Below, piece after piece: positions 1 to 64,000 of a stretch of 64,000 nt of DNA; within the stretch, counting starts at the first letter, position 1; the number at the start of each line of letters is the position of its first letter. Made by a program: the position numbers and the translations under genes. The notes beneath the pieces were generated by a model. It was given only the letters and a program-made list of their open reading frames with translations. It was not told the origin of the DNA and ran no database searches. Source of the DNA: Sphingobacteriia bacterium (GTDB lineage Bacteria > Bacteroidota > Bacteroidia > Chitinophagales > Chitinophagaceae); assembly GCA_004294135.1 (NCBI GenBank), contig RDZY01000008.1:67001-131000 (forward strand), written 5' to 3'.

Positions 1-162
1 CGGAATATCTTTCCATTTAGTACTGCTATTGAATGCATGAACCACCACTTCATGAAGGAGTGTATCATTTTTTTCCGTCGCTTTTTGCTGAGCAGTGGCA
101 GCCCTGAAAAACAGTAAGGAGCAAATAAAAATGGACCCTATTTTTAGCTGTAAAAATCGCAT
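1..162 (-). CDS. TonB-dependent receptor, N-terminal fragment (cut by window edge)
   Basis: Reading the minus strand from the ATG at 162 gives 54 open codons to the window edge. The first 25 residues are a typical signal peptide: a positive start, a hydrophobic stretch around ICSLLFF, and an Ala-X-Ala type end near AATAQ. Then comes an acidic linker and the motif LLHEVVVHAF, which resembles the start of a TonB-dependent receptor plug (TonB box and first plug strand). This suggests an outer-membrane receptor, but only the N-terminus is visible, so substrate and completeness are unknown. It lies just downstream of the pdhB terminator and so probably has its own promoter. Confidence 0.6.
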   Translation of the reverse strand, partial: MRFLQLKIGSIFICSLLFFRAATAQQKATEKNDTLLHEVVVHAFNSSTKWKDIP

Positions 163-175
163 ATTGATTAAACAA

Positions 176-201
176 CAAAGCCCGAAATAAATCGGGCTTT
201 G
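176..201 (-). terminator. Rho-independent terminator after pdhB
   Basis: A perfect 10-bp inverted repeat (CAAAGCCCGA / TCGGGCTTTG) with a 6-nt loop lies 17 bases past the pdhB stop codon. On the minus strand a T-rich stretch follows. It separates pdhB from the TonB receptor that starts at 162. Confidence 0.75.
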
Positions 202-218
202 TTAAATATTGGGATTCA

Positions 219-1205
219 TTATTTTTTTTGGTACATCACTTCTTTCACCAACTTAACGGTTCTACTAATATCGGGCATTGCCAATGCAGTTAAGTTAGGT
301 GCATAGTGCATTGGTGCATCTGCACTGGTAATTCTTCTGATGGGTGCGTCTAAATAATCGAACCCCTCTTTCTGAATCCTATAGCTTATTTCAGAAGAGA
401 TAGAGGCAAAAGGCCACTGTTCTTCAACAATTACCAATCGATTGGTTTTTTTAACGCTTTCTAAAATAGTCATCCAATCTAAGGGACGAATAGATCTTAA
501 ATCAATTACTTCAGCACTGATTCCTTCTTTCTCTAGTTCTGCAGCAGCTCCCAATGCTACTTTCATCATTTTGTTATAAGAAACTATGGTAACATCGCGA
601 CCTTGTTTTTTTACATCTGCTTTTCCCAGTGGAATATAATATTCTTCGTCAGGTATATCTGATTTATCACCGTACATCACTTCGCTTTCCATAAACATTA
701 CCGGATCTTGCTCGTAACGAATGGCCTGCTTCATCAATCCCTTTGCATCATATCCATTAGAAGGAGAAACCACTTTCAAGCCTGGTATATTGGCATAATA
801 ACTTTCAAAAGCGGTAGAGTGTTGGGCTCCAAGTTGACCAGCACTGCCATTAGGCCCTCTAAAAACGATGGGACAACTGATTTGACCACCACTCATTGCC
901 AGCATTTTAGATGCGGTATTGAGAATCTGATCCATTGCTAATACAGCAAAATTCCAAGTCATGAATTCAACAATCGGTCGAAGGCCACTCTGTGCTGCAC
1001 CTACAGCTACTGCAGTAAAGCCCAATTCAGCAATGGGTGTATCAATTACACGCTTGGCACCAAATTCAGCCAGCATGCCTTGACTCACTTTATAAGCCCC
1101 ATTGTACTCAGCCACTTCCTCGCCCATAAGAAACACTTTATCGTCTCTTCTCATTTCTTCACACATCGCTTCCCGAAGCGCTTCTCTAAAAGCAATTGAT
1201 CGCAT
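219..1205 (-). CDS. pdhB: Pyruvate dehydrogenase E1 component, beta subunit
   Basis: The 328-aa protein matches the beta subunit of heterotetrameric 2-oxo acid dehydrogenase E1. The N-terminus MRSIAFREAL leads into the conserved GEEVAEYNGAYKVSQG segment, where a Glu contacts the thiamine diphosphate ring. The Transket_pyr domain spans roughly residues 4-180, and the transketolase C-terminal domain about 195-315. The enzyme decarboxylates pyruvate with the alpha subunit and hands the acetyl group to E2 in the cytoplasm. Length is normal for the family. The gene stands alone between terminators, so pdhA is elsewhere; many Bacteroidota keep pdhA and pdhB apart. A branched-chain 2-oxo acid E1 beta is the main alternative. 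Confidence 0.92.
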   Translation of the reverse strand: MRSIAFREALREAMCEEMRRDDKVFLMGEEVAEYNGAYKVSQGMLAEFGAKRVIDTPIAELGFTAVAVGAAQSGLRPIVEFMTWNFAVLAMDQILNTASKMLAMSGGQISCPIVFRGPNGSAGQLGAQHSTAFESYYANIPGLKVVSPSNGYDAKGLMKQAIRYEQDPVMFMESEVMYGDKSDIPDEEYYIPLGKADVKKQGRDVTIVSYNKMMKVALGAAAELEKEGISAEVIDLRSIRPLDWMTILESVKKTNRLVIVEEQWPFASISSEISYRIQKEGFDYLDAPIRRITSADAPMHYAPNLTALAMPDISRTVKLVKEVMYQKK

Positions 1206-1258
1206 AGTCAGTTATTTTAAAATGAGCACAAAAATAGAAGATTAAGGCTTACAAAACC

Positions 1259-1296
1259 AAAAATCCCCGCTGGACTTTCGCCAAACGGGGATTTTT
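1259..1296 (-). terminator. Terminator after the TonB receptor
   Basis: An 11-bp perfect stem (AAAAATCCCCG / CGGGGATTTTT) with a 16-nt loop lies just past the stop codon at 1317. The run of A on the plus side gives a T tract on the minus strand after the stem. It also lies upstream of pdhB and isolates the two genes. Confidence 0.75.
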
Positions 1297-1316
1297 ATTT
1301 TTTTATAGCAAATCAA

Positions 1317-4274
1317 CTAAAACACATTCCATCCGTAACTCACATAATACAATCCACCGATTTGTATATTACCGAATCCGTTGTAGTAGTATTTATTAAA
1401 GATATTGGTGCCACCAATTTTAATGAGTGATTTTGTTTTGGGCAATTTATAACTCACCATAGCATCTACTGTTGAATAAGAAGGCACTTTTCCAACTGCA
1501 AAAGTTCCTTCATAATTAAACTGGTCTACCCATCTGTACATCATATTAAATGCAAAGCGATTGTCTTTCCCGAATCCGCTATTAGCAAACCCAATATTAG
1601 TTCTGTATTTAGGAGTATTAAAGTAAGAAACAAATCCTACGGGTAAGTCACCAATTTCATCAGAATAAATATTAGCATTGATAGAAAAATTCTTAGGCAT
1701 CATGTATTCAACTGAAGCACCCCAGCCCTTTACATCAACCGTACCGGGCGCGTTTACAGAAATACTGTATCCAATGCGGCTATTCGCACTTAACAAATTG
1801 AATGGACTTGAAGGAAGTCCCGCTCTAGCTTGAAGCACAGTAACACCACTGATAAAATCTCTGTATTTAGCAGTATATGCATATACATCAATCAATAAAC
1901 GTTTTGCAATTAGGCCTTTGTAACCCACTTCAAATGAAGTGGTAGATTCTGGTTTGAATTCGCCAAACTGCTGCTGTTGTAATAATGTGGGATTGGGGGC
2001 TCCAGCCAATACGCTGGCTCCAAATGCCTGAACACTGGCTACGGTATAAGCTGGGTTTCCTGCAAAATTATATCCATTTCTCAATTCAGGAACACCACCC
2101 ATTAAACGCTGACCACCACCTACTAAGAGATTGATCCACTGGTTTTGGGTAGTAGGAAAACGGTATGCAGTTTGGTAAGAAAAACGCAGGTTATGATCTT
2201 GTGCCAGTTTTACAACTGCAGATACCCTTGGAGTAAAGCGACCTTTAAAGTTGGTATTTTTATCGTAGCGACCAGAAGCGGTTATTTTCAACCGATCTCC
2301 CATCAGTTTTTGAGAGATCTGAAGATATGCACCCGACTCCATGATTTTAATCACTCCCATAGTGTCCGCAAATAAAGTACCTTTTGAATTTAATACGTAT
2401 TGACGGATATTGGCACCTACCAATAAATCAGTTCCGTGCTTAGCCAATCCCAATGCATCTGTAAGGTTGTATTGACCTTCCAACGAATTCAAACCTGTTT
2501 TATCTACAAACAAACCACCGCCTTTAGAAATAGGCGTATTAGCTACATTTTGGAAGAGCGGATTATTACCCACAAAACCAATAGGGCGACCAATATCGGC
2601 TACCCCACGAGCTGCATTAAAAATATTCACCTCATTCTGAGCTACAATATTTGGCGCACCTGCTTGAGCAGCAGCCAATGCTGCGGCTGGACTTAATCCG
2701 GCAGCTAAACCAGCACCATAACCAGCACCCAGTGACTGTATATATAAGTTTGTAGCACCAGAAACAGAAGCTCCTACAAATTGAGGATACCATTGTGTAG
2801 CACTTGGTTTCCAAGCCTCATTAAAGAGGCGAGTAGTAATGGTAGCATTATAAGAACTACCAGAGTTTTCACGAGTTACATAGGTTCTGATATACCAATT
2901 TTTGGCTTTAAACTCCAATTTATACTGGGCCATTTTAAGTTCCTTCAACGCATAACGATCGGTACCAGTGTAAACCGTATTACCCGTTCCCCACTGACCT
3001 GCTAAGATGGCTTCTACCTTATCGTTTATTTTATAATGAAATGCACCACCTAATTTAAAATTCACGGTTGTGGGATCAACTACTTGGTTTTCATTGTACC
3101 CAGTTCTAGAAACAAAATTTGGTCGGCTTGCAAAATAACCAAGTACCGCTGAAGATGGAATGGGAGTTGGTGCAGCAATTCCCGGAAATGTACCGCCAGG
3201 AATAAGCCCTAAGAAAGGATTAGCAGAAATTACGCCTGCAAATGCACCACGCAAATCTGTATTGGTTTCATCTCCATAAGTATTGATACCGTCATAATTA
3301 GGATCAGACAAACGAGTACCACCCTTTACCTCTCCATTTGGAGAAGCAGATAATGGAGTGCGTAGATAGTTGCCTTCATTATTGGCCAACCAGTCTTGTG
3401 CTTGTACAAACTGGGCATTGATTTTATACGCAAATTTATCAGATACTTTAGCCGCATATCGAACACTCCAATCGTAATAAGCAGATCTCGGACGTTGCTT
3501 ACTATCTATATGATTCGCACCTTGTTTAATCTGAAAGCTCAAACCTTGGTGTTTAAAAGGGCTCTTACTATTAATGAGCAAAGTACCATTGGTACCTCCT
3601 GGCCCGTATAATGCAGATGAAGCACCTTGCAGGAGTTCTATATTGTCAACGTCTAATTCAGTCAACCCAATAAAACTACCAACCGCAAAATTGAGTCCCG
3701 GAGCTTGGTTATCCATTCCATCAACAATCTGGTTTAAGCGATTGTTTCCACTGCTATTAAAACCACGGGTACTAATACTGGTGAAAGTTAAACTGGCTGA
3801 TACTACATCCACCCCTTTTAGGTTGGCAATCATATCGTAATAATTGGCCGCTGGTGAATTGCGAATTGCTCCAGCACTGATTCTTTCAATAGAAACAGGC
3901 GATTCCAAAATACGCTCCGCAACCCTAGATGCTGATACTACAATTTCACTACCTAAGGTAAATGCAGTTTCCAATTCAACACTTACTTGTTGGTTATTTT
4001 CTGTGATACTTACTTCTTTGTTGGCAAATCCAACCGATGATACAATAAGGGTGAAGGGTAACTTTTGTACAGTCGAAAATTTAAATATGCCCTTATCATC
4101 CGTGTAGGTACCTGCTGTACCTCCTTTTACCGAAATGGACACTGCCGAAAGTAATTCTTTTGATTTTCCGTTCTTTACACTACCTGATATGGTAGTTACT
4201 TGTTGTGCTGCTACAGATAATGTAAGCAAAAGCGCAAAAACAGACAAGCCTAGTGGGGTTAATAGTCTTCTCAT
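1317..4274 (-). CDS. TonB-dependent outer-membrane receptor with carboxypeptidase-like N-domain
   Basis: The 985-aa protein begins with a clear signal peptide (residues 1-23, cut near VAAQQ). Residues 25-110 form a CarboxypepD_reg-like beta-sandwich (ISGSVKNGKSKELLSAVSIS, then GTYTDDKGIFKF). A TonB plug domain (about 120-235) carries LLQGASSALYGPGGTNG, followed by a long beta-barrel that ends in an aromatic residue (WNVF), as outer-membrane barrels do. Such receptors take up siderophores, vitamins or glycans using TonB energy. No SusD homologue sits next to it, so a siderophore or cofactor receptor is as likely as a SusC-type glycan porin. The gene is monocistronic, with its own terminator. 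Confidence 0.9.
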   Translation of the reverse strand: MRRLLTPLGLSVFALLLTLSVAAQQVTTISGSVKNGKSKELLSAVSISVKGGTAGTYTDDKGIFKFSTVQKLPFTLIVSSVGFANKEVSITENNQQVSVELETAFTLGSEIVVSASRVAERILESPVSIERISAGAIRNSPAANYYDMIANLKGVDVVSASLTFTSISTRGFNSSGNNRLNQIVDGMDNQAPGLNFAVGSFIGLTELDVDNIELLQGASSALYGPGGTNGTLLINSKSPFKHQGLSFQIKQGANHIDSKQRPRSAYYDWSVRYAAKVSDKFAYKINAQFVQAQDWLANNEGNYLRTPLSASPNGEVKGGTRLSDPNYDGINTYGDETNTDLRGAFAGVISANPFLGLIPGGTFPGIAAPTPIPSSAVLGYFASRPNFVSRTGYNENQVVDPTTVNFKLGGAFHYKINDKVEAILAGQWGTGNTVYTGTDRYALKELKMAQYKLEFKAKNWYIRTYVTRENSGSSYNATITTRLFNEAWKPSATQWYPQFVGASVSGATNLYIQSLGAGYGAGLAAGLSPAAALAAAQAGAPNIVAQNEVNIFNAARGVADIGRPIGFVGNNPLFQNVANTPISKGGGLFVDKTGLNSLEGQYNLTDALGLAKHGTDLLVGANIRQYVLNSKGTLFADTMGVIKIMESGAYLQISQKLMGDRLKITASGRYDKNTNFKGRFTPRVSAVVKLAQDHNLRFSYQTAYRFPTTQNQWINLLVGGGQRLMGGVPELRNGYNFAGNPAYTVASVQAFGASVLAGAPNPTLLQQQQFGEFKPESTTSFEVGYKGLIAKRLLIDVYAYTAKYRDFISGVTVLQARAGLPSSPFNLLSANSRIGYSISVNAPGTVDVKGWGASVEYMMPKNFSINANIYSDEIGDLPVGFVSYFNTPKYRTNIGFANSGFGKDNRFAFNMMYRWVDQFNYEGTFAVGKVPSYSTVDAMVSYKLPKTKSLIKIGGTNIFNKYYYNGFGNIQIGGLYYVSYGWNVF

Positions 4275-4408
4275 AATAGCAATATTTGGTTAAAATGTTA
4301 GGCAAAATAGGATATGTTAAGTTCTTGTAAAAATTTAATTTATTATTGAATAAATTAATTTGTGGACAAAAAAATAATCCCGCTTTAAGTTTTCGACAAT
4401 TAGCGTTC

Positions 4409-4416
4409 TATTTTTG
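4409..4416 (+). promoter_or_regulatory. Possible -7 box of purC
   Basis: TATTTTTG fits the Bacteroidota -7 consensus TAnnTTTG, but it ends only 4 bases before the purC ATG. A transcript from it would have almost no leader, and no clear -33 TTTG is seen at the right distance. Weak call. Confidence 0.22.
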
Positions 4417-4420
4417 ACCC

Positions 4421-5350
4421 ATGTTAATAAATAAGTTCCCCCTTCAGACTGGTTTTTATAAAGGAAAAGTAAGAGATGTTTATTCAATAGGTGAAAACTG
4501 GTTGGTGATGATTGCCAGTAACCGCATTTCGGCTTTTGATGTTATACTTCCCAGAACCATACCTTATAAAGGACAGGTACTAAACCAAATTGCTGCATAT
4601 ATGCTGCAAAATACCCTAGATATATGTCCCAACTGGCTGCACAGCTCTCCTGCCCCACAAGTATCCATTGGCAGAAAATGTATTCCATTTAAGATTGAAA
4701 TGGTGGTAAGGGGTAACTTGGTTGGACACGCTTGGAGAACCTATCAAAAAGGAGATCGTTTATTATGCGGTGCTACCATACCTGATGGATTAAAGGAAAA
4801 TGACTTCTTCCCTTCCCCCATTATTACTCCTTCTACCAAGGCTTCCGAAGGTCACGATGAAGATATTTCGCCAGCAGAAATAATTGCGCAAGGTTTAGCA
4901 ACAGCCGAAGAGTGGGCAATATTAGAGCGGTACACATTGGCTTTGTTTGAGCGCGGTAAAACTATTGCGGCTAAAAGAGGATTAATTTTAGCAGACACCA
5001 AATATGAGTTTGGTAAACTTGGCAATACCATTTACCTGATGGACGAAATTCATACCCCCGATTCATCGCGCTACTTTTATGCCGATGGATTTGAAGAGCG
5101 GCAGACTTCGGGCGACCGGCAGAAACAACTGAGCAAAGAATTTGTACGGGAGTGGTTAATTGCAAATAATTTTATGGGCAAAGAAGGACAAACTGTTCCT
5201 GAAATGACCGATGAATGGATTCAAACCATTAGTAAAAGATATATTGAATTGTATGAGAAAATAATTGGAGCATCTTTTATTCCCATTCATATTACCGAAG
5301 CAGAGATAGATGCAAGAATAATAGAGAGCATTGCGCAGCTACCCGATTAA
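4421..5350 (+). CDS. purC: Phosphoribosylaminoimidazole-succinocarboxamide synthase (SAICAR synthase)
   Basis: The 309-aa protein joins CAIR and aspartate with ATP to give SAICAR in de novo purine synthesis. The N-terminal lobe has [10 protein letters not shown] and [19 protein letters not shown]; the centre has the family signature [17 protein letters not shown] (about residues 136-151) and later LADTKYEFG. The length near 300 aa fits the longer PurC form found in many Bacteroidota and fungi rather than the 240-aa E. coli form. It is transcribed alone, divergent from the TonB receptor and convergent with trhO; the two stop codons are only 2 bases apart. Confidence 0.96.
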
Positions 5351-5352
5351 AA

Positions 5353-6420
5353 TCAGTCGTTTTTATTGAGTCGTGGACGAAGTCGCTCCTTACTTTTATT
5401 AAACACGTTCCTCCCTTTATTAATTCCACTGCGAATTTCGGCCTGCCGTTCTATCGGAAGATGAATAGTTTCTTTACACTCAGCACTACAACATCCATCA
5501 AATGTTTGCGCACAGGTTGGGCATTGTATAAACAATAAATGACAGCCGTCGTTTTTGCAATTTGTATGAGCATCGCAAGGTTGGCCACATTGGTGGCAAT
5601 GGGCAATAATATCGGGTGTAATACGCTCTCCAAGCCGATCGTCGAAAACAAAATTCTTTCCAATAAATTTTGGTTCCATTCCCATCGCTTTTATTTCATT
5701 GGCATAATGAATAATACCACCTTCTAAATGAAATACATTTTCAAAGCCTTTGTACAACATATAAGCACTGGCTTTCTCACACCTAATTCCACCAGTACAA
5801 TACATGATGATGTTTTTCTGCTCCTTCCCTTTTAACATGGAAGCGGCCATGGGCAATTGATCTCTAAAAGTATCTGAGGGTATTTCAATAGCCGATTGAA
5901 AGTGTCCTACTTCATATTCATAATGATTGCGCATATCTACCACCACCGTATCTGGATTGTTCAGCAACGAATTCATCTGTTCAGCATTCACATATTTCCC
6001 TTTTTGCTCCATTGAAAAATGTGGATCATCAATTCCATCAGCTACTATTTTTTCCCTTACTTTTATTTTAAGTACCCAAAAACTTTTCCCCTGTTGTGTT
6101 GCATCGTTTAATCCTGAAATATCAGCTACGGCTATATTTAATCGCAGGTTTTCAAATCCGGGTATCGCATTCATTATAATTTTAAAATCTTCCATCAAAT
6201 GCGCGGGAACACTTATCTGCGCATTGATGCCTTCTTGGGCTATATAAATTCTTCCAAACACCTGTATGGCATTCAATACATTGTACAGATGATTGCGAAA
6301 ATTCAACGGATCTTGAATGGGGAAATACCGATAAAAGCTGATGGTGGTTCTTTTAAATTCCTCCTTCATCAGCCGCTCTTTTAACTCCTGATTGGAAACG
6401 CGATTGTGTAATATTGCCAT
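5353..6420 (-). CDS. trhO: tRNA uridine(34) hydroxylase, rhodanese-type
   Basis: The 355-aa protein has the TrhO/YceA layout: an N-terminal acylphosphatase-like domain (about 25-125), a rhodanese domain (about 150-245) and a C-terminal cysteine-rich zinc-binding tail. The active loop [14 protein letters not shown] puts the catalytic cysteine at about residue 208 and the second conserved Cys at 214. The tail has repeated CxxC pairs between about 275 and 320. Known members hydroxylate uridine 34 of certain tRNAs to ho5U using O2. The gene is convergent with purC and its neighbours have unrelated jobs. Confidence 0.92.
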
Positions 6421-6438
6421 ACATTACAAAAATACAAA

Positions 6439-8886
6439 TTATCGAATAAGTGGAATTGAAATGCGGAACCCTGTTGGCTTAGCTCCTGCTTTTTCAAATC
6501 CCTGCACAAAATCTACCCGTATTATTTTAAATATATTTTCGAGACCAATAAAATATTCTGCGTAATCGGTTCCATTTTTAATATGTAACCCATTTGCCCC
6601 TGTAACAAAAAACCAATTCAATTTTCTAAACCCAGGAATTTTATTGCTGATTAATCCATTCAAATGGTATTCAATATGTGCAGTTGCATTAAATGATGCT
6701 GTATTACTATAACGATAATAAGTAGCAAGTTGAAAGCTGTTGAGCGCAGCCGCAGATAAGATAGTCTGGTTGCCGAGGTAATGCTGATAATCGGGTATAA
6801 AAGTTTTAGCAGCATTTAAAAAACCGCCGACAGTAATATTGTAATTAAACCTTCCCGCTAACTTTAAATTAAGTTCATCACTTACCCCAATTTTCCAACG
6901 GGTAAAATCTACATCACTTCCCAATAACCCGTTAATGCCTTGTGTAATAGAAGCAGTGAAAGTAGGTTGGCGTGATCCGATATTTACTTTGCGATCAGGG
7001 TATTCAATATATTTTGCGCCTGGCCTCCATGTAAGGCCAAAAGTAACCGTGGCAGCCTGATTTCTTACCATATTTGTACTGGTCAACTCCGTTGGATAAT
7101 TGGGTGTAAATTGCCTGTTGGGATAATTTTTCCAAACCGTCATATCTGCCAGATTTTCTAAAGGTATCCGATCTTGAAACTGGAAATCACCAGATATATT
7201 AACCCCATTGCCAATTCCCTTAGCATACCTTATTGTAAAATAATTCGCTTCATAAATTTTCATATAGTTGTATTCCGATTGCAAAGTGTAAAGTGAATTA
7301 ATGTTCTCAGAAATAGGCTCTGCATTATTAAATTGGTATACTTTTCTGCCACCTGAAAACGATAAATTCTCAATATACTTTTTACCAAAAATATAATTGA
7401 CTGATAGTGATGGATTGAAATGTTTATTGGCAAACCCATACCTTAAGCTGGGAGTAATACTGAAGGATCTTCTACCTTCAAATTCTTTTCTAACAATGGG
7501 ACTGTACTGCAATACCCCACCCTCTACCGTATTATAATTTAAGGATGTTAGCAATGATTGAAATGTAATGGTTGTTTTGTATTTCTGTTTGCTAATGGTT
7601 TGCCCCGTTAATAAAAACCCCTTTAAACTAAACTTATTCCTAATTCTATCCAGTGAATCTAAGTAACGAGGGTCTTTGCGAACTACTTCGAGACTGTCTT
7701 TCTTTTTATAATCTTTTATTTCTTCAATAGATAGTGGAAGGGGACGAATACTATCCCAATATGCACTTGTTTTTTTATTGGAACTATCGTAATATTTAAG
7801 AATAGTATTGTCAAAAAATTTAGGCTTAAATGCAGGTGTCAAATTAAACTTATCGTACACCTGAAGAAAGCTACCGAAAAAGTCGAACCCAAAAAATTTA
7901 CCCGAGGGATAAATAACTTGGTTTTTAATTACCCACACATCACCTGCTGGTACATATTGTTGTTGAATTACCAATGTGTCTAGCAATTGCATTTGTTGTT
8001 GTTTCAGCAGCATTAAATCAACACTTTGAATTCTCCAATCGTTCTCTGTAATATTAATATAGCCACTGAACAAAGGCTCGTACATTCTTTTAGGAATTAC
8101 TTTAACGCGACTAACCTCTTTTCCAAATTCATAAAAAGTACCTTCAAATTTGTAGCGATAATAATTGAGTGCATTATCAGCAAGTGGAGAGATAAATCCC
8201 CTTGGGTTAAGACTTCTACCCATTGAAATGGTATTCTCATAAAATGAAATAATTTGTGGATTACTGAAACCAAATCCATCACTACGACCACTTACTTTGG
8301 TGGACAGTACTTCAATTTTTTTCTTATTGGGTACTTCTACCGAATACTTTGCAATGGTTTCTGATAAAAAAAGCATTTTTCTTTTGCTGGTATCTCCGTC
8401 TTCAAAATCGACTTTCTCTCCAAAAAATTTTTTAGGAAAACTACGCAATTGCATTTGACCTTTTATATACACTTCTGTACTAAATTCTTTTATCTCTGTA
8501 AGGTGTTCTGCTCTTTTTTCAATGGCTTTTCTAATAATAGCATAAGCAGGATCTTCTCCTCCCGACTTCACCACCACATCTTTTAAATCGTATTCGCGGG
8601 CATTCAATTCAAAATCAATTATAATATTATCTTTCCCTACTGTTATTTTTTTTTCTTCCGTAGTATAGCCAATAAACTGGCAAACCAATATATATGAACC
8701 AGCACTAAGCGAAAGGGTATAAAAGCCATTACTATTGGCAGAAACACCTTTGGTTGAACCTTTTAATAAGATAGAAGAAAAAGGCAATGCCTTACCATCT
8801 TTTGCAGAACGAATGGTTCCCGTAACAGTAGCCCCTTGCGCACAAAAACCAATAAACAATAATACAGAAAAAAAATATTTAGTCAT
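6439..8886 (-). CDS. DUF5686 / carboxypeptidase-like regulatory domain outer-membrane protein
   Basis: I start this protein at the ATG at 8886, giving 815 aa, because it opens with a good signal peptide (MTKYFFSVLLFIGFCAQG). The open frame continues upstream to 9018 but would run through the terminator at 8936-8958 and lacks a signal. Residues about 20-105 form a CarboxypepD_reg-like beta-sandwich (GTIRSAKDGKALPFSSILLK). The rest matches the Bacteroidota family DUF5686: a large beta-rich region that probably forms an outer-membrane barrel, with many Tyr/Phe-rich strands and a C-terminus FRISIPLIR. Function is unknown. A TonB receptor is unlikely because no plug motif is present. Confidence 0.85.
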   Translation of the reverse strand: MTKYFFSVLLFIGFCAQGATVTGTIRSAKDGKALPFSSILLKGSTKGVSANSNGFYTLSLSAGSYILVCQFIGYTTEEKKITVGKDNIIIDFELNAREYDLKDVVVKSGGEDPAYAIIRKAIEKRAEHLTEIKEFSTEVYIKGQMQLRSFPKKFFGEKVDFEDGDTSKRKMLFLSETIAKYSVEVPNKKKIEVLSTKVSGRSDGFGFSNPQIISFYENTISMGRSLNPRGFISPLADNALNYYRYKFEGTFYEFGKEVSRVKVIPKRMYEPLFSGYINITENDWRIQSVDLMLLKQQQMQLLDTLVIQQQYVPAGDVWVIKNQVIYPSGKFFGFDFFGSFLQVYDKFNLTPAFKPKFFDNTILKYYDSSNKKTSAYWDSIRPLPLSIEEIKDYKKKDSLEVVRKDPRYLDSLDRIRNKFSLKGFLLTGQTISKQKYKTTITFQSLLTSLNYNTVEGGVLQYSPIVRKEFEGRRSFSITPSLRYGFANKHFNPSLSVNYIFGKKYIENLSFSGGRKVYQFNNAEPISENINSLYTLQSEYNYMKIYEANYFTIRYAKGIGNGVNISGDFQFQDRIPLENLADMTVWKNYPNRQFTPNYPTELTSTNMVRNQAATVTFGLTWRPGAKYIEYPDRKVNIGSRQPTFTASITQGINGLLGSDVDFTRWKIGVSDELNLKLAGRFNYNITVGGFLNAAKTFIPDYQHYLGNQTILSAAALNSFQLATYYRYSNTASFNATAHIEYHLNGLISNKIPGFRKLNWFFVTGANGLHIKNGTDYAEYFIGLENIFKIIRVDFVQGFEKAGAKPTGFRISIPLIR

Positions 8887-8935
8887 AAACAACAGTTTGG
8901 GTATTAGTAAGCAAAACAAATCGATTATTATATAC

Positions 8936-8958
8936 AAAAGCCCTGAATGAATCAGGGC
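8936..8958 (-). terminator. Terminator of the fdx-ddl-PASTA-rhodanese operon
   Basis: A 7-bp GC-rich stem (GCCCTGA / TCAGGGC) with a 5-nt loop is followed on the minus strand by TTTTG. It sits between the rhodanese stop codon (8994) and the DUF5686 start (8886), and supports both the operon end and the chosen DUF5686 start. Confidence 0.7.
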
Positions 8959-8993
8959 CTTCTGAAATCTTTGTAATATCCGTTTGGAAGCAT

Positions 8994-9302
8994 CTATTTC
9001 ACTATTCGCTCCTGCCATGCCAGCATTCCACCAGTAATATTAATCGTATTTTGAAATCCAGCGGTCGACAAAATAAGACATGCTTGCCCGCTTCTATTAC
9101 CGCTTCTACAATACACATACAATTCTTCTTCTTTAAAATCTTCTATATTATCTAATTGCATGGTTTGAATATTACCCAATGGTAATAACAATCCACCAAT
9201 ATTAAAATCAGCATGCTCATGTGGCTCACGCACATCTAAAAGATTTATTTTTTCACCACTGTCTAGTTTCGCTTTCAGTGCTTCAACGGTAATAGTCTGC
9301 AT
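8994..9302 (-). CDS. Small rhodanese-like sulfurtransferase
   Basis: This 102-aa single-domain rhodanese has the N-terminal signature LLDVREPHEH (about 21-30) and the active loop YCRSGNRSG with the catalytic cysteine at residue 65, the six-residue loop typical of sulfur-handling rhodaneses of the GlpE/PspE type. No signal peptide is seen, so it is cytoplasmic. It follows the PASTA gene by 4 bases and is last in the operon. Which sulfur acceptor it serves cannot be read from the sequence. Confidence 0.88.
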   Translation of the reverse strand: MQTITVEALKAKLDSGEKINLLDVREPHEHADFNIGGLLLPLGNIQTMQLDNIEDFKEEELYVYCRSGNRSGQACLILSTAGFQNTINITGGMLAWQERIVK

Positions 9303-9306
9303 AAAA

Positions 9307-10131
9307 TTATTGTTGGGTAATGGATGAAATGGTATCTTTTACAGGTGGTTTTTCACTGATATATAAATCCATGATCTGCCCCTGCCTTATTTTATTAAAT
9401 TGTTTTTCGCCATTGGTACCTGGTATTTCAGAATACAAAGGTGGATTTTGTTTGATCACAAATGCAGAAGCCGAATCGGCAACTACACCAAGTGCTAATA
9501 CAGAGCCCAGGTTAATATTTAAAGTAACTAAATATGCTTTTGCTTCACCCAAGGTTAACCCAATCAAATCTGGCACTTCTGCTTCATCTCCTCCTACACC
9601 ACTTCCCAATACAAAACTAATTTGACTGCCTATGGATATTTTGCTACCGGGCTTCACGGCTATACCATTTAACAATTGTTCAAGCACGGCATTACGAGCT
9701 ATATCTGGTCTATAAGTAATATAACCCAATTTCAATCCTAGACTTTGTAAATACATTTCAGCACTGCGAATAGAAAAGCCAGTAAGATCAGGCATTTCAA
9801 CCTGTGGTGGAATGGTACGATTGATGGTGAGATAAATGGTTCTGCCTGTCTTCACAACCGCATCGGCTTCTGGTAATTGCCTTATTACTGATTGTTTGGC
9901 AACACTGTCTACATAAACAGAATCTTGCAAAACCACTTCAAATCCTTTGTCTTCCAATATTTTTTGTGCAGCAATAATATGCTGCCCAGTTACAGATGGT
10001 ACTTTTTCGAATTTTCCATACCCAGTAATCATATCCAACGATACGAAGAACAATACAATAATCAATACCACAAATCCTAGGCCGGCAAGTATATTAACCC
10101 AAAGTGGTTTACTAGTAATGAATTTGAACAA
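9307..10131 (-). CDS. Membrane-anchored protein with three PASTA domains
   Basis: The 274-aa protein has a short cytoplasmic start, one transmembrane helix (about residues 12-32) and three PASTA repeats, starting near VPSVTG (44), MPDLTG (113) and VPDLIG (186). PASTA domains bind peptidoglycan stem peptides or related ligands outside the membrane. There is no kinase domain, unlike PknB-type proteins. The start codon is TTG at 10131: an in-frame TAA lies five codons upstream and the first internal ATG would delete the membrane helix. Its place next to ddl, which makes the D-Ala-D-Ala of the stem peptide, supports a cell-wall role. Confidence 0.87.
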   Translation of the reverse strand: MFKFITSKPLWVNILAGLGFVVLIIVLFFVSLDMITGYGKFEKVPSVTGQHIIAAQKILEDKGFEVVLQDSVYVDSVAKQSVIRQLPEADAVVKTGRTIYLTINRTIPPQVEMPDLTGFSIRSAEMYLQSLGLKLGYITYRPDIARNAVLEQLLNGIAVKPGSKISIGSQISFVLGSGVGGDEAEVPDLIGLTLGEAKAYLVTLNINLGSVLALGVVADSASAFVIKQNPPLYSEIPGTNGEKQFNKIRQGQIMDLYISEKPPVKDTISSITQQ

Positions 10132-10163
10132 GGCAGAAATGTTTTAGATTTGAAGGTTATGGT

Positions 10164-11144
10164 TTAAGTGAATGCCTGCTCAATAACTGCAGAATAAAAA
10201 TCGGTTAAGCTCATACCCATTGCCCTTACCTGCTGTGGAATAACAGATGCATCGCTTTGGCCGGGTACCGTATTTACTTCCAATATATACGGCTTTTGCT
10301 GAGTAGTATCATAAATAAAATCTATTCTTACTATGCCCCTACAATTCAATATTTCGTAAACGCGCTTAGCAGCATCACTTAATTCCGTTTGCATTTGTTC
10401 TGTAATAATAGCGGGTGTAATTTCTGTACTTTTTCCTTGGTATTTGGCTTCAAAATCAAAGAAATCATTCTCGGTACTGATCTCTGTAATAGGTAGAATA
10501 GTAATCGTATTTTTTTCTTTAAACACACCAATGGTGAATTCCCTTCCACTGATAAATTCTTCTACTAGAATTTGATCGTCTTCTCTAAAAGCCTTTTTCA
10601 GTGCAGCTGCCAACTGATCTGCGGCTACTACTTTGCTCATGCCAATACTACTACCCCCATTATTGGGTTTCACAAATAAAGGCAATTTTAGTTGATTTAA
10701 AATAGTATCTGTAGCAATTGGCGTATGCTGGAACAAATGCATGGATTTAGCCGTATTTATTCCCCCCGACGCAACTACTGCAACAGTATATCCTTTATTC
10801 ATGGTGATGGCAGAAGTAGCTGCATCGCAACTGGTGTAGCGCATCCCCAATAAATCGAAATAGCCTTGTAGTTTTCCATCTTCCCCAGGCGTTCCATGAA
10901 TGCAAATAAGGGCTATATCAAAATTAATTTTTATACCCCCATCCATCACACTAAAATCGTTTTTATCTACAGCAAACTTATTACCCGTTGCGTCTTCATA
11001 CCACCATCCTGTAGCATTAATGTCAATCTTATAAACATCATACTGGTTGCGGTCAATATGATTGCCCACAGTTACCGCGCTCTTATAGCTGATCTGTGCT
11101 TCTCCACTTAGCCCACCTGTAACCAATGCCAGTTTCTTCTTCAT
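10164..11144 (-). CDS. ddl: D-alanine--D-alanine ligase
   Basis: The 326-aa ATP-grasp enzyme joins two D-alanines for peptidoglycan synthesis. The N-terminus ALVTGGLSGEAQIS is the usual Ddl P-loop-like start, although the common GG-S-E-H form reads GGLSGEA here. The ATP-grasp core has KPNNGGSSIGMSKV, EEFISGREFTIGVF and RGIVRIDFIYD, and the catalytic end has LEVNTVPGQSDASVIPQQ. It follows the ferredoxin gene by 19 bases and precedes the PASTA gene by 32 bases, which fits one transcript. Confidence 0.95.
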   Translation of the reverse strand: MKKKLALVTGGLSGEAQISYKSAVTVGNHIDRNQYDVYKIDINATGWWYEDATGNKFAVDKNDFSVMDGGIKINFDIALICIHGTPGEDGKLQGYFDLLGMRYTSCDAATSAITMNKGYTVAVVASGGINTAKSMHLFQHTPIATDTILNQLKLPLFVKPNNGGSSIGMSKVVAADQLAAALKKAFREDDQILVEEFISGREFTIGVFKEKNTITILPITEISTENDFFDFEAKYQGKSTEITPAIITEQMQTELSDAAKRVYEILNCRGIVRIDFIYDTTQQKPYILEVNTVPGQSDASVIPQQVRAMGMSLTDFYSAVIEQAFT

Positions 11145-11163
11145 GCAATTATTTGAAAAATTC

Positions 11164-11511
11164 TTAGATATGCATTTTAGTTTTCTTCGCCATCAAATCA
11201 TCTACCGTTTCTTGGTACAATTCATCGGGAACACAGCAGTCAACGGGACAAACCGCTGCACACTGTGGCTCTTCATGAAAACCTTGACATTCTGTACACT
11301 TATTGGGCGAGATATAATAGGTGTCGAGACTAATGGGCTCTAAACGCTTGTCAGCATCTACCATTGTACCATCCATTAATTGAAAACTGCCCTTAATGGT
11401 GGTTCCATCGGCTATTGCCCATTCTACTCCACCCTCATAAATAGCGTTATTGGGACATTCGGGCTCACATGCGCCGCAGTTGATACATTCTTCTGTTATT
11501 TTGATTGCCAT
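11164..11511 (-). CDS. 4Fe-4S dicluster ferredoxin
   Basis: The 115-aa protein has two cysteine clusters. The first is C9-x2-C12-x2-C15-x3-C19-P. The second is C72-x2-C75-x8-C84-x3-C88-P, with the longer x8 spacing of YfhL/Allochromatium-type ferredoxins, and two more cysteines (92, 93) follow. A loop of about 50 residues between the clusters (GGVEWAIADGTTIKG) is typical of the Bacteroidota form. It should carry electrons in the cytoplasm. It is divergent from the acyl-CoA reductase, and that pairing is common in Bacteroidota (established pattern, from memory). Confidence 0.93.
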   Translation of the reverse strand: MAIKITEECINCGACEPECPNNAIYEGGVEWAIADGTTIKGSFQLMDGTMVDADKRLEPISLDTYYISPNKCTECQGFHEEPQCAAVCPVDCCVPDELYQETVDDLMAKKTKMHI

Positions 11512-11540
11512 ACAAAATGGGATTGTTGGTTGAGTAAAAT

Positions 11541-11548
11541 TACATTTG
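11541..11548 (+). promoter_or_regulatory. Candidate -7 box for the acyl-CoA reductase
   Basis: TACATTTG matches TAnnTTTG exactly, 24 bases before the ATG at 11573. TTG at 11523-11525 is a possible but short-spaced -33 element. Confidence 0.35.
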
Positions 11549-11554
11549 CAGTAT

Positions 11555-11562
11555 CAAAAATA
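11555..11562 (-). promoter_or_regulatory. Candidate -7 box for the ferredoxin operon
   Basis: On the minus strand TATTTTTG matches TAnnTTTG, with TTG 19 bases upstream (plus coordinates 11582-11584). A transcript would start near 11548, with a leader of about 37 bases. The two divergent promoters would overlap within 61 bp. Confidence 0.4.
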
Positions 11563-11572
11563 CGGCTGACAA

Positions 11573-12577
11573 ATGATTTTACAAGAACGAATTAAATTAT
11601 TAACTCAATTAGGTCATTACTTAACTGAAAATGACCCCGAATGGATGGATGTAAAAGAGCGTGCTTTTCAACAAAATCAGTGGTTTATCCCTGAATTTAT
11701 TGATGCGGCTGTCACTCATATTATTGACCAATTTTTACAGGAACCTGCTTTAAACAACTGGGCCGAGCAGTACCAGCTTCCAGAAATGGTAGAAAATCCC
11801 CAATCGGTAGGCATTGTTATGGCAGGAAATATTCCATTGGTGGGGTTTCACGACTTACTTTGTGTTTTTATAAGTGGGCATCAAGCCGTAATTAAAGCTT
11901 CTTCTAAAGACGATTTAATGATTAAATTCCTGGTGAAGAAACTTTATGAATGGGAACTAACCATCCAAAATCATATTTCTTTTACAGAGCGACTCAATAA
12001 TTTAAACGCTTATATAGCTACTGGTAGTAATAATTCCAGTCGATATTTTGAGTATTATTTTGGCAAATACCCGCATATTATTAGAAAAAACAGGACTTCA
12101 ATTGCCATTTTAGACGGCACTGAAACGAAGCAAGAACTGGCTGCATTGGCAGATGATACCATGTTGTTTTTTGGGCTTGGATGCAGAAATATTACGCAGG
12201 TATTCGTTCCAGAAGGATACGATTTCATTCCACTACTGACTGCCTTAAAAAAATATGAAGGGTTTATGGAGTACCATAAATACAAAAATAATTTTGACTA
12301 TCATTTGGCATTGCTAATCATGGGCGGAAAATATTATATGAACAATGATACGGTGGTACTTACAGAAAATATTTCTCCTTTTTCGCCTGTAAGTCAGCTC
12401 CATTACAGTTTTTATACCAACAAAACAGTTTTGATAAACCAGTTGAAAGCAGATGAGAGCATACAATGCATGGTGGGTCATAATTTGGTTGCATTTGGTA
12501 GCGCACAAAAGCCTGCACTAACCGATTATGCCGATGGTGTTGATACCATGAAATTTTTAAGGGGACTAACAAAATGA
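11573..12577 (+). CDS. Acyl-CoA reductase, LuxC-like
   Basis: The 334-aa protein matches the LuxC-like acyl-CoA reductase family of the aldehyde dehydrogenase superfamily. Visible landmarks are GIVMAGNIPLVGFHDLLCVF (about 79-98), HQAVIKASSKDDLM, the Asn-rich ATGSNNSSRYFEYYF and a region with FFGLGCRNITQVFVP, where a Cys (about residue 203) is the candidate catalytic residue. Enzymes of this class reduce acyl-CoA or acyl phosphate to aldehyde; the physiological substrate in Bacteroidota is not settled. No lux genes are nearby. Confidence 0.82.
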   Translation: MILQERIKLLTQLGHYLTENDPEWMDVKERAFQQNQWFIPEFIDAAVTHIIDQFLQEPALNNWAEQYQLPEMVENPQSVGIVMAGNIPLVGFHDLLCVFISGHQAVIKASSKDDLMIKFLVKKLYEWELTIQNHISFTERLNNLNAYIATGSNNSSRYFEYYFGKYPHIIRKNRTSIAILDGTETKQELAALADDTMLFFGLGCRNITQVFVPEGYDFIPLLTALKKYEGFMEYHKYKNNFDYHLALLIMGGKYYMNNDTVVLTENISPFSPVSQLHYSFYTNKTVLINQLKADESIQCMVGHNLVAFGSAQKPALTDYADGVDTMKFLRGLTK

Positions 12578-12727
12578 CATTTGTTTGCCCTTTTAGCACT
12601 GTTTTTTGCGTAAATTATAAAAACATTTGTTAAATGGTGTGGCTGGTGCACTGCCATTTAAACAGCTTTGTTTATTTGTTATCAGAAAGGTATGTAATTT
12701 GAGCATGAAATTTAAATATCAACAATT

Positions 12728-14248
12728 ATGAATTGGAAAAATGGTTTAGTAATTGTGGCCATTAGCGCCACAACTGCGCTAGCAAGTGTTTGGGGCTTTG
12801 GAAAATATGTAGCCCACCAACAGGCAGGCATTCAAGAATCTGGCAAATTGCCTGTGAACTATGCAGGTTATTTCGGAAACAACAACAATAATGCTGCTGG
12901 AACGGTGGACTTCACTGCTGCATCTACTTCTGGAACGGCAGCGGTTGTTCATATTAAAACCCGTACCAAAGCCAAACAAGTAAGTAATTCTCAAAAACAA
13001 CGGAATCCTTTTTCTGATATGTTTGGCGACGACTTTGGCGATTTCTTTGGTGGCCCACGAGTACAACCCGAACAGCGTGCCAGTGGCAGCGGTGTACTAA
13101 TTACTGAAGATGGTTATATTGTTACTAATAGTCACGTTATTGATGGCTCGGATGAGATAAGTGTAACACTCGCTAATAAAAAATCTTACAAAGCGGTTCT
13201 AATAGGGCAAGATCCCAACAGCGATTTGGCAGTGCTTAAAATTGAAGGAAAAGCATTTCCTTATCTTGTTTACGGCAATAGTGATGAATCAAAATTAGGG
13301 CAATGGGTGTTGGCAATTGGGTATCCATTGAATTTGGATGTTACAGTAACCGCAGGTATCATCAGTGCTAAATCAAGATCCATCGGCATCAATTCTCGCC
13401 AAGGTGCTAATCCTGTGGAATCATTTATTCAAACAGATGCTGCTGTAAACCCAGGCAATAGTGGCGGTGCTTTAATCAATACCAACGGCGAACTCATTGG
13501 TATTAATTCTGCTATTGCTTCTCCTACGGGCTCTTATGCAGGCTACTCGTATGCAATTCCTGTAAATATGGTGAAGAAGATTGTAACCGATATTGTAAAA
13601 TTCGGTACGGTTCAACGAGCATATATCGGCATCAGTTACCCAAGTGATAATTTAAGTGACGAAGCCAAACGTGAGTTGGAAAAAGAATTGGGTACTGCAT
13701 TTAAAGAGGGAGAAGGTGTATATATTACTGCTGTTCCTGAAGGCGGTGCAGCGGCTGGGGCGGGGTTAAAAAAAGGTGATATTATTACCAAAATAAATGG
13801 CACCAATGTAGCCACTGGGCCTGAACTTCAGGAACAAGTAGCCCGTTTTAAACCAGGTGATAAAATAACCGTGAATTACAAAAGAGGTGGAAAAGATGAT
13901 ATGGTAAATATTACTTTAAAAAATAAAGCTGGTAATACTGATATTGTAAAAACAAGTTCTATTGTAGAGAAGTTGGGAGGTGAATTGGTGAATCTTGATA
14001 AAAAAATTGCCGCTGCCAATGATGTTGCAGGTGGAGTGGTGGTAAAAAAAGTAGGCACTGGTTTATTGAGCAAGAGCCGTATGGAAGATGGTTTTGTAAT
14101 TACAGGCGTTAATGGAAAAGACATCACTAATCTGGAAGAACTAAAAGCGGCACTTACACTAATTAAGTCGGGCACTTTAAGGGTAGATGGTTTTTATCCA
14201 GGATTTGAAGGAAGATATACTTATCCGCTTCAGTTGACTGAAGAATAA
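12728..14248 (+). CDS. HtrA/DegP-family periplasmic serine endoprotease
   Basis: The 506-aa protein starts with a signal anchor (about 6-25), then a trypsin-like domain with the catalytic triad H136 (TNSHVIDG), D166 (NSDLAVL) and S245 (NPGNSGGAL). A Q-linker rich in Phe, Gly and Asp (about 93-112) resembles the LA loop. The first PDZ domain is at about 300-400 and a more diverged second PDZ at about 415-500. It should degrade or refold damaged proteins in the periplasm. The gene stands alone between a 150-base leader and a strong terminator. Confidence 0.94.
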   Translation: MNWKNGLVIVAISATTALASVWGFGKYVAHQQAGIQESGKLPVNYAGYFGNNNNNAAGTVDFTAASTSGTAAVVHIKTRTKAKQVSNSQKQRNPFSDMFGDDFGDFFGGPRVQPEQRASGSGVLITEDGYIVTNSHVIDGSDEISVTLANKKSYKAVLIGQDPNSDLAVLKIEGKAFPYLVYGNSDESKLGQWVLAIGYPLNLDVTVTAGIISAKSRSIGINSRQGANPVESFIQTDAAVNPGNSGGALINTNGELIGINSAIASPTGSYAGYSYAIPVNMVKKIVTDIVKFGTVQRAYIGISYPSDNLSDEAKRELEKELGTAFKEGEGVYITAVPEGGAAAGAGLKKGDIITKINGTNVATGPELQEQVARFKPGDKITVNYKRGGKDDMVNITLKNKAGNTDIVKTSSIVEKLGGELVNLDKKIAAANDVAGGVVVKKVGTGLLSKSRMEDGFVITGVNGKDITNLEELKAALTLIKSGTLRVDGFYPGFEGRYTYPLQLTEE

Positions 14249-14270
14249 AATTTATAGGATTGAGTTTTTG

Positions 14271-14311
14271 AATGGCTTAAGAATTTCTGACATTGAAATT
14301 CTTAAGCCATT
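14271..14311. terminator. Bidirectional terminator between htrA and the GH13 gene
   Basis: A perfect 17-bp stem (AATGGCTTAAGAATTTC and its complement) with a 7-nt loop is followed by TTTTTT on the plus strand. The minus-strand GH13 stop codon (14315-14317) touches the T run, so this hairpin probably ends both convergent genes. Confidence 0.85.
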
Positions 14312-14314
14312 TTT

Positions 14315-15589
14315 TTATAACGCTGCTATTCGTTCATATACCAAGTATTCCCCTGCCTGTAATTCGAAAGATTCTTGGTTTTGAAAACTGAATTCAAGTC
14401 CCGAAAAAATATTGCGAAACCTTCCATGCAACCACTCATGCTGCACATTAATTTTTAATCGGTTATGGGTAGAGATATTCAATATTACCAAGACTAAATC
14501 CTTCTCTTTTTTTCTAAAATAAGCCATCAACTCATTGTCCCTATCCGAAGGAAGAATAAAGGATTCCCCACTATGAATTGCTTTGTTATTCTTGCGCAAA
14601 TAAGCGAGTACAGTATAAAAATCAAACAACTTCAAAGGCTGCTTCCATTCTATTAAATCCTTATCAAAAAACAACAATCGCTTTTCACTGGGACTCTCCT
14701 GTCCGCTATATACCATGGGCATTCCATGCCAAGTAAAACAAAATACAGACCAAGCTTTTGCAGCAATTCCATATTTCTCTATTTCAGTTCCATTCCAACT
14801 ATTCTCATCATGGTTGCTGGTGAAAAATAATTTGCAAGCACCTTCGGGATATTGCGAATAAGCGTGTAACACATTTCTAATTTCATGCAGGGTACTTTCC
14901 TGCTTTGCATGGCGACCTGTTTCGTGCATCCACCACCAAGCGTAAGTGGCATCAAAAACTTGGTGATAATCTACCACTTCACATTCAGCCAGCCAATACA
15001 AAGGTTTGATGCGCTCACAATACAACCTTGCTTGCTTCCAAAAATCGAGTGGAACCAGATGAGCCATATCACATCTAAAGCCATCAATATCACAATCACT
15101 CACCCAATACTGCATGGCATTCATTAATGCAGTTCGCATTTCGGTGGACTCGAAATTCAAGTCAATCACATCATGCCAGCCGTTTTTTTCTGTAAAATTT
15201 CCATCCTCACCCTGCATCATCCATTCGGGATGTTCAATCGTCCAATGGTGATCCCAACCAGTATGATTTGCCACCCAGTCAATAATAACTTTAAACCCCA
15301 GCTCATGTGCCTGTTTTATAAGACTTTTAAAATCATCCAAGGTTCCAAATTCAGGATTGATATCTGTATAACTGCTGCAAGCATAATAGCTACCTAAGCT
15401 GCCTTGCCTCACTTTTACACTAATTGGAGTAATCGGCATTAGCCATAATATATGAACCCCCATCTGCTTTAATTGCGGAAGATATTTTGCAAATGCATTA
15501 AAAGTTCCTTCGGGTGTATACTGGCGAATATTTACTTCATACATGGTGGCATTATATGCCCAGGATACGGTTTTAAAACTTGTATTCAT
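14315..15589 (-). CDS. GH13 alpha-amylase family glycoside hydrolase
   Basis: The 424-aa protein is a compact TIM-barrel GH13 enzyme with no signal peptide, so probably cytoplasmic. The four conserved regions are visible: region I DWVANH (104-109); region II GFRCDMAH, with nucleophile D174; region III YWLAECEV, with acid/base E202; region IV FTSNHDEN, with D261. A short C-terminal beta domain follows. It should cleave or rearrange alpha-glucosidic bonds; substrate specificity cannot be read. It follows the symporter gene by 36 bases on the same strand, so it may process an imported sugar. Confidence 0.88.
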   Translation of the reverse strand: MNTSFKTVSWAYNATMYEVNIRQYTPEGTFNAFAKYLPQLKQMGVHILWLMPITPISVKVRQGSLGSYYACSSYTDINPEFGTLDDFKSLIKQAHELGFKVIIDWVANHTGWDHHWTIEHPEWMMQGEDGNFTEKNGWHDVIDLNFESTEMRTALMNAMQYWVSDCDIDGFRCDMAHLVPLDFWKQARLYCERIKPLYWLAECEVVDYHQVFDATYAWWWMHETGRHAKQESTLHEIRNVLHAYSQYPEGACKLFFTSNHDENSWNGTEIEKYGIAAKAWSVFCFTWHGMPMVYSGQESPSEKRLLFFDKDLIEWKQPLKLFDFYTVLAYLRKNNKAIHSGESFILPSDRDNELMAYFRKKEKDLVLVILNISTHNRLKINVQHEWLHGRFRNIFSGLEFSFQNQESFELQAGEYLVYERIAAL

Positions 15590-15625
15590 ATATTCATTGG
15601 ATGTGTAAGCAAGGAAGATATGGAT

Positions 15626-17332
15626 TTATCTTTTGAAAAAAGAAAAACAGCCACTCAGTATTACCACAAATAATGCACCTACTACATTCAACCAAAGAAA
15701 TCCCAATCCGATTATTTCATATTTGTCTAGCAAGAATAATAAAATAACCAATAATTCCCCAATTACTGCTGCCCAGAAAACAGCATTACTGCCAATTTTT
15801 TTCAAATAAAATGCTACTAGAAAAATACCGAGAATTACCCCATAAAAAAGCGACCCCAATACATTTACTGCTTCAATTAAACTACCCATTCCTGTGGCAA
15901 ATTCTGCGGTAATAATACAAAATACACCCCACCCGAATGTATAGTATTTAGACAATTTATATTCTTTTTCATCTTGTAAAATAGCTGTCCCACAGGGCGA
16001 CTGCTTTACAAACCTTTTGTGAAAATCTATCATGGTACAAGAAGCCAATGAATTTAATGCAGCCGCAATAGAGCCCCATGCTGCCAAAAAAATAATAGCA
16101 ATTAAGAGACCTACCAATCCCTTTGGAAGGAAATCAACCACAAACCGAAGAAAAATATAATTGGTATCATTAGTATCGCTGTTGGGGACTGCTTTTTTTA
16201 ATAAAATCTTATATTCTTTCTTAATTCCATCTAGTTTAGCTGCGCCCATTGCAACACTGTCTTTATAAGGTTGCGATTGTTTCAACAAATAAAGTTTACT
16301 ATAAGCTTGTTGAACCATCTGCTGGTCTTCAAACCGATACCGAACCGATGTAAGTGAATCTTTATAAGGGGTTGATAGGGCCTTTGCTTCCACTGCCTTA
16401 TTAAAGAAAATAGGAGAAGGATTGAACTGATAAAAAGTAAACAACAGAGCACCCAACAAAAGTATAAGAAACTGCATGGGCACTTTCACTAATCCATTCA
16501 TTAGTAACCCAATTCTGCTTTCGGTATTGTCTTTTGCGGTTAGATACCTCCCTACTTGCGATTGATCGGTTCCGAAATATGAAAGGGCCAGAAAAAATCC
16601 TCCAATAATCCCACTAATAATATTATAGCGGTCTTTCCAATCGAAGCCTTTTTCAGTAAAACCAGTTGTAATGATATTCATTTTACCAGAAGCCCCGCTG
16701 ATCTGTAGGGCTTGCGTAAAACCAATATTTTCTGGAAGATGGCGAACAATAAGATAGCCTGCAATAAACATTCCTAAAAAAATAATTCCCAACTGTAATT
16801 GTTGGGTATAAGCCACTGCTTTTGCACCACCCGATACCGTATAAATAATCAACATCCCACCCATTACAATATTGGTCCAAAAAATATCCCAGCCCATTAA
16901 TGAAGATAAAATAATGGATGGTGCATAAATGCTGATACCAGTAGACAATCCGCGTGAAATTAAAAAAAGTGAGGACGTGAATACCCTTGTCTTCACATCA
17001 AAACGTTGTTCTAAAAATTCGTAAGCAGTAAATACTTTTAAGCGACTAAATAATGGAACGAATGTGATGCAGAGAATCACCATTGCAATTGGCAATCCAA
17101 AATAATATTGTACAAAGCGCATTCCATCGGTAAAAGCTTGACCAGGCGCTGATAAGAAAGTGATGGCACTGGCCTGTGTACCCATTATACTCAATAGCAC
17201 TAGGTACCAAGGCATGCTTCGATTGCTTAGAAAATAGCCCTCTAAATTTTTGCTGGTCTTGCTTTTATAAAGACCATAAGCAATAATACTACCAAGGGTG
17301 AATACAAGTACAAACCAATCAATTTTGCTCAT
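15626..17332 (-). CDS. Sodium:solute symporter (SSS family)
   Basis: The 568-aa membrane protein has the SSS (SLC5-like) layout with about 13 hydrophobic helices. It starts with a periplasmic N-terminus and a first helix, then SNRSMPWYLVLLSIMGTQAS, which carries the conserved helix-1 break, and later GGAKAVAYTQ and FLAAWGSIAAALNSLASCT. A long hydrophilic loop of about 90 residues lies near positions 290-385, between later helices. It should import a small solute with Na+. Its start overlaps the stop of a 36-aa ORF (ATGA), so translation is probably coupled. The PIG-L deacetylase upstream and GH13 downstream point to an amino sugar or sugar substrate (inference). Confidence 0.9.
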   Translation of the reverse strand: MSKIDWFVLVFTLGSIIAYGLYKSKTSKNLEGYFLSNRSMPWYLVLLSIMGTQASAITFLSAPGQAFTDGMRFVQYYFGLPIAMVILCITFVPLFSRLKVFTAYEFLEQRFDVKTRVFTSSLFLISRGLSTGISIYAPSIILSSLMGWDIFWTNIVMGGMLIIYTVSGGAKAVAYTQQLQLGIIFLGMFIAGYLIVRHLPENIGFTQALQISGASGKMNIITTGFTEKGFDWKDRYNIISGIIGGFFLALSYFGTDQSQVGRYLTAKDNTESRIGLLMNGLVKVPMQFLILLLGALLFTFYQFNPSPIFFNKAVEAKALSTPYKDSLTSVRYRFEDQQMVQQAYSKLYLLKQSQPYKDSVAMGAAKLDGIKKEYKILLKKAVPNSDTNDTNYIFLRFVVDFLPKGLVGLLIAIIFLAAWGSIAAALNSLASCTMIDFHKRFVKQSPCGTAILQDEKEYKLSKYYTFGWGVFCIITAEFATGMGSLIEAVNVLGSLFYGVILGIFLVAFYLKKIGSNAVFWAAVIGELLVILLFLLDKYEIIGLGFLWLNVVGALFVVILSGCFSFFKR

Positions 17333-17439
17333 TTAAAATAAATTGTAAGCCAAGTAAAAAAAAGAATCAACACCAGTAATACAGCAATTACAAAGTTATA
17401 CCAGCTATTCCAAAATTTAAAGAAAGGGGGCTTACTCAT
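17329..17439 (-). CDS. Very small membrane protein (36 aa) coupled to the symporter
   Basis: A 36-codon ORF starts MSKPPFFKFWNSWYNF and then has one strongly hydrophobic helix (about residues 17-33). Its stop overlaps the symporter ATG (ATGA at 17332-17329) and its start overlaps the stop of the 50-aa ORF upstream in the same way. Tight double coupling, an aromatic membrane-interface start and a clean helix argue that it is translated. It could be a small subunit or stabiliser of the symporter. No family is recognised. Confidence 0.6.
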   Translation of the reverse strand: MSKPPFFKFWNSWYNFVIAVLLVLILFFTWLTIYFK

Positions 17440-17588
17440 TTTCTAGGTTTTGAATTAATTAATCCACCTCCAAATAATCCCAATGCTAGGCCAATAAGCA
17501 ATCCAGCTTTTACATTTTTTAGAAACAATCCTATACCAACCCCAATGAGCATGATGGTAAAAAAACCAATTTTTTTTCTAGGGTGCAT
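17436..17588 (-). CDS. Small membrane protein (50 aa)
   Basis: The 50-aa ORF (MHPRKKIGFF...) has a positive start and two short Gly/Leu-rich hydrophobic stretches (about 8-24 and 28-43) with a positive turn (LKNVKAG), and ends NSKPRK. It looks like a helical hairpin with both ends in the cytoplasm. It starts 5 bases after the PIG-L deacetylase stop and overlaps the 36-aa ORF by 4 bases, so it belongs to the same transcript. Function unknown. Confidence 0.6.
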   Translation of the reverse strand: MHPRKKIGFFTIMLIGVGIGLFLKNVKAGLLIGLALGLFGGGLINSKPRK

Positions 17589-17593
17589 AATAA

Positions 17594-20161
17594 TTATGGA
17601 TGGGGTTTTAATGCAATAATATTGGCCAATAAACGGTAAGCACCTGTTACGCCTGCGGGTAATTGACGAAACAGCGTCATGCTGATATACGTAAAATTAC
17701 CTTTGCCATATTGGGCTGTAATTAAACTTCCTTCGGTTTGCTTTTCGCCAGTATCATTCATGCTTAAAACTGCATTATAAGGAGCAGCTACAGGCTCCAT
17801 CTGATAGGTGCTGCGCTCCTGTACCCAGCCTTTAAAATCATTGTCGCTAATTTTATTGGGATAATTCAAGAAAGGGTGACTGGGATTGAGCATATTTACT
17901 GGCGCATTTTCTTCTGTGATGCGGGTATTGGTGATGGAAAAAGCATAGGGGCCTACTTTTACTTTTTTATTTCCGACCTGATTGGTCTTTAAATATTGTA
18001 CAATCAAATGCCCCCCTTTTGAAATATATTGATTCAGTACATCGTTTTTATTGGTAAGCCATTCATGTATATTATAAGCACGAATACCTACCATTACTGC
18101 TTGGTATTTACTTAATTTCTCTGGGGTGATATCGGCTTCTTTCAAGTAATCAACCGTATAACCCAATTGGGCCAATGCTTCTGGAACAAGGTCGCCAGCA
18201 CCAATAATATAAGCAAGCTTTTTACTAACTGTTTTTATTAAATCATTTACTACTATGGTATTGTCTTTATAGAAATAATGAATGGCAGGAATATGGTCGT
18301 ATTTAATGGCTTTCAAATAATGTACCGCAGCATATTTTTTACCGTTGCCTTCGTAGCTTATTTCAGCAGAAATATTAGAGGCGGTTTTATTTTCAAGTAT
18401 TTGATTCATGTCAAAAGTATAAGGATAAATACTTCCTGCATTAAGATCCATTAAAGTATCTTTTGAGAACAGGTATTGCTCCCCATCTTTGAGACTGATT
18501 TTGATAGGGATGGCGGGCACTGTAAAATTAGATTTAAACTGCAATAGTAGTGGGGTGATGCTGGTATTGCTTTTTCCAGTATTTGAAACTTTGGCTAGCA
18601 GCACTTGTTTGTCCAAAGAAATAACCATGGGAGCAATCACAATTAATGGTTGGTGCAATTCTCCCCTCACTGGATCTACGTATTTGTATTGGACTGGCCT
18701 AGTGATGGTCCAAGAAATTTCATTCATGCTGAACACAAATTTTGCAACGAATGCTGGATCAGATTCAGCATTACCAATTAGTCCATAATCAGTTACATTA
18801 AAAGTACCTATGTCGGCCATTGGCTTTGCAAACCAATAAGGCTGGGAATAGGATGTCTTTAAAGGCACTGTAAAACTTTCACTAAGCAGCCAATTGGTAT
18901 TGGCAGGTGTTGCTTTGTTTAAAATAGTATCGTAGGATTGTTCCCCCGAAGTATTTAATAGAATACGATCGAGTTGCAAATTCACATCGGTTCTTTTATT
19001 CAGGAAAAAATTTACGGTAAGTTTTTCACCAGACACCGCATATTCCGTATCTGTTGTAGCTTCTATAAAAACACCAGCACAGGCAATTATCAAGTCTTCT
19101 ATTTCTTTTTTCTTCTGGTACCACCAACTACCAATAAAGCTTATGTTTTGAAATTGATGGTATAGTTTTACCAAAGCTTCTACAGATTTTTCGGAATGAT
19201 CAAATTGATAATGATCTATAATGGCTTGGATAGCGAGTGCAAGTGCGGCTCCTTCATTTGGAATTCTATTCCAATCGGTAACAATTCCATCCATCAATGA
19301 ATTTTTTGCAGAGTCACCAGCAATGGTCGCAAAATATTCATAAATCTGTCCCTTTCTACGAGGTCTTCCTTCACCTTGACTTTTGTGCATGCTTCTTGCT
19401 TCACCCCCTAGTTCTCCATAATTTTTTCCAATTATGGGATTGTAAACACCAGCATCAATTTTTAATTGGGTATCACTGGTAGTATTGGCTCCGCCAAAAT
19501 TGAATGTATTCCAGAGCAAACGTTTTGCCTGCCAAATAGTTACCCCTTCTTTTAGTTGTTCTGGAAATTGTGTAGCATCGGCTGCTGCTTTAAAAGCTTC
19601 GATGGATAGCATGGCGGAAGCGGTGTGGTGGGCGTGGCCAGCACGAGCATCGGGTGGGAATCGGTTGATGATGATATCGGGTTGAAATTTTCGGATTACC
19701 CATACCATATCGGCCAGTACTTTTTGTTTATTCCAGTAGCGAAGTGTTTCATTGGCAGACTTGCTGAATCCAAATTCATAGGCACTGCTAAAATATTGTT
19801 CAGCGCCATCTATTCTTCTGGCAGCAAGCAATTCTTGGGTTCTGATCAACCCCAATTCGATACCCTGTTCTGGGCCTATGAGGTTCTGCCCCCCATCACC
19901 CCTAGTTAGACTCAGATAGGCAGTCCTGTATTTTTTTTCCTTAGCCAGATAAGGGAGTAAGCTATTGTTCTCATCATCTGGATGAGCTCCAATATAAAGC
20001 ACAGATCCCAATACCTGCAATTGCCTTAATTGCTGATAAATTTCGGCACTCCCCATGGCTAGTGGGGATTGAGCCAGCAAAGGAATTGGGTTGAAAAAAA
20101 TGGTTATAATGAGGCAACAAAATAAGCACCGTTGTATAATACATTGAAACATAGCTATCAT
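17594..20161 (-). CDS. Secreted PIG-L (LmbE-like) deacetylase with large C-terminal extension
   Basis: The 855-aa protein has a signal peptide (an ATG at 20152 is an equally good start) and an LmbE/PIG-L domain at about 50-250. The zinc-binding motif AHPDDE is at 59-64 and the distal His cluster GHAHHT at 175-180. Family members remove acetyl groups from N-acetylglucosaminyl substrates. The remaining 600 residues contain beta-sandwich-like segments and, near the C-terminus, a Rossmann-like part (YIIGAGDLVPEALAQLGYTVDYL, with a later GKGNFTYISM) that resembles glutamine-amidotransferase-like folds. It is probably periplasmic or on the surface. It is first in a tight cluster with two tiny ORFs, a symporter and a GH13 enzyme. 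Confidence 0.85.
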   Translation of the reverse strand: MIAMFQCIIQRCLFCCLIITIFFNPIPLLAQSPLAMGSAEIYQQLRQLQVLGSVLYIGAHPDDENNSLLPYLAKEKKYRTAYLSLTRGDGGQNLIGPEQGIELGLIRTQELLAARRIDGAEQYFSSAYEFGFSKSANETLRYWNKQKVLADMVWVIRKFQPDIIINRFPPDARAGHAHHTASAMLSIEAFKAAADATQFPEQLKEGVTIWQAKRLLWNTFNFGGANTTSDTQLKIDAGVYNPIIGKNYGELGGEARSMHKSQGEGRPRRKGQIYEYFATIAGDSAKNSLMDGIVTDWNRIPNEGAALALAIQAIIDHYQFDHSEKSVEALVKLYHQFQNISFIGSWWYQKKKEIEDLIIACAGVFIEATTDTEYAVSGEKLTVNFFLNKRTDVNLQLDRILLNTSGEQSYDTILNKATPANTNWLLSESFTVPLKTSYSQPYWFAKPMADIGTFNVTDYGLIGNAESDPAFVAKFVFSMNEISWTITRPVQYKYVDPVRGELHQPLIVIAPMVISLDKQVLLAKVSNTGKSNTSITPLLLQFKSNFTVPAIPIKISLKDGEQYLFSKDTLMDLNAGSIYPYTFDMNQILENKTASNISAEISYEGNGKKYAAVHYLKAIKYDHIPAIHYFYKDNTIVVNDLIKTVSKKLAYIIGAGDLVPEALAQLGYTVDYLKEADITPEKLSKYQAVMVGIRAYNIHEWLTNKNDVLNQYISKGGHLIVQYLKTNQVGNKKVKVGPYAFSITNTRITEENAPVNMLNPSHPFLNYPNKISDNDFKGWVQERSTYQMEPVAAPYNAVLSMNDTGEKQTEGSLITAQYGKGNFTYISMTLFRQLPAGVTGAYRLLANIIALKPHP

Positions 20162-20182
20162 CGTTTAAAGTAACGAAGATAG

Positions 20183-22012
20183 CTATTGTTTTACCACGGT
20201 GAATTCTACCCTTCTATTTCGTTGGCGACCATCATCAGTTGTATTGGTGGCTACTGGCTTGGTAGAACCAAATCCTTGAGCGTTGATTCTACTTTCGTTG
20301 AGTCCTTTATCAACCAATGCTTTCTTTACTGCATTCACCCTTTCTGTGCTCAAGGAAAGATTTGCTTTTTCATTACCAATATTATCAGTATGTCCCGACA
20401 AAGCAATTTCAATAGAAGGATTGCGAATTAATAAGTCGGCCAACCGCTCAATTTCTCCGGCACTCTCTGGTCGTAAACTCGCTTTACCAAAGTCGAAGAA
20501 AATATTATTGAGACTGATGGCTTTACCAATTTCAATAGGTGAAAGATAAAGGTCTCTAATAATTTCAGTGTACTCATTTTGCTTTATAAGGTCGAGACTA
20601 TTACTGAGTGAAAAAAAACCAGGAGCAGCTGCTAAAAATCCATAATTAAATCCACAAGGTAGCGCAATTTGATATTCACCTGTTTGAGGATTTGCATTAG
20701 CCATTCCTATATTTTCGTTGGTCACTAAATTTTCATAGATAATAGATGCTCCCATTACTTTTTTAGTAAGGTCGTTGTAAACTTTACCCTTTATAAGTAC
20801 AACAGGTTTGGGTCTTAGTACTTCTTTTAATTGTACTTTAACAATATCTCCTTTGCCAAAGCCATCTTGATTAGAAACCATATAAGCAAATTCTGCTTTG
20901 GCATCAAGTGTATAATAGGCATCCCAGCTAGGCGTATTTATTTCAGAACCTAAGTTCACTGGTTCCGACCAATTTTGCCAACTATCATCTTGTCGAACTG
21001 ACATCCAAATATCATTACCACCAATAGATCCAATTCGATCAGAAGAATAATAAAGTGTTTTCATATCAGAGGCCAGATAGGGCGTTCCTTCATCTATTCC
21101 TTTTAAAGCAAAAACCTTAATGGGCTTGGGTTCACTCCATTCAAATTTAGGGATCAATATTCCTCCACGTCCACCCATACCTAAAGACCCAGATTGTCCA
21201 GTTGAGCCTACACCAGAAGTTGAATTATTTTGTTCAGTTTTATGAGGCGTATTTGTGTCACTACTTTTGCCTTTACTAACTTCTTCCTTATTATTTTTAC
21301 GGTTTTTTTTCTTTAAATCGGCTAGACTGAATTTATGTTTTTTTTCTTCAGGCGCGCCTCCGCCATTGGCACCAGCATCTGGAGTATCTTCTTCTATTCC
21401 TGTAGCAGTTCTTTCCTCAAACACTTCTGACTTATTTACTGAAGTACTATTTTTAAAAGAAACATAGATATTACCTTTCATTTTATCTAGTGGATCAGAG
21501 AGCGCAATTAACATTGTTTTACCGTCACTACAAAGTGATATATTAGAATATTTAGAGCCAGAGCTAAGTATATTATAATTCTTAATAGTTATAGGAGTGG
21601 GAAGTGAAAAACCATTTTCCGTTTTTACAATGTAGGAAAAGCCGCCCTTATTTGTTCTTACCCCAGATGAGTCATAAGATCCCCTGATTATGAATGAATT
21701 TTGATCTACAGAAACGCTTTCAATTGAATTGAATTTTCCGCTGTTAAAAGGTTTACCTAAGTTGGAAGCTTCTTGCCATTTATCTTCAATACCGAGTATG
21801 GATAAATAGCCATCTTGAGAATCTTCTACGCCACCAGTATTACCCATATAATTATCGCGAACAAAAAATAATTTCTTGCCATCCGCACTAATTATGGGAT
21901 GTAATTCACCTGCATTCGTATTTACTTTGGCTCCTAGATTAATCTGTTTAGAATTTTGTGCTAAAATACAATTGCCAAGTAATAAGGATAAAAAAAATAA
22001 AAAATTATTCAT
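20183..22012 (-). CDS. OmpA-family protein with PD40 propeller repeats
   Basis: The 609-aa exported protein has a signal peptide (1-18), a PD40/WD40-like propeller (about 30-400, with repeats such as GKKLFFVRDN and MKTLYYSSDR), an interrupting low-complexity linker (about 225-290, first Lys-rich, then Ser/Gly-rich), a short carboxypeptidase-like beta domain (about 405-490) and a C-terminal OmpA domain (about 500-609). The OmpA domain has the peptidoglycan-binding signature LSGHTDNIGNEKANLSLSTERV and ends RRVEFTVV. It should tie an outer-membrane structure to peptidoglycan. Similar proteins occur near type IX secretion and PorP/SprF genes, which are not seen here. Confidence 0.88.
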   Translation of the reverse strand: MNNFLFFLSLLLGNCILAQNSKQINLGAKVNTNAGELHPIISADGKKLFFVRDNYMGNTGGVEDSQDGYLSILGIEDKWQEASNLGKPFNSGKFNSIESVSVDQNSFIIRGSYDSSGVRTNKGGFSYIVKTENGFSLPTPITIKNYNILSSGSKYSNISLCSDGKTMLIALSDPLDKMKGNIYVSFKNSTSVNKSEVFEERTATGIEEDTPDAGANGGGAPEEKKHKFSLADLKKKNRKNNKEEVSKGKSSDTNTPHKTEQNNSTSGVGSTGQSGSLGMGGRGGILIPKFEWSEPKPIKVFALKGIDEGTPYLASDMKTLYYSSDRIGSIGGNDIWMSVRQDDSWQNWSEPVNLGSEINTPSWDAYYTLDAKAEFAYMVSNQDGFGKGDIVKVQLKEVLRPKPVVLIKGKVYNDLTKKVMGASIIYENLVTNENIGMANANPQTGEYQIALPCGFNYGFLAAAPGFFSLSNSLDLIKQNEYTEIIRDLYLSPIEIGKAISLNNIFFDFGKASLRPESAGEIERLADLLIRNPSIEIALSGHTDNIGNEKANLSLSTERVNAVKKALVDKGLNESRINAQGFGSTKPVATNTTDDGRQRNRRVEFTVVKQ

Positions 22013-22028
22013 GGTAACTAATTAATGA

Positions 22029-22079
22029 AACTACACGCTTATAAATAGATATTTAAACACTATCAACAAGCGTGTAGTT
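22029..22079 (-). terminator. Stem-loop after the PQQ-propeller gene
   Basis: A perfect 12-bp inverted repeat (AACTACACGCTT / AAGCGTGTAGTT) encloses a 27-nt loop, just past the stop codon at 22085. The downstream T tract is weak, so this may be a terminator or a 3' stabilising structure. Confidence 0.5.
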
Positions 22080-22084
22080 ATTAT

Positions 22085-23797
22085 TTACAACTTGGTTTTT
22101 GCCTTAGTTATTTTGCTCTTTTCAAAGATAAAAATAAATGAACCGTCTTCGGAAACTTCAGTGTCTGCATCTTTTCTTGCATCATAATTGGTATAGCTAC
22201 CTGTTTCAAGATCAATGGCAATCTGGTCATTTTTTTCTGTCCTATAGAAAGCAATATTTCCAGATATATCATATAAATCACCGCGCTTGGTTCTAACAGC
22301 CCAATTTTTTTTACCCTCTGAAAACTTGTAGGATGATACTCCTTTTTCGCAAACCATAATTGCATTATCACCCATTCGAAACAAACTTTCTGTTTGTTTA
22401 ATGTCATCATCTTTCAAAGACACTTCATACTTTTCGGTGCCAGTAGCAGGATCAAGATTGTACAATTCTTTTCCACTTGCAACAATTAATTGATTGTCAT
22501 TAATAAAGGCGTTGGTAACTCCTTTAGAGAATCTTTCACTACGCCAAGCTTGCTGTCCATTATCTGCACTAAAACCCATTACACCAAAGGGTCCAAATTC
22601 TTTATAAAATCTAACACGCTCATAGGTAACCATACTAGCACTAGGCAGACCTCCAAATCCACCAACGTTTTGTTTTTTCTGAACGAGTGCCTGTACTTCA
22701 ACTCTTCCACCTACTTGTAAAATAAGTTTATCGCCTGCTTTGTATAAGTTTGGTGCTACTTTCAGATTTTTAATTTCATCGCTTTTCCAAATCAACTTGC
22801 CTGTATTTAAATTATACTTTGAAACAAATTGATGCGTTCTATCAGGAATATCAACAACAAAAATATTATCCCCATCAATAAGTGGTTCCGCAATAGCTCT
22901 ATACACAGCACTTCTTACAATTTTACTTCCACTATAATTCGCTCCAATTCCTCTTTTCGTTTCTTCCATAATACTTTCGTCGTGCACCACACTCCAAAGC
23001 ATTTTTCCACTGCTTAAATCGAACATTTGAATTCCTTGCAAATAGAGCATTAATTTATCTTCGTTCAATACTTTAAGCGACGCAAGTATATTACCAGTTT
23101 TGATCTCTCGCTCAACAGCTCCCCGAATATCTGTCTGCCAAATAATATCTCCATTTTTAATATTCAGTTTTGTCAACTGACTTTTAAATGCACCAAATGC
23201 TGTAAATATTTTAAGCCCATTTGCTGCATTTGGATTATAATTTAATGCTATAATGGTATTGTCATTTCTATTAATCAGGTATTTCCCTAAGGTTCCTTTA
23301 AATCCTTGTGTTTCCCAAAGTTCTTCACCAGTTCTTGCTTTAATCATGTGGAAAGCTGACTTACTAGAAATTGCAAACATTTCTAATTCTGGCATATATA
23401 CGACTGCTTCTCCAGAAACATTTTGGTACTTATCAGAATGCCATAACATTTGTCCATTCATAAGATCAATTACTGCCATATCATCTTTACCACGCTGACG
23501 ATCGAATAAGAATATAACTTTTGCATCCCACATGGGTATGCGTTCATCTACTTTATTCAACTTACCATCCGTTAATTTTTTGAAGGAATTTGTCCATTTT
23601 ACTTTCCCAGTTTTAGAATCAACTATAGAAATTTCTTTCTCACTACTAGAAATAATTAAACCTAGTTCTTCATTGAGTTCGTTTTGTTCGCATTTGTGCT
23701 CAAGTTTACTTTCCCATAATTCGGTCATGTCTTTTTGTGCTGAAACAATAATATTACCTACAAAAAGTAATATTAAAAAGAGGATTGATTTTTTCAT
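22085..23797 (-). CDS. Exported PQQ-type beta-propeller protein
   Basis: The 570-aa protein has a signal peptide (MKKSILFLILLFVGNIIVSA) and then repeated propeller blades of the PQQ_2 type. Typical strands are DSKTGKVKWTNSF, DLMNGQMLWHSD, KARTGEELWETQG, NIKNGDIIWQTD, DLSSGKMLWSVV and NLNTGKLIWKSD, each with a Gly-x-(Ile/Leu/Val)-x-Trp turn. About eight blades fit the length. There is no dehydrogenase signature and no haem motif, so this is probably a binding or scaffolding propeller rather than an enzyme. It is transcribed with the WD40-like gene upstream (31-base gap). Confidence 0.83.
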   Translation of the reverse strand: MKKSILFLILLFVGNIIVSAQKDMTELWESKLEHKCEQNELNEELGLIISSSEKEISIVDSKTGKVKWTNSFKKLTDGKLNKVDERIPMWDAKVIFLFDRQRGKDDMAVIDLMNGQMLWHSDKYQNVSGEAVVYMPELEMFAISSKSAFHMIKARTGEELWETQGFKGTLGKYLINRNDNTIIALNYNPNAANGLKIFTAFGAFKSQLTKLNIKNGDIIWQTDIRGAVEREIKTGNILASLKVLNEDKLMLYLQGIQMFDLSSGKMLWSVVHDESIMEETKRGIGANYSGSKIVRSAVYRAIAEPLIDGDNIFVVDIPDRTHQFVSKYNLNTGKLIWKSDEIKNLKVAPNLYKAGDKLILQVGGRVEVQALVQKKQNVGGFGGLPSASMVTYERVRFYKEFGPFGVMGFSADNGQQAWRSERFSKGVTNAFINDNQLIVASGKELYNLDPATGTEKYEVSLKDDDIKQTESLFRMGDNAIMVCEKGVSSYKFSEGKKNWAVRTKRGDLYDISGNIAFYRTEKNDQIAIDLETGSYTNYDARKDADTEVSEDGSFIFIFEKSKITKAKTKL

Positions 23798-23828
23798 TTA
23801 TTTATTTTTATGATTATTGATTAAAAGA

Positions 23829-25298
23829 CTATTGTTGAAAGTCAAAAGCATAGCGAAATTTAACCCTTCGCCCCTTAGGTATTTCTACCTCAAACTTTTG
23901 TTCCTTTATAATATCTTTCAGCAAATTTTGCTGCTTAATATTGGTAAGTTCATCGCTTTCGCAGAACACAGTTAAAACCTTTCCTTTCTCCCCTACCGTA
24001 ATGTCCATTACATACGTGCCAATAAGATTATTTTTGACTACTTTTTTACCAATATCTCCAGCTTCAATAGATGCAGAAAGTAATTCACTCAACTTCTCCG
24101 CCATTTCTTCATCTCCCCCTTGAATTCCTTTTCTACGAAAATGTGGCACTTTCACAAAATCCCATTCATAGATGGTTTTATCCATCCCAATAAATGCTTT
24201 GGTAGTACCACCTACTAAAGCAACTGGATTATAGTAAGAGCTAAACTTTAAAAACTTGCCCTTTACTTCATAATCAGCCATTACGGAGGCTATATCATTC
24301 AAACTTCTAACCTGAATTTGATGTATTTGTCCCGACATTCCTTCAACGGTAGTATTAATAATATGATCTGCGTTGGCTCTGAAATAAGCATTCATATCAC
24401 CAGATTTTACTCCGTATGAAAGATCAATTTCCCCAGTTGCCAATTCCATTCTCTCTAATACTTTTAGTGCAGGTGAAGTACTATTTTCTTGTCCCCCCAA
24501 GAACGCAGTATAGTATAAGTATTTCCCTTCAGCATCAAACTTCATTTGTACTACAATATCTACTTCATCACTACTAATTAAATAAGGTTTTTGAAGATTC
24601 TCCATTTTATAGATGAACAATATTTTTTTAGCCTTCCGAGCATTTTTGATTTCTTTTTTTCGTTTGGTAGCACTAGCTATATTTTTAAAAAATTCAATAT
24701 CAGCATCAACACTTACCACTATATTTTTCCCGTCAGGCGAAATAGCAGCGCACTCATTTTCTTTCATGGCAAATTCTTGCTTCAATTTTCCATCAGCAAT
24801 ACTGTACCATGCAAGGCCATTGGGAGAGCTTACAAAGGCAATTTCATCATTTACCATTTGAATATTAAAGCATTCATTCACGTGCAATAATTCTTTACCA
24901 GTTGATGCGTCTATTACCCATCCGTCATCCGGCAACTGTCTTTTATTTCCCTTGTTTTTTATTAAGTTGGACTTGCCGCCTCGGATGGTAATAAATTTCC
25001 CGGAAATGCTATAGTCAACTATTTGCGCTTGGCGACCATTTGTCAACTCCAAATTTCTCCATACCTGAGTTAGCTTTCCCGCAGCAGAAAAATCAAAACA
25101 AATCACCCGCCCTCCCGAAACAATACCTGTTAATTGTTTTTGATTGGGAGAAGTTGCCAAATCAACAAAGTAGCTGGCAATTCCTTCCGGCTGTAAGTCA
25201 ATCAGTCCAGCTTCAATAACCTGTTGTGCATATAAAACAGGGCTAGATATAAAAAGTACGAATACCACACTTATAAATCGCTTAAATAATTGTTGCAT
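23829..25298 (-). CDS. Exported WD40-like propeller with C-terminal TonB-C-like domain
   Basis: I start at the ATG at 25298 (489 aa) because it opens with a good signal peptide (MQQLFKRFISVVFVLFISSP); the upstream open frame would overlap the lipoprotein gene. The body (about 25-380) has beta-propeller strands (ISPDGKNIVVSVDADIEFF, MKFDAEGKYLYYTAF). The last 90 residues differ: GTYVMDITVGEKGKVLTVF, a helix with LLKDIIKEQKF, then GRRVKFRYAFDF, in the order of a TonB C-terminal or TonB-like periplasmic domain. This fusion is unusual. The domain call is by eye and needs a profile search. Confidence 0.72.
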   Translation of the reverse strand: MQQLFKRFISVVFVLFISSPVLYAQQVIEAGLIDLQPEGIASYFVDLATSPNQKQLTGIVSGGRVICFDFSAAGKLTQVWRNLELTNGRQAQIVDYSISGKFITIRGGKSNLIKNKGNKRQLPDDGWVIDASTGKELLHVNECFNIQMVNDEIAFVSSPNGLAWYSIADGKLKQEFAMKENECAAISPDGKNIVVSVDADIEFFKNIASATKRKKEIKNARKAKKILFIYKMENLQKPYLISSDEVDIVVQMKFDAEGKYLYYTAFLGGQENSTSPALKVLERMELATGEIDLSYGVKSGDMNAYFRANADHIINTTVEGMSGQIHQIQVRSLNDIASVMADYEVKGKFLKFSSYYNPVALVGGTTKAFIGMDKTIYEWDFVKVPHFRRKGIQGGDEEMAEKLSELLSASIEAGDIGKKVVKNNLIGTYVMDITVGEKGKVLTVFCESDELTNIKQQNLLKDIIKEQKFEVEIPKGRRVKFRYAFDFQQ

Positions 25299-25344
25299 TG
25301 AATAAATGATTGGGTTAATTGAATTGTTTGTAGGGTAACGAAAC

Positions 25345-25818
25345 CTAAGGGCGAATCGGTAAATCTTTAATGGTGATATACACTCGATCATTAATGCTTG
25401 GTATGGATACTATACCTGTTCCACTAAGCTTATTATTTGCATTGATAATAACTGTGATTGACCCCGCACCAGTAGTATTTCCAGATGTCCCTGGTCTTTC
25501 ATATGCAACTGCATTTCCACTTGTTGACAGAGAATAAATAGCGGGCGCTAATGAAGTAAGATTTATCTCAAAAAAATAGCGAGTAGTAGTAGCCCCCTTA
25601 TATACAAAAATAGATTTATATTGAGCCGAAGCATACGCTGAATCACATACAATAGGAGTGCCGGCTCCCCCGCCACCTTCTACCCAAGTAACGGCACCTA
25701 AGCCATTGGCGCCAACCGTACCGGATTGAATCCCATTTGTAATTTCGTCTTTAGTACAAGAAAAAAGACTACTAGCTGCGATAAACGCAAATAACAATTG
25801 CAAAGAATACTTTTTCAT
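25345..25818 (-). CDS. Small exported lipoprotein, unknown function
   Basis: The 157-aa protein starts with a lipoprotein signal peptide ending LFSC, with the lipid-carrying Cys at residue 21 followed by TKDE. The mature part is Gly/Ser/Thr-rich, with beta-strand character (YKSIFVYKGATTTRYFFEIN). No family is recognised. It is 46 bases upstream of the propeller/TonB-C gene and is the probable first gene of the 25.8-20.2 kb cluster. Confidence 0.65.
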   Translation of the reverse strand: MKKYSLQLLFAFIAASSLFSCTKDEITNGIQSGTVGANGLGAVTWVEGGGGAGTPIVCDSAYASAQYKSIFVYKGATTTRYFFEINLTSLAPAIYSLSTSGNAVAYERPGTSGNTTGAGSITVIINANNKLSGTGIVSIPSINDRVYITIKDLPIRP

Positions 25819-25866
25819 AAAATTTAATTATTTTTTTCAAAAATGAGATTTCTGTAGGGTTACACA

Positions 25867-25884
25867 ATACCGTCCGTACGGTAT
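25867..25884. promoter_or_regulatory. Inverted repeat in the divergent promoter region (possible operator)
   Basis: ATACCGT-CCGT-ACGGTAT is a perfect 7-bp inverted repeat with a 4-bp spacer, also holding the palindrome CCGTACGG. It lies between the lipoprotein gene and the glycosidase gene. On the minus strand it abuts TTG (25865-25867), followed 19 bases on by CATTTTTG, a near-consensus -7 box. The layout suits a dimeric regulator such as a TetR-type protein. Confidence 0.45.
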
Positions 25885-25891
25885 ATTTAAA

Positions 25892-28186
25892 ATGATTATC
25901 TTTATGCCTATGAAAAATCAATCCAATTATCCAGTATATATTATTACCTATATCGGTCTATTATTGATCTCAATGGGCAATTGTAAAGCCCAATCAACCA
26001 GTCGACAAAAAATTCCCATCGACCCTAAAAGATGGTACCAAATTACCAATGCCTCTAGTGGACTTGGTCCATTATTTGATGGTGATTTATACACCAGCAT
26101 TCATACTGGATATGGTAAAATTCTTTCCAGCTACCAAGCTTTTTACCCAGTACTAGAGGGAGAGTCAATTGAAATCGACAGTATTCGGCTCTTTGATTGG
26201 GAAGGGGTACCAGATATTCCAATGCTACTTTTTGCCATAGATGATCAGTGGAATAAAATACCATTGGCCAGCTTTGTTGGAAATCAATACAGTGCTTGGG
26301 TAGGTCCTTATCCAGAAAGGCAGGCTGTTTTTTCTTTGGATTCTGCTGTTACTAATATCAAGTATTTATTAATAGAAACCGATGGCTCATTCCCTTCAGA
26401 AATTGAATTATACGGATTATACCACCAGCCCAATGCACTTGCTCCAACCCTAAAAAAAACAATTCCACTTAGCAACTATTTTGGTATTAATGCTTACGAA
26501 TGGGATTTTTTAAACCCCTTTATTAATCCATTTGTAATAGATGAAAACAAGTTTGCCGCAGTCAAAAATTTCACTGGCGTGAGGCATTATATGGACTGGC
26601 AAAAATTAGAACAATCGGAAGGGAATTACACATTTAGCCCCACCCATAGCGGTGGTTGGAATTACGATACCATCTATTCGCGTTGTAAGGAGTCTGGCAT
26701 TGAAGTACTTGCTTGTTTAAAAACGGTACCAGATTGGATTTTAGCTACCTATCCTGAATCAGAAAGAGATAATGAAAATATTCCCTTGCTTTATGGCAAG
26801 AATTACAACGACCCGCTATCATATATAGAGCAAGCTAGGGTTGGATTTCAGTATATAGCCCGTTATGGTTACAATAAAAATATTGATTCTAGTTTGGTAA
26901 AAGTAAACAGTACGCCAAGGTGGACCAATGATGATATCAATACCAAAAAAATAGGATTGGGATTGATCCGATATATTGAATGTGATAACGAAAGAGATAA
27001 GTGGTGGAAGGGAAGAAAAGCGTATCAGACAGGTAGAGAATATGCTGCCAACTTATCTGCTTTTTATGATGGACATAAAAATACTTTGGGAGCAGGAGTA
27101 GGCGTAAAAAATGCCGACAGTACTATAAAAGTAGTCATGGCAGGAGTAGCTTTGACCAATACCGATTATTTAAGGGCAATGATTGATTGGTGCAAAGAAT
27201 TCAGGGGCTATAAACCCGATGGATCTATTAATTTATGTTGGGACATTGCCAACTATCACCTTTACAGCACCGATCCCTCGTTAAATAGAGGTGTTGCACC
27301 TGAAAAAGTAATTGCAGGTATAGGAGCAGACTCTACTGCAAAAGCGTTTATAAGTGTTGCTCACCAATACCTAAAAAATATGCCAGTATGGGTTACAGAA
27401 TCGGGGTATGATATTAATGAAGGAAGCCATAATAAAGTTATTGGTGTTGGAACTAAAACAGTTTTACAAACCCAAGCGGATTGGATACTTAGAACCTCAT
27501 TATTGTATGCAAGAAATGGTGTTGAATATTTATTTTTTTATCAGCTGCAGGACGACAATCCGCTTTCAAACGCATTGTATGGCACCAGTGGTTTAATTAA
27601 TCAGAACCTAACACCCAGGCCTGCAACAGATTATATTCGCCAGACCAATAAATTATTTGGCAGATATAGTTATGTAAAAACAATGAGTACCGATCCAATG
27701 GTAGATTTATACAGTGTTGGAGATTCGCAGATGCATGTTATTTATGTGCCGGATGAAATAGGAAGAACTGAAATATATACATTAAATTTAAACAATGCCG
27801 ATTCAGCAATAATCTATACCCCAGCCGAAGGTATGGTAGATATGAATTCAAGCACCGTAAAAACGACCAACGGAATGCTTACCATAACCGCTACAGAAAC
27901 CCCCGTATTTTTGATAGGAAAGGGACAGCAACAACAGTATAAATCTAGTAATACAATTAGATTATTTCCCAATCCCGCCACTACTAATATTACAGTAGAG
28001 GGACTTAGAGCTGGCATAAGATCGCAGATAACCATTATAAATACGGAGGGAAATCCCATTAAAACAGTAACAGGTATTACACCTCAAGTGAGTATAGATA
28101 TCTCCCCAATAGTACCAGCCGCTTATTTTATGATCATCAATTCTGGAAGAAAGCAAACTGTTTTGCCTTTTATTAAAGTGAGGTAA
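25892..28186 (+). CDS. Secreted clan GH-A glycosidase with type IX secretion sorting domain
   Basis: The 764-aa protein has a signal peptide (the ATG at 25910 may be the real start), an N-terminal region (about 45-175) with F5/8 type C/discoidin-like features (LFDGDLYTSI, IDSIRLFDWEG), and a TIM-barrel at about 195-600. The pair DNE (365-367) and VTESGY (501-506) fit the acid/base and nucleophile glutamates of clan GH-A, with GH39-like spacing. The last 75 residues are a type IX secretion C-terminal domain (LFPNPATTNITVEG, ending QTVLPFIKVR). It is probably a secreted beta-glycosidase; the substrate is unknown. It is divergent from the lipoprotein cluster. Confidence 0.8.
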   Translation: MIIFMPMKNQSNYPVYIITYIGLLLISMGNCKAQSTSRQKIPIDPKRWYQITNASSGLGPLFDGDLYTSIHTGYGKILSSYQAFYPVLEGESIEIDSIRLFDWEGVPDIPMLLFAIDDQWNKIPLASFVGNQYSAWVGPYPERQAVFSLDSAVTNIKYLLIETDGSFPSEIELYGLYHQPNALAPTLKKTIPLSNYFGINAYEWDFLNPFINPFVIDENKFAAVKNFTGVRHYMDWQKLEQSEGNYTFSPTHSGGWNYDTIYSRCKESGIEVLACLKTVPDWILATYPESERDNENIPLLYGKNYNDPLSYIEQARVGFQYIARYGYNKNIDSSLVKVNSTPRWTNDDINTKKIGLGLIRYIECDNERDKWWKGRKAYQTGREYAANLSAFYDGHKNTLGAGVGVKNADSTIKVVMAGVALTNTDYLRAMIDWCKEFRGYKPDGSINLCWDIANYHLYSTDPSLNRGVAPEKVIAGIGADSTAKAFISVAHQYLKNMPVWVTESGYDINEGSHNKVIGVGTKTVLQTQADWILRTSLLYARNGVEYLFFYQLQDDNPLSNALYGTSGLINQNLTPRPATDYIRQTNKLFGRYSYVKTMSTDPMVDLYSVGDSQMHVIYVPDEIGRTEIYTLNLNNADSAIIYTPAEGMVDMNSSTVKTTNGMLTITATETPVFLIGKGQQQQYKSSNTIRLFPNPATTNITVEGLRAGIRSQITIINTEGNPIKTVTGITPQVSIDISPIVPAAYFMIINSGRKQTVLPFIKVR

Positions 28187-28236
28187 GAAAATATTTTAAG
28201 GAAGTGTAAAATGAACTGGGTTCATGTTTCATTTAA

Positions 28237-28371
28237 TTAGGGGGTTAATACAATACCACTAACACCAATGATGGCAATCTGCTCTTTACTAACTGCGAAT
28301 ACAACCTTCACTGGCAGAAAAGATCCAGTCTCTATTGTTTGCTTGCTTGGATCGTTGTGTATACTGCTCAT
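28237..28371 (-). pseudogene. Possible short gene remnant (44 codons)
   Basis: A minus-strand ORF opens MSSIHNDPSK and ends GVSGIVLTP. It looks codon-like but matches no family I know, and a stop (TGA) lies 10 codons upstream. It could be the tail of a decayed gene or chance. Confidence 0.2.
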
Positions 28372-28547
28372 ACCCTGAGCCACTCCTTTGCAACGCACTC
28401 ACTCGATAATGGCTGTAATATTATTAATAAGAGCATAAATTAGTGATAGTATAAATTATTTTCCGTATATTTTATAATGCAAAGGCGAGGAACAAAATAT
28501 TGTCAGGAAACGAAACGAATTTTGGTGATAGACATCAAAAGGAGAAG

Positions 28548-28580
28548 TACGGACTTAATACGGCGATAATACGGAGAATT
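28548..28580. repeat. Three 11-bp direct repeats (TACGG units)
   Basis: TACGG begins at 28548, 28559 and 28570, exactly 11 bp apart. The first two units share TACGGxxxTAA (TACGGACTTAA and TACGGCGATAA); the third is TACGGAGAATT. One-turn spacing places all copies on the same DNA face. Confidence 0.55.
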
Positions 28581-28587
28581 TGTAGCG

Positions 28588-29847
28588 TTAAATAAATGCT
28601 GCTGACATCCTTTCTTGCTCTGCATTTGAAATTTTATAGTTGGCAGCAACTTTTTTCCAGTCTTTTACAACAGCAGAAACTTGTTGTATTATTTGTGAGG
28701 CTTTATCATCTGATAAGCGAAAATAACCGGCTACTTCCATTGCTATATCCAAATCAAGTGAGTTATCTGCATCGGTAATGTTAAGGCTTAATCCCTTTCC
28801 GTATTCATTGGGATTAATGTCATAGGCAGGTGAAAGCAGCCATCCTTTTTCTGTCAGCAAAAAACCGTGATTACGCAGGTGGTCGTCTGTATTTTTTACA
28901 CAGATACTAAATACAATTCTTCGCCAAAGCTCTTCTAAGTCTTTTTCAACTGCAGCACCATGCCGTGAGATAAACTCCATCAACTCAAAATAGCTTGCAC
29001 CGGAAGCATCCTCTCCATCTATGTGGCCCAGCAATGTCATTGCAGATGCAAAATGAATTCGTTCACCGGCTGCTGTTCTGTCAAAACGTTTTGTGAGGTA
29101 GGTATGATGCTTATTATTAAACTGCAGCAGTTTTCCTTCCGCAACATTGATACCTGCGTTTATTGCAAGTTGATTGGTAACCATTTCCCATGCTGCTATG
29201 TCTTTATCATCGTTCCTGCTTGGGAATTTTGCAATCCACAAATTATTATGTGCATCCATTACACTTGCTTTTGGCCTGGCACCACCTAATGATGAACCCG
29301 GGGCTATCAGCATAGCTACCCATTTTAAATATTCTGGGTCGTCTGTATTATCTTCTTCAAATTTTAAACTTGCATGTTCCAGTTCCCGTAGCGATGTCCA
29401 TGGTGGGGCAGCCATAGCTTTGTTGTCGTTCAGGAAAAGCTCATCAGTATCTAATTTAAAACGCAGTGCACCCATCCTATGCCCATCATATACACCCAAT
29501 AAAAAATCTGACTCCAATAATTTTTTTGCAGCCCTGTCTTCTTGTTTTGCAATGGCAGCTTCTCTACGCTGCATCAATACTCTTCCCCACCTGTCCGGGC
29601 ATGAATCCAGAAAAACACCAAAGTTTGGTTTATCATCCCGTGGATAATATGCTCCTGAATATAGCTGCAAATCAGGGTCTATCATTTGAGAAAAACCAGA
29701 TTTGAGCCATACATCAGCATACTCAAATGAAAAAGATTCTTTTCCTTTTGCCGGTGATACTGACAGCATACCCATCAGCGACGGTTCCTCTAAACCCTGC
29801 CAATATGCATATACCTGAATGTCTTTTTTTGTGTTTACTGCTGCCAT
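28588..29847 (-). CDS. hipA: HipA-family serine/threonine kinase toxin
   Basis: The 419-aa protein is a full-length HipA with the N-terminal subdomain-1 (about 10-130) and the kinase core. The G-loop region SSLGGARPKAS (186-195) is present, the catalytic Asp is probably D321 in KNTDDHLRNHG, and the metal-binding Asp is D343 in SPAYDINP. E. coli HipA phosphorylates glutamyl-tRNA synthetase and stalls translation; the target of this clade is not known. hipA starts 8 bases after the hipB stop, as is usual. By eye the gene looks more GC-rich than its neighbours, and it sits near tRNA-Asp, which suggests horizontal arrival. Confidence 0.9.
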   Translation of the reverse strand: MAAVNTKKDIQVYAYWQGLEEPSLMGMLSVSPAKGKESFSFEYADVWLKSGFSQMIDPDLQLYSGAYYPRDDKPNFGVFLDSCPDRWGRVLMQRREAAIAKQEDRAAKKLLESDFLLGVYDGHRMGALRFKLDTDELFLNDNKAMAAPPWTSLRELEHASLKFEEDNTDDPEYLKWVAMLIAPGSSLGGARPKASVMDAHNNLWIAKFPSRNDDKDIAAWEMVTNQLAINAGINVAEGKLLQFNNKHHTYLTKRFDRTAAGERIHFASAMTLLGHIDGEDASGASYFELMEFISRHGAAVEKDLEELWRRIVFSICVKNTDDHLRNHGFLLTEKGWLLSPAYDINPNEYGKGLSLNITDADNSLDLDIAMEVAGYFRLSDDKASQIIQQVSAVVKDWKKVAANYKISNAEQERMSAAFI

Positions 29848-29855
29848 TACTATAC

Positions 29856-30167
29856 TTATTTTTTTGGTGCCCTTTCTTTTACTGTTAATTCTGCATCCTG
29901 TAATTTTCTGCCAAGGGTATCATCTACTGCTACTTTTAATAAATCCTTTTCCAGGTTCAATACAAAAAGTACCTGGGCATAAGAACCTATAGCAACGCCA
30001 GGCAAACCTTTTTCTATTGAAAACAAGGTTGGCCGGCTGATGTTAGCCCTCTCCGCCACCTGCTCTGCACTTAGTTTGCGGCGTAGCCGGGCCAGCTTAA
30101 TATTTTCGCCAAATTCTGTAAGAATTTTAGCTGTACTTGGCAATATCTGAGATTTCTTATTCCGCAT
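29856..30167 (-). CDS. hipB: HipB-type antitoxin, XRE-family repressor
   Basis: The 103-aa protein has an XRE helix-turn-helix (about 22-75): GENIKLARLRRKLSAEQVAERANISRPTL, then a positive/hydrophobic C-terminal part. The family binds operators in its own promoter and neutralises HipA. It lies directly upstream of hipA and downstream of a 32-bp inverted repeat, which fits autoregulation. Length is close to E. coli HipB (88 aa). Confidence 0.88.
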   Translation of the reverse strand: MRNKKSQILPSTAKILTEFGENIKLARLRRKLSAEQVAERANISRPTLFSIEKGLPGVAIGSYAQVLFVLNLEKDLLKVAVDDTLGRKLQDAELTVKERAPKK

Positions 30168-30178
30168 AATGATAATTA

Positions 30179-30210
30179 TATTTTACAAAAATAGCGTATT
30201 TTGTAAAATA
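30179..30210 (-). promoter_or_regulatory. hipBA operator: 12-bp perfect inverted repeat overlapping a -7 box
   Basis: TATTTTACAAAA and TTTTGTAAAATA are exact reverse complements separated by 8 bp (ATAGCGTA). The site begins 12 bases upstream of the hipB ATG (30167). On the minus strand TATTTTTG (30193-30186), a TAnnTTTG -7 box, sits in the spacer and one arm, so a bound repressor would block transcription. Confidence 0.7.
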
Positions 30211-30219
30211 CTATTTACA

Positions 30220-30390
30220 TTATTTAAATAAATGGCAATAAAATGGCATTAGGGGGTCAATTTGAGTGGATTTTCCAGGTTGAGTGCCTATTCTATTTCG
30301 ATCAAAGTCAAATCTGATTGAAATAGGGGAAAGTCCCTCTTTATTTTTTCTCCACTTTCCTAGTTCTGGGTAAATGTTTAGTTGGTTCAT
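30220..30390 (-). pseudogene. Integrase-like N-terminal fragment
   Basis: A 56-codon ORF from the ATG at 30390 reads MNQLNIYPELGKWRKNKEGLSPISIRF and then DFDRNRIGTQPG. The pattern (basic strand, RKNKEG-SPI-IR) resembles the arm-type DNA-binding domain that opens Bacteroidota tyrosine recombinases, which run to 400 aa. The frame ends at 30220, with no catalytic domain. A good purine-rich AAAGGAG precedes the ATG, unusual here. It may be a broken integrase next to its tRNA target; remains of an IS21-type element are the other reading. Confidence 0.4.
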
Positions 30391-30403
30391 TTGTTCTCCT
30401 TTT

Positions 30404-30439
30404 AAAATGTTGACGCAGATGTTGCAAAATGTTGACGCA
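30404..30439. repeat. Pair of 14-bp direct repeats, 22 bp apart
   Basis: AAAATGTTGACGCA occurs at 30404-30417 and 30426-30439 with no mismatch. The start-to-start distance of 22 bp is about two helical turns. The pair lies just upstream of the integrase-like fragment and could be recombinase arm sites, or IS21-type terminal repeats. Confidence 0.6.
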
Positions 30440-30563
30440 AAACATACCGATAAAGGCGTTTTTTGGCATTTATTAACACATAACGAGGAGAACACTGGTT
30501 TCCTAAAACGCAGATGGGTCGCTGAAAGTAGCAACCCATAAGGATTCCGTGAATTAATCTTCG

Positions 30564-30637
30564 CGGACCGGACGGGACTCGAACCCGCGACCTCCGCCGT
30601 GACAGGGCGGCATTCTAACCAACTGAACTACCGATCC
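30564..30637 (-). tRNA. tRNA-Asp (anticodon GTC)
   Basis: A 74-nt cloverleaf: acceptor GGATCGG pairs with CCGGTCC (one T-G pair), D-arm with AGTTCAGTTGGTTAGA, anticodon stem CCGCC/GGCGG around CTGTCAC (anticodon GTC), T-arm GCGGG TTCGAGTC CCGTC. The discriminator base is G73, as expected for tRNA-Asp. CCA is not encoded. The gene 3' end faces the hipBA patch, which makes it the likely attachment site. Confidence 0.95.
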
Positions 30638-30674
30638 TTTCCTTTTCAACCTAAATAGGTCGTTTTAGGGACGG

Positions 30675-30707
30675 CAAAGATAAGGGTAAAAGGGTTTTTG
30701 AAACAAA
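30675..30707 (-). promoter_or_regulatory. Promoter of tRNA-Asp
   Basis: On the minus strand TTTG (30707-30704) and TATCTTTG (30682-30675) are separated by 21 bases, a textbook Bacteroidota promoter (TTTG -33 and TAnnTTTG -7). Transcription would start near 30669, about 30 bases before the mature 5' end. Confidence 0.65.
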
Positions 30708-30758
30708 TCTTTTCGAAAAAAAAAGCAATCACTATTTTTACCGTCTTAATCGAACAAA

Positions 30759-31745
30759 ATGCCTCAATACCCACATAGACAATTTCTTGATTTTGAAAAT
30801 CCAATCAAAGAATTATACGAACAGATTGATGATACAAAAAAGCTTTCTGAAAAAAATCCTAAGATTGATTACACTACCACTTTACAGCAATTGGAGGATG
30901 CTATCTTGGAAAAAAGAAAAGAAATCACCCAGCACCTTACTCCATGGCAAAGGGTACAACTAAGCCGTCACCCAGATAGACCATATACCCTCAAGTATAT
31001 TGAGAATATGACTACCAACTTTGTGGAATTGCACGGTGATAGAAATGTAAAAGACGATAAAGCTATGGTGGGCGGTTTTGCCGAACTTTCAGGAAGAACT
31101 GTAATGATGATTGGCCAACAGAAAGGCGTAAATACCAAAATGAGGCAGTTGCGCAATTTTGGTATGGCTAACCCAGAAGGATATCGCAAAGCACTTCGCT
31201 TAATGCGGCTGGCAGAAAAATTTAATAAACCCGTTGTCTGCCTGATTGATACTCCCGGCGCGTTTCCTGGATTAGAGGCTGAAGAACGCGGGCAAGGGGA
31301 AGCCATTGCTAGAAATATTTATGAAATGATTCGCCTTAAAGTCCCGGTTGTTGTAGTGATTATTGGTGAAGGTGCCAGCGGAGGCGCACTAGGTATTGGA
31401 GTTGGCGATAAAGTACTCATGATGGAAAATACTTGGTACACCGTAATCTCTCCTGAAAGTTGCAGCTCCATCCTATGGCGTAGCTGGGATAAAAAAGAAA
31501 TTGCAGCCGAACAACTTAGATTAACAGCAACTGATATGAAAGGTTTTGGTCTAGTAGATGAAATTGTGCACGAACCTTTGGGTGGTGCACACTGGAATTA
31601 TCAGGAAGCTGCCGATATTTTAAAAAGCTATATTACAAAATCAATTGATGAATTAAGCCCAATTCAAGCATCTGAAAGAATTAATAACCGTATTGAGAAA
31701 TATGGCATGATGGGATTTTGGGAAGAAACAACCATAACTAATTAA
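30759..31745 (+). CDS. accA: Acetyl-CoA carboxylase carboxyltransferase, alpha subunit
   Basis: The 328-aa protein has the crotonase-like fold of AccA. Visible landmarks are [18 protein letters not shown] (about 70-86), [37 protein letters not shown] (the conserved acyl-CoA site) and [16 protein letters not shown]. With AccD it transfers the carboxyl group from biotin to acetyl-CoA, giving malonyl-CoA for fatty acid synthesis. Length is typical. It is followed 24 bases later by dapA, so the two may share a transcript, although their pathways differ. Confidence 0.96.
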
Positions 31746-31769
31746 ATTAAAAGTAAAAATAGCGGGGGA

Positions 31770-32654
31770 ATGAATATTCAGCAACAATTAGTAGGTACTG
31801 GCGTAGCATTGGTTACACCTTTTAATGAAAAAAATCAGGTGGACTTTGATGCATTGGGCAAGGTAATTAACACCATGATTGAAAATGAGGTAGAATATAT
31901 AGTAACATTGGGCACTACTGGCGAAACACCTGTATTGACCAATCCTGAGAAAATAGCTATCTTAAACTTTACATACGACAAAGTTGCTGGCAGGGTGCCT
32001 GTTGTGGTTGGTATTGGAGGAAATGACACGGCTGATTTAATACACGACTTAACCCATTTTCCCTTAGAAAGAGCTACTGCAATTCTCAGCGCATCTCCTT
32101 ATTATAATAAACCCTCACAAGAAGGTATTTACCAGCATTATAAAATGGTTGCCGCCGCATCTCCTTTACCCATTTTACTTTATAATGTACCAGGCAGAAC
32201 TGGGAGAAATATGACTGTATCTACCACTTTACGAATAGCCAATGAAATAGAAGGTATTATTGGTATTAAAGAAGCCAGTGGAGATATGATGCAGTGTATG
32301 CAGATTTTGAAAGATCGTCCAGAAAACTTTCTTGTTATTAGTGGCGATGATGCACTTGCACTTCCGCAAATTGCATGCGGTATGGATGGTGTAATTAGCG
32401 TTGCCGCAAATGCTTTTCCTAAAATTTTCAGTGATATGGTTCGCTTCAGTTTAAAGCATGAGTTTACGAATGCTAAGCAACTCAACAACCAATTGATGGA
32501 AGCTTACGATTTGATGTTTGTGGAGAACAATCCAGCAGGTGTTAAAGCATTTATGGTAGAACTATCGCTTATAAGCAACTTCCTCAGAATGCCTAACGTA
32601 CCATTAAGCAAATCAATCTATCAACAAATTATTGCTTATCTTACTAAACACTAA
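31770..32654 (+). CDS. dapA: 4-hydroxy-tetrahydrodipicolinate synthase
   Basis: The 294-aa TIM-barrel aldolase has the catalytic Schiff-base lysine K167 (GIKEASGD), the tyrosine Y138 (LLYNVPGRTG) and the TLGTTGE motif with T49/T50. It condenses pyruvate with aspartate semialdehyde, the first committed step to diaminopimelate and lysine. DAP links this gene to peptidoglycan synthesis. Other members of the DapA superfamily (N-acetylneuraminate lyase) are possible, but the motif set favours DapA. Confidence 0.93.
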   Translation: MNIQQQLVGTGVALVTPFNEKNQVDFDALGKVINTMIENEVEYIVTLGTTGETPVLTNPEKIAILNFTYDKVAGRVPVVVGIGGNDTADLIHDLTHFPLERATAILSASPYYNKPSQEGIYQHYKMVAAASPLPILLYNVPGRTGRNMTVSTTLRIANEIEGIIGIKEASGDMMQCMQILKDRPENFLVISGDDALALPQIACGMDGVISVAANAFPKIFSDMVRFSLKHEFTNAKQLNNQLMEAYDLMFVENNPAGVKAFMVELSLISNFLRMPNVPLSKSIYQQIIAYLTKH

Positions 32655-32668
32655 TTATTTAAGCAATG

Positions 32669-33094
32669 CTATTTAAAGAATTGCCTCACAAAATCATTTT
32701 CCTTTAATTCAGCTAAATTTTCAACACTTAATGGTTTGCTTACAAATTGAGCAACTACAGGAAATTTTTTTGCCCTAGAAAAATCTTCTGGATCAATTGT
32801 TGATGATAAGATGATTACTCTAGTATTAGGTAATTTACTGGCAAATTCTGGAATATATGCTTCAAGAAAATCCCAGCCATTCATTACTGGCATATTAATA
32901 TCTAGCAAAATTAAAGTTGGAGCGTCATCAATAGGATTCGTACTTGACGCAAATAATTCTTTGAAATAATCAATAGCATCACTCCCATCCACCGCTGTGA
33001 TAACTTCATCTGCAAACCCATTTCTTTTGAGCAGAAGCTTGGATATAGTAAGTGAAATACTATCATCATCTACGCAAAGGATTTTATTAATCAT
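32669..33094 (-). CDS. Single-domain response regulator
   Basis: Starting at the ATG at 33094 (MINKILCVDDD; the upstream frame opens only at a TTG), the protein is 141 aa and consists of one receiver domain. The acidic pocket is CVDDD, the phosphorylation site is D in LLLDINMPVMNGWDF, the switch residues are ILSST and the conserved Lys is in VSKPLS. There is no output domain, so it should act as a phosphorelay step or bind a partner. It is convergent with dapA and lies at the downstream end of the polysaccharide locus, with no kinase nearby. Confidence 0.88.
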   Translation of the reverse strand: MINKILCVDDDSISLTISKLLLKRNGFADEVITAVDGSDAIDYFKELFASSTNPIDDAPTLILLDINMPVMNGWDFLEAYIPEFASKLPNTRVIILSSTIDPEDFSRAKKFPVVAQFVSKPLSVENLAELKENDFVRQFFK

Positions 33095-33160
33095 TGATTG
33101 GATTTTAAAATAAAAGTACAACTATTAATGCAAAATGACTCGCAATTTTAAACGTAATAA

Positions 33161-34327
33161 TCATTTGCGTTTAGCTTTTTCCCAAAGTACGGTTTGTATT
33201 CCAAAAAAATATCGATAAAGACCAGCAATAACTGCATAATTCATCAAACAAAAATAATAGGGGATAAAAAATATTTTTATTTTCAACTGCTTCTTCTCTA
33301 ATTGCCAACCCAAAAAAGAAGCTCCATAAAAAAATAATTGACCAATTGCAATTAATCCATACATCGATGTGAGTCCATATTTATACAAAAACCAACCATT
33401 TATTATGAAAACAATAGGCATCAAGTAAGGTGTAACCAACCAACGCAGTATTCGGTGACTTATAAATTCAAAGCTTAGCACTGGCTGCTTAAATGGAAGG
33501 AACAACGACTTCAATCGGATGGTTGATTGAACTCCACCAGCGGCAATTCTTATCTTTCTTTTGAGTTCTTCACCCGTATCAGCAGAAGGTTTTTCCAATG
33601 CGTAAGCCTCGGGCTCGTATACAATCCTAAATCCTTTTAGTGCTATATTCATAGAAATCATAAAATCATCTAAAATGGTATCAGGCGCTACCGGTTCATA
33701 TAAATTAGTTCGGATACTAAACAACTCACCTGCCGCACCTACAACTGAATACAATTCCGAATCCCATTTTTTTAACTTTGATTCGTATTTCCAATAGAAT
33801 CCTTCTCCTGCTGTTGCATCCGCATTATCATCAATCTGAACGCGCTTCTCCCCTGCAACGGCCCCTACACTTGCATCAGCATAATGCCTGCATATATAAA
33901 GAATTGCTTCTTTATTCACCATTGTATTGGCATCGGTAAATACTACAATATCAGTTTCAACCTCAAACATTGCACGGTGTACCGCAGCAATTTTACCCGC
34001 TCTATCGGGTATATGCATTCCATTTATTTGAGGATATTTTGCAACAATTTCATTGGTTTGATCTGTAGATCCATCAGTGATAAAAATAAAACTAATTTTT
34101 TCGGAAGGATAAGTCAACTCCAACGTATTTAGTATTTTTTCTTCTATAATATACGCCTCATTGTATGCCGCAACTATAATAGTTACAGTAGGTGTATAAC
34201 CCAGTTTCTCCACCAGTCTTTTCCCTCCTATTATATTTTTTATTTTCAGTAACACAAACAATAATAGACCATAGCCTATATATGTATAAAGGATGATAAA
34301 AATGGCAACCCAAAATACTATTTCCAT
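33161..34327 (-). CDS. Membrane-bound family 2 glycosyltransferase
   Basis: The 388-aa protein has an N-terminal membrane helix (about 3-27), a GT-A domain with TVTIIVAAYNE (about 48-57), FTDGSTDQT, VVFTDANTMV as DxD-type motif and DDFMISMNIALKGFRIVYEP as the acceptor loop, and then several C-terminal helices (about 290-375). This matches processive or semi-processive GT2 enzymes such as those of polysaccharide synthesis. It is downstream of another GT2 (9-base gap) in the polysaccharide locus. Confidence 0.88.
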   Translation of the reverse strand: MEIVFWVAIFIILYTYIGYGLLLFVLLKIKNIIGGKRLVEKLGYTPTVTIIVAAYNEAYIIEEKILNTLELTYPSEKISFIFITDGSTDQTNEIVAKYPQINGMHIPDRAGKIAAVHRAMFEVETDIVVFTDANTMVNKEAILYICRHYADASVGAVAGEKRVQIDDNADATAGEGFYWKYESKLKKWDSELYSVVGAAGELFSIRTNLYEPVAPDTILDDFMISMNIALKGFRIVYEPEAYALEKPSADTGEELKRKIRIAAGGVQSTIRLKSLFLPFKQPVLSFEFISHRILRWLVTPYLMPIVFIINGWFLYKYGLTSMYGLIAIGQLFFYGASFLGWQLEKKQLKIKIFFIPYYFCLMNYAVIAGLYRYFFGIQTVLWEKAKRK

Positions 34328-34336
34328 AAGATTGAT

Positions 34337-35248
34337 TTATGATTTGAAACCAAGATAAACACTATTAATTCCATTTGTAAAATTCCACCATATTGCCCTC
34401 CATAACTGGGTTATAAAACCAACCTGCCCATCTTTCCAATAACTAATCATATTTCTTGGCACTACTACACAAATAAAATACATATAAAAGAATAGCTTCG
34501 GTATAAGCGATGCATTTCTGCGGATAAAAAGCAATCGATTTCGATTCATATAATAGATTTTTAATGCACTTTGTTTACCAACAGAAATTGATTCTTTATG
34601 ATAAATAGTGGCTTTCATATTCACCCATACTTCCATCCCTGCTCGCTTAATACGGTCTGCCCAATCTAATTCTTCATAATAAAGAAAATAGTTTTCCGCC
34701 ATCGGCCCCACTTTGTCAATTGCCGCTTTTGTAAGCATCATTGCCGCACCATGAGCAAAGCCCGTTGGTCCTACTAAGTGATCATATTGGCCTTTATCTT
34801 GCTCAAACTGACCAATGCAACTATTTCTTGCAGTATAATAATTCATCTTCGTATAGCCCGCATACTGAAGCATATCAGGCTGTTCATAATATAAAAGCTT
34901 GGGCGAAATCATTCCAATTGCTGAATTTCTCTCCATTGTATTCACCAAAGTAGTTATTAAGTTTTTGGTAAATACCGTATCATTGTTTACAAAAAACAAA
35001 TAATCTCCGGTAGCCTTAGATAAACCCAAATTATTTCCACCGGCGAATCCCAAATTTTTCGGTGCCCGAATAAACTGTACACTTGAATATTTAACCTCCC
35101 ACGAGGGTATCGGATTAATAATACTATCATTGTCTACCACAATAATTTCTAAATTCGGATATTCATTCTCTGAGAAAATAGAGTCTAATAAAGCATCGGT
35201 AACGTGACTGTGATTGTAGTTTACCGTGACGATTGAAACAGTTTTCAT
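34337..35248 (-). CDS. Family 2 glycosyltransferase, rhamnosyltransferase-like
   Basis: The 303-aa enzyme has the GT2 start VSIVTVNYNHSHVTDALL, APKNLGFAGGNNLGLSKA (typical of WbbL-like rhamnosyltransferases), the DxD-type motif FFVNNDTVF and GFAHGAAMMLTKAAID with EELDWADRIKRAGM. It is soluble, with hydrophobic patches near the C-terminus. It should add one sugar from a nucleotide donor to a lipid-linked glycan; donor and acceptor are unknown. Confidence 0.87.
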   Translation of the reverse strand: MKTVSIVTVNYNHSHVTDALLDSIFSENEYPNLEIIVVDNDSIINPIPSWEVKYSSVQFIRAPKNLGFAGGNNLGLSKATGDYLFFVNNDTVFTKNLITTLVNTMERNSAIGMISPKLLYYEQPDMLQYAGYTKMNYYTARNSCIGQFEQDKGQYDHLVGPTGFAHGAAMMLTKAAIDKVGPMAENYFLYYEELDWADRIKRAGMEVWVNMKATIYHKESISVGKQSALKIYYMNRNRLLFIRRNASLIPKLFFYMYFICVVVPRNMISYWKDGQVGFITQLWRAIWWNFTNGINSVYLGFKS

Positions 35249-35315
35249 AACACTAAACAGGTGATTGATGCTGTAATTTATTTAAATTAGCACAGAAAGT
35301 AAAATTTAGCCCCAA

Positions 35316-35813
35316 ATGAAGAGAGAAAGAGCGTATAACACTACATTAGATAAGATATTTGCCGAATTACTAGCCGAACTAGAAAAGCAACCCATAAGCA
35401 GAAATAAAGCCATTGAATTAGAACGTAGGTTTCTTTCTACAATGAACAATGCTTATGGAGTAGAATCCGAAACAAATAAAAGTGTTCTTGATTCGGGCAA
35501 TTTAAACGAAGAAATTTCGCTAGACATGAACAAACTTTTAAGGGATAAGTCTTTGTTTACACTTAGTAGTATTCCACATAAAGTAACTAGTTGGGTTTTA
35601 ATATTGGTACTATCTTTTGTAGGTATTCTATTTATAACAGTAGGTTTTTTACTAATCATCACACCCGCTTCTGCAGAATTTGAAATTGCAACGCTTTTCT
35701 ACTTTAATGAATATGATGGATTTACTGTGATGGACTTGATTGCACTGATTATTGTTTTTATTGGAATCTATTTTTTTCTACGAGCATTTGTAGCAACAGA
35801 CAAAAGAGATTAA
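35316..35813 (+). CDS. Small membrane protein of unknown function
   Basis: The 165-aa protein has a charged N-terminal half with a helical, coiled-coil-like stretch (about 8-50) and two hydrophobic segments (about 92-115 and 138-158) separated by a short polar loop with aromatic and acidic residues. It ends VATDKRD. No family is recognised. It is on the opposite strand to its neighbours and convergent with the GT14 gene by 3 bases, so it is probably transcribed alone and sits inside the polysaccharide locus by position. Confidence 0.6.
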   Translation: MKRERAYNTTLDKIFAELLAELEKQPISRNKAIELERRFLSTMNNAYGVESETNKSVLDSGNLNEEISLDMNKLLRDKSLFTLSSIPHKVTSWVLILVLSFVGILFITVGFLLIITPASAEFEIATLFYFNEYDGFTVMDLIALIIVFIGIYFFLRAFVATDKRD

Positions 35814-35816
35814 TTA

Positions 35817-36677
35817 TTACGCTTCTTGCCAACCAATAGATTCATCTATCAATTTAAAAATATGCTGGTCTATATTTTGATCGAATTTTCTTGCGAAAAA
35901 ACAATCTGATTCATGTATCTTTTGAAAGTCTTCTGTGACTAATAATTTTGGATTTTTTTCTTTTTTTGACCAATCAATGTACCGCAAATTATTATTAATA
36001 ATAGATTGCCTATAATCGGAATTAAATAATAAAGTTTGGAAAATAATTTCATCAGGCGCCCAAGTCAATTTAAAAAACCGAGCTATAAATGGACTGGCTT
36101 CCATTTTAGCCAATATATATTCCATCTGTCTATAAGTAATGGTAAACCACTGTGATCGGCCGACTGGTACCATATTTTCAGGCATTTTTCGTTTAGGCAA
36201 TAGTTTATTAATAAAATATTGGATTTTATATTTCCCTGGGAAATCCCTAAAATTAGTAAGATGATATTCTTCTAAACGAGAAATTGCTTCTGTCCACTCT
36301 TTATTCACATCTAGGCAATGCATAAACGCTTTGCCAGCATGATTTTTAAGAAATTGGTGAAAATTTTTTATCGGTTGCAGAAGATAATCCTGCCCACTTA
36401 ATAAATTAATATAATCTACACCCAAACCAGCAGATTTTATTTCAGCAAACCCATTCAAGGTTGCTTGCACCATACTGTATGAAGCCCAAGTAATACTTAC
36501 TCTCTTTTTAATGAAATACACTTGCTTGTACCCAATAAAAACTTCAGTAAATACCCTTATATCGGCTTTTAGGTCTATATGTATAAAGTAGACCGCTTCT
36601 TCACAACACAACCTATCTACCAATCGTTTCAACTGTAGTGGTTCATGATGTGCAAGTATGAGGTGGGCTACTTTCAC
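35817..36677 (-). CDS. GT14-type (core-2/I-branching-like) glycosyltransferase
   Basis: The 286-aa protein has the start HLILAHHEPLQLKRLVDRL and FIHIDLKAD, then INLLSGQDYLLQPI and WAPDEIIFQTLL, which match the beta-1,6-N-acetylglucosaminyltransferase-like (Branch) family. The start codon is GTG at 36677, which overlaps the flippase stop codon (GTGA). Family members add a branching sugar without the DxD motif; the linkage here is unknown. Confidence 0.82.
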   Translation of the reverse strand: MKVAHLILAHHEPLQLKRLVDRLCCEEAVYFIHIDLKADIRVFTEVFIGYKQVYFIKKRVSITWASYSMVQATLNGFAEIKSAGLGVDYINLLSGQDYLLQPIKNFHQFLKNHAGKAFMHCLDVNKEWTEAISRLEEYHLTNFRDFPGKYKIQYFINKLLPKRKMPENMVPVGRSQWFTITYRQMEYILAKMEASPFIARFFKLTWAPDEIIFQTLLFNSDYRQSIINNNLRYIDWSKKEKNPKLLVTEDFQKIHESDCFFARKFDQNIDQHIFKLIDESIGWQEA

Positions 36678-38014
36678 GAAAATATTCTTTTGGAATTAAA
36701 TTGTCGAATAGTACTCCTAAGTTGAATATACCCCGACTTAAAAATATCTATTAGTTTAAAAGGAATAAACTTATTGAGTATATAATAGCCATAGAAGATT
36801 CCTACACAAAGCGGTAATACTGTGGCGATTGCCACCCCATAAAGGTTATCAAAAACGTAAATACCCACAAAGTCTCCAATTATATTCACCAAAAGCATCA
36901 ATGTAACTTTAATGAAATTAGCCTTAGGTTGATGTACAATATCTAGTGTTACTGCTATGAAACGATCAATTGGATAAAACACAGCAAAAACCATCATAAT
37001 TCTATATACATTGGCTGCTTCTGTTGCTGTATACTTTCCACCTCCCAATAATGAGATTGCTAAATCAGCAAACACAAATACGCCCAATGCAATCGGAATA
37101 AAAATAAGCGTGAGTGTACCTGCATATTTCTTTAAAATATACCCCACTTCAATTTTCTTGTCCCTATTAAATGCTTTTGCCAATGAAGACATTGCTGTGG
37201 CCAAAGTACTGCGAAGTGGTATTTCAATTATTTCCATCAACCTACCTGGCAAATTATAAATAGCAACTGCACTCGCTCCTAGCAGATAGCTAATAATAAA
37301 GGTATCAACACTTCTGAGCATATTGGCACTAATAGTTGTACCAACACTGTATTTGCCAAAATGATAAATTTCTAAAACAGTGGATTTTGAACGATAGAAA
37401 AAAGTTTTAATAGCTGTCCACCCAGTAAATAAACAAACAGCACTTGCCAAAATATTGGTCACCAAATTCACAATAAATAAAGTTTGCAAATGCATCTGGT
37501 CAACTAGAATTAGTAAAATAACGCCAACAATAAAACTGCCTTGACTGATGATACGTAATATCAGCAAGCGATCAAAACGTTGATCTGCTTGAAGTATCCA
37601 TGAAGCAATACTGGAAGGTAATGAGGCAATAAATGTGATGCCAAACCATTGTATAGTAAACAAAAGTGAGGAGTTACTAAAATAACCAACAAAAGGGGCA
37701 AATGCTAGATTTATTCCAGCAAGTACTAAGGTAATAAGAATCGCTAAAAACCAAACCGAACCCAACACTTCTTTAGCTCTGTTATTTTCTGTGCCAGTAT
37801 AAAATTTAATTAGTGCAACTTGCAAAAAACCAGTTCGGAATGTATCTAATAAAACATAAACTGTTTGATAAACTACCCACTGCCCAATATCTGCTACTGG
37901 TAAAGCCCTATATAAAATTGCCACTGTTATCATTGCAAGAACAGCCATTACACCATTGCCTGCAAGCGACATGAAATGCTTATTTTTAAGTTTTTCAATG
38001 GCTTTTTTTATCAT
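36674..38014 (-). CDS. Wzx-type oligosaccharide flippase
   Basis: The 446-aa protein has about 12 to 14 hydrophobic helices and the MOP/PST family pattern (MAVLAMITVAILYRALPVADIGQWVVYQ; a central ANMLRSVDTFIISYLLG). It should move lipid-linked repeat units across the inner membrane. It overlaps the GT8 gene by 20 bases at its start and the GT14 gene by 4 at its end, a tight operon. Confidence 0.85.
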   Translation of the reverse strand: MIKKAIEKLKNKHFMSLAGNGVMAVLAMITVAILYRALPVADIGQWVVYQTVYVLLDTFRTGFLQVALIKFYTGTENNRAKEVLGSVWFLAILITLVLAGINLAFAPFVGYFSNSSLLFTIQWFGITFIASLPSSIASWILQADQRFDRLLILRIISQGSFIVGVILLILVDQMHLQTLFIVNLVTNILASAVCLFTGWTAIKTFFYRSKSTVLEIYHFGKYSVGTTISANMLRSVDTFIISYLLGASAVAIYNLPGRLMEIIEIPLRSTLATAMSSLAKAFNRDKKIEVGYILKKYAGTLTLIFIPIALGVFVFADLAISLLGGGKYTATEAANVYRIMMVFAVFYPIDRFIAVTLDIVHQPKANFIKVTLMLLVNIIGDFVGIYVFDNLYGVAIATVLPLCVGIFYGYYILNKFIPFKLIDIFKSGYIQLRSTIRQFNSKRIFS

Positions 38015-38921
38015 AGAATACCTGTTTCAACTTTTGGGTAATTTTCATCAGTTTCGAAAAAACAATACTCAATTTTTGCTTGTATCGTTCCAACTCACTA
38101 ACGGCACCTAAATTATACCACTTGGTGTTTTTCAAATATCCGAAAAATAATTCCTTATACCGAGAATTTCCATTGTAGGAGCCAAATATAGGTTTCCGCC
38201 CTACAAAATGAACCAGAAATGGCCTTGGATCATCGCCACAACTAAAATAATTCCACCTTGGATCTAACTGCTTCCATTTTTCTGCAAGTACCACATTCAA
38301 ACCATATTGGTCGGGATAGTTAGCGTATTGTTTATTTTTACTAATGCATTCAAATACTTTTTTAGTAACCTCAAATGCACGCCAGCTTTGGATATCAATT
38401 AACAATAAACCAGTATTAAAATAAGGCAGATCGGGGGACAACCCAAGCATTTTATAATTTTTTATCCCGCCCCATGAATGTCCAAAACTAGTTACTCGTT
38501 GATCTTTCACCGCTGCAATAATACATTCCCCAAGATCAGTCTCAAAAATGGAAGAAACACTTTTCAAAACCACCATATCTACATCTAAGTAAAGTACTTT
38601 TTGAATTGAAGGATCTAAAATATACGGAATCAACAACCGCATATATATATTTTGCGGATATGAACTCCTATCAAGTGGGAGTTTAAACTTATTTAATAGA
38701 TCGTTGGAAAGGTGAACCCAGTCTATTTCAATACGACGAGCGTCTACACTATCCTCCATCTGTTTTTTTAGCTGCGGGGTTAGTTTCACTTCAATTATAT
38801 GAAAACAAATAAGGGCATCTTCCTCAAGCGTATATTCTAAAGACTTTATTAATGCAGCCAATAATACCATATAGTGCGCGTCTGTGGTAGCAACTATATG
38901 GTAAACTTTTTGCGGCAACAT
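37995..38921 (-). CDS. Family 8 glycosyltransferase
   Basis: The 308-aa protein has the GT8 hallmarks: YHIVATTDAHYMVLLAALIKSL at the start, the DxD metal site in VLYLDVDMVVLK (about 114-125), YFNTGLLLID and PDQYGLNVVL. Members such as LgtC use UDP-galactose or UDP-glucose and retain the anomeric configuration. The C-terminal basic helix may dock on the membrane. It overlaps the flippase gene by 20 bases. Confidence 0.88.
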   Translation of the reverse strand: MLPQKVYHIVATTDAHYMVLLAALIKSLEYTLEEDALICFHIIEVKLTPQLKKQMEDSVDARRIEIDWVHLSNDLLNKFKLPLDRSSYPQNIYMRLLIPYILDPSIQKVLYLDVDMVVLKSVSSIFETDLGECIIAAVKDQRVTSFGHSWGGIKNYKMLGLSPDLPYFNTGLLLIDIQSWRAFEVTKKVFECISKNKQYANYPDQYGLNVVLAEKWKQLDPRWNYFSCGDDPRPFLVHFVGRKPIFGSYNGNSRYKELFFGYLKNTKWYNLGAVSELERYKQKLSIVFSKLMKITQKLKQVFYDKKSH

Positions 38922-38990
38922 GAATTTTATTTTCTATTATGAAAGCTAACACTAAAAAATATTTTTATTGAAAATATTCTTACTCAATTT

Positions 38991-40184
38991 TCAACACACT
39001 GATAGAATTGCTTTGTAAATTTCTGAAACACTATTTTCCCAGGTATGTGTACTGGCAAATTTTTTCCGTTCATCGCTTTTAAAATCATCGTTTTCCAGCA
39101 TTGCCATTGTACACAACCTAATATAGTCGTGTACAGAAACCCCCAAATAGGTATATTCATTAAATACCGCTTCCATAAACGGGGTACTGGTAGCTACAAC
39201 AGGTTTTCCCATAGCTAAGTACTCATCAATTTTACGTGGATAGTTGCCAATAGTGACTTCACTTATAACTTGCGGATTTAAACAAATGTCAAAAGCGTGT
39301 ATATACGCAGGTAATTGAAGCGATGGCTTAGCACCTAAAAAGTAAACATTGGGTAATTGATGTAATTCACTTTTTAAGAACGCATCGTCTTCTGGACCTA
39401 CCAGCACTACACTCCATTCTGGTTTTGCTTTTGCTATTGAAATTAATAAATCTATATCCAGTCTTAGGCTTAACAATGCACCTATATAGCCGAGTCGAGG
39501 AAATGGAATATGCTTTATATCTTCAGGGGAATCATCTCCATTGAAATTAGCAAAAATTTCCATTTCGCACCCCTGCCCTACATAAAATGAGTGGGGATTA
39601 TATTGCTTACAATAATCTGACAAATAGGTAGAATTCGCAACACATACATCACTTTTGGCTATTAATAATGGTTCTAATTTTTCTCCGTGTTTTTTCCAGT
39701 AATCTACCGCTAACATATAATCCCTAGAATAATATACACTTGTTTTGGGAGATAGTAATTCTTTTAAATGAAAAGAACGAAATATATCATTGTCGTTAAA
39801 TAGAATTACATTTTTAAATCCAAGTTGATCTATGGCGTACCGAATATTTTTCGCAATTCTCTTATTATTTATCAAATTAAAATATTCAAATATTTTTTGA
39901 CTCCTTATCCAATTTATAGATTCGATAATATTTTTGGGGTATAGATTCCATAAATTATTTTCAATAAGAATAAGTGGCGACTCTAACCCTCTCGAAATAT
40001 TAATTCGCCTTTGAATTTTAGGGTCATTTTTTTGTTTGTACATTGAAAATCTATCTAAAGGGGCATTTACATATAATACCCGATTTTGCTTACTAAATTC
40101 AGCAGCAATATTTTTACAATTACTACCTATTTCAGTATCCCAAGGCTGCTGGCCTACAATTATGATGTCCCTATTGGTGATCAT
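38991..40184 (-). CDS. GT4-like glycosyltransferase (GT-B fold)
   Basis: The 397-aa protein starts with a Rossmann-like strand (DIIIVGQQPWDTEIGS) and has a C-terminal donor-binding domain: PRLGYIGALLSLRLDIDLL, VVLVGPE, VYFLGAKPSLQLPAYIHAFDICLNPQ and PRKIDEYLAMGKPVVATSTPF. This is the GT1/GT4 arrangement. Sugar and acceptor are unknown. Its start overlaps the polymerase stop (4 bases). Confidence 0.85.
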   Translation of the reverse strand: MITNRDIIIVGQQPWDTEIGSNCKNIAAEFSKQNRVLYVNAPLDRFSMYKQKNDPKIQRRINISRGLESPLILIENNLWNLYPKNIIESINWIRSQKIFEYFNLINNKRIAKNIRYAIDQLGFKNVILFNDNDIFRSFHLKELLSPKTSVYYSRDYMLAVDYWKKHGEKLEPLLIAKSDVCVANSTYLSDYCKQYNPHSFYVGQGCEMEIFANFNGDDSPEDIKHIPFPRLGYIGALLSLRLDIDLLISIAKAKPEWSVVLVGPEDDAFLKSELHQLPNVYFLGAKPSLQLPAYIHAFDICLNPQVISEVTIGNYPRKIDEYLAMGKPVVATSTPFMEAVFNEYTYLGVSVHDYIRLCTMAMLENDDFKSDERKKFASTHTWENSVSEIYKAILSVC

Positions 40185-41695
40185 ATTATTTTACTTTTAA
40201 GTTGTAATTGTTGTTCATCATCTATACGCCTTGTTACTACAATAAGCGCTGTAACCAAATAAAAATACACACTAGATGGAAGTTGCACAATAGCTTCCTG
40301 CGGATAATTACCAATATGTAATGAAAAGGCAATGAGTAGCATTGCGAGACAATAGGATTTTAATTCAGGATCTTTAATGGCAAAATAGTTAATAATACCA
40401 ACCCTTAAAATGGTAAACATAAAGCAGCAAAAAATAAATAACCCAAGCCAACCCAACTCTACTGCTACACGTACATAACCACTGTCTGGTGGAAAATTTG
40501 CTAGAAAGGAATTGGGCGCAAAACGCTGCCCCCATATTCCAGTTGAACCCAGTCCCCCTCCTATTGGGTGGCTTTGAATATATGGTTGAATTCTTTTTTG
40601 ATTTATTTTACGCACATTAAACGATGCATCATCTGAAGGTTTAAAAGCCGTTTGAAAACGATAGATTGTTGGATTAGAAGTCGGCATAAAAATAAGTACA
40701 ATCATACCAATTGCACCTATGATAGCAGCAGTCATTATTTGCTTATTGAATTTTAAGATTACCAACAATATCATTACAACTGGTGGCAATGCAAATGCCC
40801 CTCGCGTACCTGAATAAAGCATGGCCCACAAACAAATAATTGCACAAATTCCTAGAACAACTCTTTTATAAGTCTTTAAAGGGCCAGTCATCAAGCCAAT
40901 ACAGAGCAAACTACAGTTAACCATATTATAGGAAAAGGCTACAGGATCACTATAAATAGAAAACCTACGCCATTGACCTCCAATAAACAGGAGCTGCTCT
41001 AGATTTGGGTCAGAGTGTACAAAACGTTCTTCAAAGCCTGCAAAGCCAAAAAACTGTTGCTTCAGTCCATACAAAGCTCCAAATATGGACATGGTTAACC
41101 AGAGCTTTAAAATTATTTTTATAAAGTCTTTAGTCCTTATATTGTAAACAAAAATAAAATACATCAACATAATAACCGCTACTGACCGAATGGTGTAGAC
41201 CCAGGCTAGCCGAGATTCTGCTGCGGGGTTTATTACTTCAAGTAAGTTAAAAATAATCCATATTATAATCACAAGTGGAATAGGTCCCTTTATAAAACTC
41301 CAGTCGGTTTTTTGTTTTTGCTGAATAAAGAAACCCAGTATCAGAAATACTTCCATGGCGTCCATTAATGTACCCAATGGAAAATTGAGCCCCATTCGCA
41401 AAATCCACATAATCAAATTTGCGAGAAAAATAAAAATCAGTATCCCAAATTTTGGATAAACAGTTACCCCATAAATAAAGGGAAGTCCAACAATTATGGC
41501 AAGAAATAATACGCCAGGAATGAATCCATATTTTGAAATGGCAAAAGAGAAAAATAACGAACAAGCTAAAAGGAAAAAGAACCCACCAAATCCTGCTAAT
41601 TTTTTATTGAGAAAAAAATTCGACCATGCCCCCTTTGAAAATAAAAATTTACGAGGAGATACGCTAGCTGCTGGTATTTGAATCTCATTCTTCAT
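40181..41695 (-). CDS. Wzy-type O-antigen polymerase/ligase family protein
   Basis: The 504-aa protein has about 10 to 12 membrane helices and a long periplasmic loop between about residues 340 and 405 (ending NFPPDSGYVRVAVELGWLG), as in the Wzy_C (O-antigen ligase/polymerase) family. The Arg-rich and His residues (QSHPIGGGLGSTG) in the loop are typical. It should polymerise repeat units in the periplasm. It is the first gene after a 49-aa ORF that overlaps it by one base. Confidence 0.83.
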   Translation of the reverse strand: MKNEIQIPAASVSPRKFLFSKGAWSNFFLNKKLAGFGGFFFLLACSLFFSFAISKYGFIPGVLFLAIIVGLPFIYGVTVYPKFGILIFIFLANLIMWILRMGLNFPLGTLMDAMEVFLILGFFIQQKQKTDWSFIKGPIPLVIIIWIIFNLLEVINPAAESRLAWVYTIRSVAVIMLMYFIFVYNIRTKDFIKIILKLWLTMSIFGALYGLKQQFFGFAGFEERFVHSDPNLEQLLFIGGQWRRFSIYSDPVAFSYNMVNCSLLCIGLMTGPLKTYKRVVLGICAIICLWAMLYSGTRGAFALPPVVMILLVILKFNKQIMTAAIIGAIGMIVLIFMPTSNPTIYRFQTAFKPSDDASFNVRKINQKRIQPYIQSHPIGGGLGSTGIWGQRFAPNSFLANFPPDSGYVRVAVELGWLGLFIFCCFMFTILRVGIINYFAIKDPELKSYCLAMLLIAFSLHIGNYPQEAIVQLPSSVYFYLVTALIVVTRRIDDEQQLQLKSKII

Positions 41696-41844
41696 TAAAG
41701 GAATAATAATTTAAAAAAGAAATAAAATACAGTAACAAATGAAAATACAATAGCCGCCCAACGAGAAAATTTTTCTACTTGCTGGCGGTCATATATTTCT
41801 TGCTCCTTAATATTTCGTTTTGGTATGGTTGCATTTACTTTCAT
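41695..41844 (-). CDS. Very small membrane protein (49 aa) before the polymerase gene
   Basis: The ORF MKVNATIPKR... has a charged N-terminal half (RNIKEQEIYDRQQVEKFSRW) and one strongly hydrophobic C-terminal helix (about 30-49, Phe-rich). Its stop and the polymerase start share one base (TAATG), which favours real, coupled translation. It lies 13 bases after the FkbM gene. It could regulate the polymerase or the copolymerase; no family is recognised. Confidence 0.6.
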   Translation of the reverse strand: MKVNATIPKRNIKEQEIYDRQQVEKFSRWAAIVFSFVTVFYFFFKLLFL

Positions 41845-41857
41845 TTTATGCTATAGC

Positions 41858-42625
41858 TTATAAAGATAATACTCTTGGTAGAAAAAAATAATTTAGTGCA
41901 GCGCCTTCTTTATAATCCTCTAGCTGGTTATTAACCAATACTTTAACATCATAACCATACTTATTCATTAAGGTTATACACGCATACTTACGCTCATTTT
42001 CCCATAATTCTGCAAATACAATAGGTTGATACTTTGCAATTAATTTTACTGCACCTTCCAGCACAAATACTTCATAATTCTCTACATCAATTTTAATTCC
42101 CATTATTTTATTATTCCCATTATTAAGGGCCTGCAAATCTAGGGTAGACATAAAAACAGATTCTTCCAATACATGATCCATTACTGGTTCTCCATTGTAC
42201 ACTTCTCCCTTAATAAAACTGAACCCTTGCTTTTTTACTCCTCTCAATATTGGAGTAACCATCTGTATATTTTCAGCTTTATTGCCCAATGCTATTTGAT
42301 GGATTTTCACTCGCTTTAATTTAAAATAAGTGCATAATTTGGTCATTACCTCTGTATGAACTTTTACTGGCTCAAATGCCATTATAGTAATACCAGGCAA
42401 ATATTGTGAAAAAATAGCAGTTGTATAACCAATATTCGCTCCAGCATCTATAATAATACCATTCGCATTATTCCCTATTAAACCAATAAAATAGGCCAGT
42501 TCCTTATCTTGCTTTAAAAACCTATACTTGTAGACTTGATAGATTGCAAATAAAAAAAGATACTTTTTATATCCTAAAATAAGCTGCGCAACTCTCTGAA
42601 TAAAACTTTTTAAATAATCTGTCAT
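41858..42625 (-). CDS. FkbM-family methyltransferase
   Basis: The 255-aa protein has the FkbM domain: GIIIDAGANIGYTTAIFSQY (SAM-binding motif I, about 55-73), MAFEPVKVH and GIKIDVENYEVFVLEGA. It should add a methyl group to a hydroxyl on a sugar or linker of the glycan. It lies in the polysaccharide operon, 11 bases after a GT2 gene. Confidence 0.85.
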   Translation of the reverse strand: MTDYLKSFIQRVAQLILGYKKYLFLFAIYQVYKYRFLKQDKELAYFIGLIGNNANGIIIDAGANIGYTTAIFSQYLPGITIMAFEPVKVHTEVMTKLCTYFKLKRVKIHQIALGNKAENIQMVTPILRGVKKQGFSFIKGEVYNGEPVMDHVLEESVFMSTLDLQALNNGNNKIMGIKIDVENYEVFVLEGAVKLIAKYQPIVFAELWENERKYACITLMNKYGYDVKVLVNNQLEDYKEGAALNYFFLPRVLSL

Positions 42626-42636
42626 AATTCATTGCT

Positions 42637-43830
42637 TTATTCAGCTTTCTTTTCATCATGAAAATGCTTAGTGGCAATTGAATGCTTATTTGCATTTCTA
42701 ACTTTCAATAAAGATAAAACTTGAAAGAAGATAAACTTAGGAATGCCCCAAAGCGACTTATATATTTTAGGATTGGTTTTGTTCATTACCAATGAAAGTA
42801 TAAATCCAGCTATAAATAGCATAAAGCCAATCAACCAAATCATAGCTATAAATGGATTCAGAAAAATATTAATGACCATACAGAAAAAACCCAATATTAA
42901 AAATATAAACAAAGGTGGCCGAAGTAAGATCAGTCCAAATAACAACTGATTGAGGTTTCTTTTAAGGAGCCCTTTTCCAACAAGTCCAAATCCAAAAGAG
43001 AAATATTTAAACCATGTATTAATCCATCGAGCTCGTTGATTCACCAATTGATCGGATTTAGAAGTCTTTTCATCATTTACAATAGCACCTTGAGCAAAAG
43101 CTATTCTATACCCTCTATTCACAATTTCCTTTTGTAAAATTTTATCGAATCCAGCGCCCGTAATATCTTGGTGGGCTAAACAGGCTTTGTATAAACGGGT
43201 TGTAAAAGCCATTCCAGAGCCCGCTAAAGTTGCTGATGAACCCATTGCAAACAATACTTTTCCATCGTAAAAATGATAATAAATGTCTCTAGCTGCGTCT
43301 AGACAAGCATATAGTGTATCTAGGTTTTTTGCGTCTCGAAGCCCTTGTACAGCATAAAAACCTTGATCAAAACTACGGTTCAGCTCATTTAAAAAATTAG
43401 GGTCAACTAAATTATCACTATCAATAATAGCCAATCTTTCATGATTGCGCTTAAACCTGTTAATGGCATAGAAATGAGATCGAGTATTACTTGCTAATAC
43501 TTCTTCTGGTTGCAATACAATTACTCGCTCATCTTCAAAATGAAGATTTGTTACATCGCATTTATCCGCCACAATATAAACCAGATAATTATTATAGTTT
43601 AACTGCAAAATTGATGCTATTACACCTGATAACAAATCGGTCTGTTCATAAGCAGTCACAATAATTGCATAATCTGCTTCATTAGCAGAGTCCGTTGGAT
43701 AATGATTGGTAATTTGCTGGGATTTTACCAATAAATACCCAATAAGTAACAATATGGGAAGCACTAAATTATACCCAATCGCTATTTGCAGTATAATCCA
43801 GAAAGTATTAATTAGATTTTGTATCAGCAT
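42637..43830 (-). CDS. Membrane-bound family 2 glycosyltransferase
   Basis: The 397-aa protein has an N-terminal helix (about 10-32), a GT2 core with YAIIVTAYEQTDLL, AIIDSDNLVDPNF as the DxD-type site and ARWINTWFKYFSFGFG as the Q/RxxRW-like acceptor motif, then C-terminal helices (about 300-360). It is of the cellulose-synthase/Hyaluronan-synthase-like class, but shorter. It probably acts on the lipid-linked glycan in the inner membrane. Confidence 0.85.
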   Translation of the reverse strand: MLIQNLINTFWIILQIAIGYNLVLPILLLIGYLLVKSQQITNHYPTDSANEADYAIIVTAYEQTDLLSGVIASILQLNYNNYLVYIVADKCDVTNLHFEDERVIVLQPEEVLASNTRSHFYAINRFKRNHERLAIIDSDNLVDPNFLNELNRSFDQGFYAVQGLRDAKNLDTLYACLDAARDIYYHFYDGKVLFAMGSSATLAGSGMAFTTRLYKACLAHQDITGAGFDKILQKEIVNRGYRIAFAQGAIVNDEKTSKSDQLVNQRARWINTWFKYFSFGFGLVGKGLLKRNLNQLLFGLILLRPPLFIFLILGFFCMVINIFLNPFIAMIWLIGFMLFIAGFILSLVMNKTNPKIYKSLWGIPKFIFFQVLSLLKVRNANKHSIATKHFHDEKKAE

Positions 43831-43846
43831 AAAATAATATTATAAA

Positions 43847-46009
43847 TTATTTAGGAACTTTTTCTAATCTATTAATATAGACTTTATTCAAAGCCCATCC
43901 AGCAAATCGATCTCCCAAGCCTTCTAAATATTTCACATTCTGAATCTTGCCATTTCGAATTGTTCCTCCTGATTCAAAAACGGCCATCACTTTATCTGCA
44001 ATTACAATCCATTCCTTGGCTTTATTCAACTTTGCAAGCGAAGGCGCTTCAATGATAATTACATCAAAAATATCCCGCAAATGAGCCAGCTTAGGCTTAA
44101 CAATCAATTCATCGCAAAACTCAAAAATAGAAGTATCGCCACCTCTATTTCCCAATACGCTGACTTTCCCATCACGTAAAATTTCAGAGACAGAGATTCT
44201 ATTTTTCAAATAATCTTCTAAATAATAAGTTGTTCCTGTTGTTGCTGTAATAGTGGGTTGATCGAAATTACCATCAATTAATAAAACTCGTTTATTTACC
44301 ATTGAAAATGCATATGCCAATCCAAGCGCAATCAGTGTTTTTCCTTCCCCATCTACCAAACTGGTAATAACAAGTTGTTTCTTTCCATTTATTTCCCGCT
44401 CTACTTCAAAACGCAATGATCGTATCAGATTTTTAAATGCAATAGTCACCCTATTTGCTCCTTCATTTTTCCAGAGGTTGGTTAAATCAAGCATGGAGGT
44501 ATTAATAAAAGGCAGATAGGAAAGTACAGACATTCCCGTTCTATTGGCCAAATCCAGTGAATTTTGGACTGCATTGTCCAGATAAAATACTACAAAAAAC
44601 GCTACAATACAGAACACAAAACTTACTATGCCAGCCAATGCCACCAATAATAATTTCTTTGAAGGCAAAGCAGGACCTGGCATTGCAGCTTCTATCTGCC
44701 TCAACTGAGTGCCTAAGCTAGATTCCAACCTTGTTCTGTTGTATCTTTCTTGTATATCTAAGTATTCTTTTCCAGCAACATCAACGGAACCTTCAAAACT
44801 CTGAATCAGTGCTTCATGGGGCACTAATAAATCGAATTTTTCATTGAGCGTACCGATCTCATTATTCAAAGAAGCCAAGCCACTTCTTGCCTGATCCAAT
44901 GATATTTCAAGGGTGATTCTTTGTTGTACCAGCAATTGTTTATTTGCGTATGGACTCACCAGTAATCGATCGGTTGAGCGCAATACTTGTTGTTCGATAA
45001 CTCTTTTTAATGAATCTAATCTAGCTTTAACAATGGGGTCGTAGTTGCTTTTAATGAGTTGATTGGTTACTATTTTAAGCTGTTCTCGAGTAGCTATGAT
45101 ATCTTGATTAACGTCTACCATAGTACTCTCTAAGTACCTACGTTCTTTTGGATCAAATTTAGCATCTATACCCTTTAGTGCACCTTCAAAAGCAGCAACA
45201 TCTTTTTTTGCCTCCTGAAGTCGCTTTTCAAAATCAGTAATTTGTTCATATAAACTTCTTGCTTGCTCATCTAAATTTAATACCCGATTTTTAATTTTAT
45301 AATCGCGAAGCAAGCGCATCTTAGCGTTCATAGAATCATACTTTTGCCGCATAAGCGTATCTAAGAAATTAACCGCTTTTTGCTGATTGCTTTTAATATA
45401 AACTCCATAGTAATCTAAAAATTCCTTGCTAAGCGTATTCACTACAAATACAGATAAAAAAGGGTTTTCAGATTCAAATTCAATATCAATAAAATCGCTG
45501 TTATTTACCCTATAAACTAGAATTTTCTTCTGTAGCGTTGCTTCATCATAACCCATAGAAATCAGTACCTGATTAATTCCGGACTGATCTTTGTCCCATA
45601 ACGATAACGATTCTTTTGTTTGAATATGTTCTCTGTAAACGTCTAAACAGTGAGCCCTAGCTTGGGGGCCAATCTCTTTCAATAGCTTACTTGCATTTCT
45701 GAATGGTTTATCAGAAGTAAGATCATGCACCATCAACTTAAATGAAACTTGCTCAAAGATCCGTTTTAGCCTAAACACTTCAATTAAATTACTGAACTGC
45801 TGCGCAATTTTTGACTCCTGAGATTGGTCTACTGTTATTAAAATTTGTTGAGACTGATCTACCAATCCCGTAGATATTCTGGACCGAGAATGAAAAGTAT
45901 CTGGAAGCTTTCGCACCAAAAAATAAGTTATAAATACGGTTATCATTGGAATGATGACCAGTACATATTTTCGCCTGTAAAGAAGTTTAAAAAATTTGCT
46001 TAGTTCCAT
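43847..46009 (-). CDS. Wzz/Wzc-type polysaccharide copolymerase with degenerate BY-kinase domain
   Basis: The 720-aa protein has two membrane helices (about 14-32 and 454-475) around a long periplasmic coiled-coil region, as in GumC/Wzc, and a cytoplasmic BY-kinase-like domain (about 515-720). Walker A reads SLVDGEGKT (550-558), with the conserved Pro replaced. Walker A' is LIDGNFDQP, with the second Asp changed to Asn. Walker B is IIIEAPS, with Glu instead of Asp. The C-terminus lacks a tyrosine cluster. It may set chain length without autophosphorylation (inference). Its ATG directly follows the TAA of the TolC-like gene. Confidence 0.83.
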   Translation of the reverse strand: MELSKFFKLLYRRKYVLVIIPMITVFITYFLVRKLPDTFHSRSRISTGLVDQSQQILITVDQSQESKIAQQFSNLIEVFRLKRIFEQVSFKLMVHDLTSDKPFRNASKLLKEIGPQARAHCLDVYREHIQTKESLSLWDKDQSGINQVLISMGYDEATLQKKILVYRVNNSDFIDIEFESENPFLSVFVVNTLSKEFLDYYGVYIKSNQQKAVNFLDTLMRQKYDSMNAKMRLLRDYKIKNRVLNLDEQARSLYEQITDFEKRLQEAKKDVAAFEGALKGIDAKFDPKERRYLESTMVDVNQDIIATREQLKIVTNQLIKSNYDPIVKARLDSLKRVIEQQVLRSTDRLLVSPYANKQLLVQQRITLEISLDQARSGLASLNNEIGTLNEKFDLLVPHEALIQSFEGSVDVAGKEYLDIQERYNRTRLESSLGTQLRQIEAAMPGPALPSKKLLLVALAGIVSFVFCIVAFFVVFYLDNAVQNSLDLANRTGMSVLSYLPFINTSMLDLTNLWKNEGANRVTIAFKNLIRSLRFEVEREINGKKQLVITSLVDGEGKTLIALGLAYAFSMVNKRVLLIDGNFDQPTITATTGTTYYLEDYLKNRISVSEILRDGKVSVLGNRGGDTSIFEFCDELIVKPKLAHLRDIFDVIIIEAPSLAKLNKAKEWIVIADKVMAVFESGGTIRNGKIQNVKYLEGLGDRFAGWALNKVYINRLEKVPK

Positions 46010-46759
46010 TTACTTCACTTCTTCTAACTTTTTTCCCACCAATTCTTCTAAAATTGTTTTTGCTACCAATACTGACCCTTCCGTCTCTATAATTTTTTGT
46101 TTCTGTTCTCCATTCTGAACCAATGCCTTACTATAATTTTCAAAACTATCTTCCCCCCTTTCAAATTTAAACTTAATTTGCTTTACTAGGCTTTCAAAAT
46201 CAATCGCATTTTGATTGTGTATTCTCAAAATAGTTAACTGTTGCATATACCTAAAATACCTGCTTTTTACTTCAGATTCAATGGTGAGTGCGTATTCGTC
46301 AAACTGAAGTTTTGCAATGGCAATTTCTTCCCGATTTTGTTTTAAGATAGTCGGTTTTTGAACAAGGTTAGAAATATTGATGAATGCCCCAATCTGTATC
46401 CCAGTTAAAGTTGCATTGGTTAGTGTAACTGAAGTGCTGGGACTGTAAAATGCAGATATCGTAAAAAAGTCAAACCAACTCAATCGATTTCTTTTAAGTG
46501 TTAATTCAGCAAAATTAATTTTTCGCTGATTCACTTTCATACGAGGATAATTCTGTTTAGCAGTAAAAATAAGTTTCTCCAAAAATGGGTAGGAAAGTTC
46601 AGGAATCATTGACTCTTGTGCCTTTACAGAGGCATTACTAAATACGAATATGACAATGAAAATCACGGCAACAATCCCTCTTTTTTGTCTAGGTTTTTCC
46701 CTAGAAACAATCGTTCCAACGGAAAAAGGATTATTTTTATATAAACCAATGATACTCAT
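46010..46759 (-). CDS. Half-size TolC-like exported protein
   Basis: The 249-aa protein has an N-terminal hydrophobic signal (about 29-48, preceded by a long basic start) and long helices (about 55-95, 145-245) with TolC/OEP character (AELTLKRNRLSWFDFFTISAFYSP, YFRYMQQLTILRIHNQ). Classical TolC proteins are 430-490 aa with two repeats, so this has one. It may form a multimer or an accessory for export. It starts the copolymerase operon and its TAA is followed at once by that ATG. Confidence 0.65.
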   Translation of the reverse strand: MSIIGLYKNNPFSVGTIVSREKPRQKRGIVAVIFIVIFVFSNASVKAQESMIPELSYPFLEKLIFTAKQNYPRMKVNQRKINFAELTLKRNRLSWFDFFTISAFYSPSTSVTLTNATLTGIQIGAFINISNLVQKPTILKQNREEIAIAKLQFDEYALTIESEVKSRYFRYMQQLTILRIHNQNAIDFESLVKQIKFKFERGEDSFENYSKALVQNGEQKQKIIETEGSVLVAKTILEELVGKKLEEVK

Positions 46760-46847
46760 ATGAGTTAAAGATAATAAATTTACTAATCAGCGGGGTATTT
46801 TTAAGCGTATTACTGATTTAATCTACAACAACCGATCAATCTAGTCT

Positions 46848-47462
46848 ATGTCACTAAAAAATAGCATCAAACAAAATCCCAGTTTAAAGAAATTAGTCCA
46901 CTGGATGTTGGTTCCAACCAATGAAGCTAGGCCAAGACTTTGGGTAAAATTATTGGTCAACCCCTTCCTTCATAAAAGAGGCTCCAACTCAAAAATCAGG
47001 TGGCAGACTCGTATTGATGTGCTTCCATTTAATAAATTTACACTTGGCTCAGGCTCAGTTATTGAGAGTTATGCTACCATTAATAATGGAGTTGGTAATG
47101 TTGTAATTGGGAGCAACACCCTTATCGGTATGGGAAATGTAATTATTGGACCTATCACAATTGGGAATAAGGTGATTTTTGCTCAGAATATTGTTGCCAG
47201 TGCGCTCAACCACGAATACAGAGACCCCAATACTGCAATTATGGAACAACCAATATTAACTGCACCTATAGTGATTGAAGACGAGTGTTGGATTGCGGCC
47301 AACACCGTAATAACTGCGGGAGTAACCATTGGCAAACATTCTGTAATTGCAGCAGGAGCTGTGGTCACAAAAAATATTCCTCCCTATTCTATTGCAGTTG
47401 GCAACCCCGCAAAAGTGATTAAAAAATACGATTTTGATAAAAAAGAATGGATAAGGGTCTAA
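46848..47462 (+). CDS. Left-handed beta-helix sugar O-acetyltransferase
   Basis: The 204-aa protein has hexapeptide repeats (about 70-185): IGSNTLIGMGNVIIGPITIGNKVIF, then an excursion with SALNHEYRDP and a second set VIEDECWIAANTVITAGVTIG. The end GNPAKVIKKYD is the classic C-terminal cap. Members use acetyl-CoA. The His in the excursion loop is the candidate catalytic base. It is divergent from the TolC-like gene and sits within the polysaccharide locus. Confidence 0.88.
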   Translation: MSLKNSIKQNPSLKKLVHWMLVPTNEARPRLWVKLLVNPFLHKRGSNSKIRWQTRIDVLPFNKFTLGSGSVIESYATINNGVGNVVIGSNTLIGMGNVIIGPITIGNKVIFAQNIVASALNHEYRDPNTAIMEQPILTAPIVIEDECWIAANTVITAGVTIGKHSVIAAGAVVTKNIPPYSIAVGNPAKVIKKYDFDKKEWIRV

Positions 47463-47468
47463 AATAAA

Positions 47469-48674
47469 TTAGACCGATTCTGATTGTAAAAGTGCGGGAA
47501 TAGTCCTCAAAATAAGCTTTATATCGTTCCCAAAACTGTGATTCTCTGCATATTTATTATCAAGCATCAGTCTTTCATCTTCCGACATTTCCCCTTTCCC
47601 TCTTTTTTCTACCTGCCATAAGCCAGTTATACCAGCAGGTGCCATAAATCGCATCGCATATTTATCGGTAGTCAATTTCTCAGCCTCATACAAAGGCAAG
47701 GGACGATTTCCTACAATACTCATATCTCCAATTATTACATTCCACAACTGTGGCAACTCATCAATACTAGAATTGCGAATAAACTTTCCTACTTTGGTTA
47801 TTCGCGGATCGTCTTTTAATTTAAAAAATGCAGAGCCAGCTTTCGCCTTTCTATTATCATTATATTGCTTTTCGCACCAGCGGATGGTGTCAGAATAAAT
47901 CGGGAATCTACAACCTGTTCCTGCAGCTTGGCATTCACTACATAAAAATTCTATCGGTCCATCACTTTTAACATTCGGTGTGTCTTCATCCGCAACATTG
48001 TATTGATTCAAATGTTTTAAGTCTTTTAAACGCTGGTCTGCATTTACAAACATAGACCTGAACTTATAAAACTTAAACGTTCTGTACCCAGACCCAACTC
48101 TCAATGCATAGTAAAAAATTGGGCCCTTAGATTCTAACTTTAATAGTACACAAACCACTAGTAAAACAGGTGAAAGCATTAGAATGGCTAGTCCCGCAAA
48201 AAACAGATCAAATACCCTTTTAATTAAAGGGGTTTTATATTTACCAAACTGTAACCCTTTTGCATTGGGGTTCTTCAATAAATCCCACTTTTCAATCATC
48301 ATCGGTACCCGAATGGCGATATGATCTTTTTTAATCGGAAGCCTGAAAACGTCTGCTACGCCAGCTTTAAGGGCTAACTTGGCAATACTATCACTGAGTT
48401 GTTGGCTCACCAAAAAGTAGGGTATATTAATCCCTTTTTTTCGTGTAAGTGTTTCTAATAATGCAATGCCACCCGTTCCCAATACTTCACTTTGTGATAT
48501 GATGGCTACTAAATTAAAATGTTGCTTTTCCCAAGCTGCAAAAAAAGCAACCACATTTTCAAAAGCAAGCAGTTTTCTACCCCCAAAATCAACTGAGGAT
48601 AAAATAAGAAACACATTTTCATCACAGTCAATACAAGCAATTATTTGTTCTTCTAAAGGCACAGCTATATTCAT
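47469..48674 (-). CDS. Initiating sugar transferase with N-terminal pseudo-receiver domain
   Basis: The 401-aa protein fuses two parts. Residues about 8-130 look like a receiver (REC) domain (IIACIDCDENVFLI, VAIISQSEVLGTGG, LPIKKD) in which the phosphorylatable Asp is replaced (IISQ). Residues about 148-400 are a bacterial sugar transferase: one membrane helix (158-180), KFYKFRSMF, DELPQLWNVIIGDMSIVGNRP and ITGLWQV. An insert of about 60 residues (222-282) has cysteines at 245, 248, 255 and 267, suggesting metal binding. It should transfer a phosphosugar to undecaprenyl phosphate. It lies 14 bases after a stand-alone REC gene. Confidence 0.82.
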   Translation of the reverse strand: MNIAVPLEEQIIACIDCDENVFLILSSVDFGGRKLLAFENVVAFFAAWEKQHFNLVAIISQSEVLGTGGIALLETLTRKKGINIPYFLVSQQLSDSIAKLALKAGVADVFRLPIKKDHIAIRVPMMIEKWDLLKNPNAKGLQFGKYKTPLIKRVFDLFFAGLAILMLSPVLLVVCVLLKLESKGPIFYYALRVGSGYRTFKFYKFRSMFVNADQRLKDLKHLNQYNVADEDTPNVKSDGPIEFLCSECQAAGTGCRFPIYSDTIRWCEKQYNDNRKAKAGSAFFKLKDDPRITKVGKFIRNSSIDELPQLWNVIIGDMSIVGNRPLPLYEAEKLTTDKYAMRFMAPAGITGLWQVEKRGKGEMSEDERLMLDNKYAENHSFGNDIKLILRTIPALLQSESV

Positions 48675-48688
48675 GTTTCTATGATAAA

Positions 48689-49084
48689 TTATTTACGAAT
48701 TCTTCTCATCACCACTTTCAATCTGGCTTCTAATTCTTTGGGATTAAAAGGTTTCACCAAATAATCATCCGCCCCTGCTTCTAAACATTGTATGATGGTT
48801 TCAGAACTTTCCTCCCCTGATAAAATCACAATCGGAATCGCATTAAAAAAATCACTCGCCCTTAGCTGGCGGGTAAGCTCCATACCTCCCATTACTGGCG
48901 TATTTAGATCAGAAATAATCAAATCTGGTATATTGCCCTGCTGTAGAAAAGCAAGTGCGTCTACCCCATCTTTAAAAATTTCTACCTCATACAGATTACT
49001 CAAATATTTTTTCAGTATCAATTGCATCGTCATCTCATCTTCCACTACAACTATCTTTAATTGATCTGAATTACTGAATGCCAT
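48689..49084 (-). CDS. Single-domain response regulator, possible partner of the sugar transferase
   Basis: The 131-aa receiver has the acidic pair VVEDE, phosphorylation Asp in LIISDLNTPVMGG, switch ILSGEE and Lys in LVKPFNPKE, and ends with a basic helix (RRIRK). No output domain follows. Only 14 bases separate it from the pseudo-receiver sugar transferase, so it may signal to it. Start is ATG at 49084, and the region upstream is very AT-rich. Confidence 0.88.
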   Translation of the reverse strand: MAFSNSDQLKIVVVEDEMTMQLILKKYLSNLYEVEIFKDGVDALAFLQQGNIPDLIISDLNTPVMGGMELTRQLRASDFFNAIPIVILSGEESSETIIQCLEAGADDYLVKPFNPKELEARLKVVMRRIRK

Positions 49085-49197
49085 ATTTTAAAATTTTGTC
49101 TTTTTGTAAAAAATAAATATATTTAAATATATATATAAAATGTGATCGCATAAAAGAATTGTTTTTTTTCATAAGAATTACTACATTACCATTAACT

Positions 49198-50004
49198 ATG
49201 AGACCAATTTACCAACCTGCATATATACAGGAATTGTACAATACCAACCCAAAAGAAATAGCCACCACTGTACTTGTTCAGCAAGCTTATCAGCAACTGC
49301 AAAAAGGCTATCCTGAGGTTTCCATTGTAATGCCAGCTTATAATGAAGAAGAAAATATTCTTCAAACCTTACTTTCATTGAGCAATAATACTACCAAATG
49401 GTCGGTCGAGATTATTGTAGTAAACAACAACTCAAAAGACAATACTGAGCAAATGGTAGTAGCTGCAGGCATTCCCTGTATTACAGAAATGCAGCAAGGC
49501 ATTACCGTAGCTAGAAATGCTGGACTAGCAGTTGCAAAAGGGAAATATATCCTGAATGCCGATGCAGATACCATTTATCCCAAAGATTGGATAGAACAAA
49601 TGATTAACCCATTGGCAGAAAATGAATATACAGCCGCAGTATATGGGCGATTCTCTTTTATTCCCATCGGATCTACCGGAAGATTTACCTATTTCTTTTA
49701 TGAATATTTTGCCGACTTCATGCGGTGGCTCAACAAGACTTTTAGAGATGAAGCCATGAATGCTTATGGTTTCAATTCTGGATTTCGTAGAGAACAAGGC
49801 ATTTCAGTTGACGGTTTTAATCACCCTCCGGGCACCAATGAAGACGGCTGGCTGGCACTAAAACTTCGCAACAAAGGATATGGCAAACTTTTTTACGTCA
49901 CCAATATTAGTGCTTTGGTATGGACTACCGACCGCAGAATACAGATAGATGGCGGTTTATGGAAGGGTATCATTAAAAGGCTAAAAAGAATGATCGGCCT
50001 ATAA
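49198..50004 (+). CDS. Family 2 glycosyltransferase
   Basis: Starting at the ATG at 49198 (268 aa; the upstream frame opens at a TTG), the protein has VSIVMPAYNEEENILQTLLS, VVNNNSKDNT, the DxD site ADADTIYP and NEDGWLALKLRNKGYG as the acceptor region. It has no strong membrane helix. It should make a glycosidic bond in the polysaccharide repeat or the linker. Confidence 0.88.
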   Translation: MRPIYQPAYIQELYNTNPKEIATTVLVQQAYQQLQKGYPEVSIVMPAYNEEENILQTLLSLSNNTTKWSVEIIVVNNNSKDNTEQMVVAAGIPCITEMQQGITVARNAGLAVAKGKYILNADADTIYPKDWIEQMINPLAENEYTAAVYGRFSFIPIGSTGRFTYFFYEYFADFMRWLNKTFRDEAMNAYGFNSGFRREQGISVDGFNHPPGTNEDGWLALKLRNKGYGKLFYVTNISALVWTTDRRIQIDGGLWKGIIKRLKRMIGL

Positions 50005-50082
50005 TAGTTAGATACGTTTAACTGAATAATATTCCTTTTCAAGGGGGTTGATTTAATTATCTTTACCAATATATTCAAGATT

Positions 50083-51057
50083 ATGTTGAAAGTAGGTGTA
50101 TTTGGGGTTGGGCATTTGGGTAAATTTCACCTGAATAACTGGAAAGAAATAGACGGTATAAAATTGGTCGGTTTTTTTGATCCGAATAATGAAAATGCAA
50201 GGGAAGTAGTGGAAAAATACGGACTAAAGCGTTTTATGGACGAGGAAAAACTGATTGACGCTTGTGATATTATTGATGTAATCACTCCCACCAATCAACA
50301 CTTTGATATTTGTATGTTGGCAGTAAGAAAAGGCAAGCATGTTTTTGTAGAAAAACCCATCACCCATACTTTAAAAGAAGGTAAAGCCTTGGTTAATCTT
50401 GTTAAAGAAGCAAATGTAAAACTTCAAGTGGGGCATGTTGAACGATTTAATCCAGCTTTTTTAGCCATTAAAGAAATGAGCCTTAACCCAATGTTTATTG
50501 AAGTGCATAGGCTGGCCCAATTTAACCCAAGAGGAACCGAAGTAAGTGTTATCCTAGATCTGATGATTCACGATATAGATATTATTCTAAGTCTCGTTAA
50601 AAGTGATGTTAAAAGTATTGCAGCAAGTGGCGTAACTGTGATGACAGATACCCCAGATATTGCCAATGTAAGAATTGAATTCAATAATGGATGTGTTGCT
50701 AATCTTACCAGCAGCAGAATCAGTATGAAAAAAATGCGCAAAATGCGTCTTTTTCAAAAAGACGCTTATATCGGAATTGATTTTCTAGAAAAGAAAACAG
50801 AAATCATCAAACTCAAACAACCCGATGATACCAATGTTTTTTCATTTGATATTGATACCCCTAACGGGAAAAAGACCATTGCTATTGCAACGCCTTCCAT
50901 TGCACCACAAAATGCGATCAAGTTAGAACTGGAGTCCTTCATAAACGCTATTATTCATAATACACCAACACAGGTTAGTGAAATTGATGGCTACTTAGCC
51001 ATGGAAGTAGCTCACCAAATTCTTGAAAAAATTAATAGTACAACTATATTAGTCTAA
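50083..51057 (+). CDS. Gfo/Idh/MocA-family oxidoreductase
   Basis: The 324-aa protein has an N-terminal NAD(P)-binding Rossmann fold (VGVFGVGHLGKFHL) and the family motif EKPITHTLKEG, with the catalytic Lys before Pro. The C-terminal domain has LDLMIHDIDIILSLVKSD, in which the His-Asp is typical of this family. Members oxidise or reduce nucleotide sugars, for example in UDP-sugar conversion. The position in the glycan locus fits precursor synthesis. Confidence 0.87.
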   Translation: MLKVGVFGVGHLGKFHLNNWKEIDGIKLVGFFDPNNENAREVVEKYGLKRFMDEEKLIDACDIIDVITPTNQHFDICMLAVRKGKHVFVEKPITHTLKEGKALVNLVKEANVKLQVGHVERFNPAFLAIKEMSLNPMFIEVHRLAQFNPRGTEVSVILDLMIHDIDIILSLVKSDVKSIAASGVTVMTDTPDIANVRIEFNNGCVANLTSSRISMKKMRKMRLFQKDAYIGIDFLEKKTEIIKLKQPDDTNVFSFDIDTPNGKKTIAIATPSIAPQNAIKLELESFINAIIHNTPTQVSEIDGYLAMEVAHQILEKINSTTILV

Positions 51058-51074
51058 ATATTTTGAGGTTGATT

Positions 51075-52481
51075 ATGCAGCATCGAAAAAAAAATATCAG
51101 TCTCTATATATCCAGCGATTATTCGCTTTCCCTTATTGCCACTATTGCATACAACTTATATTTTCCCAATAACTTACTCGAAGTAATTGAAATTTTTGGA
51201 ATACCCATCAGCGGAACAAGACTCGTACGTGCTGTGATACTCATACCTCTTTTCTGGTGTTGCCTTTATTTTTTCACAGGCAGCTATAACAAATCGCTTT
51301 ATGAAAAATCAAGACTAAGTGAACTAACTGCTTCATTATTGCATAGTTTTTTCGGTTGTATCATCCTCTATTTTGTTCCCAGCTTTAGCAATATGCACGG
51401 TGTTCAGCAATTTTTTATATACCTAATAATACAAGTCGCGCTGATTAGTACAGGTAGAACCATCTTACTTTTCCAGACTAAAAAAACACTCAAAGAAGGT
51501 CAGGTTTATTTCAATACATTAATGGTCGGCAACAATATAAAATCAGTTAATATATTCAGTGCCCTCGATAGAAATTTTCGCTATCTGGGTTTTAAAACAG
51601 TAGGTTTCTGCTCCGTTTATCCCGATGAAATGAAAAATGGGCTTGCAAAATGGCTTCCACACTTGGGTAATATTCATCAGGTAAAAACAATTGTAGAAGA
51701 ATACCATATTGAAAGGGTAATTATTTCTATTGATAAGAAAGATAAGCACCTCATTGAAGCTCTCATCAGCAGCTTGACTGAAAAAGAAATAGATATTAAA
51801 TTGATTCCAGATACCATTGATATTTTAGCAGGCTCAGTAAAGTCCAGCAATATACTCGGTGCTATGCTCATTGATATTCAAACTGCAGCACTTTCTGCGC
51901 GCGAGCAACATATTAAGCGATTGATTGATATTGTTGTAGCAATGATAGGGCTTATAGTACTTAGCCCTCTGCTCGTTTTTTTTGCTATAAGAACTGTATT
52001 TAGTTCTTCGGGTGGAGCTATTTATCAACAGGAAAGAATTGGATACAAAGGCAAGCCATTTACCATCTATAAATTTCGAAGTATGTTTTCCGATGCAGAG
52101 AAAAATGGCCCAGCACTTTCCAGCGACTTCGACGAAAGAATTACCCCTTGGGGCAAAACCATGCGAAAATGGCGACTCGATGAATTACCCCAATTGTGGA
52201 ATATCTTAATCGGAAATATGAGCTTGGTAGGACCAAGGCCAGAACGAAAACCGTATATTGATTTACTGCTCTCCAAAACACCTTATTATCGATACCTTTT
52301 TAAAGCAAAGCCGGGACTCACTTCATGGGGAATGGTTCAATTTGGGTACGCAACCAGTATTGATGAAATGGTTGAGAGAATGCAATACGATTTAATTTAT
52401 ATAGAGAATGCTTCTCTCCTATTAGATTTTAAAATCATGATGCATACCCTCCGTATTATTTTATCGGGCAAAGGAAAATAA
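51075..52481 (+). CDS. Membrane-spanning exopolysaccharide initiating sugar transferase
   Basis: The start is taken as the ATG at 51075, giving 468 aa; the upstream frame opens at TTG 51063. The N-terminus has about four membrane helices, a central CoA-binding-like domain (about 140-245) and a C-terminal bacterial sugar transferase domain (about 270-468) with its own helix, FRSMFSDAE, DELPQLWNILIGNMSLVGPRPE and GLTSWGMVQ. This is the classic polyprenyl glycosylphosphotransferase layout (WcaJ/WbaP-like). It starts the repeat unit on undecaprenyl phosphate. It is the second initiating transferase in this locus. Confidence 0.88.
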   Translation: MQHRKKNISLYISSDYSLSLIATIAYNLYFPNNLLEVIEIFGIPISGTRLVRAVILIPLFWCCLYFFTGSYNKSLYEKSRLSELTASLLHSFFGCIILYFVPSFSNMHGVQQFFIYLIIQVALISTGRTILLFQTKKTLKEGQVYFNTLMVGNNIKSVNIFSALDRNFRYLGFKTVGFCSVYPDEMKNGLAKWLPHLGNIHQVKTIVEEYHIERVIISIDKKDKHLIEALISSLTEKEIDIKLIPDTIDILAGSVKSSNILGAMLIDIQTAALSAREQHIKRLIDIVVAMIGLIVLSPLLVFFAIRTVFSSSGGAIYQQERIGYKGKPFTIYKFRSMFSDAEKNGPALSSDFDERITPWGKTMRKWRLDELPQLWNILIGNMSLVGPRPERKPYIDLLLSKTPYYRYLFKAKPGLTSWGMVQFGYATSIDEMVERMQYDLIYIENASLLLDFKIMMHTLRIILSGKGK

Positions 52482-52488
52482 TTTTAAC

Positions 52489-53406
52489 GTGCATTACCAT
52501 ATTAATCTCATTTCTGCTTCTAATATTAACTCAGCAAAATGGGATAAATGTATATTGAATGCTTCGAATGGTTTAATATACTCGCAGTACAGTTATTTAA
52601 ATGCAATAGCCGATCATTGGGATGCAATTATTATAAATGACTATGAAACTATTATGCCTATACCTTGGCGAATTAAAGCCGGTATTAAATACGCTTATAC
52701 ACCAGCTTTCATTCAACAATTGGGCTTTGTAGGCGAACTGAATAATATACCTATACAACTAATAATAAAGCAAATACAGCAAAGGTTTAAGTATGGTACA
52801 CTTTTATTTAACAATGGAAATGATTTTATAGAAAAAATATACCCTACTCATAAAAAGCTCAATCTCATTCAACCATTAAATCAAACACCCAAATTAATAT
52901 TTTCGAAATTTAGAAGCGACCATTCCCAAAGCATTCTAAAAGCCAAGGAAAGTGGAATGATTTATTTAAGCGACCTGCCTATTCATAAGACCTTTGAGCT
53001 TTATAAAAAATATCACGCAAAAAAAACACCACATATAACCAATGGTAATTATGAGCAGTTCGAAAATTATTGTTCAAGTGATCTGGCAAAAAAAAATAAG
53101 TGTTTTACCAGAACTATTTTAAATAAAGAGGGAGCATTATTAGCTACTGCGCTCTTTCTAAGCGATCATAAACGACTTTACAATATACTCAATACCACTA
53201 CATTGGAAGGAAGATCGATGAAAGCCAATCATTATTTGTTTTACCTACTCATGAATGAATTCAGCGAACAGCATTTAATACTAGATTTTGAGGGATCATC
53301 TCTGCCTGGCGTGGCTGAATTTTATGGTGGTTTTGGTGCAGAACAAGAATACTATTATAGTTATCATTATAATAAGCTCCCATTCCCTTTATCCCTTTTC
53401 CGCTAA
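52489..53406 (+). CDS. FemAB/GNAT-like transferase
   Basis: The 305-aa protein begins with GTG at 52489, seven bases after the previous stop. A C-terminal GNAT-type region has FTRTILNKEGALLATALFLSD and LILDFEGSSLPGVAEFYGGFG, which match FemAB/CelD-like proteins that use aminoacyl-tRNA or acyl donors. It may attach an acyl or amino acid group to the glycan. The gene overlaps the end of ispD by 18 bases in the convergent direction. Confidence 0.72.
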   Translation: MHYHINLISASNINSAKWDKCILNASNGLIYSQYSYLNAIADHWDAIIINDYETIMPIPWRIKAGIKYAYTPAFIQQLGFVGELNNIPIQLIIKQIQQRFKYGTLLFNNGNDFIEKIYPTHKKLNLIQPLNQTPKLIFSKFRSDHSQSILKAKESGMIYLSDLPIHKTFELYKKYHAKKTPHITNGNYEQFENYCSSDLAKKNKCFTRTILNKEGALLATALFLSDHKRLYNILNTTTLEGRSMKANHYLFYLLMNEFSEQHLILDFEGSSLPGVAEFYGGFGAEQEYYYSYHYNKLPFPLSLFR

Positions 53407-54060
53407 GAGCATTTCTGCCATTAATAAATCTACCGGCCGAGTAATTTTAATATTCCGATACTCCCCTTCTATCAACGCTACTTTTTTACCCGCTGCTTCT
53501 ACAACGGTAGCTTCATCGGTAAAGGAATCACAGTAATCCTGTTCAAATGCGGGCAAGAGTAATTCACTCAAAAAAGTCTGCGGAGTTTGAACAATATGTA
53601 CCAGATTTCGGTCAATAGATTGGCTGTATCCACCTTGATCCAATCTGATGCTATCGGTTGAAACAACAGCAGGAATGGCACTACCAGTTTGCATCGTTTG
53701 TTCGTAACATCGTTTGATTAAATTGGGGCTCACCAAACAACGCACTCCATCATGTACAAAAATTACAGCTGGTTCTTCAATTTTCTTTAACCCATTCTGC
53801 ACCGAATGAAAACGAGTTGACCCTCCTGCTACAATAGTTGTTCGGTGACCAATTTGCAAGTCAGCTATCAATGCTTCAGCACCATCTAAATAATGAGCTG
53901 GCAATATCAATATAAAATCAATATCATTAAATGCAGTTAAAAAAGATTGAATGCAATGCCATAACAAAGGTTTTCCAGCTAGTAATAAAAATTGTTTGGG
54001 CGTATCAATACCCATTCTATTTCCAATACCACCCGCTGTTATAACTGCAATTTTTTTCAA
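53389..54060 (-). CDS. ispD: 2-C-methyl-D-erythritol 4-phosphate cytidylyltransferase
   Basis: The 223-aa protein has the IspD start IAVITAGGIGNRMG (nucleotide-binding loop), KQFLLLAGKPLLWHCI, FVHDGVRCLVSP and a C-terminal region with FTDEATVVEAAG. The enzyme makes CDP-methylerythritol in the MEP isoprenoid pathway. The start codon is TTG at 54060: an in-frame TAG lies two codons upstream. Its 3' end overlaps the FemAB-like gene by 18 bases. Confidence 0.92.
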   Translation of the reverse strand: MKKIAVITAGGIGNRMGIDTPKQFLLLAGKPLLWHCIQSFLTAFNDIDFILILPAHYLDGAEALIADLQIGHRTTIVAGGSTRFHSVQNGLKKIEEPAVIFVHDGVRCLVSPNLIKRCYEQTMQTGSAIPAVVSTDSIRLDQGGYSQSIDRNLVHIVQTPQTFLSELLLPAFEQDYCDSFTDEATVVEAAGKKVALIEGEYRNIKITRPVDLLMAEMLLAEKG

Positions 54061-54153
54061 CTGTTTCTATTTATATATTTTAGCCAGAAAATTCTATACG
54101 AACTATTTCTGTTGGGAATAATTTTTATTAACCCTCATTGCAAAATTTAATCA

Positions 54154-55101
54154 TTACTTATAAATTGCAACCGCATTTAATCCATTACTATTTCTTACAC
54201 CGCGATACATGCCAGCACTATTAAATACCAGTACTGCATTGCCCTTTGCATCCACCCCAATCATTCCACCCTCTCCTTTAATAGCAACGAGTTTTTCGTG
54301 TACCACTTTATTCATTGCTGCTTCCAAAGTAAGCCCTTTGTATTCCATTAAGCAACTCACATCATAAGCGGCAACAGCTTTAATAAACATTTCTCCATGC
54401 CCAGTACAACTAATGGCACAAGTTAGGTTATTGGCATAAGTGCCTGCACCAATCATGGGACTATCACCTATTCTTCCATATTTTTTATTGGTCATTCCAC
54501 CGGTAGAGGTAGCAGCAGCAATATTACCATACTTATCACAAGCCACTGCACCTACAGTCCCGAATTTTTTATCCCGCATCAACTCTTCCAATTGATGGTT
54601 GGTATGATCGAGTGAATAGTTGTCTGAGTCTCGAATTGCTTTCCATTGATCGTAACGAAATGCTGAGAAAAAAAACTCATCGGGTTCTAACTTTATTCCT
54701 TGTTTGATGGCAAAATCATTGGCACCTTTCCCACTTAAAAAAACATGATTGCTGTTGATCATTACCTCAGTAGCCAATTCAATTGGATTGCGAACATTCC
54801 GAATCCCAGCAACCGCACCTGCTGATAAATCCATTCCACTCATAATGGCTGCATCCATTTCTTGTACCCCTTTCTTAGTAAATACGGAACCCCTTCCAGC
54901 ATTAAAAAGTACATTGTCTTCTAAAATAACCAACGCTGCTTTCACTGCATTTACAGCAGTTCCACCTTGTTCAAGCACTGCATAACTAATATCTAAAGCC
55001 TGTTGCAGTCCTTCAAAATAAGCCGACTCCAATTCTGGAGTCATGTCTTCTTTAAGAATCGTACCTGCACCACCATGAACTGCTATTGTAAAATTTTCCA
55101 T
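54154..55101 (-). CDS. Isoaspartyl peptidase / L-asparaginase (Ntn hydrolase)
   Basis: The 315-aa protein is of the plant-type asparaginase family. The start is FTIAVHGGAGT, the Ntn nucleophile is T182 (KKFGTVGAVACD), where autoproteolysis splits the chain, and the substrate loop is GRIGDSPMIGAGTYA with TGHGE. It should remove isoaspartyl residues or asparagine in the cytoplasm; no signal peptide is visible. Confidence 0.93.
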   Translation of the reverse strand: MENFTIAVHGGAGTILKEDMTPELESAYFEGLQQALDISYAVLEQGGTAVNAVKAALVILEDNVLFNAGRGSVFTKKGVQEMDAAIMSGMDLSAGAVAGIRNVRNPIELATEVMINSNHVFLSGKGANDFAIKQGIKLEPDEFFFSAFRYDQWKAIRDSDNYSLDHTNHQLEELMRDKKFGTVGAVACDKYGNIAAATSTGGMTNKKYGRIGDSPMIGAGTYANNLTCAISCTGHGEMFIKAVAAYDVSCLMEYKGLTLEAAMNKVVHEKLVAIKGEGGMIGVDAKGNAVLVFNSAGMYRGVRNSNGLNAVAIYK

Positions 55102-55211
55102 ATTGTATTTATTGAAAACGAAAGTAGAAATTTACACAGCACAAAAATTCGAATTAATTATCCAGTCTATTAGATAGGTTTGAATGGATTGGGGGTTTTG
55201 TTTGAAAGCAT

Positions 55212-56204
55212 TTATATTTCCGATAACAATAGGTTACACTCTTCTAATAATTTTTGCTTGTCAATTGCAACCGTTCCCACTTCCTCACAAACCAACCCTC
55301 CTGCAATATTGGCCATTTCTGCTGCAAGTTGAATATTACGCGTAGCGGCATATACCAGTGAAGCCACGGCAATAACTGTATCACCCGCTCCACTAACATC
55401 GGCAATATTCCGAATATGAGTAGGAATAATAAATGAATCATTTTGGGACTGGTAAAAAACTCCTTTCTCAGACAATGTAATCAGCGATATACTATGCTGA
55501 AGTTCTTTTCTCAAACTTTCATGAATATCAGAGAGACTTTGTTGATTCAATTCTTCTACCAATAAATTCAACCCATCTTTCACCTCTTTCAAATTAGGTT
55601 TGAATAAGGTAACCCCTTTATAACTCAGAAAATTTTTCCTTTTTGGATCTACTGATGTAATGATGCCTTTTTTATTACAAATTTCAGTAACTGCTGCTAT
55701 TATACTTTTAGTGAGTACCCCTTTATTATAATCTTCAAAAATAAGTACGGCAGGACTGTATAATTCTATATATTTTTCAACCGATTCTATGAGTGCTAAT
55801 TCTTGAACTAAATCAATATCATGCGTAACCTCTCCATCCAAGCGCATCATTTGTTGATTTCTTCCCATCACCCGCACTTTATTGGTAGTAATTCTATTTG
55901 AAGCACGCAATATTCCTGTTGTATCAATGCCAAATGCTTTCATTAATTCCAACAATTGATCCCCATCCGCGTCGTCTCCAATAACAGAAATGATGCCTGT
56001 TCTAGCTCCCAGTGAAGCGGTATTGAGTGCAACATTTGCAGCACCTCCAACTCGGTATTCTTTTTTTACCAGCGCAACTACTGGCACAGGTGCTTCTGGA
56101 GAAATACGATCCACCGTTCCCCACCAATAAGTATCGAGCATAATATCCCCTAGAATAAGAATATTCGTGGAAGAAAAAGAATTAAATAGTTGATCAAAAT
56201 TCAT
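55212..56204 (-). CDS. rfaE1: D-glycero-beta-D-manno-heptose-7-phosphate kinase (PfkB family)
   Basis: The 330-aa kinase matches the N-terminal half of HldE: ILILGDIMLDTYWWGTVDRISPEAPVPVV (in two pieces at about 15-43) and the PfkB end signature DVSGAGDTVIAVASL. The nucleotidyltransferase half is absent, as in genomes with split RfaE1 and RfaE2. It supplies heptose for the LPS core. It is 4 bases after the permease gene. Confidence 0.88.
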   Translation of the reverse strand: MNFDQLFNSFSSTNILILGDIMLDTYWWGTVDRISPEAPVPVVALVKKEYRVGGAANVALNTASLGARTGIISVIGDDADGDQLLELMKAFGIDTTGILRASNRITTNKVRVMGRNQQMMRLDGEVTHDIDLVQELALIESVEKYIELYSPAVLIFEDYNKGVLTKSIIAAVTEICNKKGIITSVDPKRKNFLSYKGVTLFKPNLKEVKDGLNLLVEELNQQSLSDIHESLRKELQHSISLITLSEKGVFYQSQNDSFIIPTHIRNIADVSGAGDTVIAVASLVYAATRNIQLAAEMANIAGGLVCEEVGTVAIDKQKLLEECNLLLSEI

Positions 56205-56208
56205 TCAG

Positions 56209-57645
56209 CTACTTTTTAACATTGCGAACTGCAATAAAGTACAAAGGTATGCCGAGTAATGTTATGATCAAACCCGGCCAAGTAAATTCAGGCTTATAGA
56301 TCACCAATAAAACGCAAAAGCTAACCCCCATCAGCATATACAATGCGGGTAATACAGGATACCCTACCGCTTTGTAGGGCCTAGGAATATCAGGGCGTTT
56401 TTTTCTAAGAATAAAAATACCTGCTATGGTGAGTACATAAAAAATCACTACAATAAAAGAAACCATATCAAGTAGATCTCCGTATTTACCACTTAAACAA
56501 AGTATTGAAGCCACTGCACATTGTGCCCATAATGCCCACTCAGGTACTGCATTTTTATTGAGGGTTCCCGCTTTTTTAAAAAACAATCCATCCTTTGCCA
56601 TAGAATAATATACCCTAGCACCAGAAAGTATCAATCCGTTGTTACACCCAAAAGTTGAAATCATAATCATGGCAGCAATAATATAAGTACCACTCTCCCC
56701 AAATATTACTTTGGAAGCCGATACAGCAACCCTATCGGATGGTGCAAAAGCAATTTCATTCAGTGGTAGTACACTTAGGTACATCAGGTTGGTAGCCACA
56801 TAAATAAGCGTTACTATAAGTGTTCCCATAAAAAGACTCAACCCAATATTTTTTTGTGGACTTTTTATTTCACCAGCTATAAAAGTAACATTGTTCCAAG
56901 CATCACTGCTGAATATAGAACCTACCATAGAAGCTGCAACAGCACCAAAAGCCCCCGCGCCTAGTATAGGCAAAATTAGTGTAGCGGAAAGTGGATCTCC
57001 TGCAAAAGTCTTACTCAAGTTTTTCATAGACCAAGCATCGGCCCAGTTGGCATTCCATATTTCTGATTTTGCGGCTAGTAAAAATCCAAATACAATTAAC
57101 CCAAATAGCGAAACCAGCTTTATAACTGTAAGCACAGTCTGTATTAATTTACCACCTTTAACCCCTTTGGTATTGATAAAAGTCAATAATACAATAATAA
57201 GTATGGAGATAAACTGTGCAGGGTAAATTTTAAAGGGACCAATTAGGAATAATATATCTGCTTCATTCATTTCAAGTATTGGGAAAAAATAGGCTGCGAA
57301 TTTACAGAACGCAACACCAACAGCGGCAATGGTTCCTGTTTGAATAACGGAGAAAAAACTCCAGCCATACAAAAATCCAGTAAGTGGATTGTAAGATTCC
57401 TTTAAGTATAAATATTGTCCCCCTGCTTTTGGAAACATGGCACTGAGTTCACCATAACTTAATGCAGCAGTAAGCGTCATAAATCCTGTAAGTAGCCAAA
57501 CAACAATTAGCCAGCCAGCGCTGCCTACATTGCGCATGATATCTGCACTTACAATAAAAATTCCTGAGCCTATCATACTACCTGCAACAATCATGGTCGC
57601 ATCCAATAAGCTCAAACTGGGTTTGAATGAAGTTGTTTCTGACAT
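56209..57645 (-). CDS. Amino acid permease (APC superfamily)
   Basis: The start is taken as the ATG at 57645, giving 478 aa (MSETTSFKPSLSLLDATMI); the upstream ATG at 57660 falls inside the terminator stem. The protein has about 12 membrane helices. The first helix has the GSMIGSGIFIV motif, typical of the amino acid/polyamine antiporter family (LAT-like), with YGELSAMFPKAGGQYLYLK after it. Substrate unknown. Confidence 0.88.
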   Translation of the reverse strand: MSETTSFKPSLSLLDATMIVAGSMIGSGIFIVSADIMRNVGSAGWLIVVWLLTGFMTLTAALSYGELSAMFPKAGGQYLYLKESYNPLTGFLYGWSFFSVIQTGTIAAVGVAFCKFAAYFFPILEMNEADILFLIGPFKIYPAQFISILIIVLLTFINTKGVKGGKLIQTVLTVIKLVSLFGLIVFGFLLAAKSEIWNANWADAWSMKNLSKTFAGDPLSATLILPILGAGAFGAVAASMVGSIFSSDAWNNVTFIAGEIKSPQKNIGLSLFMGTLIVTLIYVATNLMYLSVLPLNEIAFAPSDRVAVSASKVIFGESGTYIIAAMIMISTFGCNNGLILSGARVYYSMAKDGLFFKKAGTLNKNAVPEWALWAQCAVASILCLSGKYGDLLDMVSFIVVIFYVLTIAGIFILRKKRPDIPRPYKAVGYPVLPALYMLMGVSFCVLLVIYKPEFTWPGLIITLLGIPLYFIAVRNVKK

Positions 57646-57651
57646 AAAAAA

Positions 57652-57677
57652 TCCCGCCATTTTTTACAAAGGCGGGA
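57652..57677 (-). terminator. Terminator after the OmpH-like gene
   Basis: A 7-bp GC-rich stem (TCCCGCC / GGCGGGA) with a 12-nt loop is followed on the minus strand by ATTTTTT, directly before the permease start at 57645. It decides that start. Confidence 0.65.
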
Positions 57678-57704
57678 ATGAAGATAATCAATATCAATGA
57701 AGTA

Positions 57705-58292
57705 TTAAGGCTTCTTCGGGTACAACTTATTCAAGCCTTGTATTACATCATCTGTAATATTATATGCGCTGTCTTTTAAATACATAAATTCTGGTGAGCT
57801 AGAGAATACATAAGAGAAACTTTTATCTTTATTGTACTCTTTGAGGTAAGCCTCTATTTTCTTTTTTACGTCCTGCACTTTTTTAAACCCTTCATCCTGC
57901 ATTTCCTGATTCATCATTTGCTCCTTACCTTGGTAAGTGCGTTCTAATTGAACCAACTCTTGTTGTTTACTCGCTAGTTCAGCCTGAGAAAGACTTTGAG
58001 CCGACTTCTGCAAGTCCTGATATTTAGCTGTAAACACATTTTTCAATTCATTCAGTTGCTTATTATTCGCTTGCTCTTTTGCTTGAAGTACAGATCGTAT
58101 TTCTTTATAGTATTCAAAATGATTTTGTATGCTATCCGATTCAAAATAAGCAATTTTAAAAGCAGCTTGCGCTGTAGAACCAGTTTTTGCTGCGCTGGAA
58201 CTGGCGGCTTTTTTTTCAGAAAAATGAAGATAAAACAATACAGCAACAGCCAATGTAGTAGCAATATTTAGCCCAGTAAAAAAATTTTTCAT
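57705..58292 (-). CDS. OmpH/Skp-like periplasmic chaperone
   Basis: The start is the ATG at 58292 (195 aa). A signal anchor (about 5-24) is followed by a Ser/Ala-rich stretch and then a long helical coiled coil (about 62-150) with the Skp/OmpH heptad pattern. The region near KIAYFESDSIQNHFEYYKEI is the typical beta-start of OmpH. It should hold outer-membrane proteins during transport. It is downstream of the rpoC gene by about 120 bases and has its own terminator. Confidence 0.82.
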   Translation of the reverse strand: MKNFFTGLNIATTLAVAVLFYLHFSEKKAASSSAAKTGSTAQAAFKIAYFESDSIQNHFEYYKEIRSVLQAKEQANNKQLNELKNVFTAKYQDLQKSAQSLSQAELASKQQELVQLERTYQGKEQMMNQEMQDEGFKKVQDVKKKIEAYLKEYNKDKSFSYVFSSSPEFMYLKDSAYNITDDVIQGLNKLYPKKP

Positions 58293-58361
58293 AAACACAA
58301 TTTAGAATAAATCAAGTTGTACAAATTTTAAAATATGGATAGCAATCCTATATTCAGTAAA

Positions 58362-58389
58362 AAAGTAGGAAGTTATCACTCCCTACTTT
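58362..58389 (-). terminator. Terminator after rpoC
   Basis: An 8-bp stem (AAAGTAGG / CCTACTTT), extended by a mismatch and two more pairs, is followed on the minus strand by TTTTTT. It lies 23 bases past the rpoC stop codon. Confidence 0.75.
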
Positions 58390-58412
58390 CTATAATCTTG
58401 TTGAGTTATTGA

Positions 58413-61400
58413 TTACTCATCATCATCAAAGCTCATAGCTTCTCTGGTGGTAGCTAATACCTCGTATTCTTCTTTGCTGCCAACAATCATATTATTGAAC
58501 TCTTTCTGACCAGAGCCAGCAGGAATTAAATGACCAGTAATAACGTTCTCTTTCAATCCCAGCATTGCATCGGTCTTGCCTTGAATAGCAGCTTGACTCA
58601 ATACTTTAGTAGTTTCCTGGAAAGAAGCCGCTGATATCCAGCTTTGAACACCCAGTGATGCTTTGGTGATACCTAATAGAACAGGTGTAGCTGTTGCAGG
58701 TCTAGCATCTCTAACTTCAACCAATTGTTTATCACTTCTGCGGAGAATGGAATTTTCTTCTCTAAATTCACGCAGTGTAACAATTTGTCCAGCTTTCATT
58801 TTCGCACTTTCCCCAGCATTGGTTACTACTTTCTTATCATAGATTCTGTCGTTCTCTTCAATAAAGTCAAAACGATCTTCCAAATCTTCTTCTAGGAACT
58901 TAGTATCACCAGCGTCTACAATTTCTACTTTCTTCATCATCTGACGAACGATAACTTCCACGTGTTTATCATTGATTCTTACACCTTGTAAACGATATAC
59001 TTCCTGAATTTCATTCACCACATATTCTTGAACTGCAAATGGTCCTTTAATAGCGAGAATATCCGCAGGTGCAATCTGTCCATCAGACATTGGTGTACCT
59101 GCTTTTACAAAGTCCCCATCTTGCACCAAAATTTGGCGTGTTAATGGAACCAAGTATTTTTTAACCATCCCGTCGCGCGACTCAACGATAATCTCACGAT
59201 TACCACGTTTCACATTACCGAATGATACTACTCCATCAATTTCACAAACAATTGCAGGATTACCCGGATTACGTGCTTCAAAAAGTTCGGTTACACGAGG
59301 AAGACCTCCAGTAATATCTCTCAGCTTGCCGAGGATACGTGGAATCTTAACAAGTACTTGTCCCGCTTTTACTTCATCCCCTTCTTCTACCCCAATATGC
59401 GATCCAACAGGTAAATTATATTGTTTAATGTCTTTACCTTCTACAATAATAGTAGGAATTTTTGTTTTATCCTTGGTTTCAATAACCACTTTTTCGCGGT
59501 GACCAGTTTGCTCATCGGCTTCATCACGATAAGTAATGCCATCAAGGATATTTTCAAATTTGATAGCTCCCAATGATTCAGCAACAATAACGTTGTTAAA
59601 AGGATCCCAAGTACAAATCACATCGCCCTTTTTTACTTGAGCTCCGTCTTTCACATTCAAGGTAGAGCCATAAGGTACATTATTGGTAATCATCAATCGA
59701 TCATTCTTCACATCCATAATTCTTACCTCACCAGTACGACCAATAACAATTTTGTTTTTAACGCCATCATTATTAACCGCATCTACCGTTCTTAATCCAT
59801 CAAATTGAATCGTACCATCAAACTTAGCTTGTAAAGTAGATTCGATAGACGCAGATCCCGCAACACCACCCACGTGGAAAGTACGAAGCGTTAACTGTGT
59901 ACCTGGTTCACCAATCGATTGAGCAGCAATAATTCCTACTGCATCACCTCGTTGAGCAAGGTAGCCAGTAGCCAAATTTTTACCATAACATTTTACGCAA
60001 ACCCCACGCTTACTCTCACAAGTAAGTACAGAACGGATTTCAACGGTTTCAATACCAGCTTCTTCAACAGCTTTGGCATCAGCAGAAGATATCTCTTCTC
60101 CGGCTGTAATGATCAATTCATCAGTAACAGGATTGTATACGTTGTGTAAAGAAGTTCGTCCCTCAATTCTATCGGCCAATGCTTCAATAATGTCTTCATT
60201 GTCTTTCAATGCAGTTGTTGCATTACCACGCAATGTGCCACAATCTTCCTCAGAAATTACCACATCTTGTGATACATCTACTAAACGACGAGTTAAATAA
60301 CCTGCATCAGCCGTTTTCAAAGCCGTATCGGCAAGACCTTTACGAGCACCGTGAGTAGAAATAAAGTAATCCAATACGTTTAGTCCACCTTTAAAGTTAG
60401 ACAAGATCGGATTCTCAATTACTTCACTACCAGAGCTACCACTTTTACGAGGTTTAGCCATCAATCCACGAATACCTACCAACTGTTTAACCTGTGTTTT
60501 ACTACCACGGGCACCAGAATCCAACATCATGAATACAGAGTTGAAGCCTTGGTTATCAATGGTCATTTCACGAATCAGTGACTCGGTAATTTTCATATCC
60601 ACCCTGCCCCAAATATCAATTACTTGGTTATAACGCTCATTATTGGTAATCAAACCCATATTATAGCTTTCCCGAACCTCTTCAACATCTACTTTAGCAC
60701 TTTCTAATAACTGGTTTCTAATTTCAGGAACAATCAAATCATTCACGCTAAAGCTCAATCCACCACGGAATGCCATTCGGAATCCGAGTGTTTTAATATC
60801 ATCCAAGAATTTAGCTGTCTTAGGCACATCAGTAATTGTGATGATATCACCAATGATTTCTCGCAAGCTTTTCTTGGTTAGCAATGCATTTACAAACCCA
60901 ACCTCTTCTGGTACGTTTTGATTAAATAAAACGCGACCAACTGTTGTCTCGATTATTTTTTTAGACAATATACCTTTCTCACGAACCGTAGTCTTAACCT
61001 TAATATTGGCATGTAATGCAACAACACCTTCATTATAGGCAATGATTACTTCATCCATATTATAGAAAGTCATCCCCTGACCCTTAATGGTTTCTGTATC
61101 GGTTGATTTTCTACCCTTGGTAATATAATAAAGTCCCAATACCATATCCTGAGAAGGAAGGGTAATTGGTGTACCATTTTGTGGATTAAGAATATTGTGA
61201 GAAGATAACATTAATAATTGCGCTTCTAAAACAGCCGCATTACTTAATGGTACGTGAACGGCCATCTGATCACCATCAAAATCCGCATTGAAAGAAGACG
61301 TAACCAATGGGTGTAATTGAATGGCCTTACCTTCTACCAATTTCGGTTGGAATGATTGAATAGATAGTCGGTGAAGCGTTGGGGCACGATTTAACAAAAT

Positions 61401-62696
61401 CGGGTGACCTTTCAATATATTTTCAAGAATATCCCAAATAACCGCTTCTTTACGATCAACTAATTTCTTAGCCGACTTCACAGTTTTTACAATTCCTCTT
61501 TCAATTAATTTTCTAATAACAAATGGCTTGAACAATTCTGCAGCCATATCTTTTGGCAATCCACACTCATGAATTTTTAATTCAGGCCCTACCACAATTA
61601 CAGAACGTCCAGAATAATCCACACGCTTACCGAGTAAGTTCTGACGGAAACGACCTTGTTTACCTTTCAGTACATCGGATAATGATTTCAGAGCACGTCC
61701 ACCTTCGGCTTTAACGGCGTTTGATTTACGTGAGTTATCGAATAAGCTGTCGATTGCTTCTTGTAACATCCTTTTTTCATTCCGAAGAATTACTTCTGGA
61801 GCTTTAATTTCCAACAATCGCTTCAAACGGTTATTACGGATAATAACGCGACGATAAAGATCATTTAAATCAGAAGAAGCAAAACGTCCCCCATCCAATG
61901 GAACCAATGGACGCAATTCTGGTGGAATTACTGGAATATATTGCATTACCATCCACTCTGGGCGATTCGTAATACGAGTACTTGCATCACGGAAAGATTC
62001 TACTACGCTCAAACGCTTTAATGCATCTGCTTTACGTTGTTGAGAAGTTTCAGTTGCTGCTGCATTACGAAGAGAGAAACTCAATTCATCCAAATCAATT
62101 CTTTCTAGCAAGCCATGTACAGCTTCAGCGCCCATTTTGGCAATGAATTTCTGCGGATCTTCATCCGGCAAATACTGGTTGTCTTTTGGAATATTATCAA
62201 GGATATCTAGGTATTCTTCCTCGGTCAATAAATCACCCATCACTAGGTTTTCTTTGATACCGCCTTGTAATACCACATAGCGCTCATAGTATACAATGGT
62301 TTCTAATTTCTTAGAACTCATTCCAAGTAAATAACCGATTTTATTCGGCAAACTCTTGAAATACCAAATATGTACTACTGGAACTACCAGTTTAATATGT
62401 CCCATGCGTTCGCGACGCACTTTCTTTTCAGTTACTTCAACACCGCAACGATCACACACGATTCCTTTGTAACGGATGCGCTTGTATTTTCCACAAGCAC
62501 ACTCGTAATCTTTAACGGGTCCGAATATTCTTTCGCAGAATAATCCGTCGCGTTCCGGCTTATACGTCCGGTAGTTAATTGTTTCAGGTTTCAATACTTC
62601 ACCAAAACTTCTTTCTAAAATACTATCGGGCGAAGCCAGACTAATGGTGATTTGTGAAAAAGTTGGACGTTGTTTGTTTTCTCTTTTGATTGCCAT
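58413..62696 (-). CDS. rpoC: DNA-directed RNA polymerase, beta' subunit
   Basis: The 1427-aa protein holds the catalytic magnesium motif NADFDGDQ (470-477) and the N-terminal zinc site C66, C68, C81 and C84. The second zinc-ribbon ([13 protein letters not shown]) and the trigger-loop region ([16 protein letters not shown]) are also present. The length near 1430 aa is normal for Bacteroidota. It follows rpoB by 29 bases in the usual rpoBC order. Confidence 0.98.
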
Positions 62697-62725
62697 ATCG
62701 TGGTTGAGAATTTGAATTGTTTTTG

Positions 62726-64000
62726 TTAATCAAACTTAAGATCTAAACCTAACCCTCTGAGTTCATGTACCAATACATTGAATGATTCAGGAACACCAGC
62801 TTTTGGAATATTTTCACCTTTAACGATGGCTTCATAAGTCTTAGCGCGACCAATGATATCATCTGATTTAAGGGTTAATAATTCCTGTAAAATATTGGCA
62901 GCACCGTATGCTTCTAATGCCCATACTTCCATCTCTCCAAAACGCTGTCCACCAAACTGTGCTTTACCGCCCAATGGTTGTTGGGTGATTAAGCTATACG
63001 GTCCGATTGAACGGGCGTGCATCTTGTCATCCACCATATGGTGTAATTTAATCATGTAAATCACCCCAACAGTTGCTTTCTGGTGAAAACGCTCTCCAGT
63101 TTCTCCATCATAGAGGTAAGTGTGACCATTTCTTGGAATACCAGCATCTATACAATATTGCTCAATTTGGTCGGTAGATGCTCCGTCGAAAATAGGAGTC
63201 GCAAAACGTAGACCAAGGCGTTTACCAGTCCATCCGAGAATGGTCTCATAAATCTGTCCAAGGTTCATACGAGAAGGTACTCCCAATGGATTCAATACAA
63301 TATCAACAGGTGTACCATCTTCCATAAACGGCATATCTTCTGCCCGTACAATTTTAGCCACAATACCTTTATTACCGTGACGTCCGGCCATTTTATCACC
63401 CACTTTCAACTTACGTTTTACAGCGAGGTAAACTTTTGCCAGTTTCAAAACACCTGCAGGCAATTCATCCCCAATAGAGATATTGAATTTTTCGCGTTTG
63501 TACCTACCCAGTTCTTCGTTAAACTTAATACTGTAGTTGTGCAATAGGGTGTTGATTTGGTCATCTATTTTAGTATCACCAGTCCAACCCAATGGATTCA
63601 CATTTTGATAGTCAATCGTAGCCAAATTCTTTTGATTGAATTTAGCACCTTTGCCAATCAACATTTCACCAAAATTATTACCCACACCAGCAGAAGCTTT
63701 TTCTTTCAGTAAGGTCTGCAACTTATCCAGTAACAGTTCTTTAATGATTTCAACATTCTGTTGGTGAACTTTCTCTACTTTTTCCAACAATGCTTTCTCA
63801 CGAATTTTTCCGTTCTTATCTTTCTTGGCGCGTTGGAATAATTTTTTATCAATCACCACACCTTCAGTTCCGTTCGGAGCTTTTAAAGAAGCATCTTTTG
63901 CATCACCTGCCTTGTCGCCAAAGATGGCACGCAATAGTTTCTCTTCAGGAGTAGGATCAGATTCTCCTTTAGGAGTAATCTTACCAATCAAAATATCTCC
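62726..64000 (-). CDS. rpoB: DNA-directed RNA polymerase, beta subunit (C-terminal part)
   Basis: The window holds the last 424 codons, cut at the right edge. Conserved landmarks are [21 protein letters not shown] (in two pieces) and [23 protein letters not shown], with the C-terminal [23 protein letters not shown]. It ends [11 protein letters not shown]. It forms the catalytic core with beta'. Confidence 0.97.

Follow-up and report, generated by a model that had tools for sequence, protein, structure and literature searches.

The stretch of DNA analysed here (the window, 64,000 nucleotides of a Sphingobacteriia bacterium contig) carries two adjacent reverse-strand genes that encode an initiating sugar-phosphate (phosphoglycosyl) transferase and a stand-alone receiver (Table 1). 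The receiver gene lies immediately upstream, 14 bases away according to the preliminary description of this DNA, which rightly called it canonical. The neighbours of the pair form a Wzx/Wzy-type cluster that also contains glycosyltransferases, their labels coming in part from Pfam. Among the matches listed, the closest named relative is found in a Sediminibacterium (76% identical), and the DNA probably comes from this genus. By eye, the C-terminus of the co-polymerase/ATPase-like protein lacks a tyrosine cluster, and this protein may be a pseudokinase. A second, classical large initiating transferase (51063-52481, forward strand; CoA_binding_3 and Bac_transf domains, above the TIGR03025 cut-off) lies 4 kb from the receiver-linked one and is without a receiver. 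The opposite end of the glycan cluster has a second stand-alone receiver-like ORF (32669-33121, reverse strand, 150 aa, E 2.8e-14 with our receiver HMM).

Table 1. Features of the receiver-transferase pair and its surroundings; positions are those of the window.
Feature	Position	Strand	Basis or content
Initiating sugar-phosphate (phosphoglycosyl) transferase, 401 aa	47469..48674	-	pseudo-receiver and monotopic catalytic domain
Pseudo-receiver domain, residues 9-134	48273..48650	-	AF2, PDB comparison, family alignment
Catalytic domain, residues 147-398	47481..48236	-	hydrophobic stretch 149-183 and Asp305-Glu306 dyad
Cysteine-rich insert, residues about 224-282 (C245, C248, C255, C267)	47829..48005	-	active-site loop
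Stand-alone receiver of 131 aa, a single-domain response regulator	48689..49084	-	Response_reg E 3.5e-26
Phospho-acceptor Asp59 codon of the receiver	48908..48910	-	alignment
Flippase-like	36674-38014		putative label
Polymerase/ligase-like	40181-41695		putative label
Co-polymerase/ATPase-like protein	43847-46009	-	putative label
OEP protein	46010-46759		putative label
Hexapeptide acetyltransferase	46848-47462		putative label

The catalytic part of the transferase is readily recognized: its Bac_transf domain scores 195.1 bits against a curated cut-off of 27, and D305, E306, K204 and R300, invariant in a 32-row alignment, match by homology D93, E94, K59 and R88 of PglC, where D93-E94 is the catalytic dyad (PMC12802240). 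It shares this domain with the large WbaP/WcaJ enzymes (the protein at 51063-52481 of the window; PDB 8t53), which likewise have an extra cytoplasmic alpha/beta domain ahead of it. The large enzymes differ in their four-helix bundle and CoA_binding_3 domain: hydropathy gives the window transferase a single hydrophobic stretch, a domain search returned no CoA_binding_3 match in it, and its TIGR03025 score (large monoPGT WbaP/WcaJ) of 237.8 bits stays below the cut-off of 295.55. Unlike the small monotopic PglC (PDB 8e37), which has no N-terminal domain, it carries a pseudo-receiver.

The preliminary description had proposed a receiver-like fold without the phospho-Asp at residues 8-130, and the AF2 model compared with the PDB indeed predicts five beta-alpha repeats there, with Gln61 at the phospho-Asp position and Leu112 at the Lys position. 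The adjacent receiver has the complete pocket (E15, D16, D59, S89, K111). It has no output domain, in contrast to OmpR/PhoB regulators with their DNA-binding domain, and is a single-domain response regulator. Its best NCBIfam match is PhoB (9e-29, far below the cut-off of that model); the earlier label "phosphate-signal-like" has no footing other than this PhoB-like sequence.

To place the pair among its relatives, loci were selected on the transferase only, as the best matches to transferase profiles among the matches listed, so that close relatives are over-represented; the receiver HMM was built from the adjacent receivers of the first loci. In a phylum-wide sample of 392 genomes, the family was present in 46 among the matches listed (E <= 1e-60). 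At E <= 1e-90, and again among the matches listed, it was present in 78 of 351 genomes of one Sphingobacteriales-type family, in 44 of 344 of the window's own family and, for the family to which a Flavobacterium-like genome belongs, in 16 of 347. The 281 loci yielded 208 distinct members, of which 193 have the N-terminal domain and 15 lack it; the effective number at 70% is 131 for the pseudo-receivers and 59 for the receivers.

The split between the two pockets holds across this set. In the alignment of adjacent receivers, the phospho-acceptor is Asp in 187/191, the Lys is kept in 189/191 and the Ser/Thr in 190/191, and the whole phosphorylation pocket is complete in 182 of the 191 receivers versus none of the 193 pseudo-receivers. 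The latter have mostly Glu (64/193) or Gln (62/193) at the phospho position, and the 15 that have Asp there lack the acidic pair, the Lys, or both. Judged by these residues, the pseudo-receiver is a degenerate domain predicted to be incapable of phosphorylation. There is a division of labour, with a live receiver beside a dead pseudo-receiver.

The two genes are closely linked. A stand-alone receiver (<= 200 aa) adjoins, on the same strand, 191 of the 193 distinct transferases with the N-terminal domain in these best-match loci. The gap between the two genes has a median of 6 nt and ranges from -41 to 128 nt, and in 63 cases the genes touch or overlap; the receiver ORF is truncated in L005 (72 aa) and L048 (99 aa). 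The adjacent receiver is absent in L014 and L123, the latter having a histidine kinase upstream instead. No adjacent receiver was found for any of 15 large transferases of at least 430 aa (13 from Bacteroidota, and L115 and L116 from Bacillota) or of 41 non-Bacteroidota transferases, and among the other genes of the wider loci only 3 of 241 adjoin one, one of these being the 5' part of a family member split in two. The control list from which the 15 large transferases come had 17 entries, the other two being halves of a split member (L055:5869-7065, forward strand), which is interrupted by a frame break; in a further member, L260, an in-frame TAG cuts the reading frame short. Both breaks are either assembly errors or decayed genes. 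Since the gene beyond the receiver varies between lineages, we regard receiver and transferase as the conserved unit.

Of the 15 family members without the N-terminal domain, five have an adjacent receiver, and in L060, L063, L282, L283 and L284 (the last three being wider views of L137, L139 and L141) the receiver lies one gene further away; the remaining members are L059, L135, L143, L144 and L260. With five adjacent and at least five one gene away, the receiver is tied to the transferase clade and not strictly to the pseudo-receiver, so that its role does not strictly need that domain. The intervening gene in L060, L063 and L282-L284 encodes a putative LruC-like protein of some 675 aa in which a D-x-DFND-type motif is repeated; similar proteins are encoded in L058 and L132, there upstream of the receiver gene. 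At another locus (L288:4935-10904, reverse strand), a histidine kinase lies upstream of a receiver-less transferase whose pseudo-receiver has retained Asp at its phospho position; by eye, we take the upstream proteins there to be FIST, H-NOX-associated and H-NOX proteins, hinting at a nitric-oxide input.

A published system offers a close parallel. In Myxococcus xanthus, DifE phosphorylates the single-domain regulator EpsW, which stimulates EpsZ, the initiating transferase. Proximity labelling, together with heterologous expression, backs a direct action, and a 2:2 model points to a role of EpsW in EpsZ dimerisation (PMC12802240). The pairing occurs in 9 of 15 myxobacterial EpsZ orthologues, and the authors suggest a wider occurrence (PMC12802240). 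The window pair is similar in that a single-domain regulator with a conserved phospho-Asp stands in a polysaccharide locus and is linked to the monotopic transferase that initiates a Wzx/Wzy pathway. EpsZ, however, is a large monoPGT: it has a four-helix bundle, and its cytoplasmic domain is without the beta-hairpin. The window transferase has neither the bundle nor such a domain and carries the pseudo-receiver instead; because these two parts are missing, the pair is not a member of the EpsW/EpsZ type as defined. The EpsW kinase is named and direct activation has been demonstrated, whereas for the Bacteroidota pair activation is likely by analogy. In having a receiver-type domain on a transferase without a four-helix bundle, the window protein also resembles the fusions of receiver domains to small monotopic transferases (O'Toole 2021, as cited in PMC12802240).

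The preliminary description knew of no described system of this form. This stands for the exact architecture, as we found no description of it for Bacteroidota in the literature searched, from which subscription journals were mostly missing, and the main text of PMC12802240 nowhere contains "Bacteroid". It does not stand for the concept: a receiver-activated initiating transferase was published in 2025 (PMC12802240).

In Bacteroidota, the enzyme that initiates a surface polysaccharide often has a dead receiver domain and, where it does, almost always follows a live receiver gene in these best-match loci; this points to control of the first glycan step by a phosphorylation signal. We consider it probable, by analogy with EpsW and EpsZ, that the initiating transferase is controlled by the phosphorylated receiver through direct contact between the two. 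The near-invariant linkage and the EpsW/EpsZ precedent support the regulatory link that had been proposed for this locus. Together, the two genes would make up a control module acting on the first membrane step in the synthesis of a Wzx/Wzy-type exopolysaccharide. Asp59 would be phosphorylated by a histidine kinase whose gene lies elsewhere, and the phosphorylated receiver would then bind the transferase and change its activity, probably upward and probably by favouring an active dimeric arrangement, as phosphorylated EpsW does for EpsZ. The pseudo-receiver would most likely serve as a dimerisation and docking platform. In favour of this reading, which we prefer, we counted the linkage, the pocket split, the output-less receiver, the EpsW precedent, D108/R122 of the pseudo-receiver and the 22 HisKA matches in the genome; against it, the pTM of the linked model, the depletion of inter-protein couplings, the relatives that have a receiver nearby although they lack the N-terminal domain, the two of 193 transferases without a receiver, the lack of a kinase in the window and the small number of wider loci with a kinase-like ORF.

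A motif scan found no kinase-like ORF in the 64-kb window. Kinase-like ORFs were found by motif in 6 of 35 wider loci, with L040 added by a looser motif. By eye, a divergent hybrid kinase is present in L042 (and L040), which are Sphingobacteriaceae-type loci, and the end of a hybrid kinase-like ORF lies upstream in L133, L134, L142 and L119. No general rule for a partner kinase emerges from these loci. Single-domain receivers can act at a distance, which would fit a receiver that targets the export machinery, a BY-kinase-like co-polymerase or another signalling protein and is merely the first gene of the operon. We judge this very unlikely, as the pair persists while the gene beyond the receiver changes, and none of the 15 large transferases in comparable loci has a receiver.

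The face by which the pseudo-receiver may act is better conserved than its pocket. In the weighted alignment, R122 (Arg in 168/193) and D108 (Asp in 167/193) rank as its two most conserved positions; by register from the Lys position we assigned them to R111 and D97 of KdpE. In KdpE, D97 and R111 form a salt bridge between the monomers of the alpha4-beta5-alpha5 dimer (PMC4773095, PMC8329863), and in PhoB an R115D change is partly rescued by D101R (PMC4511772). That D108 and R122 are the most conserved positions argues that a dimer-type face has outlived the phosphorylation pocket. The stand-alone receivers also keep the salt-bridge residues of the OmpR/PhoB face, as in KdpE, VanR and RegX3 (of 189: R97 in 145, D106 in 136, D107 in 165, E117 in 169, R121 in 141, R128 in 126).

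These two faces would suit the earlier proposal of a receiver/pseudo-receiver heterodimer as the switch, if this were of the OmpR/PhoB-like alpha4-beta5-alpha5 kind. The divergence of the two domains is correlated (r 0.88), also beyond the catalytic domain (partial r 0.50, with species phylogeny corrected only through that domain), which agrees with a partnership but does not fully remove shared ancestry. Against such a heterodimer, an AF2 model of the linked domains reached a pTM of only 0.53, with a mean pLDDT of 86.3 for the domains, so that each domain is well predicted but their mutual orientation is not. This is no refutation: the chain, a natural read-through from L041, a different species, without the catalytic domain, was modelled with a shallow alignment of six in-frame relatives and twelve receiver rows. 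Direct coupling analysis of 189 of the 191 pairs (the two truncated receivers dropped; effective number 128 at 80%) placed 30 inter-protein pairs in the top 100 versus 51.8 expected by number, and these were scattered, which lends the heterodimer no clear support. The best inter-protein score was 1.43, versus 0.75-1.30 in ten shuffles, and we give it no weight because shuffling destroys phylogeny.

The pseudo-receiver keeps both an acidic residue at 108 and a basic one at 122 in 174 of 189 pairs; 13 of the 15 exceptions have lost both D/E108 and R/K122, and each of these 13 stands beside a receiver with R/K121. The 40 receivers that lack R/K121, in turn, are all paired with pseudo-receivers that keep D/E108. 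Co-variation of Asp and Arg between the two proteins gave Fisher p values of 0.07 and 0.70, the first running against the heterodimer. The D108/R122 pair tracks itself and not the receiver, so a homodimer or an intramolecular bridge fits better, and we regard the heterodimer as a doubtful candidate for the switch. In L257-L268 (genus g47, Sphingobacteriaceae-type), most pseudo-receivers have lost D108 and R122, and the inserts are without cysteines.

The joint loss in 13 of 15 exceptions would also fit a pseudo-receiver that only homodimerises the transferase, in place of the WbaP-type cytoplasmic domain, with the receiver acting on the catalytic domain. Receivers adjoining transferases without the N-terminal domain are in line with this, as is the published EpsW model, in which the receiver contacts the cytoplasmic domain as well as the catalytic one (PMC12802240). 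However, D108 and R122 could pair within one monomer, as described for a comparable pair in NsrR (PMC4773095), and small monotopic transferases are monomers; we hold this alternative as a tentative possibility.

The cysteine-rich insert, which had been noticed in the catalytic part of the window protein, turns out to be a family feature. The insert region has at least 40 residues in 181 of 208 members and is short in 27. Among the 181 long inserts, 140 have four cysteines, three have five, 38 have none and not one has one to three; the pattern C-x2-C-x(4-14)-C-x(8-20)-C matches all 143 that bear cysteines. This all-or-none distribution is as a four-ligand site predicts, and the cysteines could, as a guess, bind zinc or an iron-sulphur cluster. 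The insert has low pLDDT in the AF2 model and was placed by residue register (K59, M63 and D93 of PglC to K204, M208 and D305), not by a computed residue alignment. On this register it is the putative counterpart of the mobile loop of PglC (residues 61-81, about 20 residues), enlarged here by roughly 60. In PglC, closure of this loop correlates with binding of a nucleotide analogue (PMC12550135). With a bound metal, the cysteine site would probably order the loop above the UDP-sugar site. A broader version, which we think unlikely, is a phylum-wide gate with two inputs, in which the phosphorylated receiver, acting via a pseudo-receiver that would have replaced the transmembrane/cytoplasmic module of large transferases, and a four-cysteine metal or redox sensor jointly commit undecaprenyl phosphate.

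To our knowledge, how bacteria control the spending of undecaprenyl phosphate on surface polymers is largely open, and we know of few systems with post-translational control of the first glycan enzyme. If the preferred reading is true, much of the Bacteroidota would carry a compact pair of one soluble and one membrane protein, and phospho-control could be reconstituted with two proteins. The EpsW/EpsZ idea would gain an independent and far more widespread second case, in a different transferase architecture, and the pseudo-receiver would show cleanly how a receiver domain can lose its chemistry and still keep a dimer-type face. Were the two-input gate true, phosphorylation and a metal or redox signal would jointly decide the commitment of undecaprenyl phosphate to exopolysaccharide.
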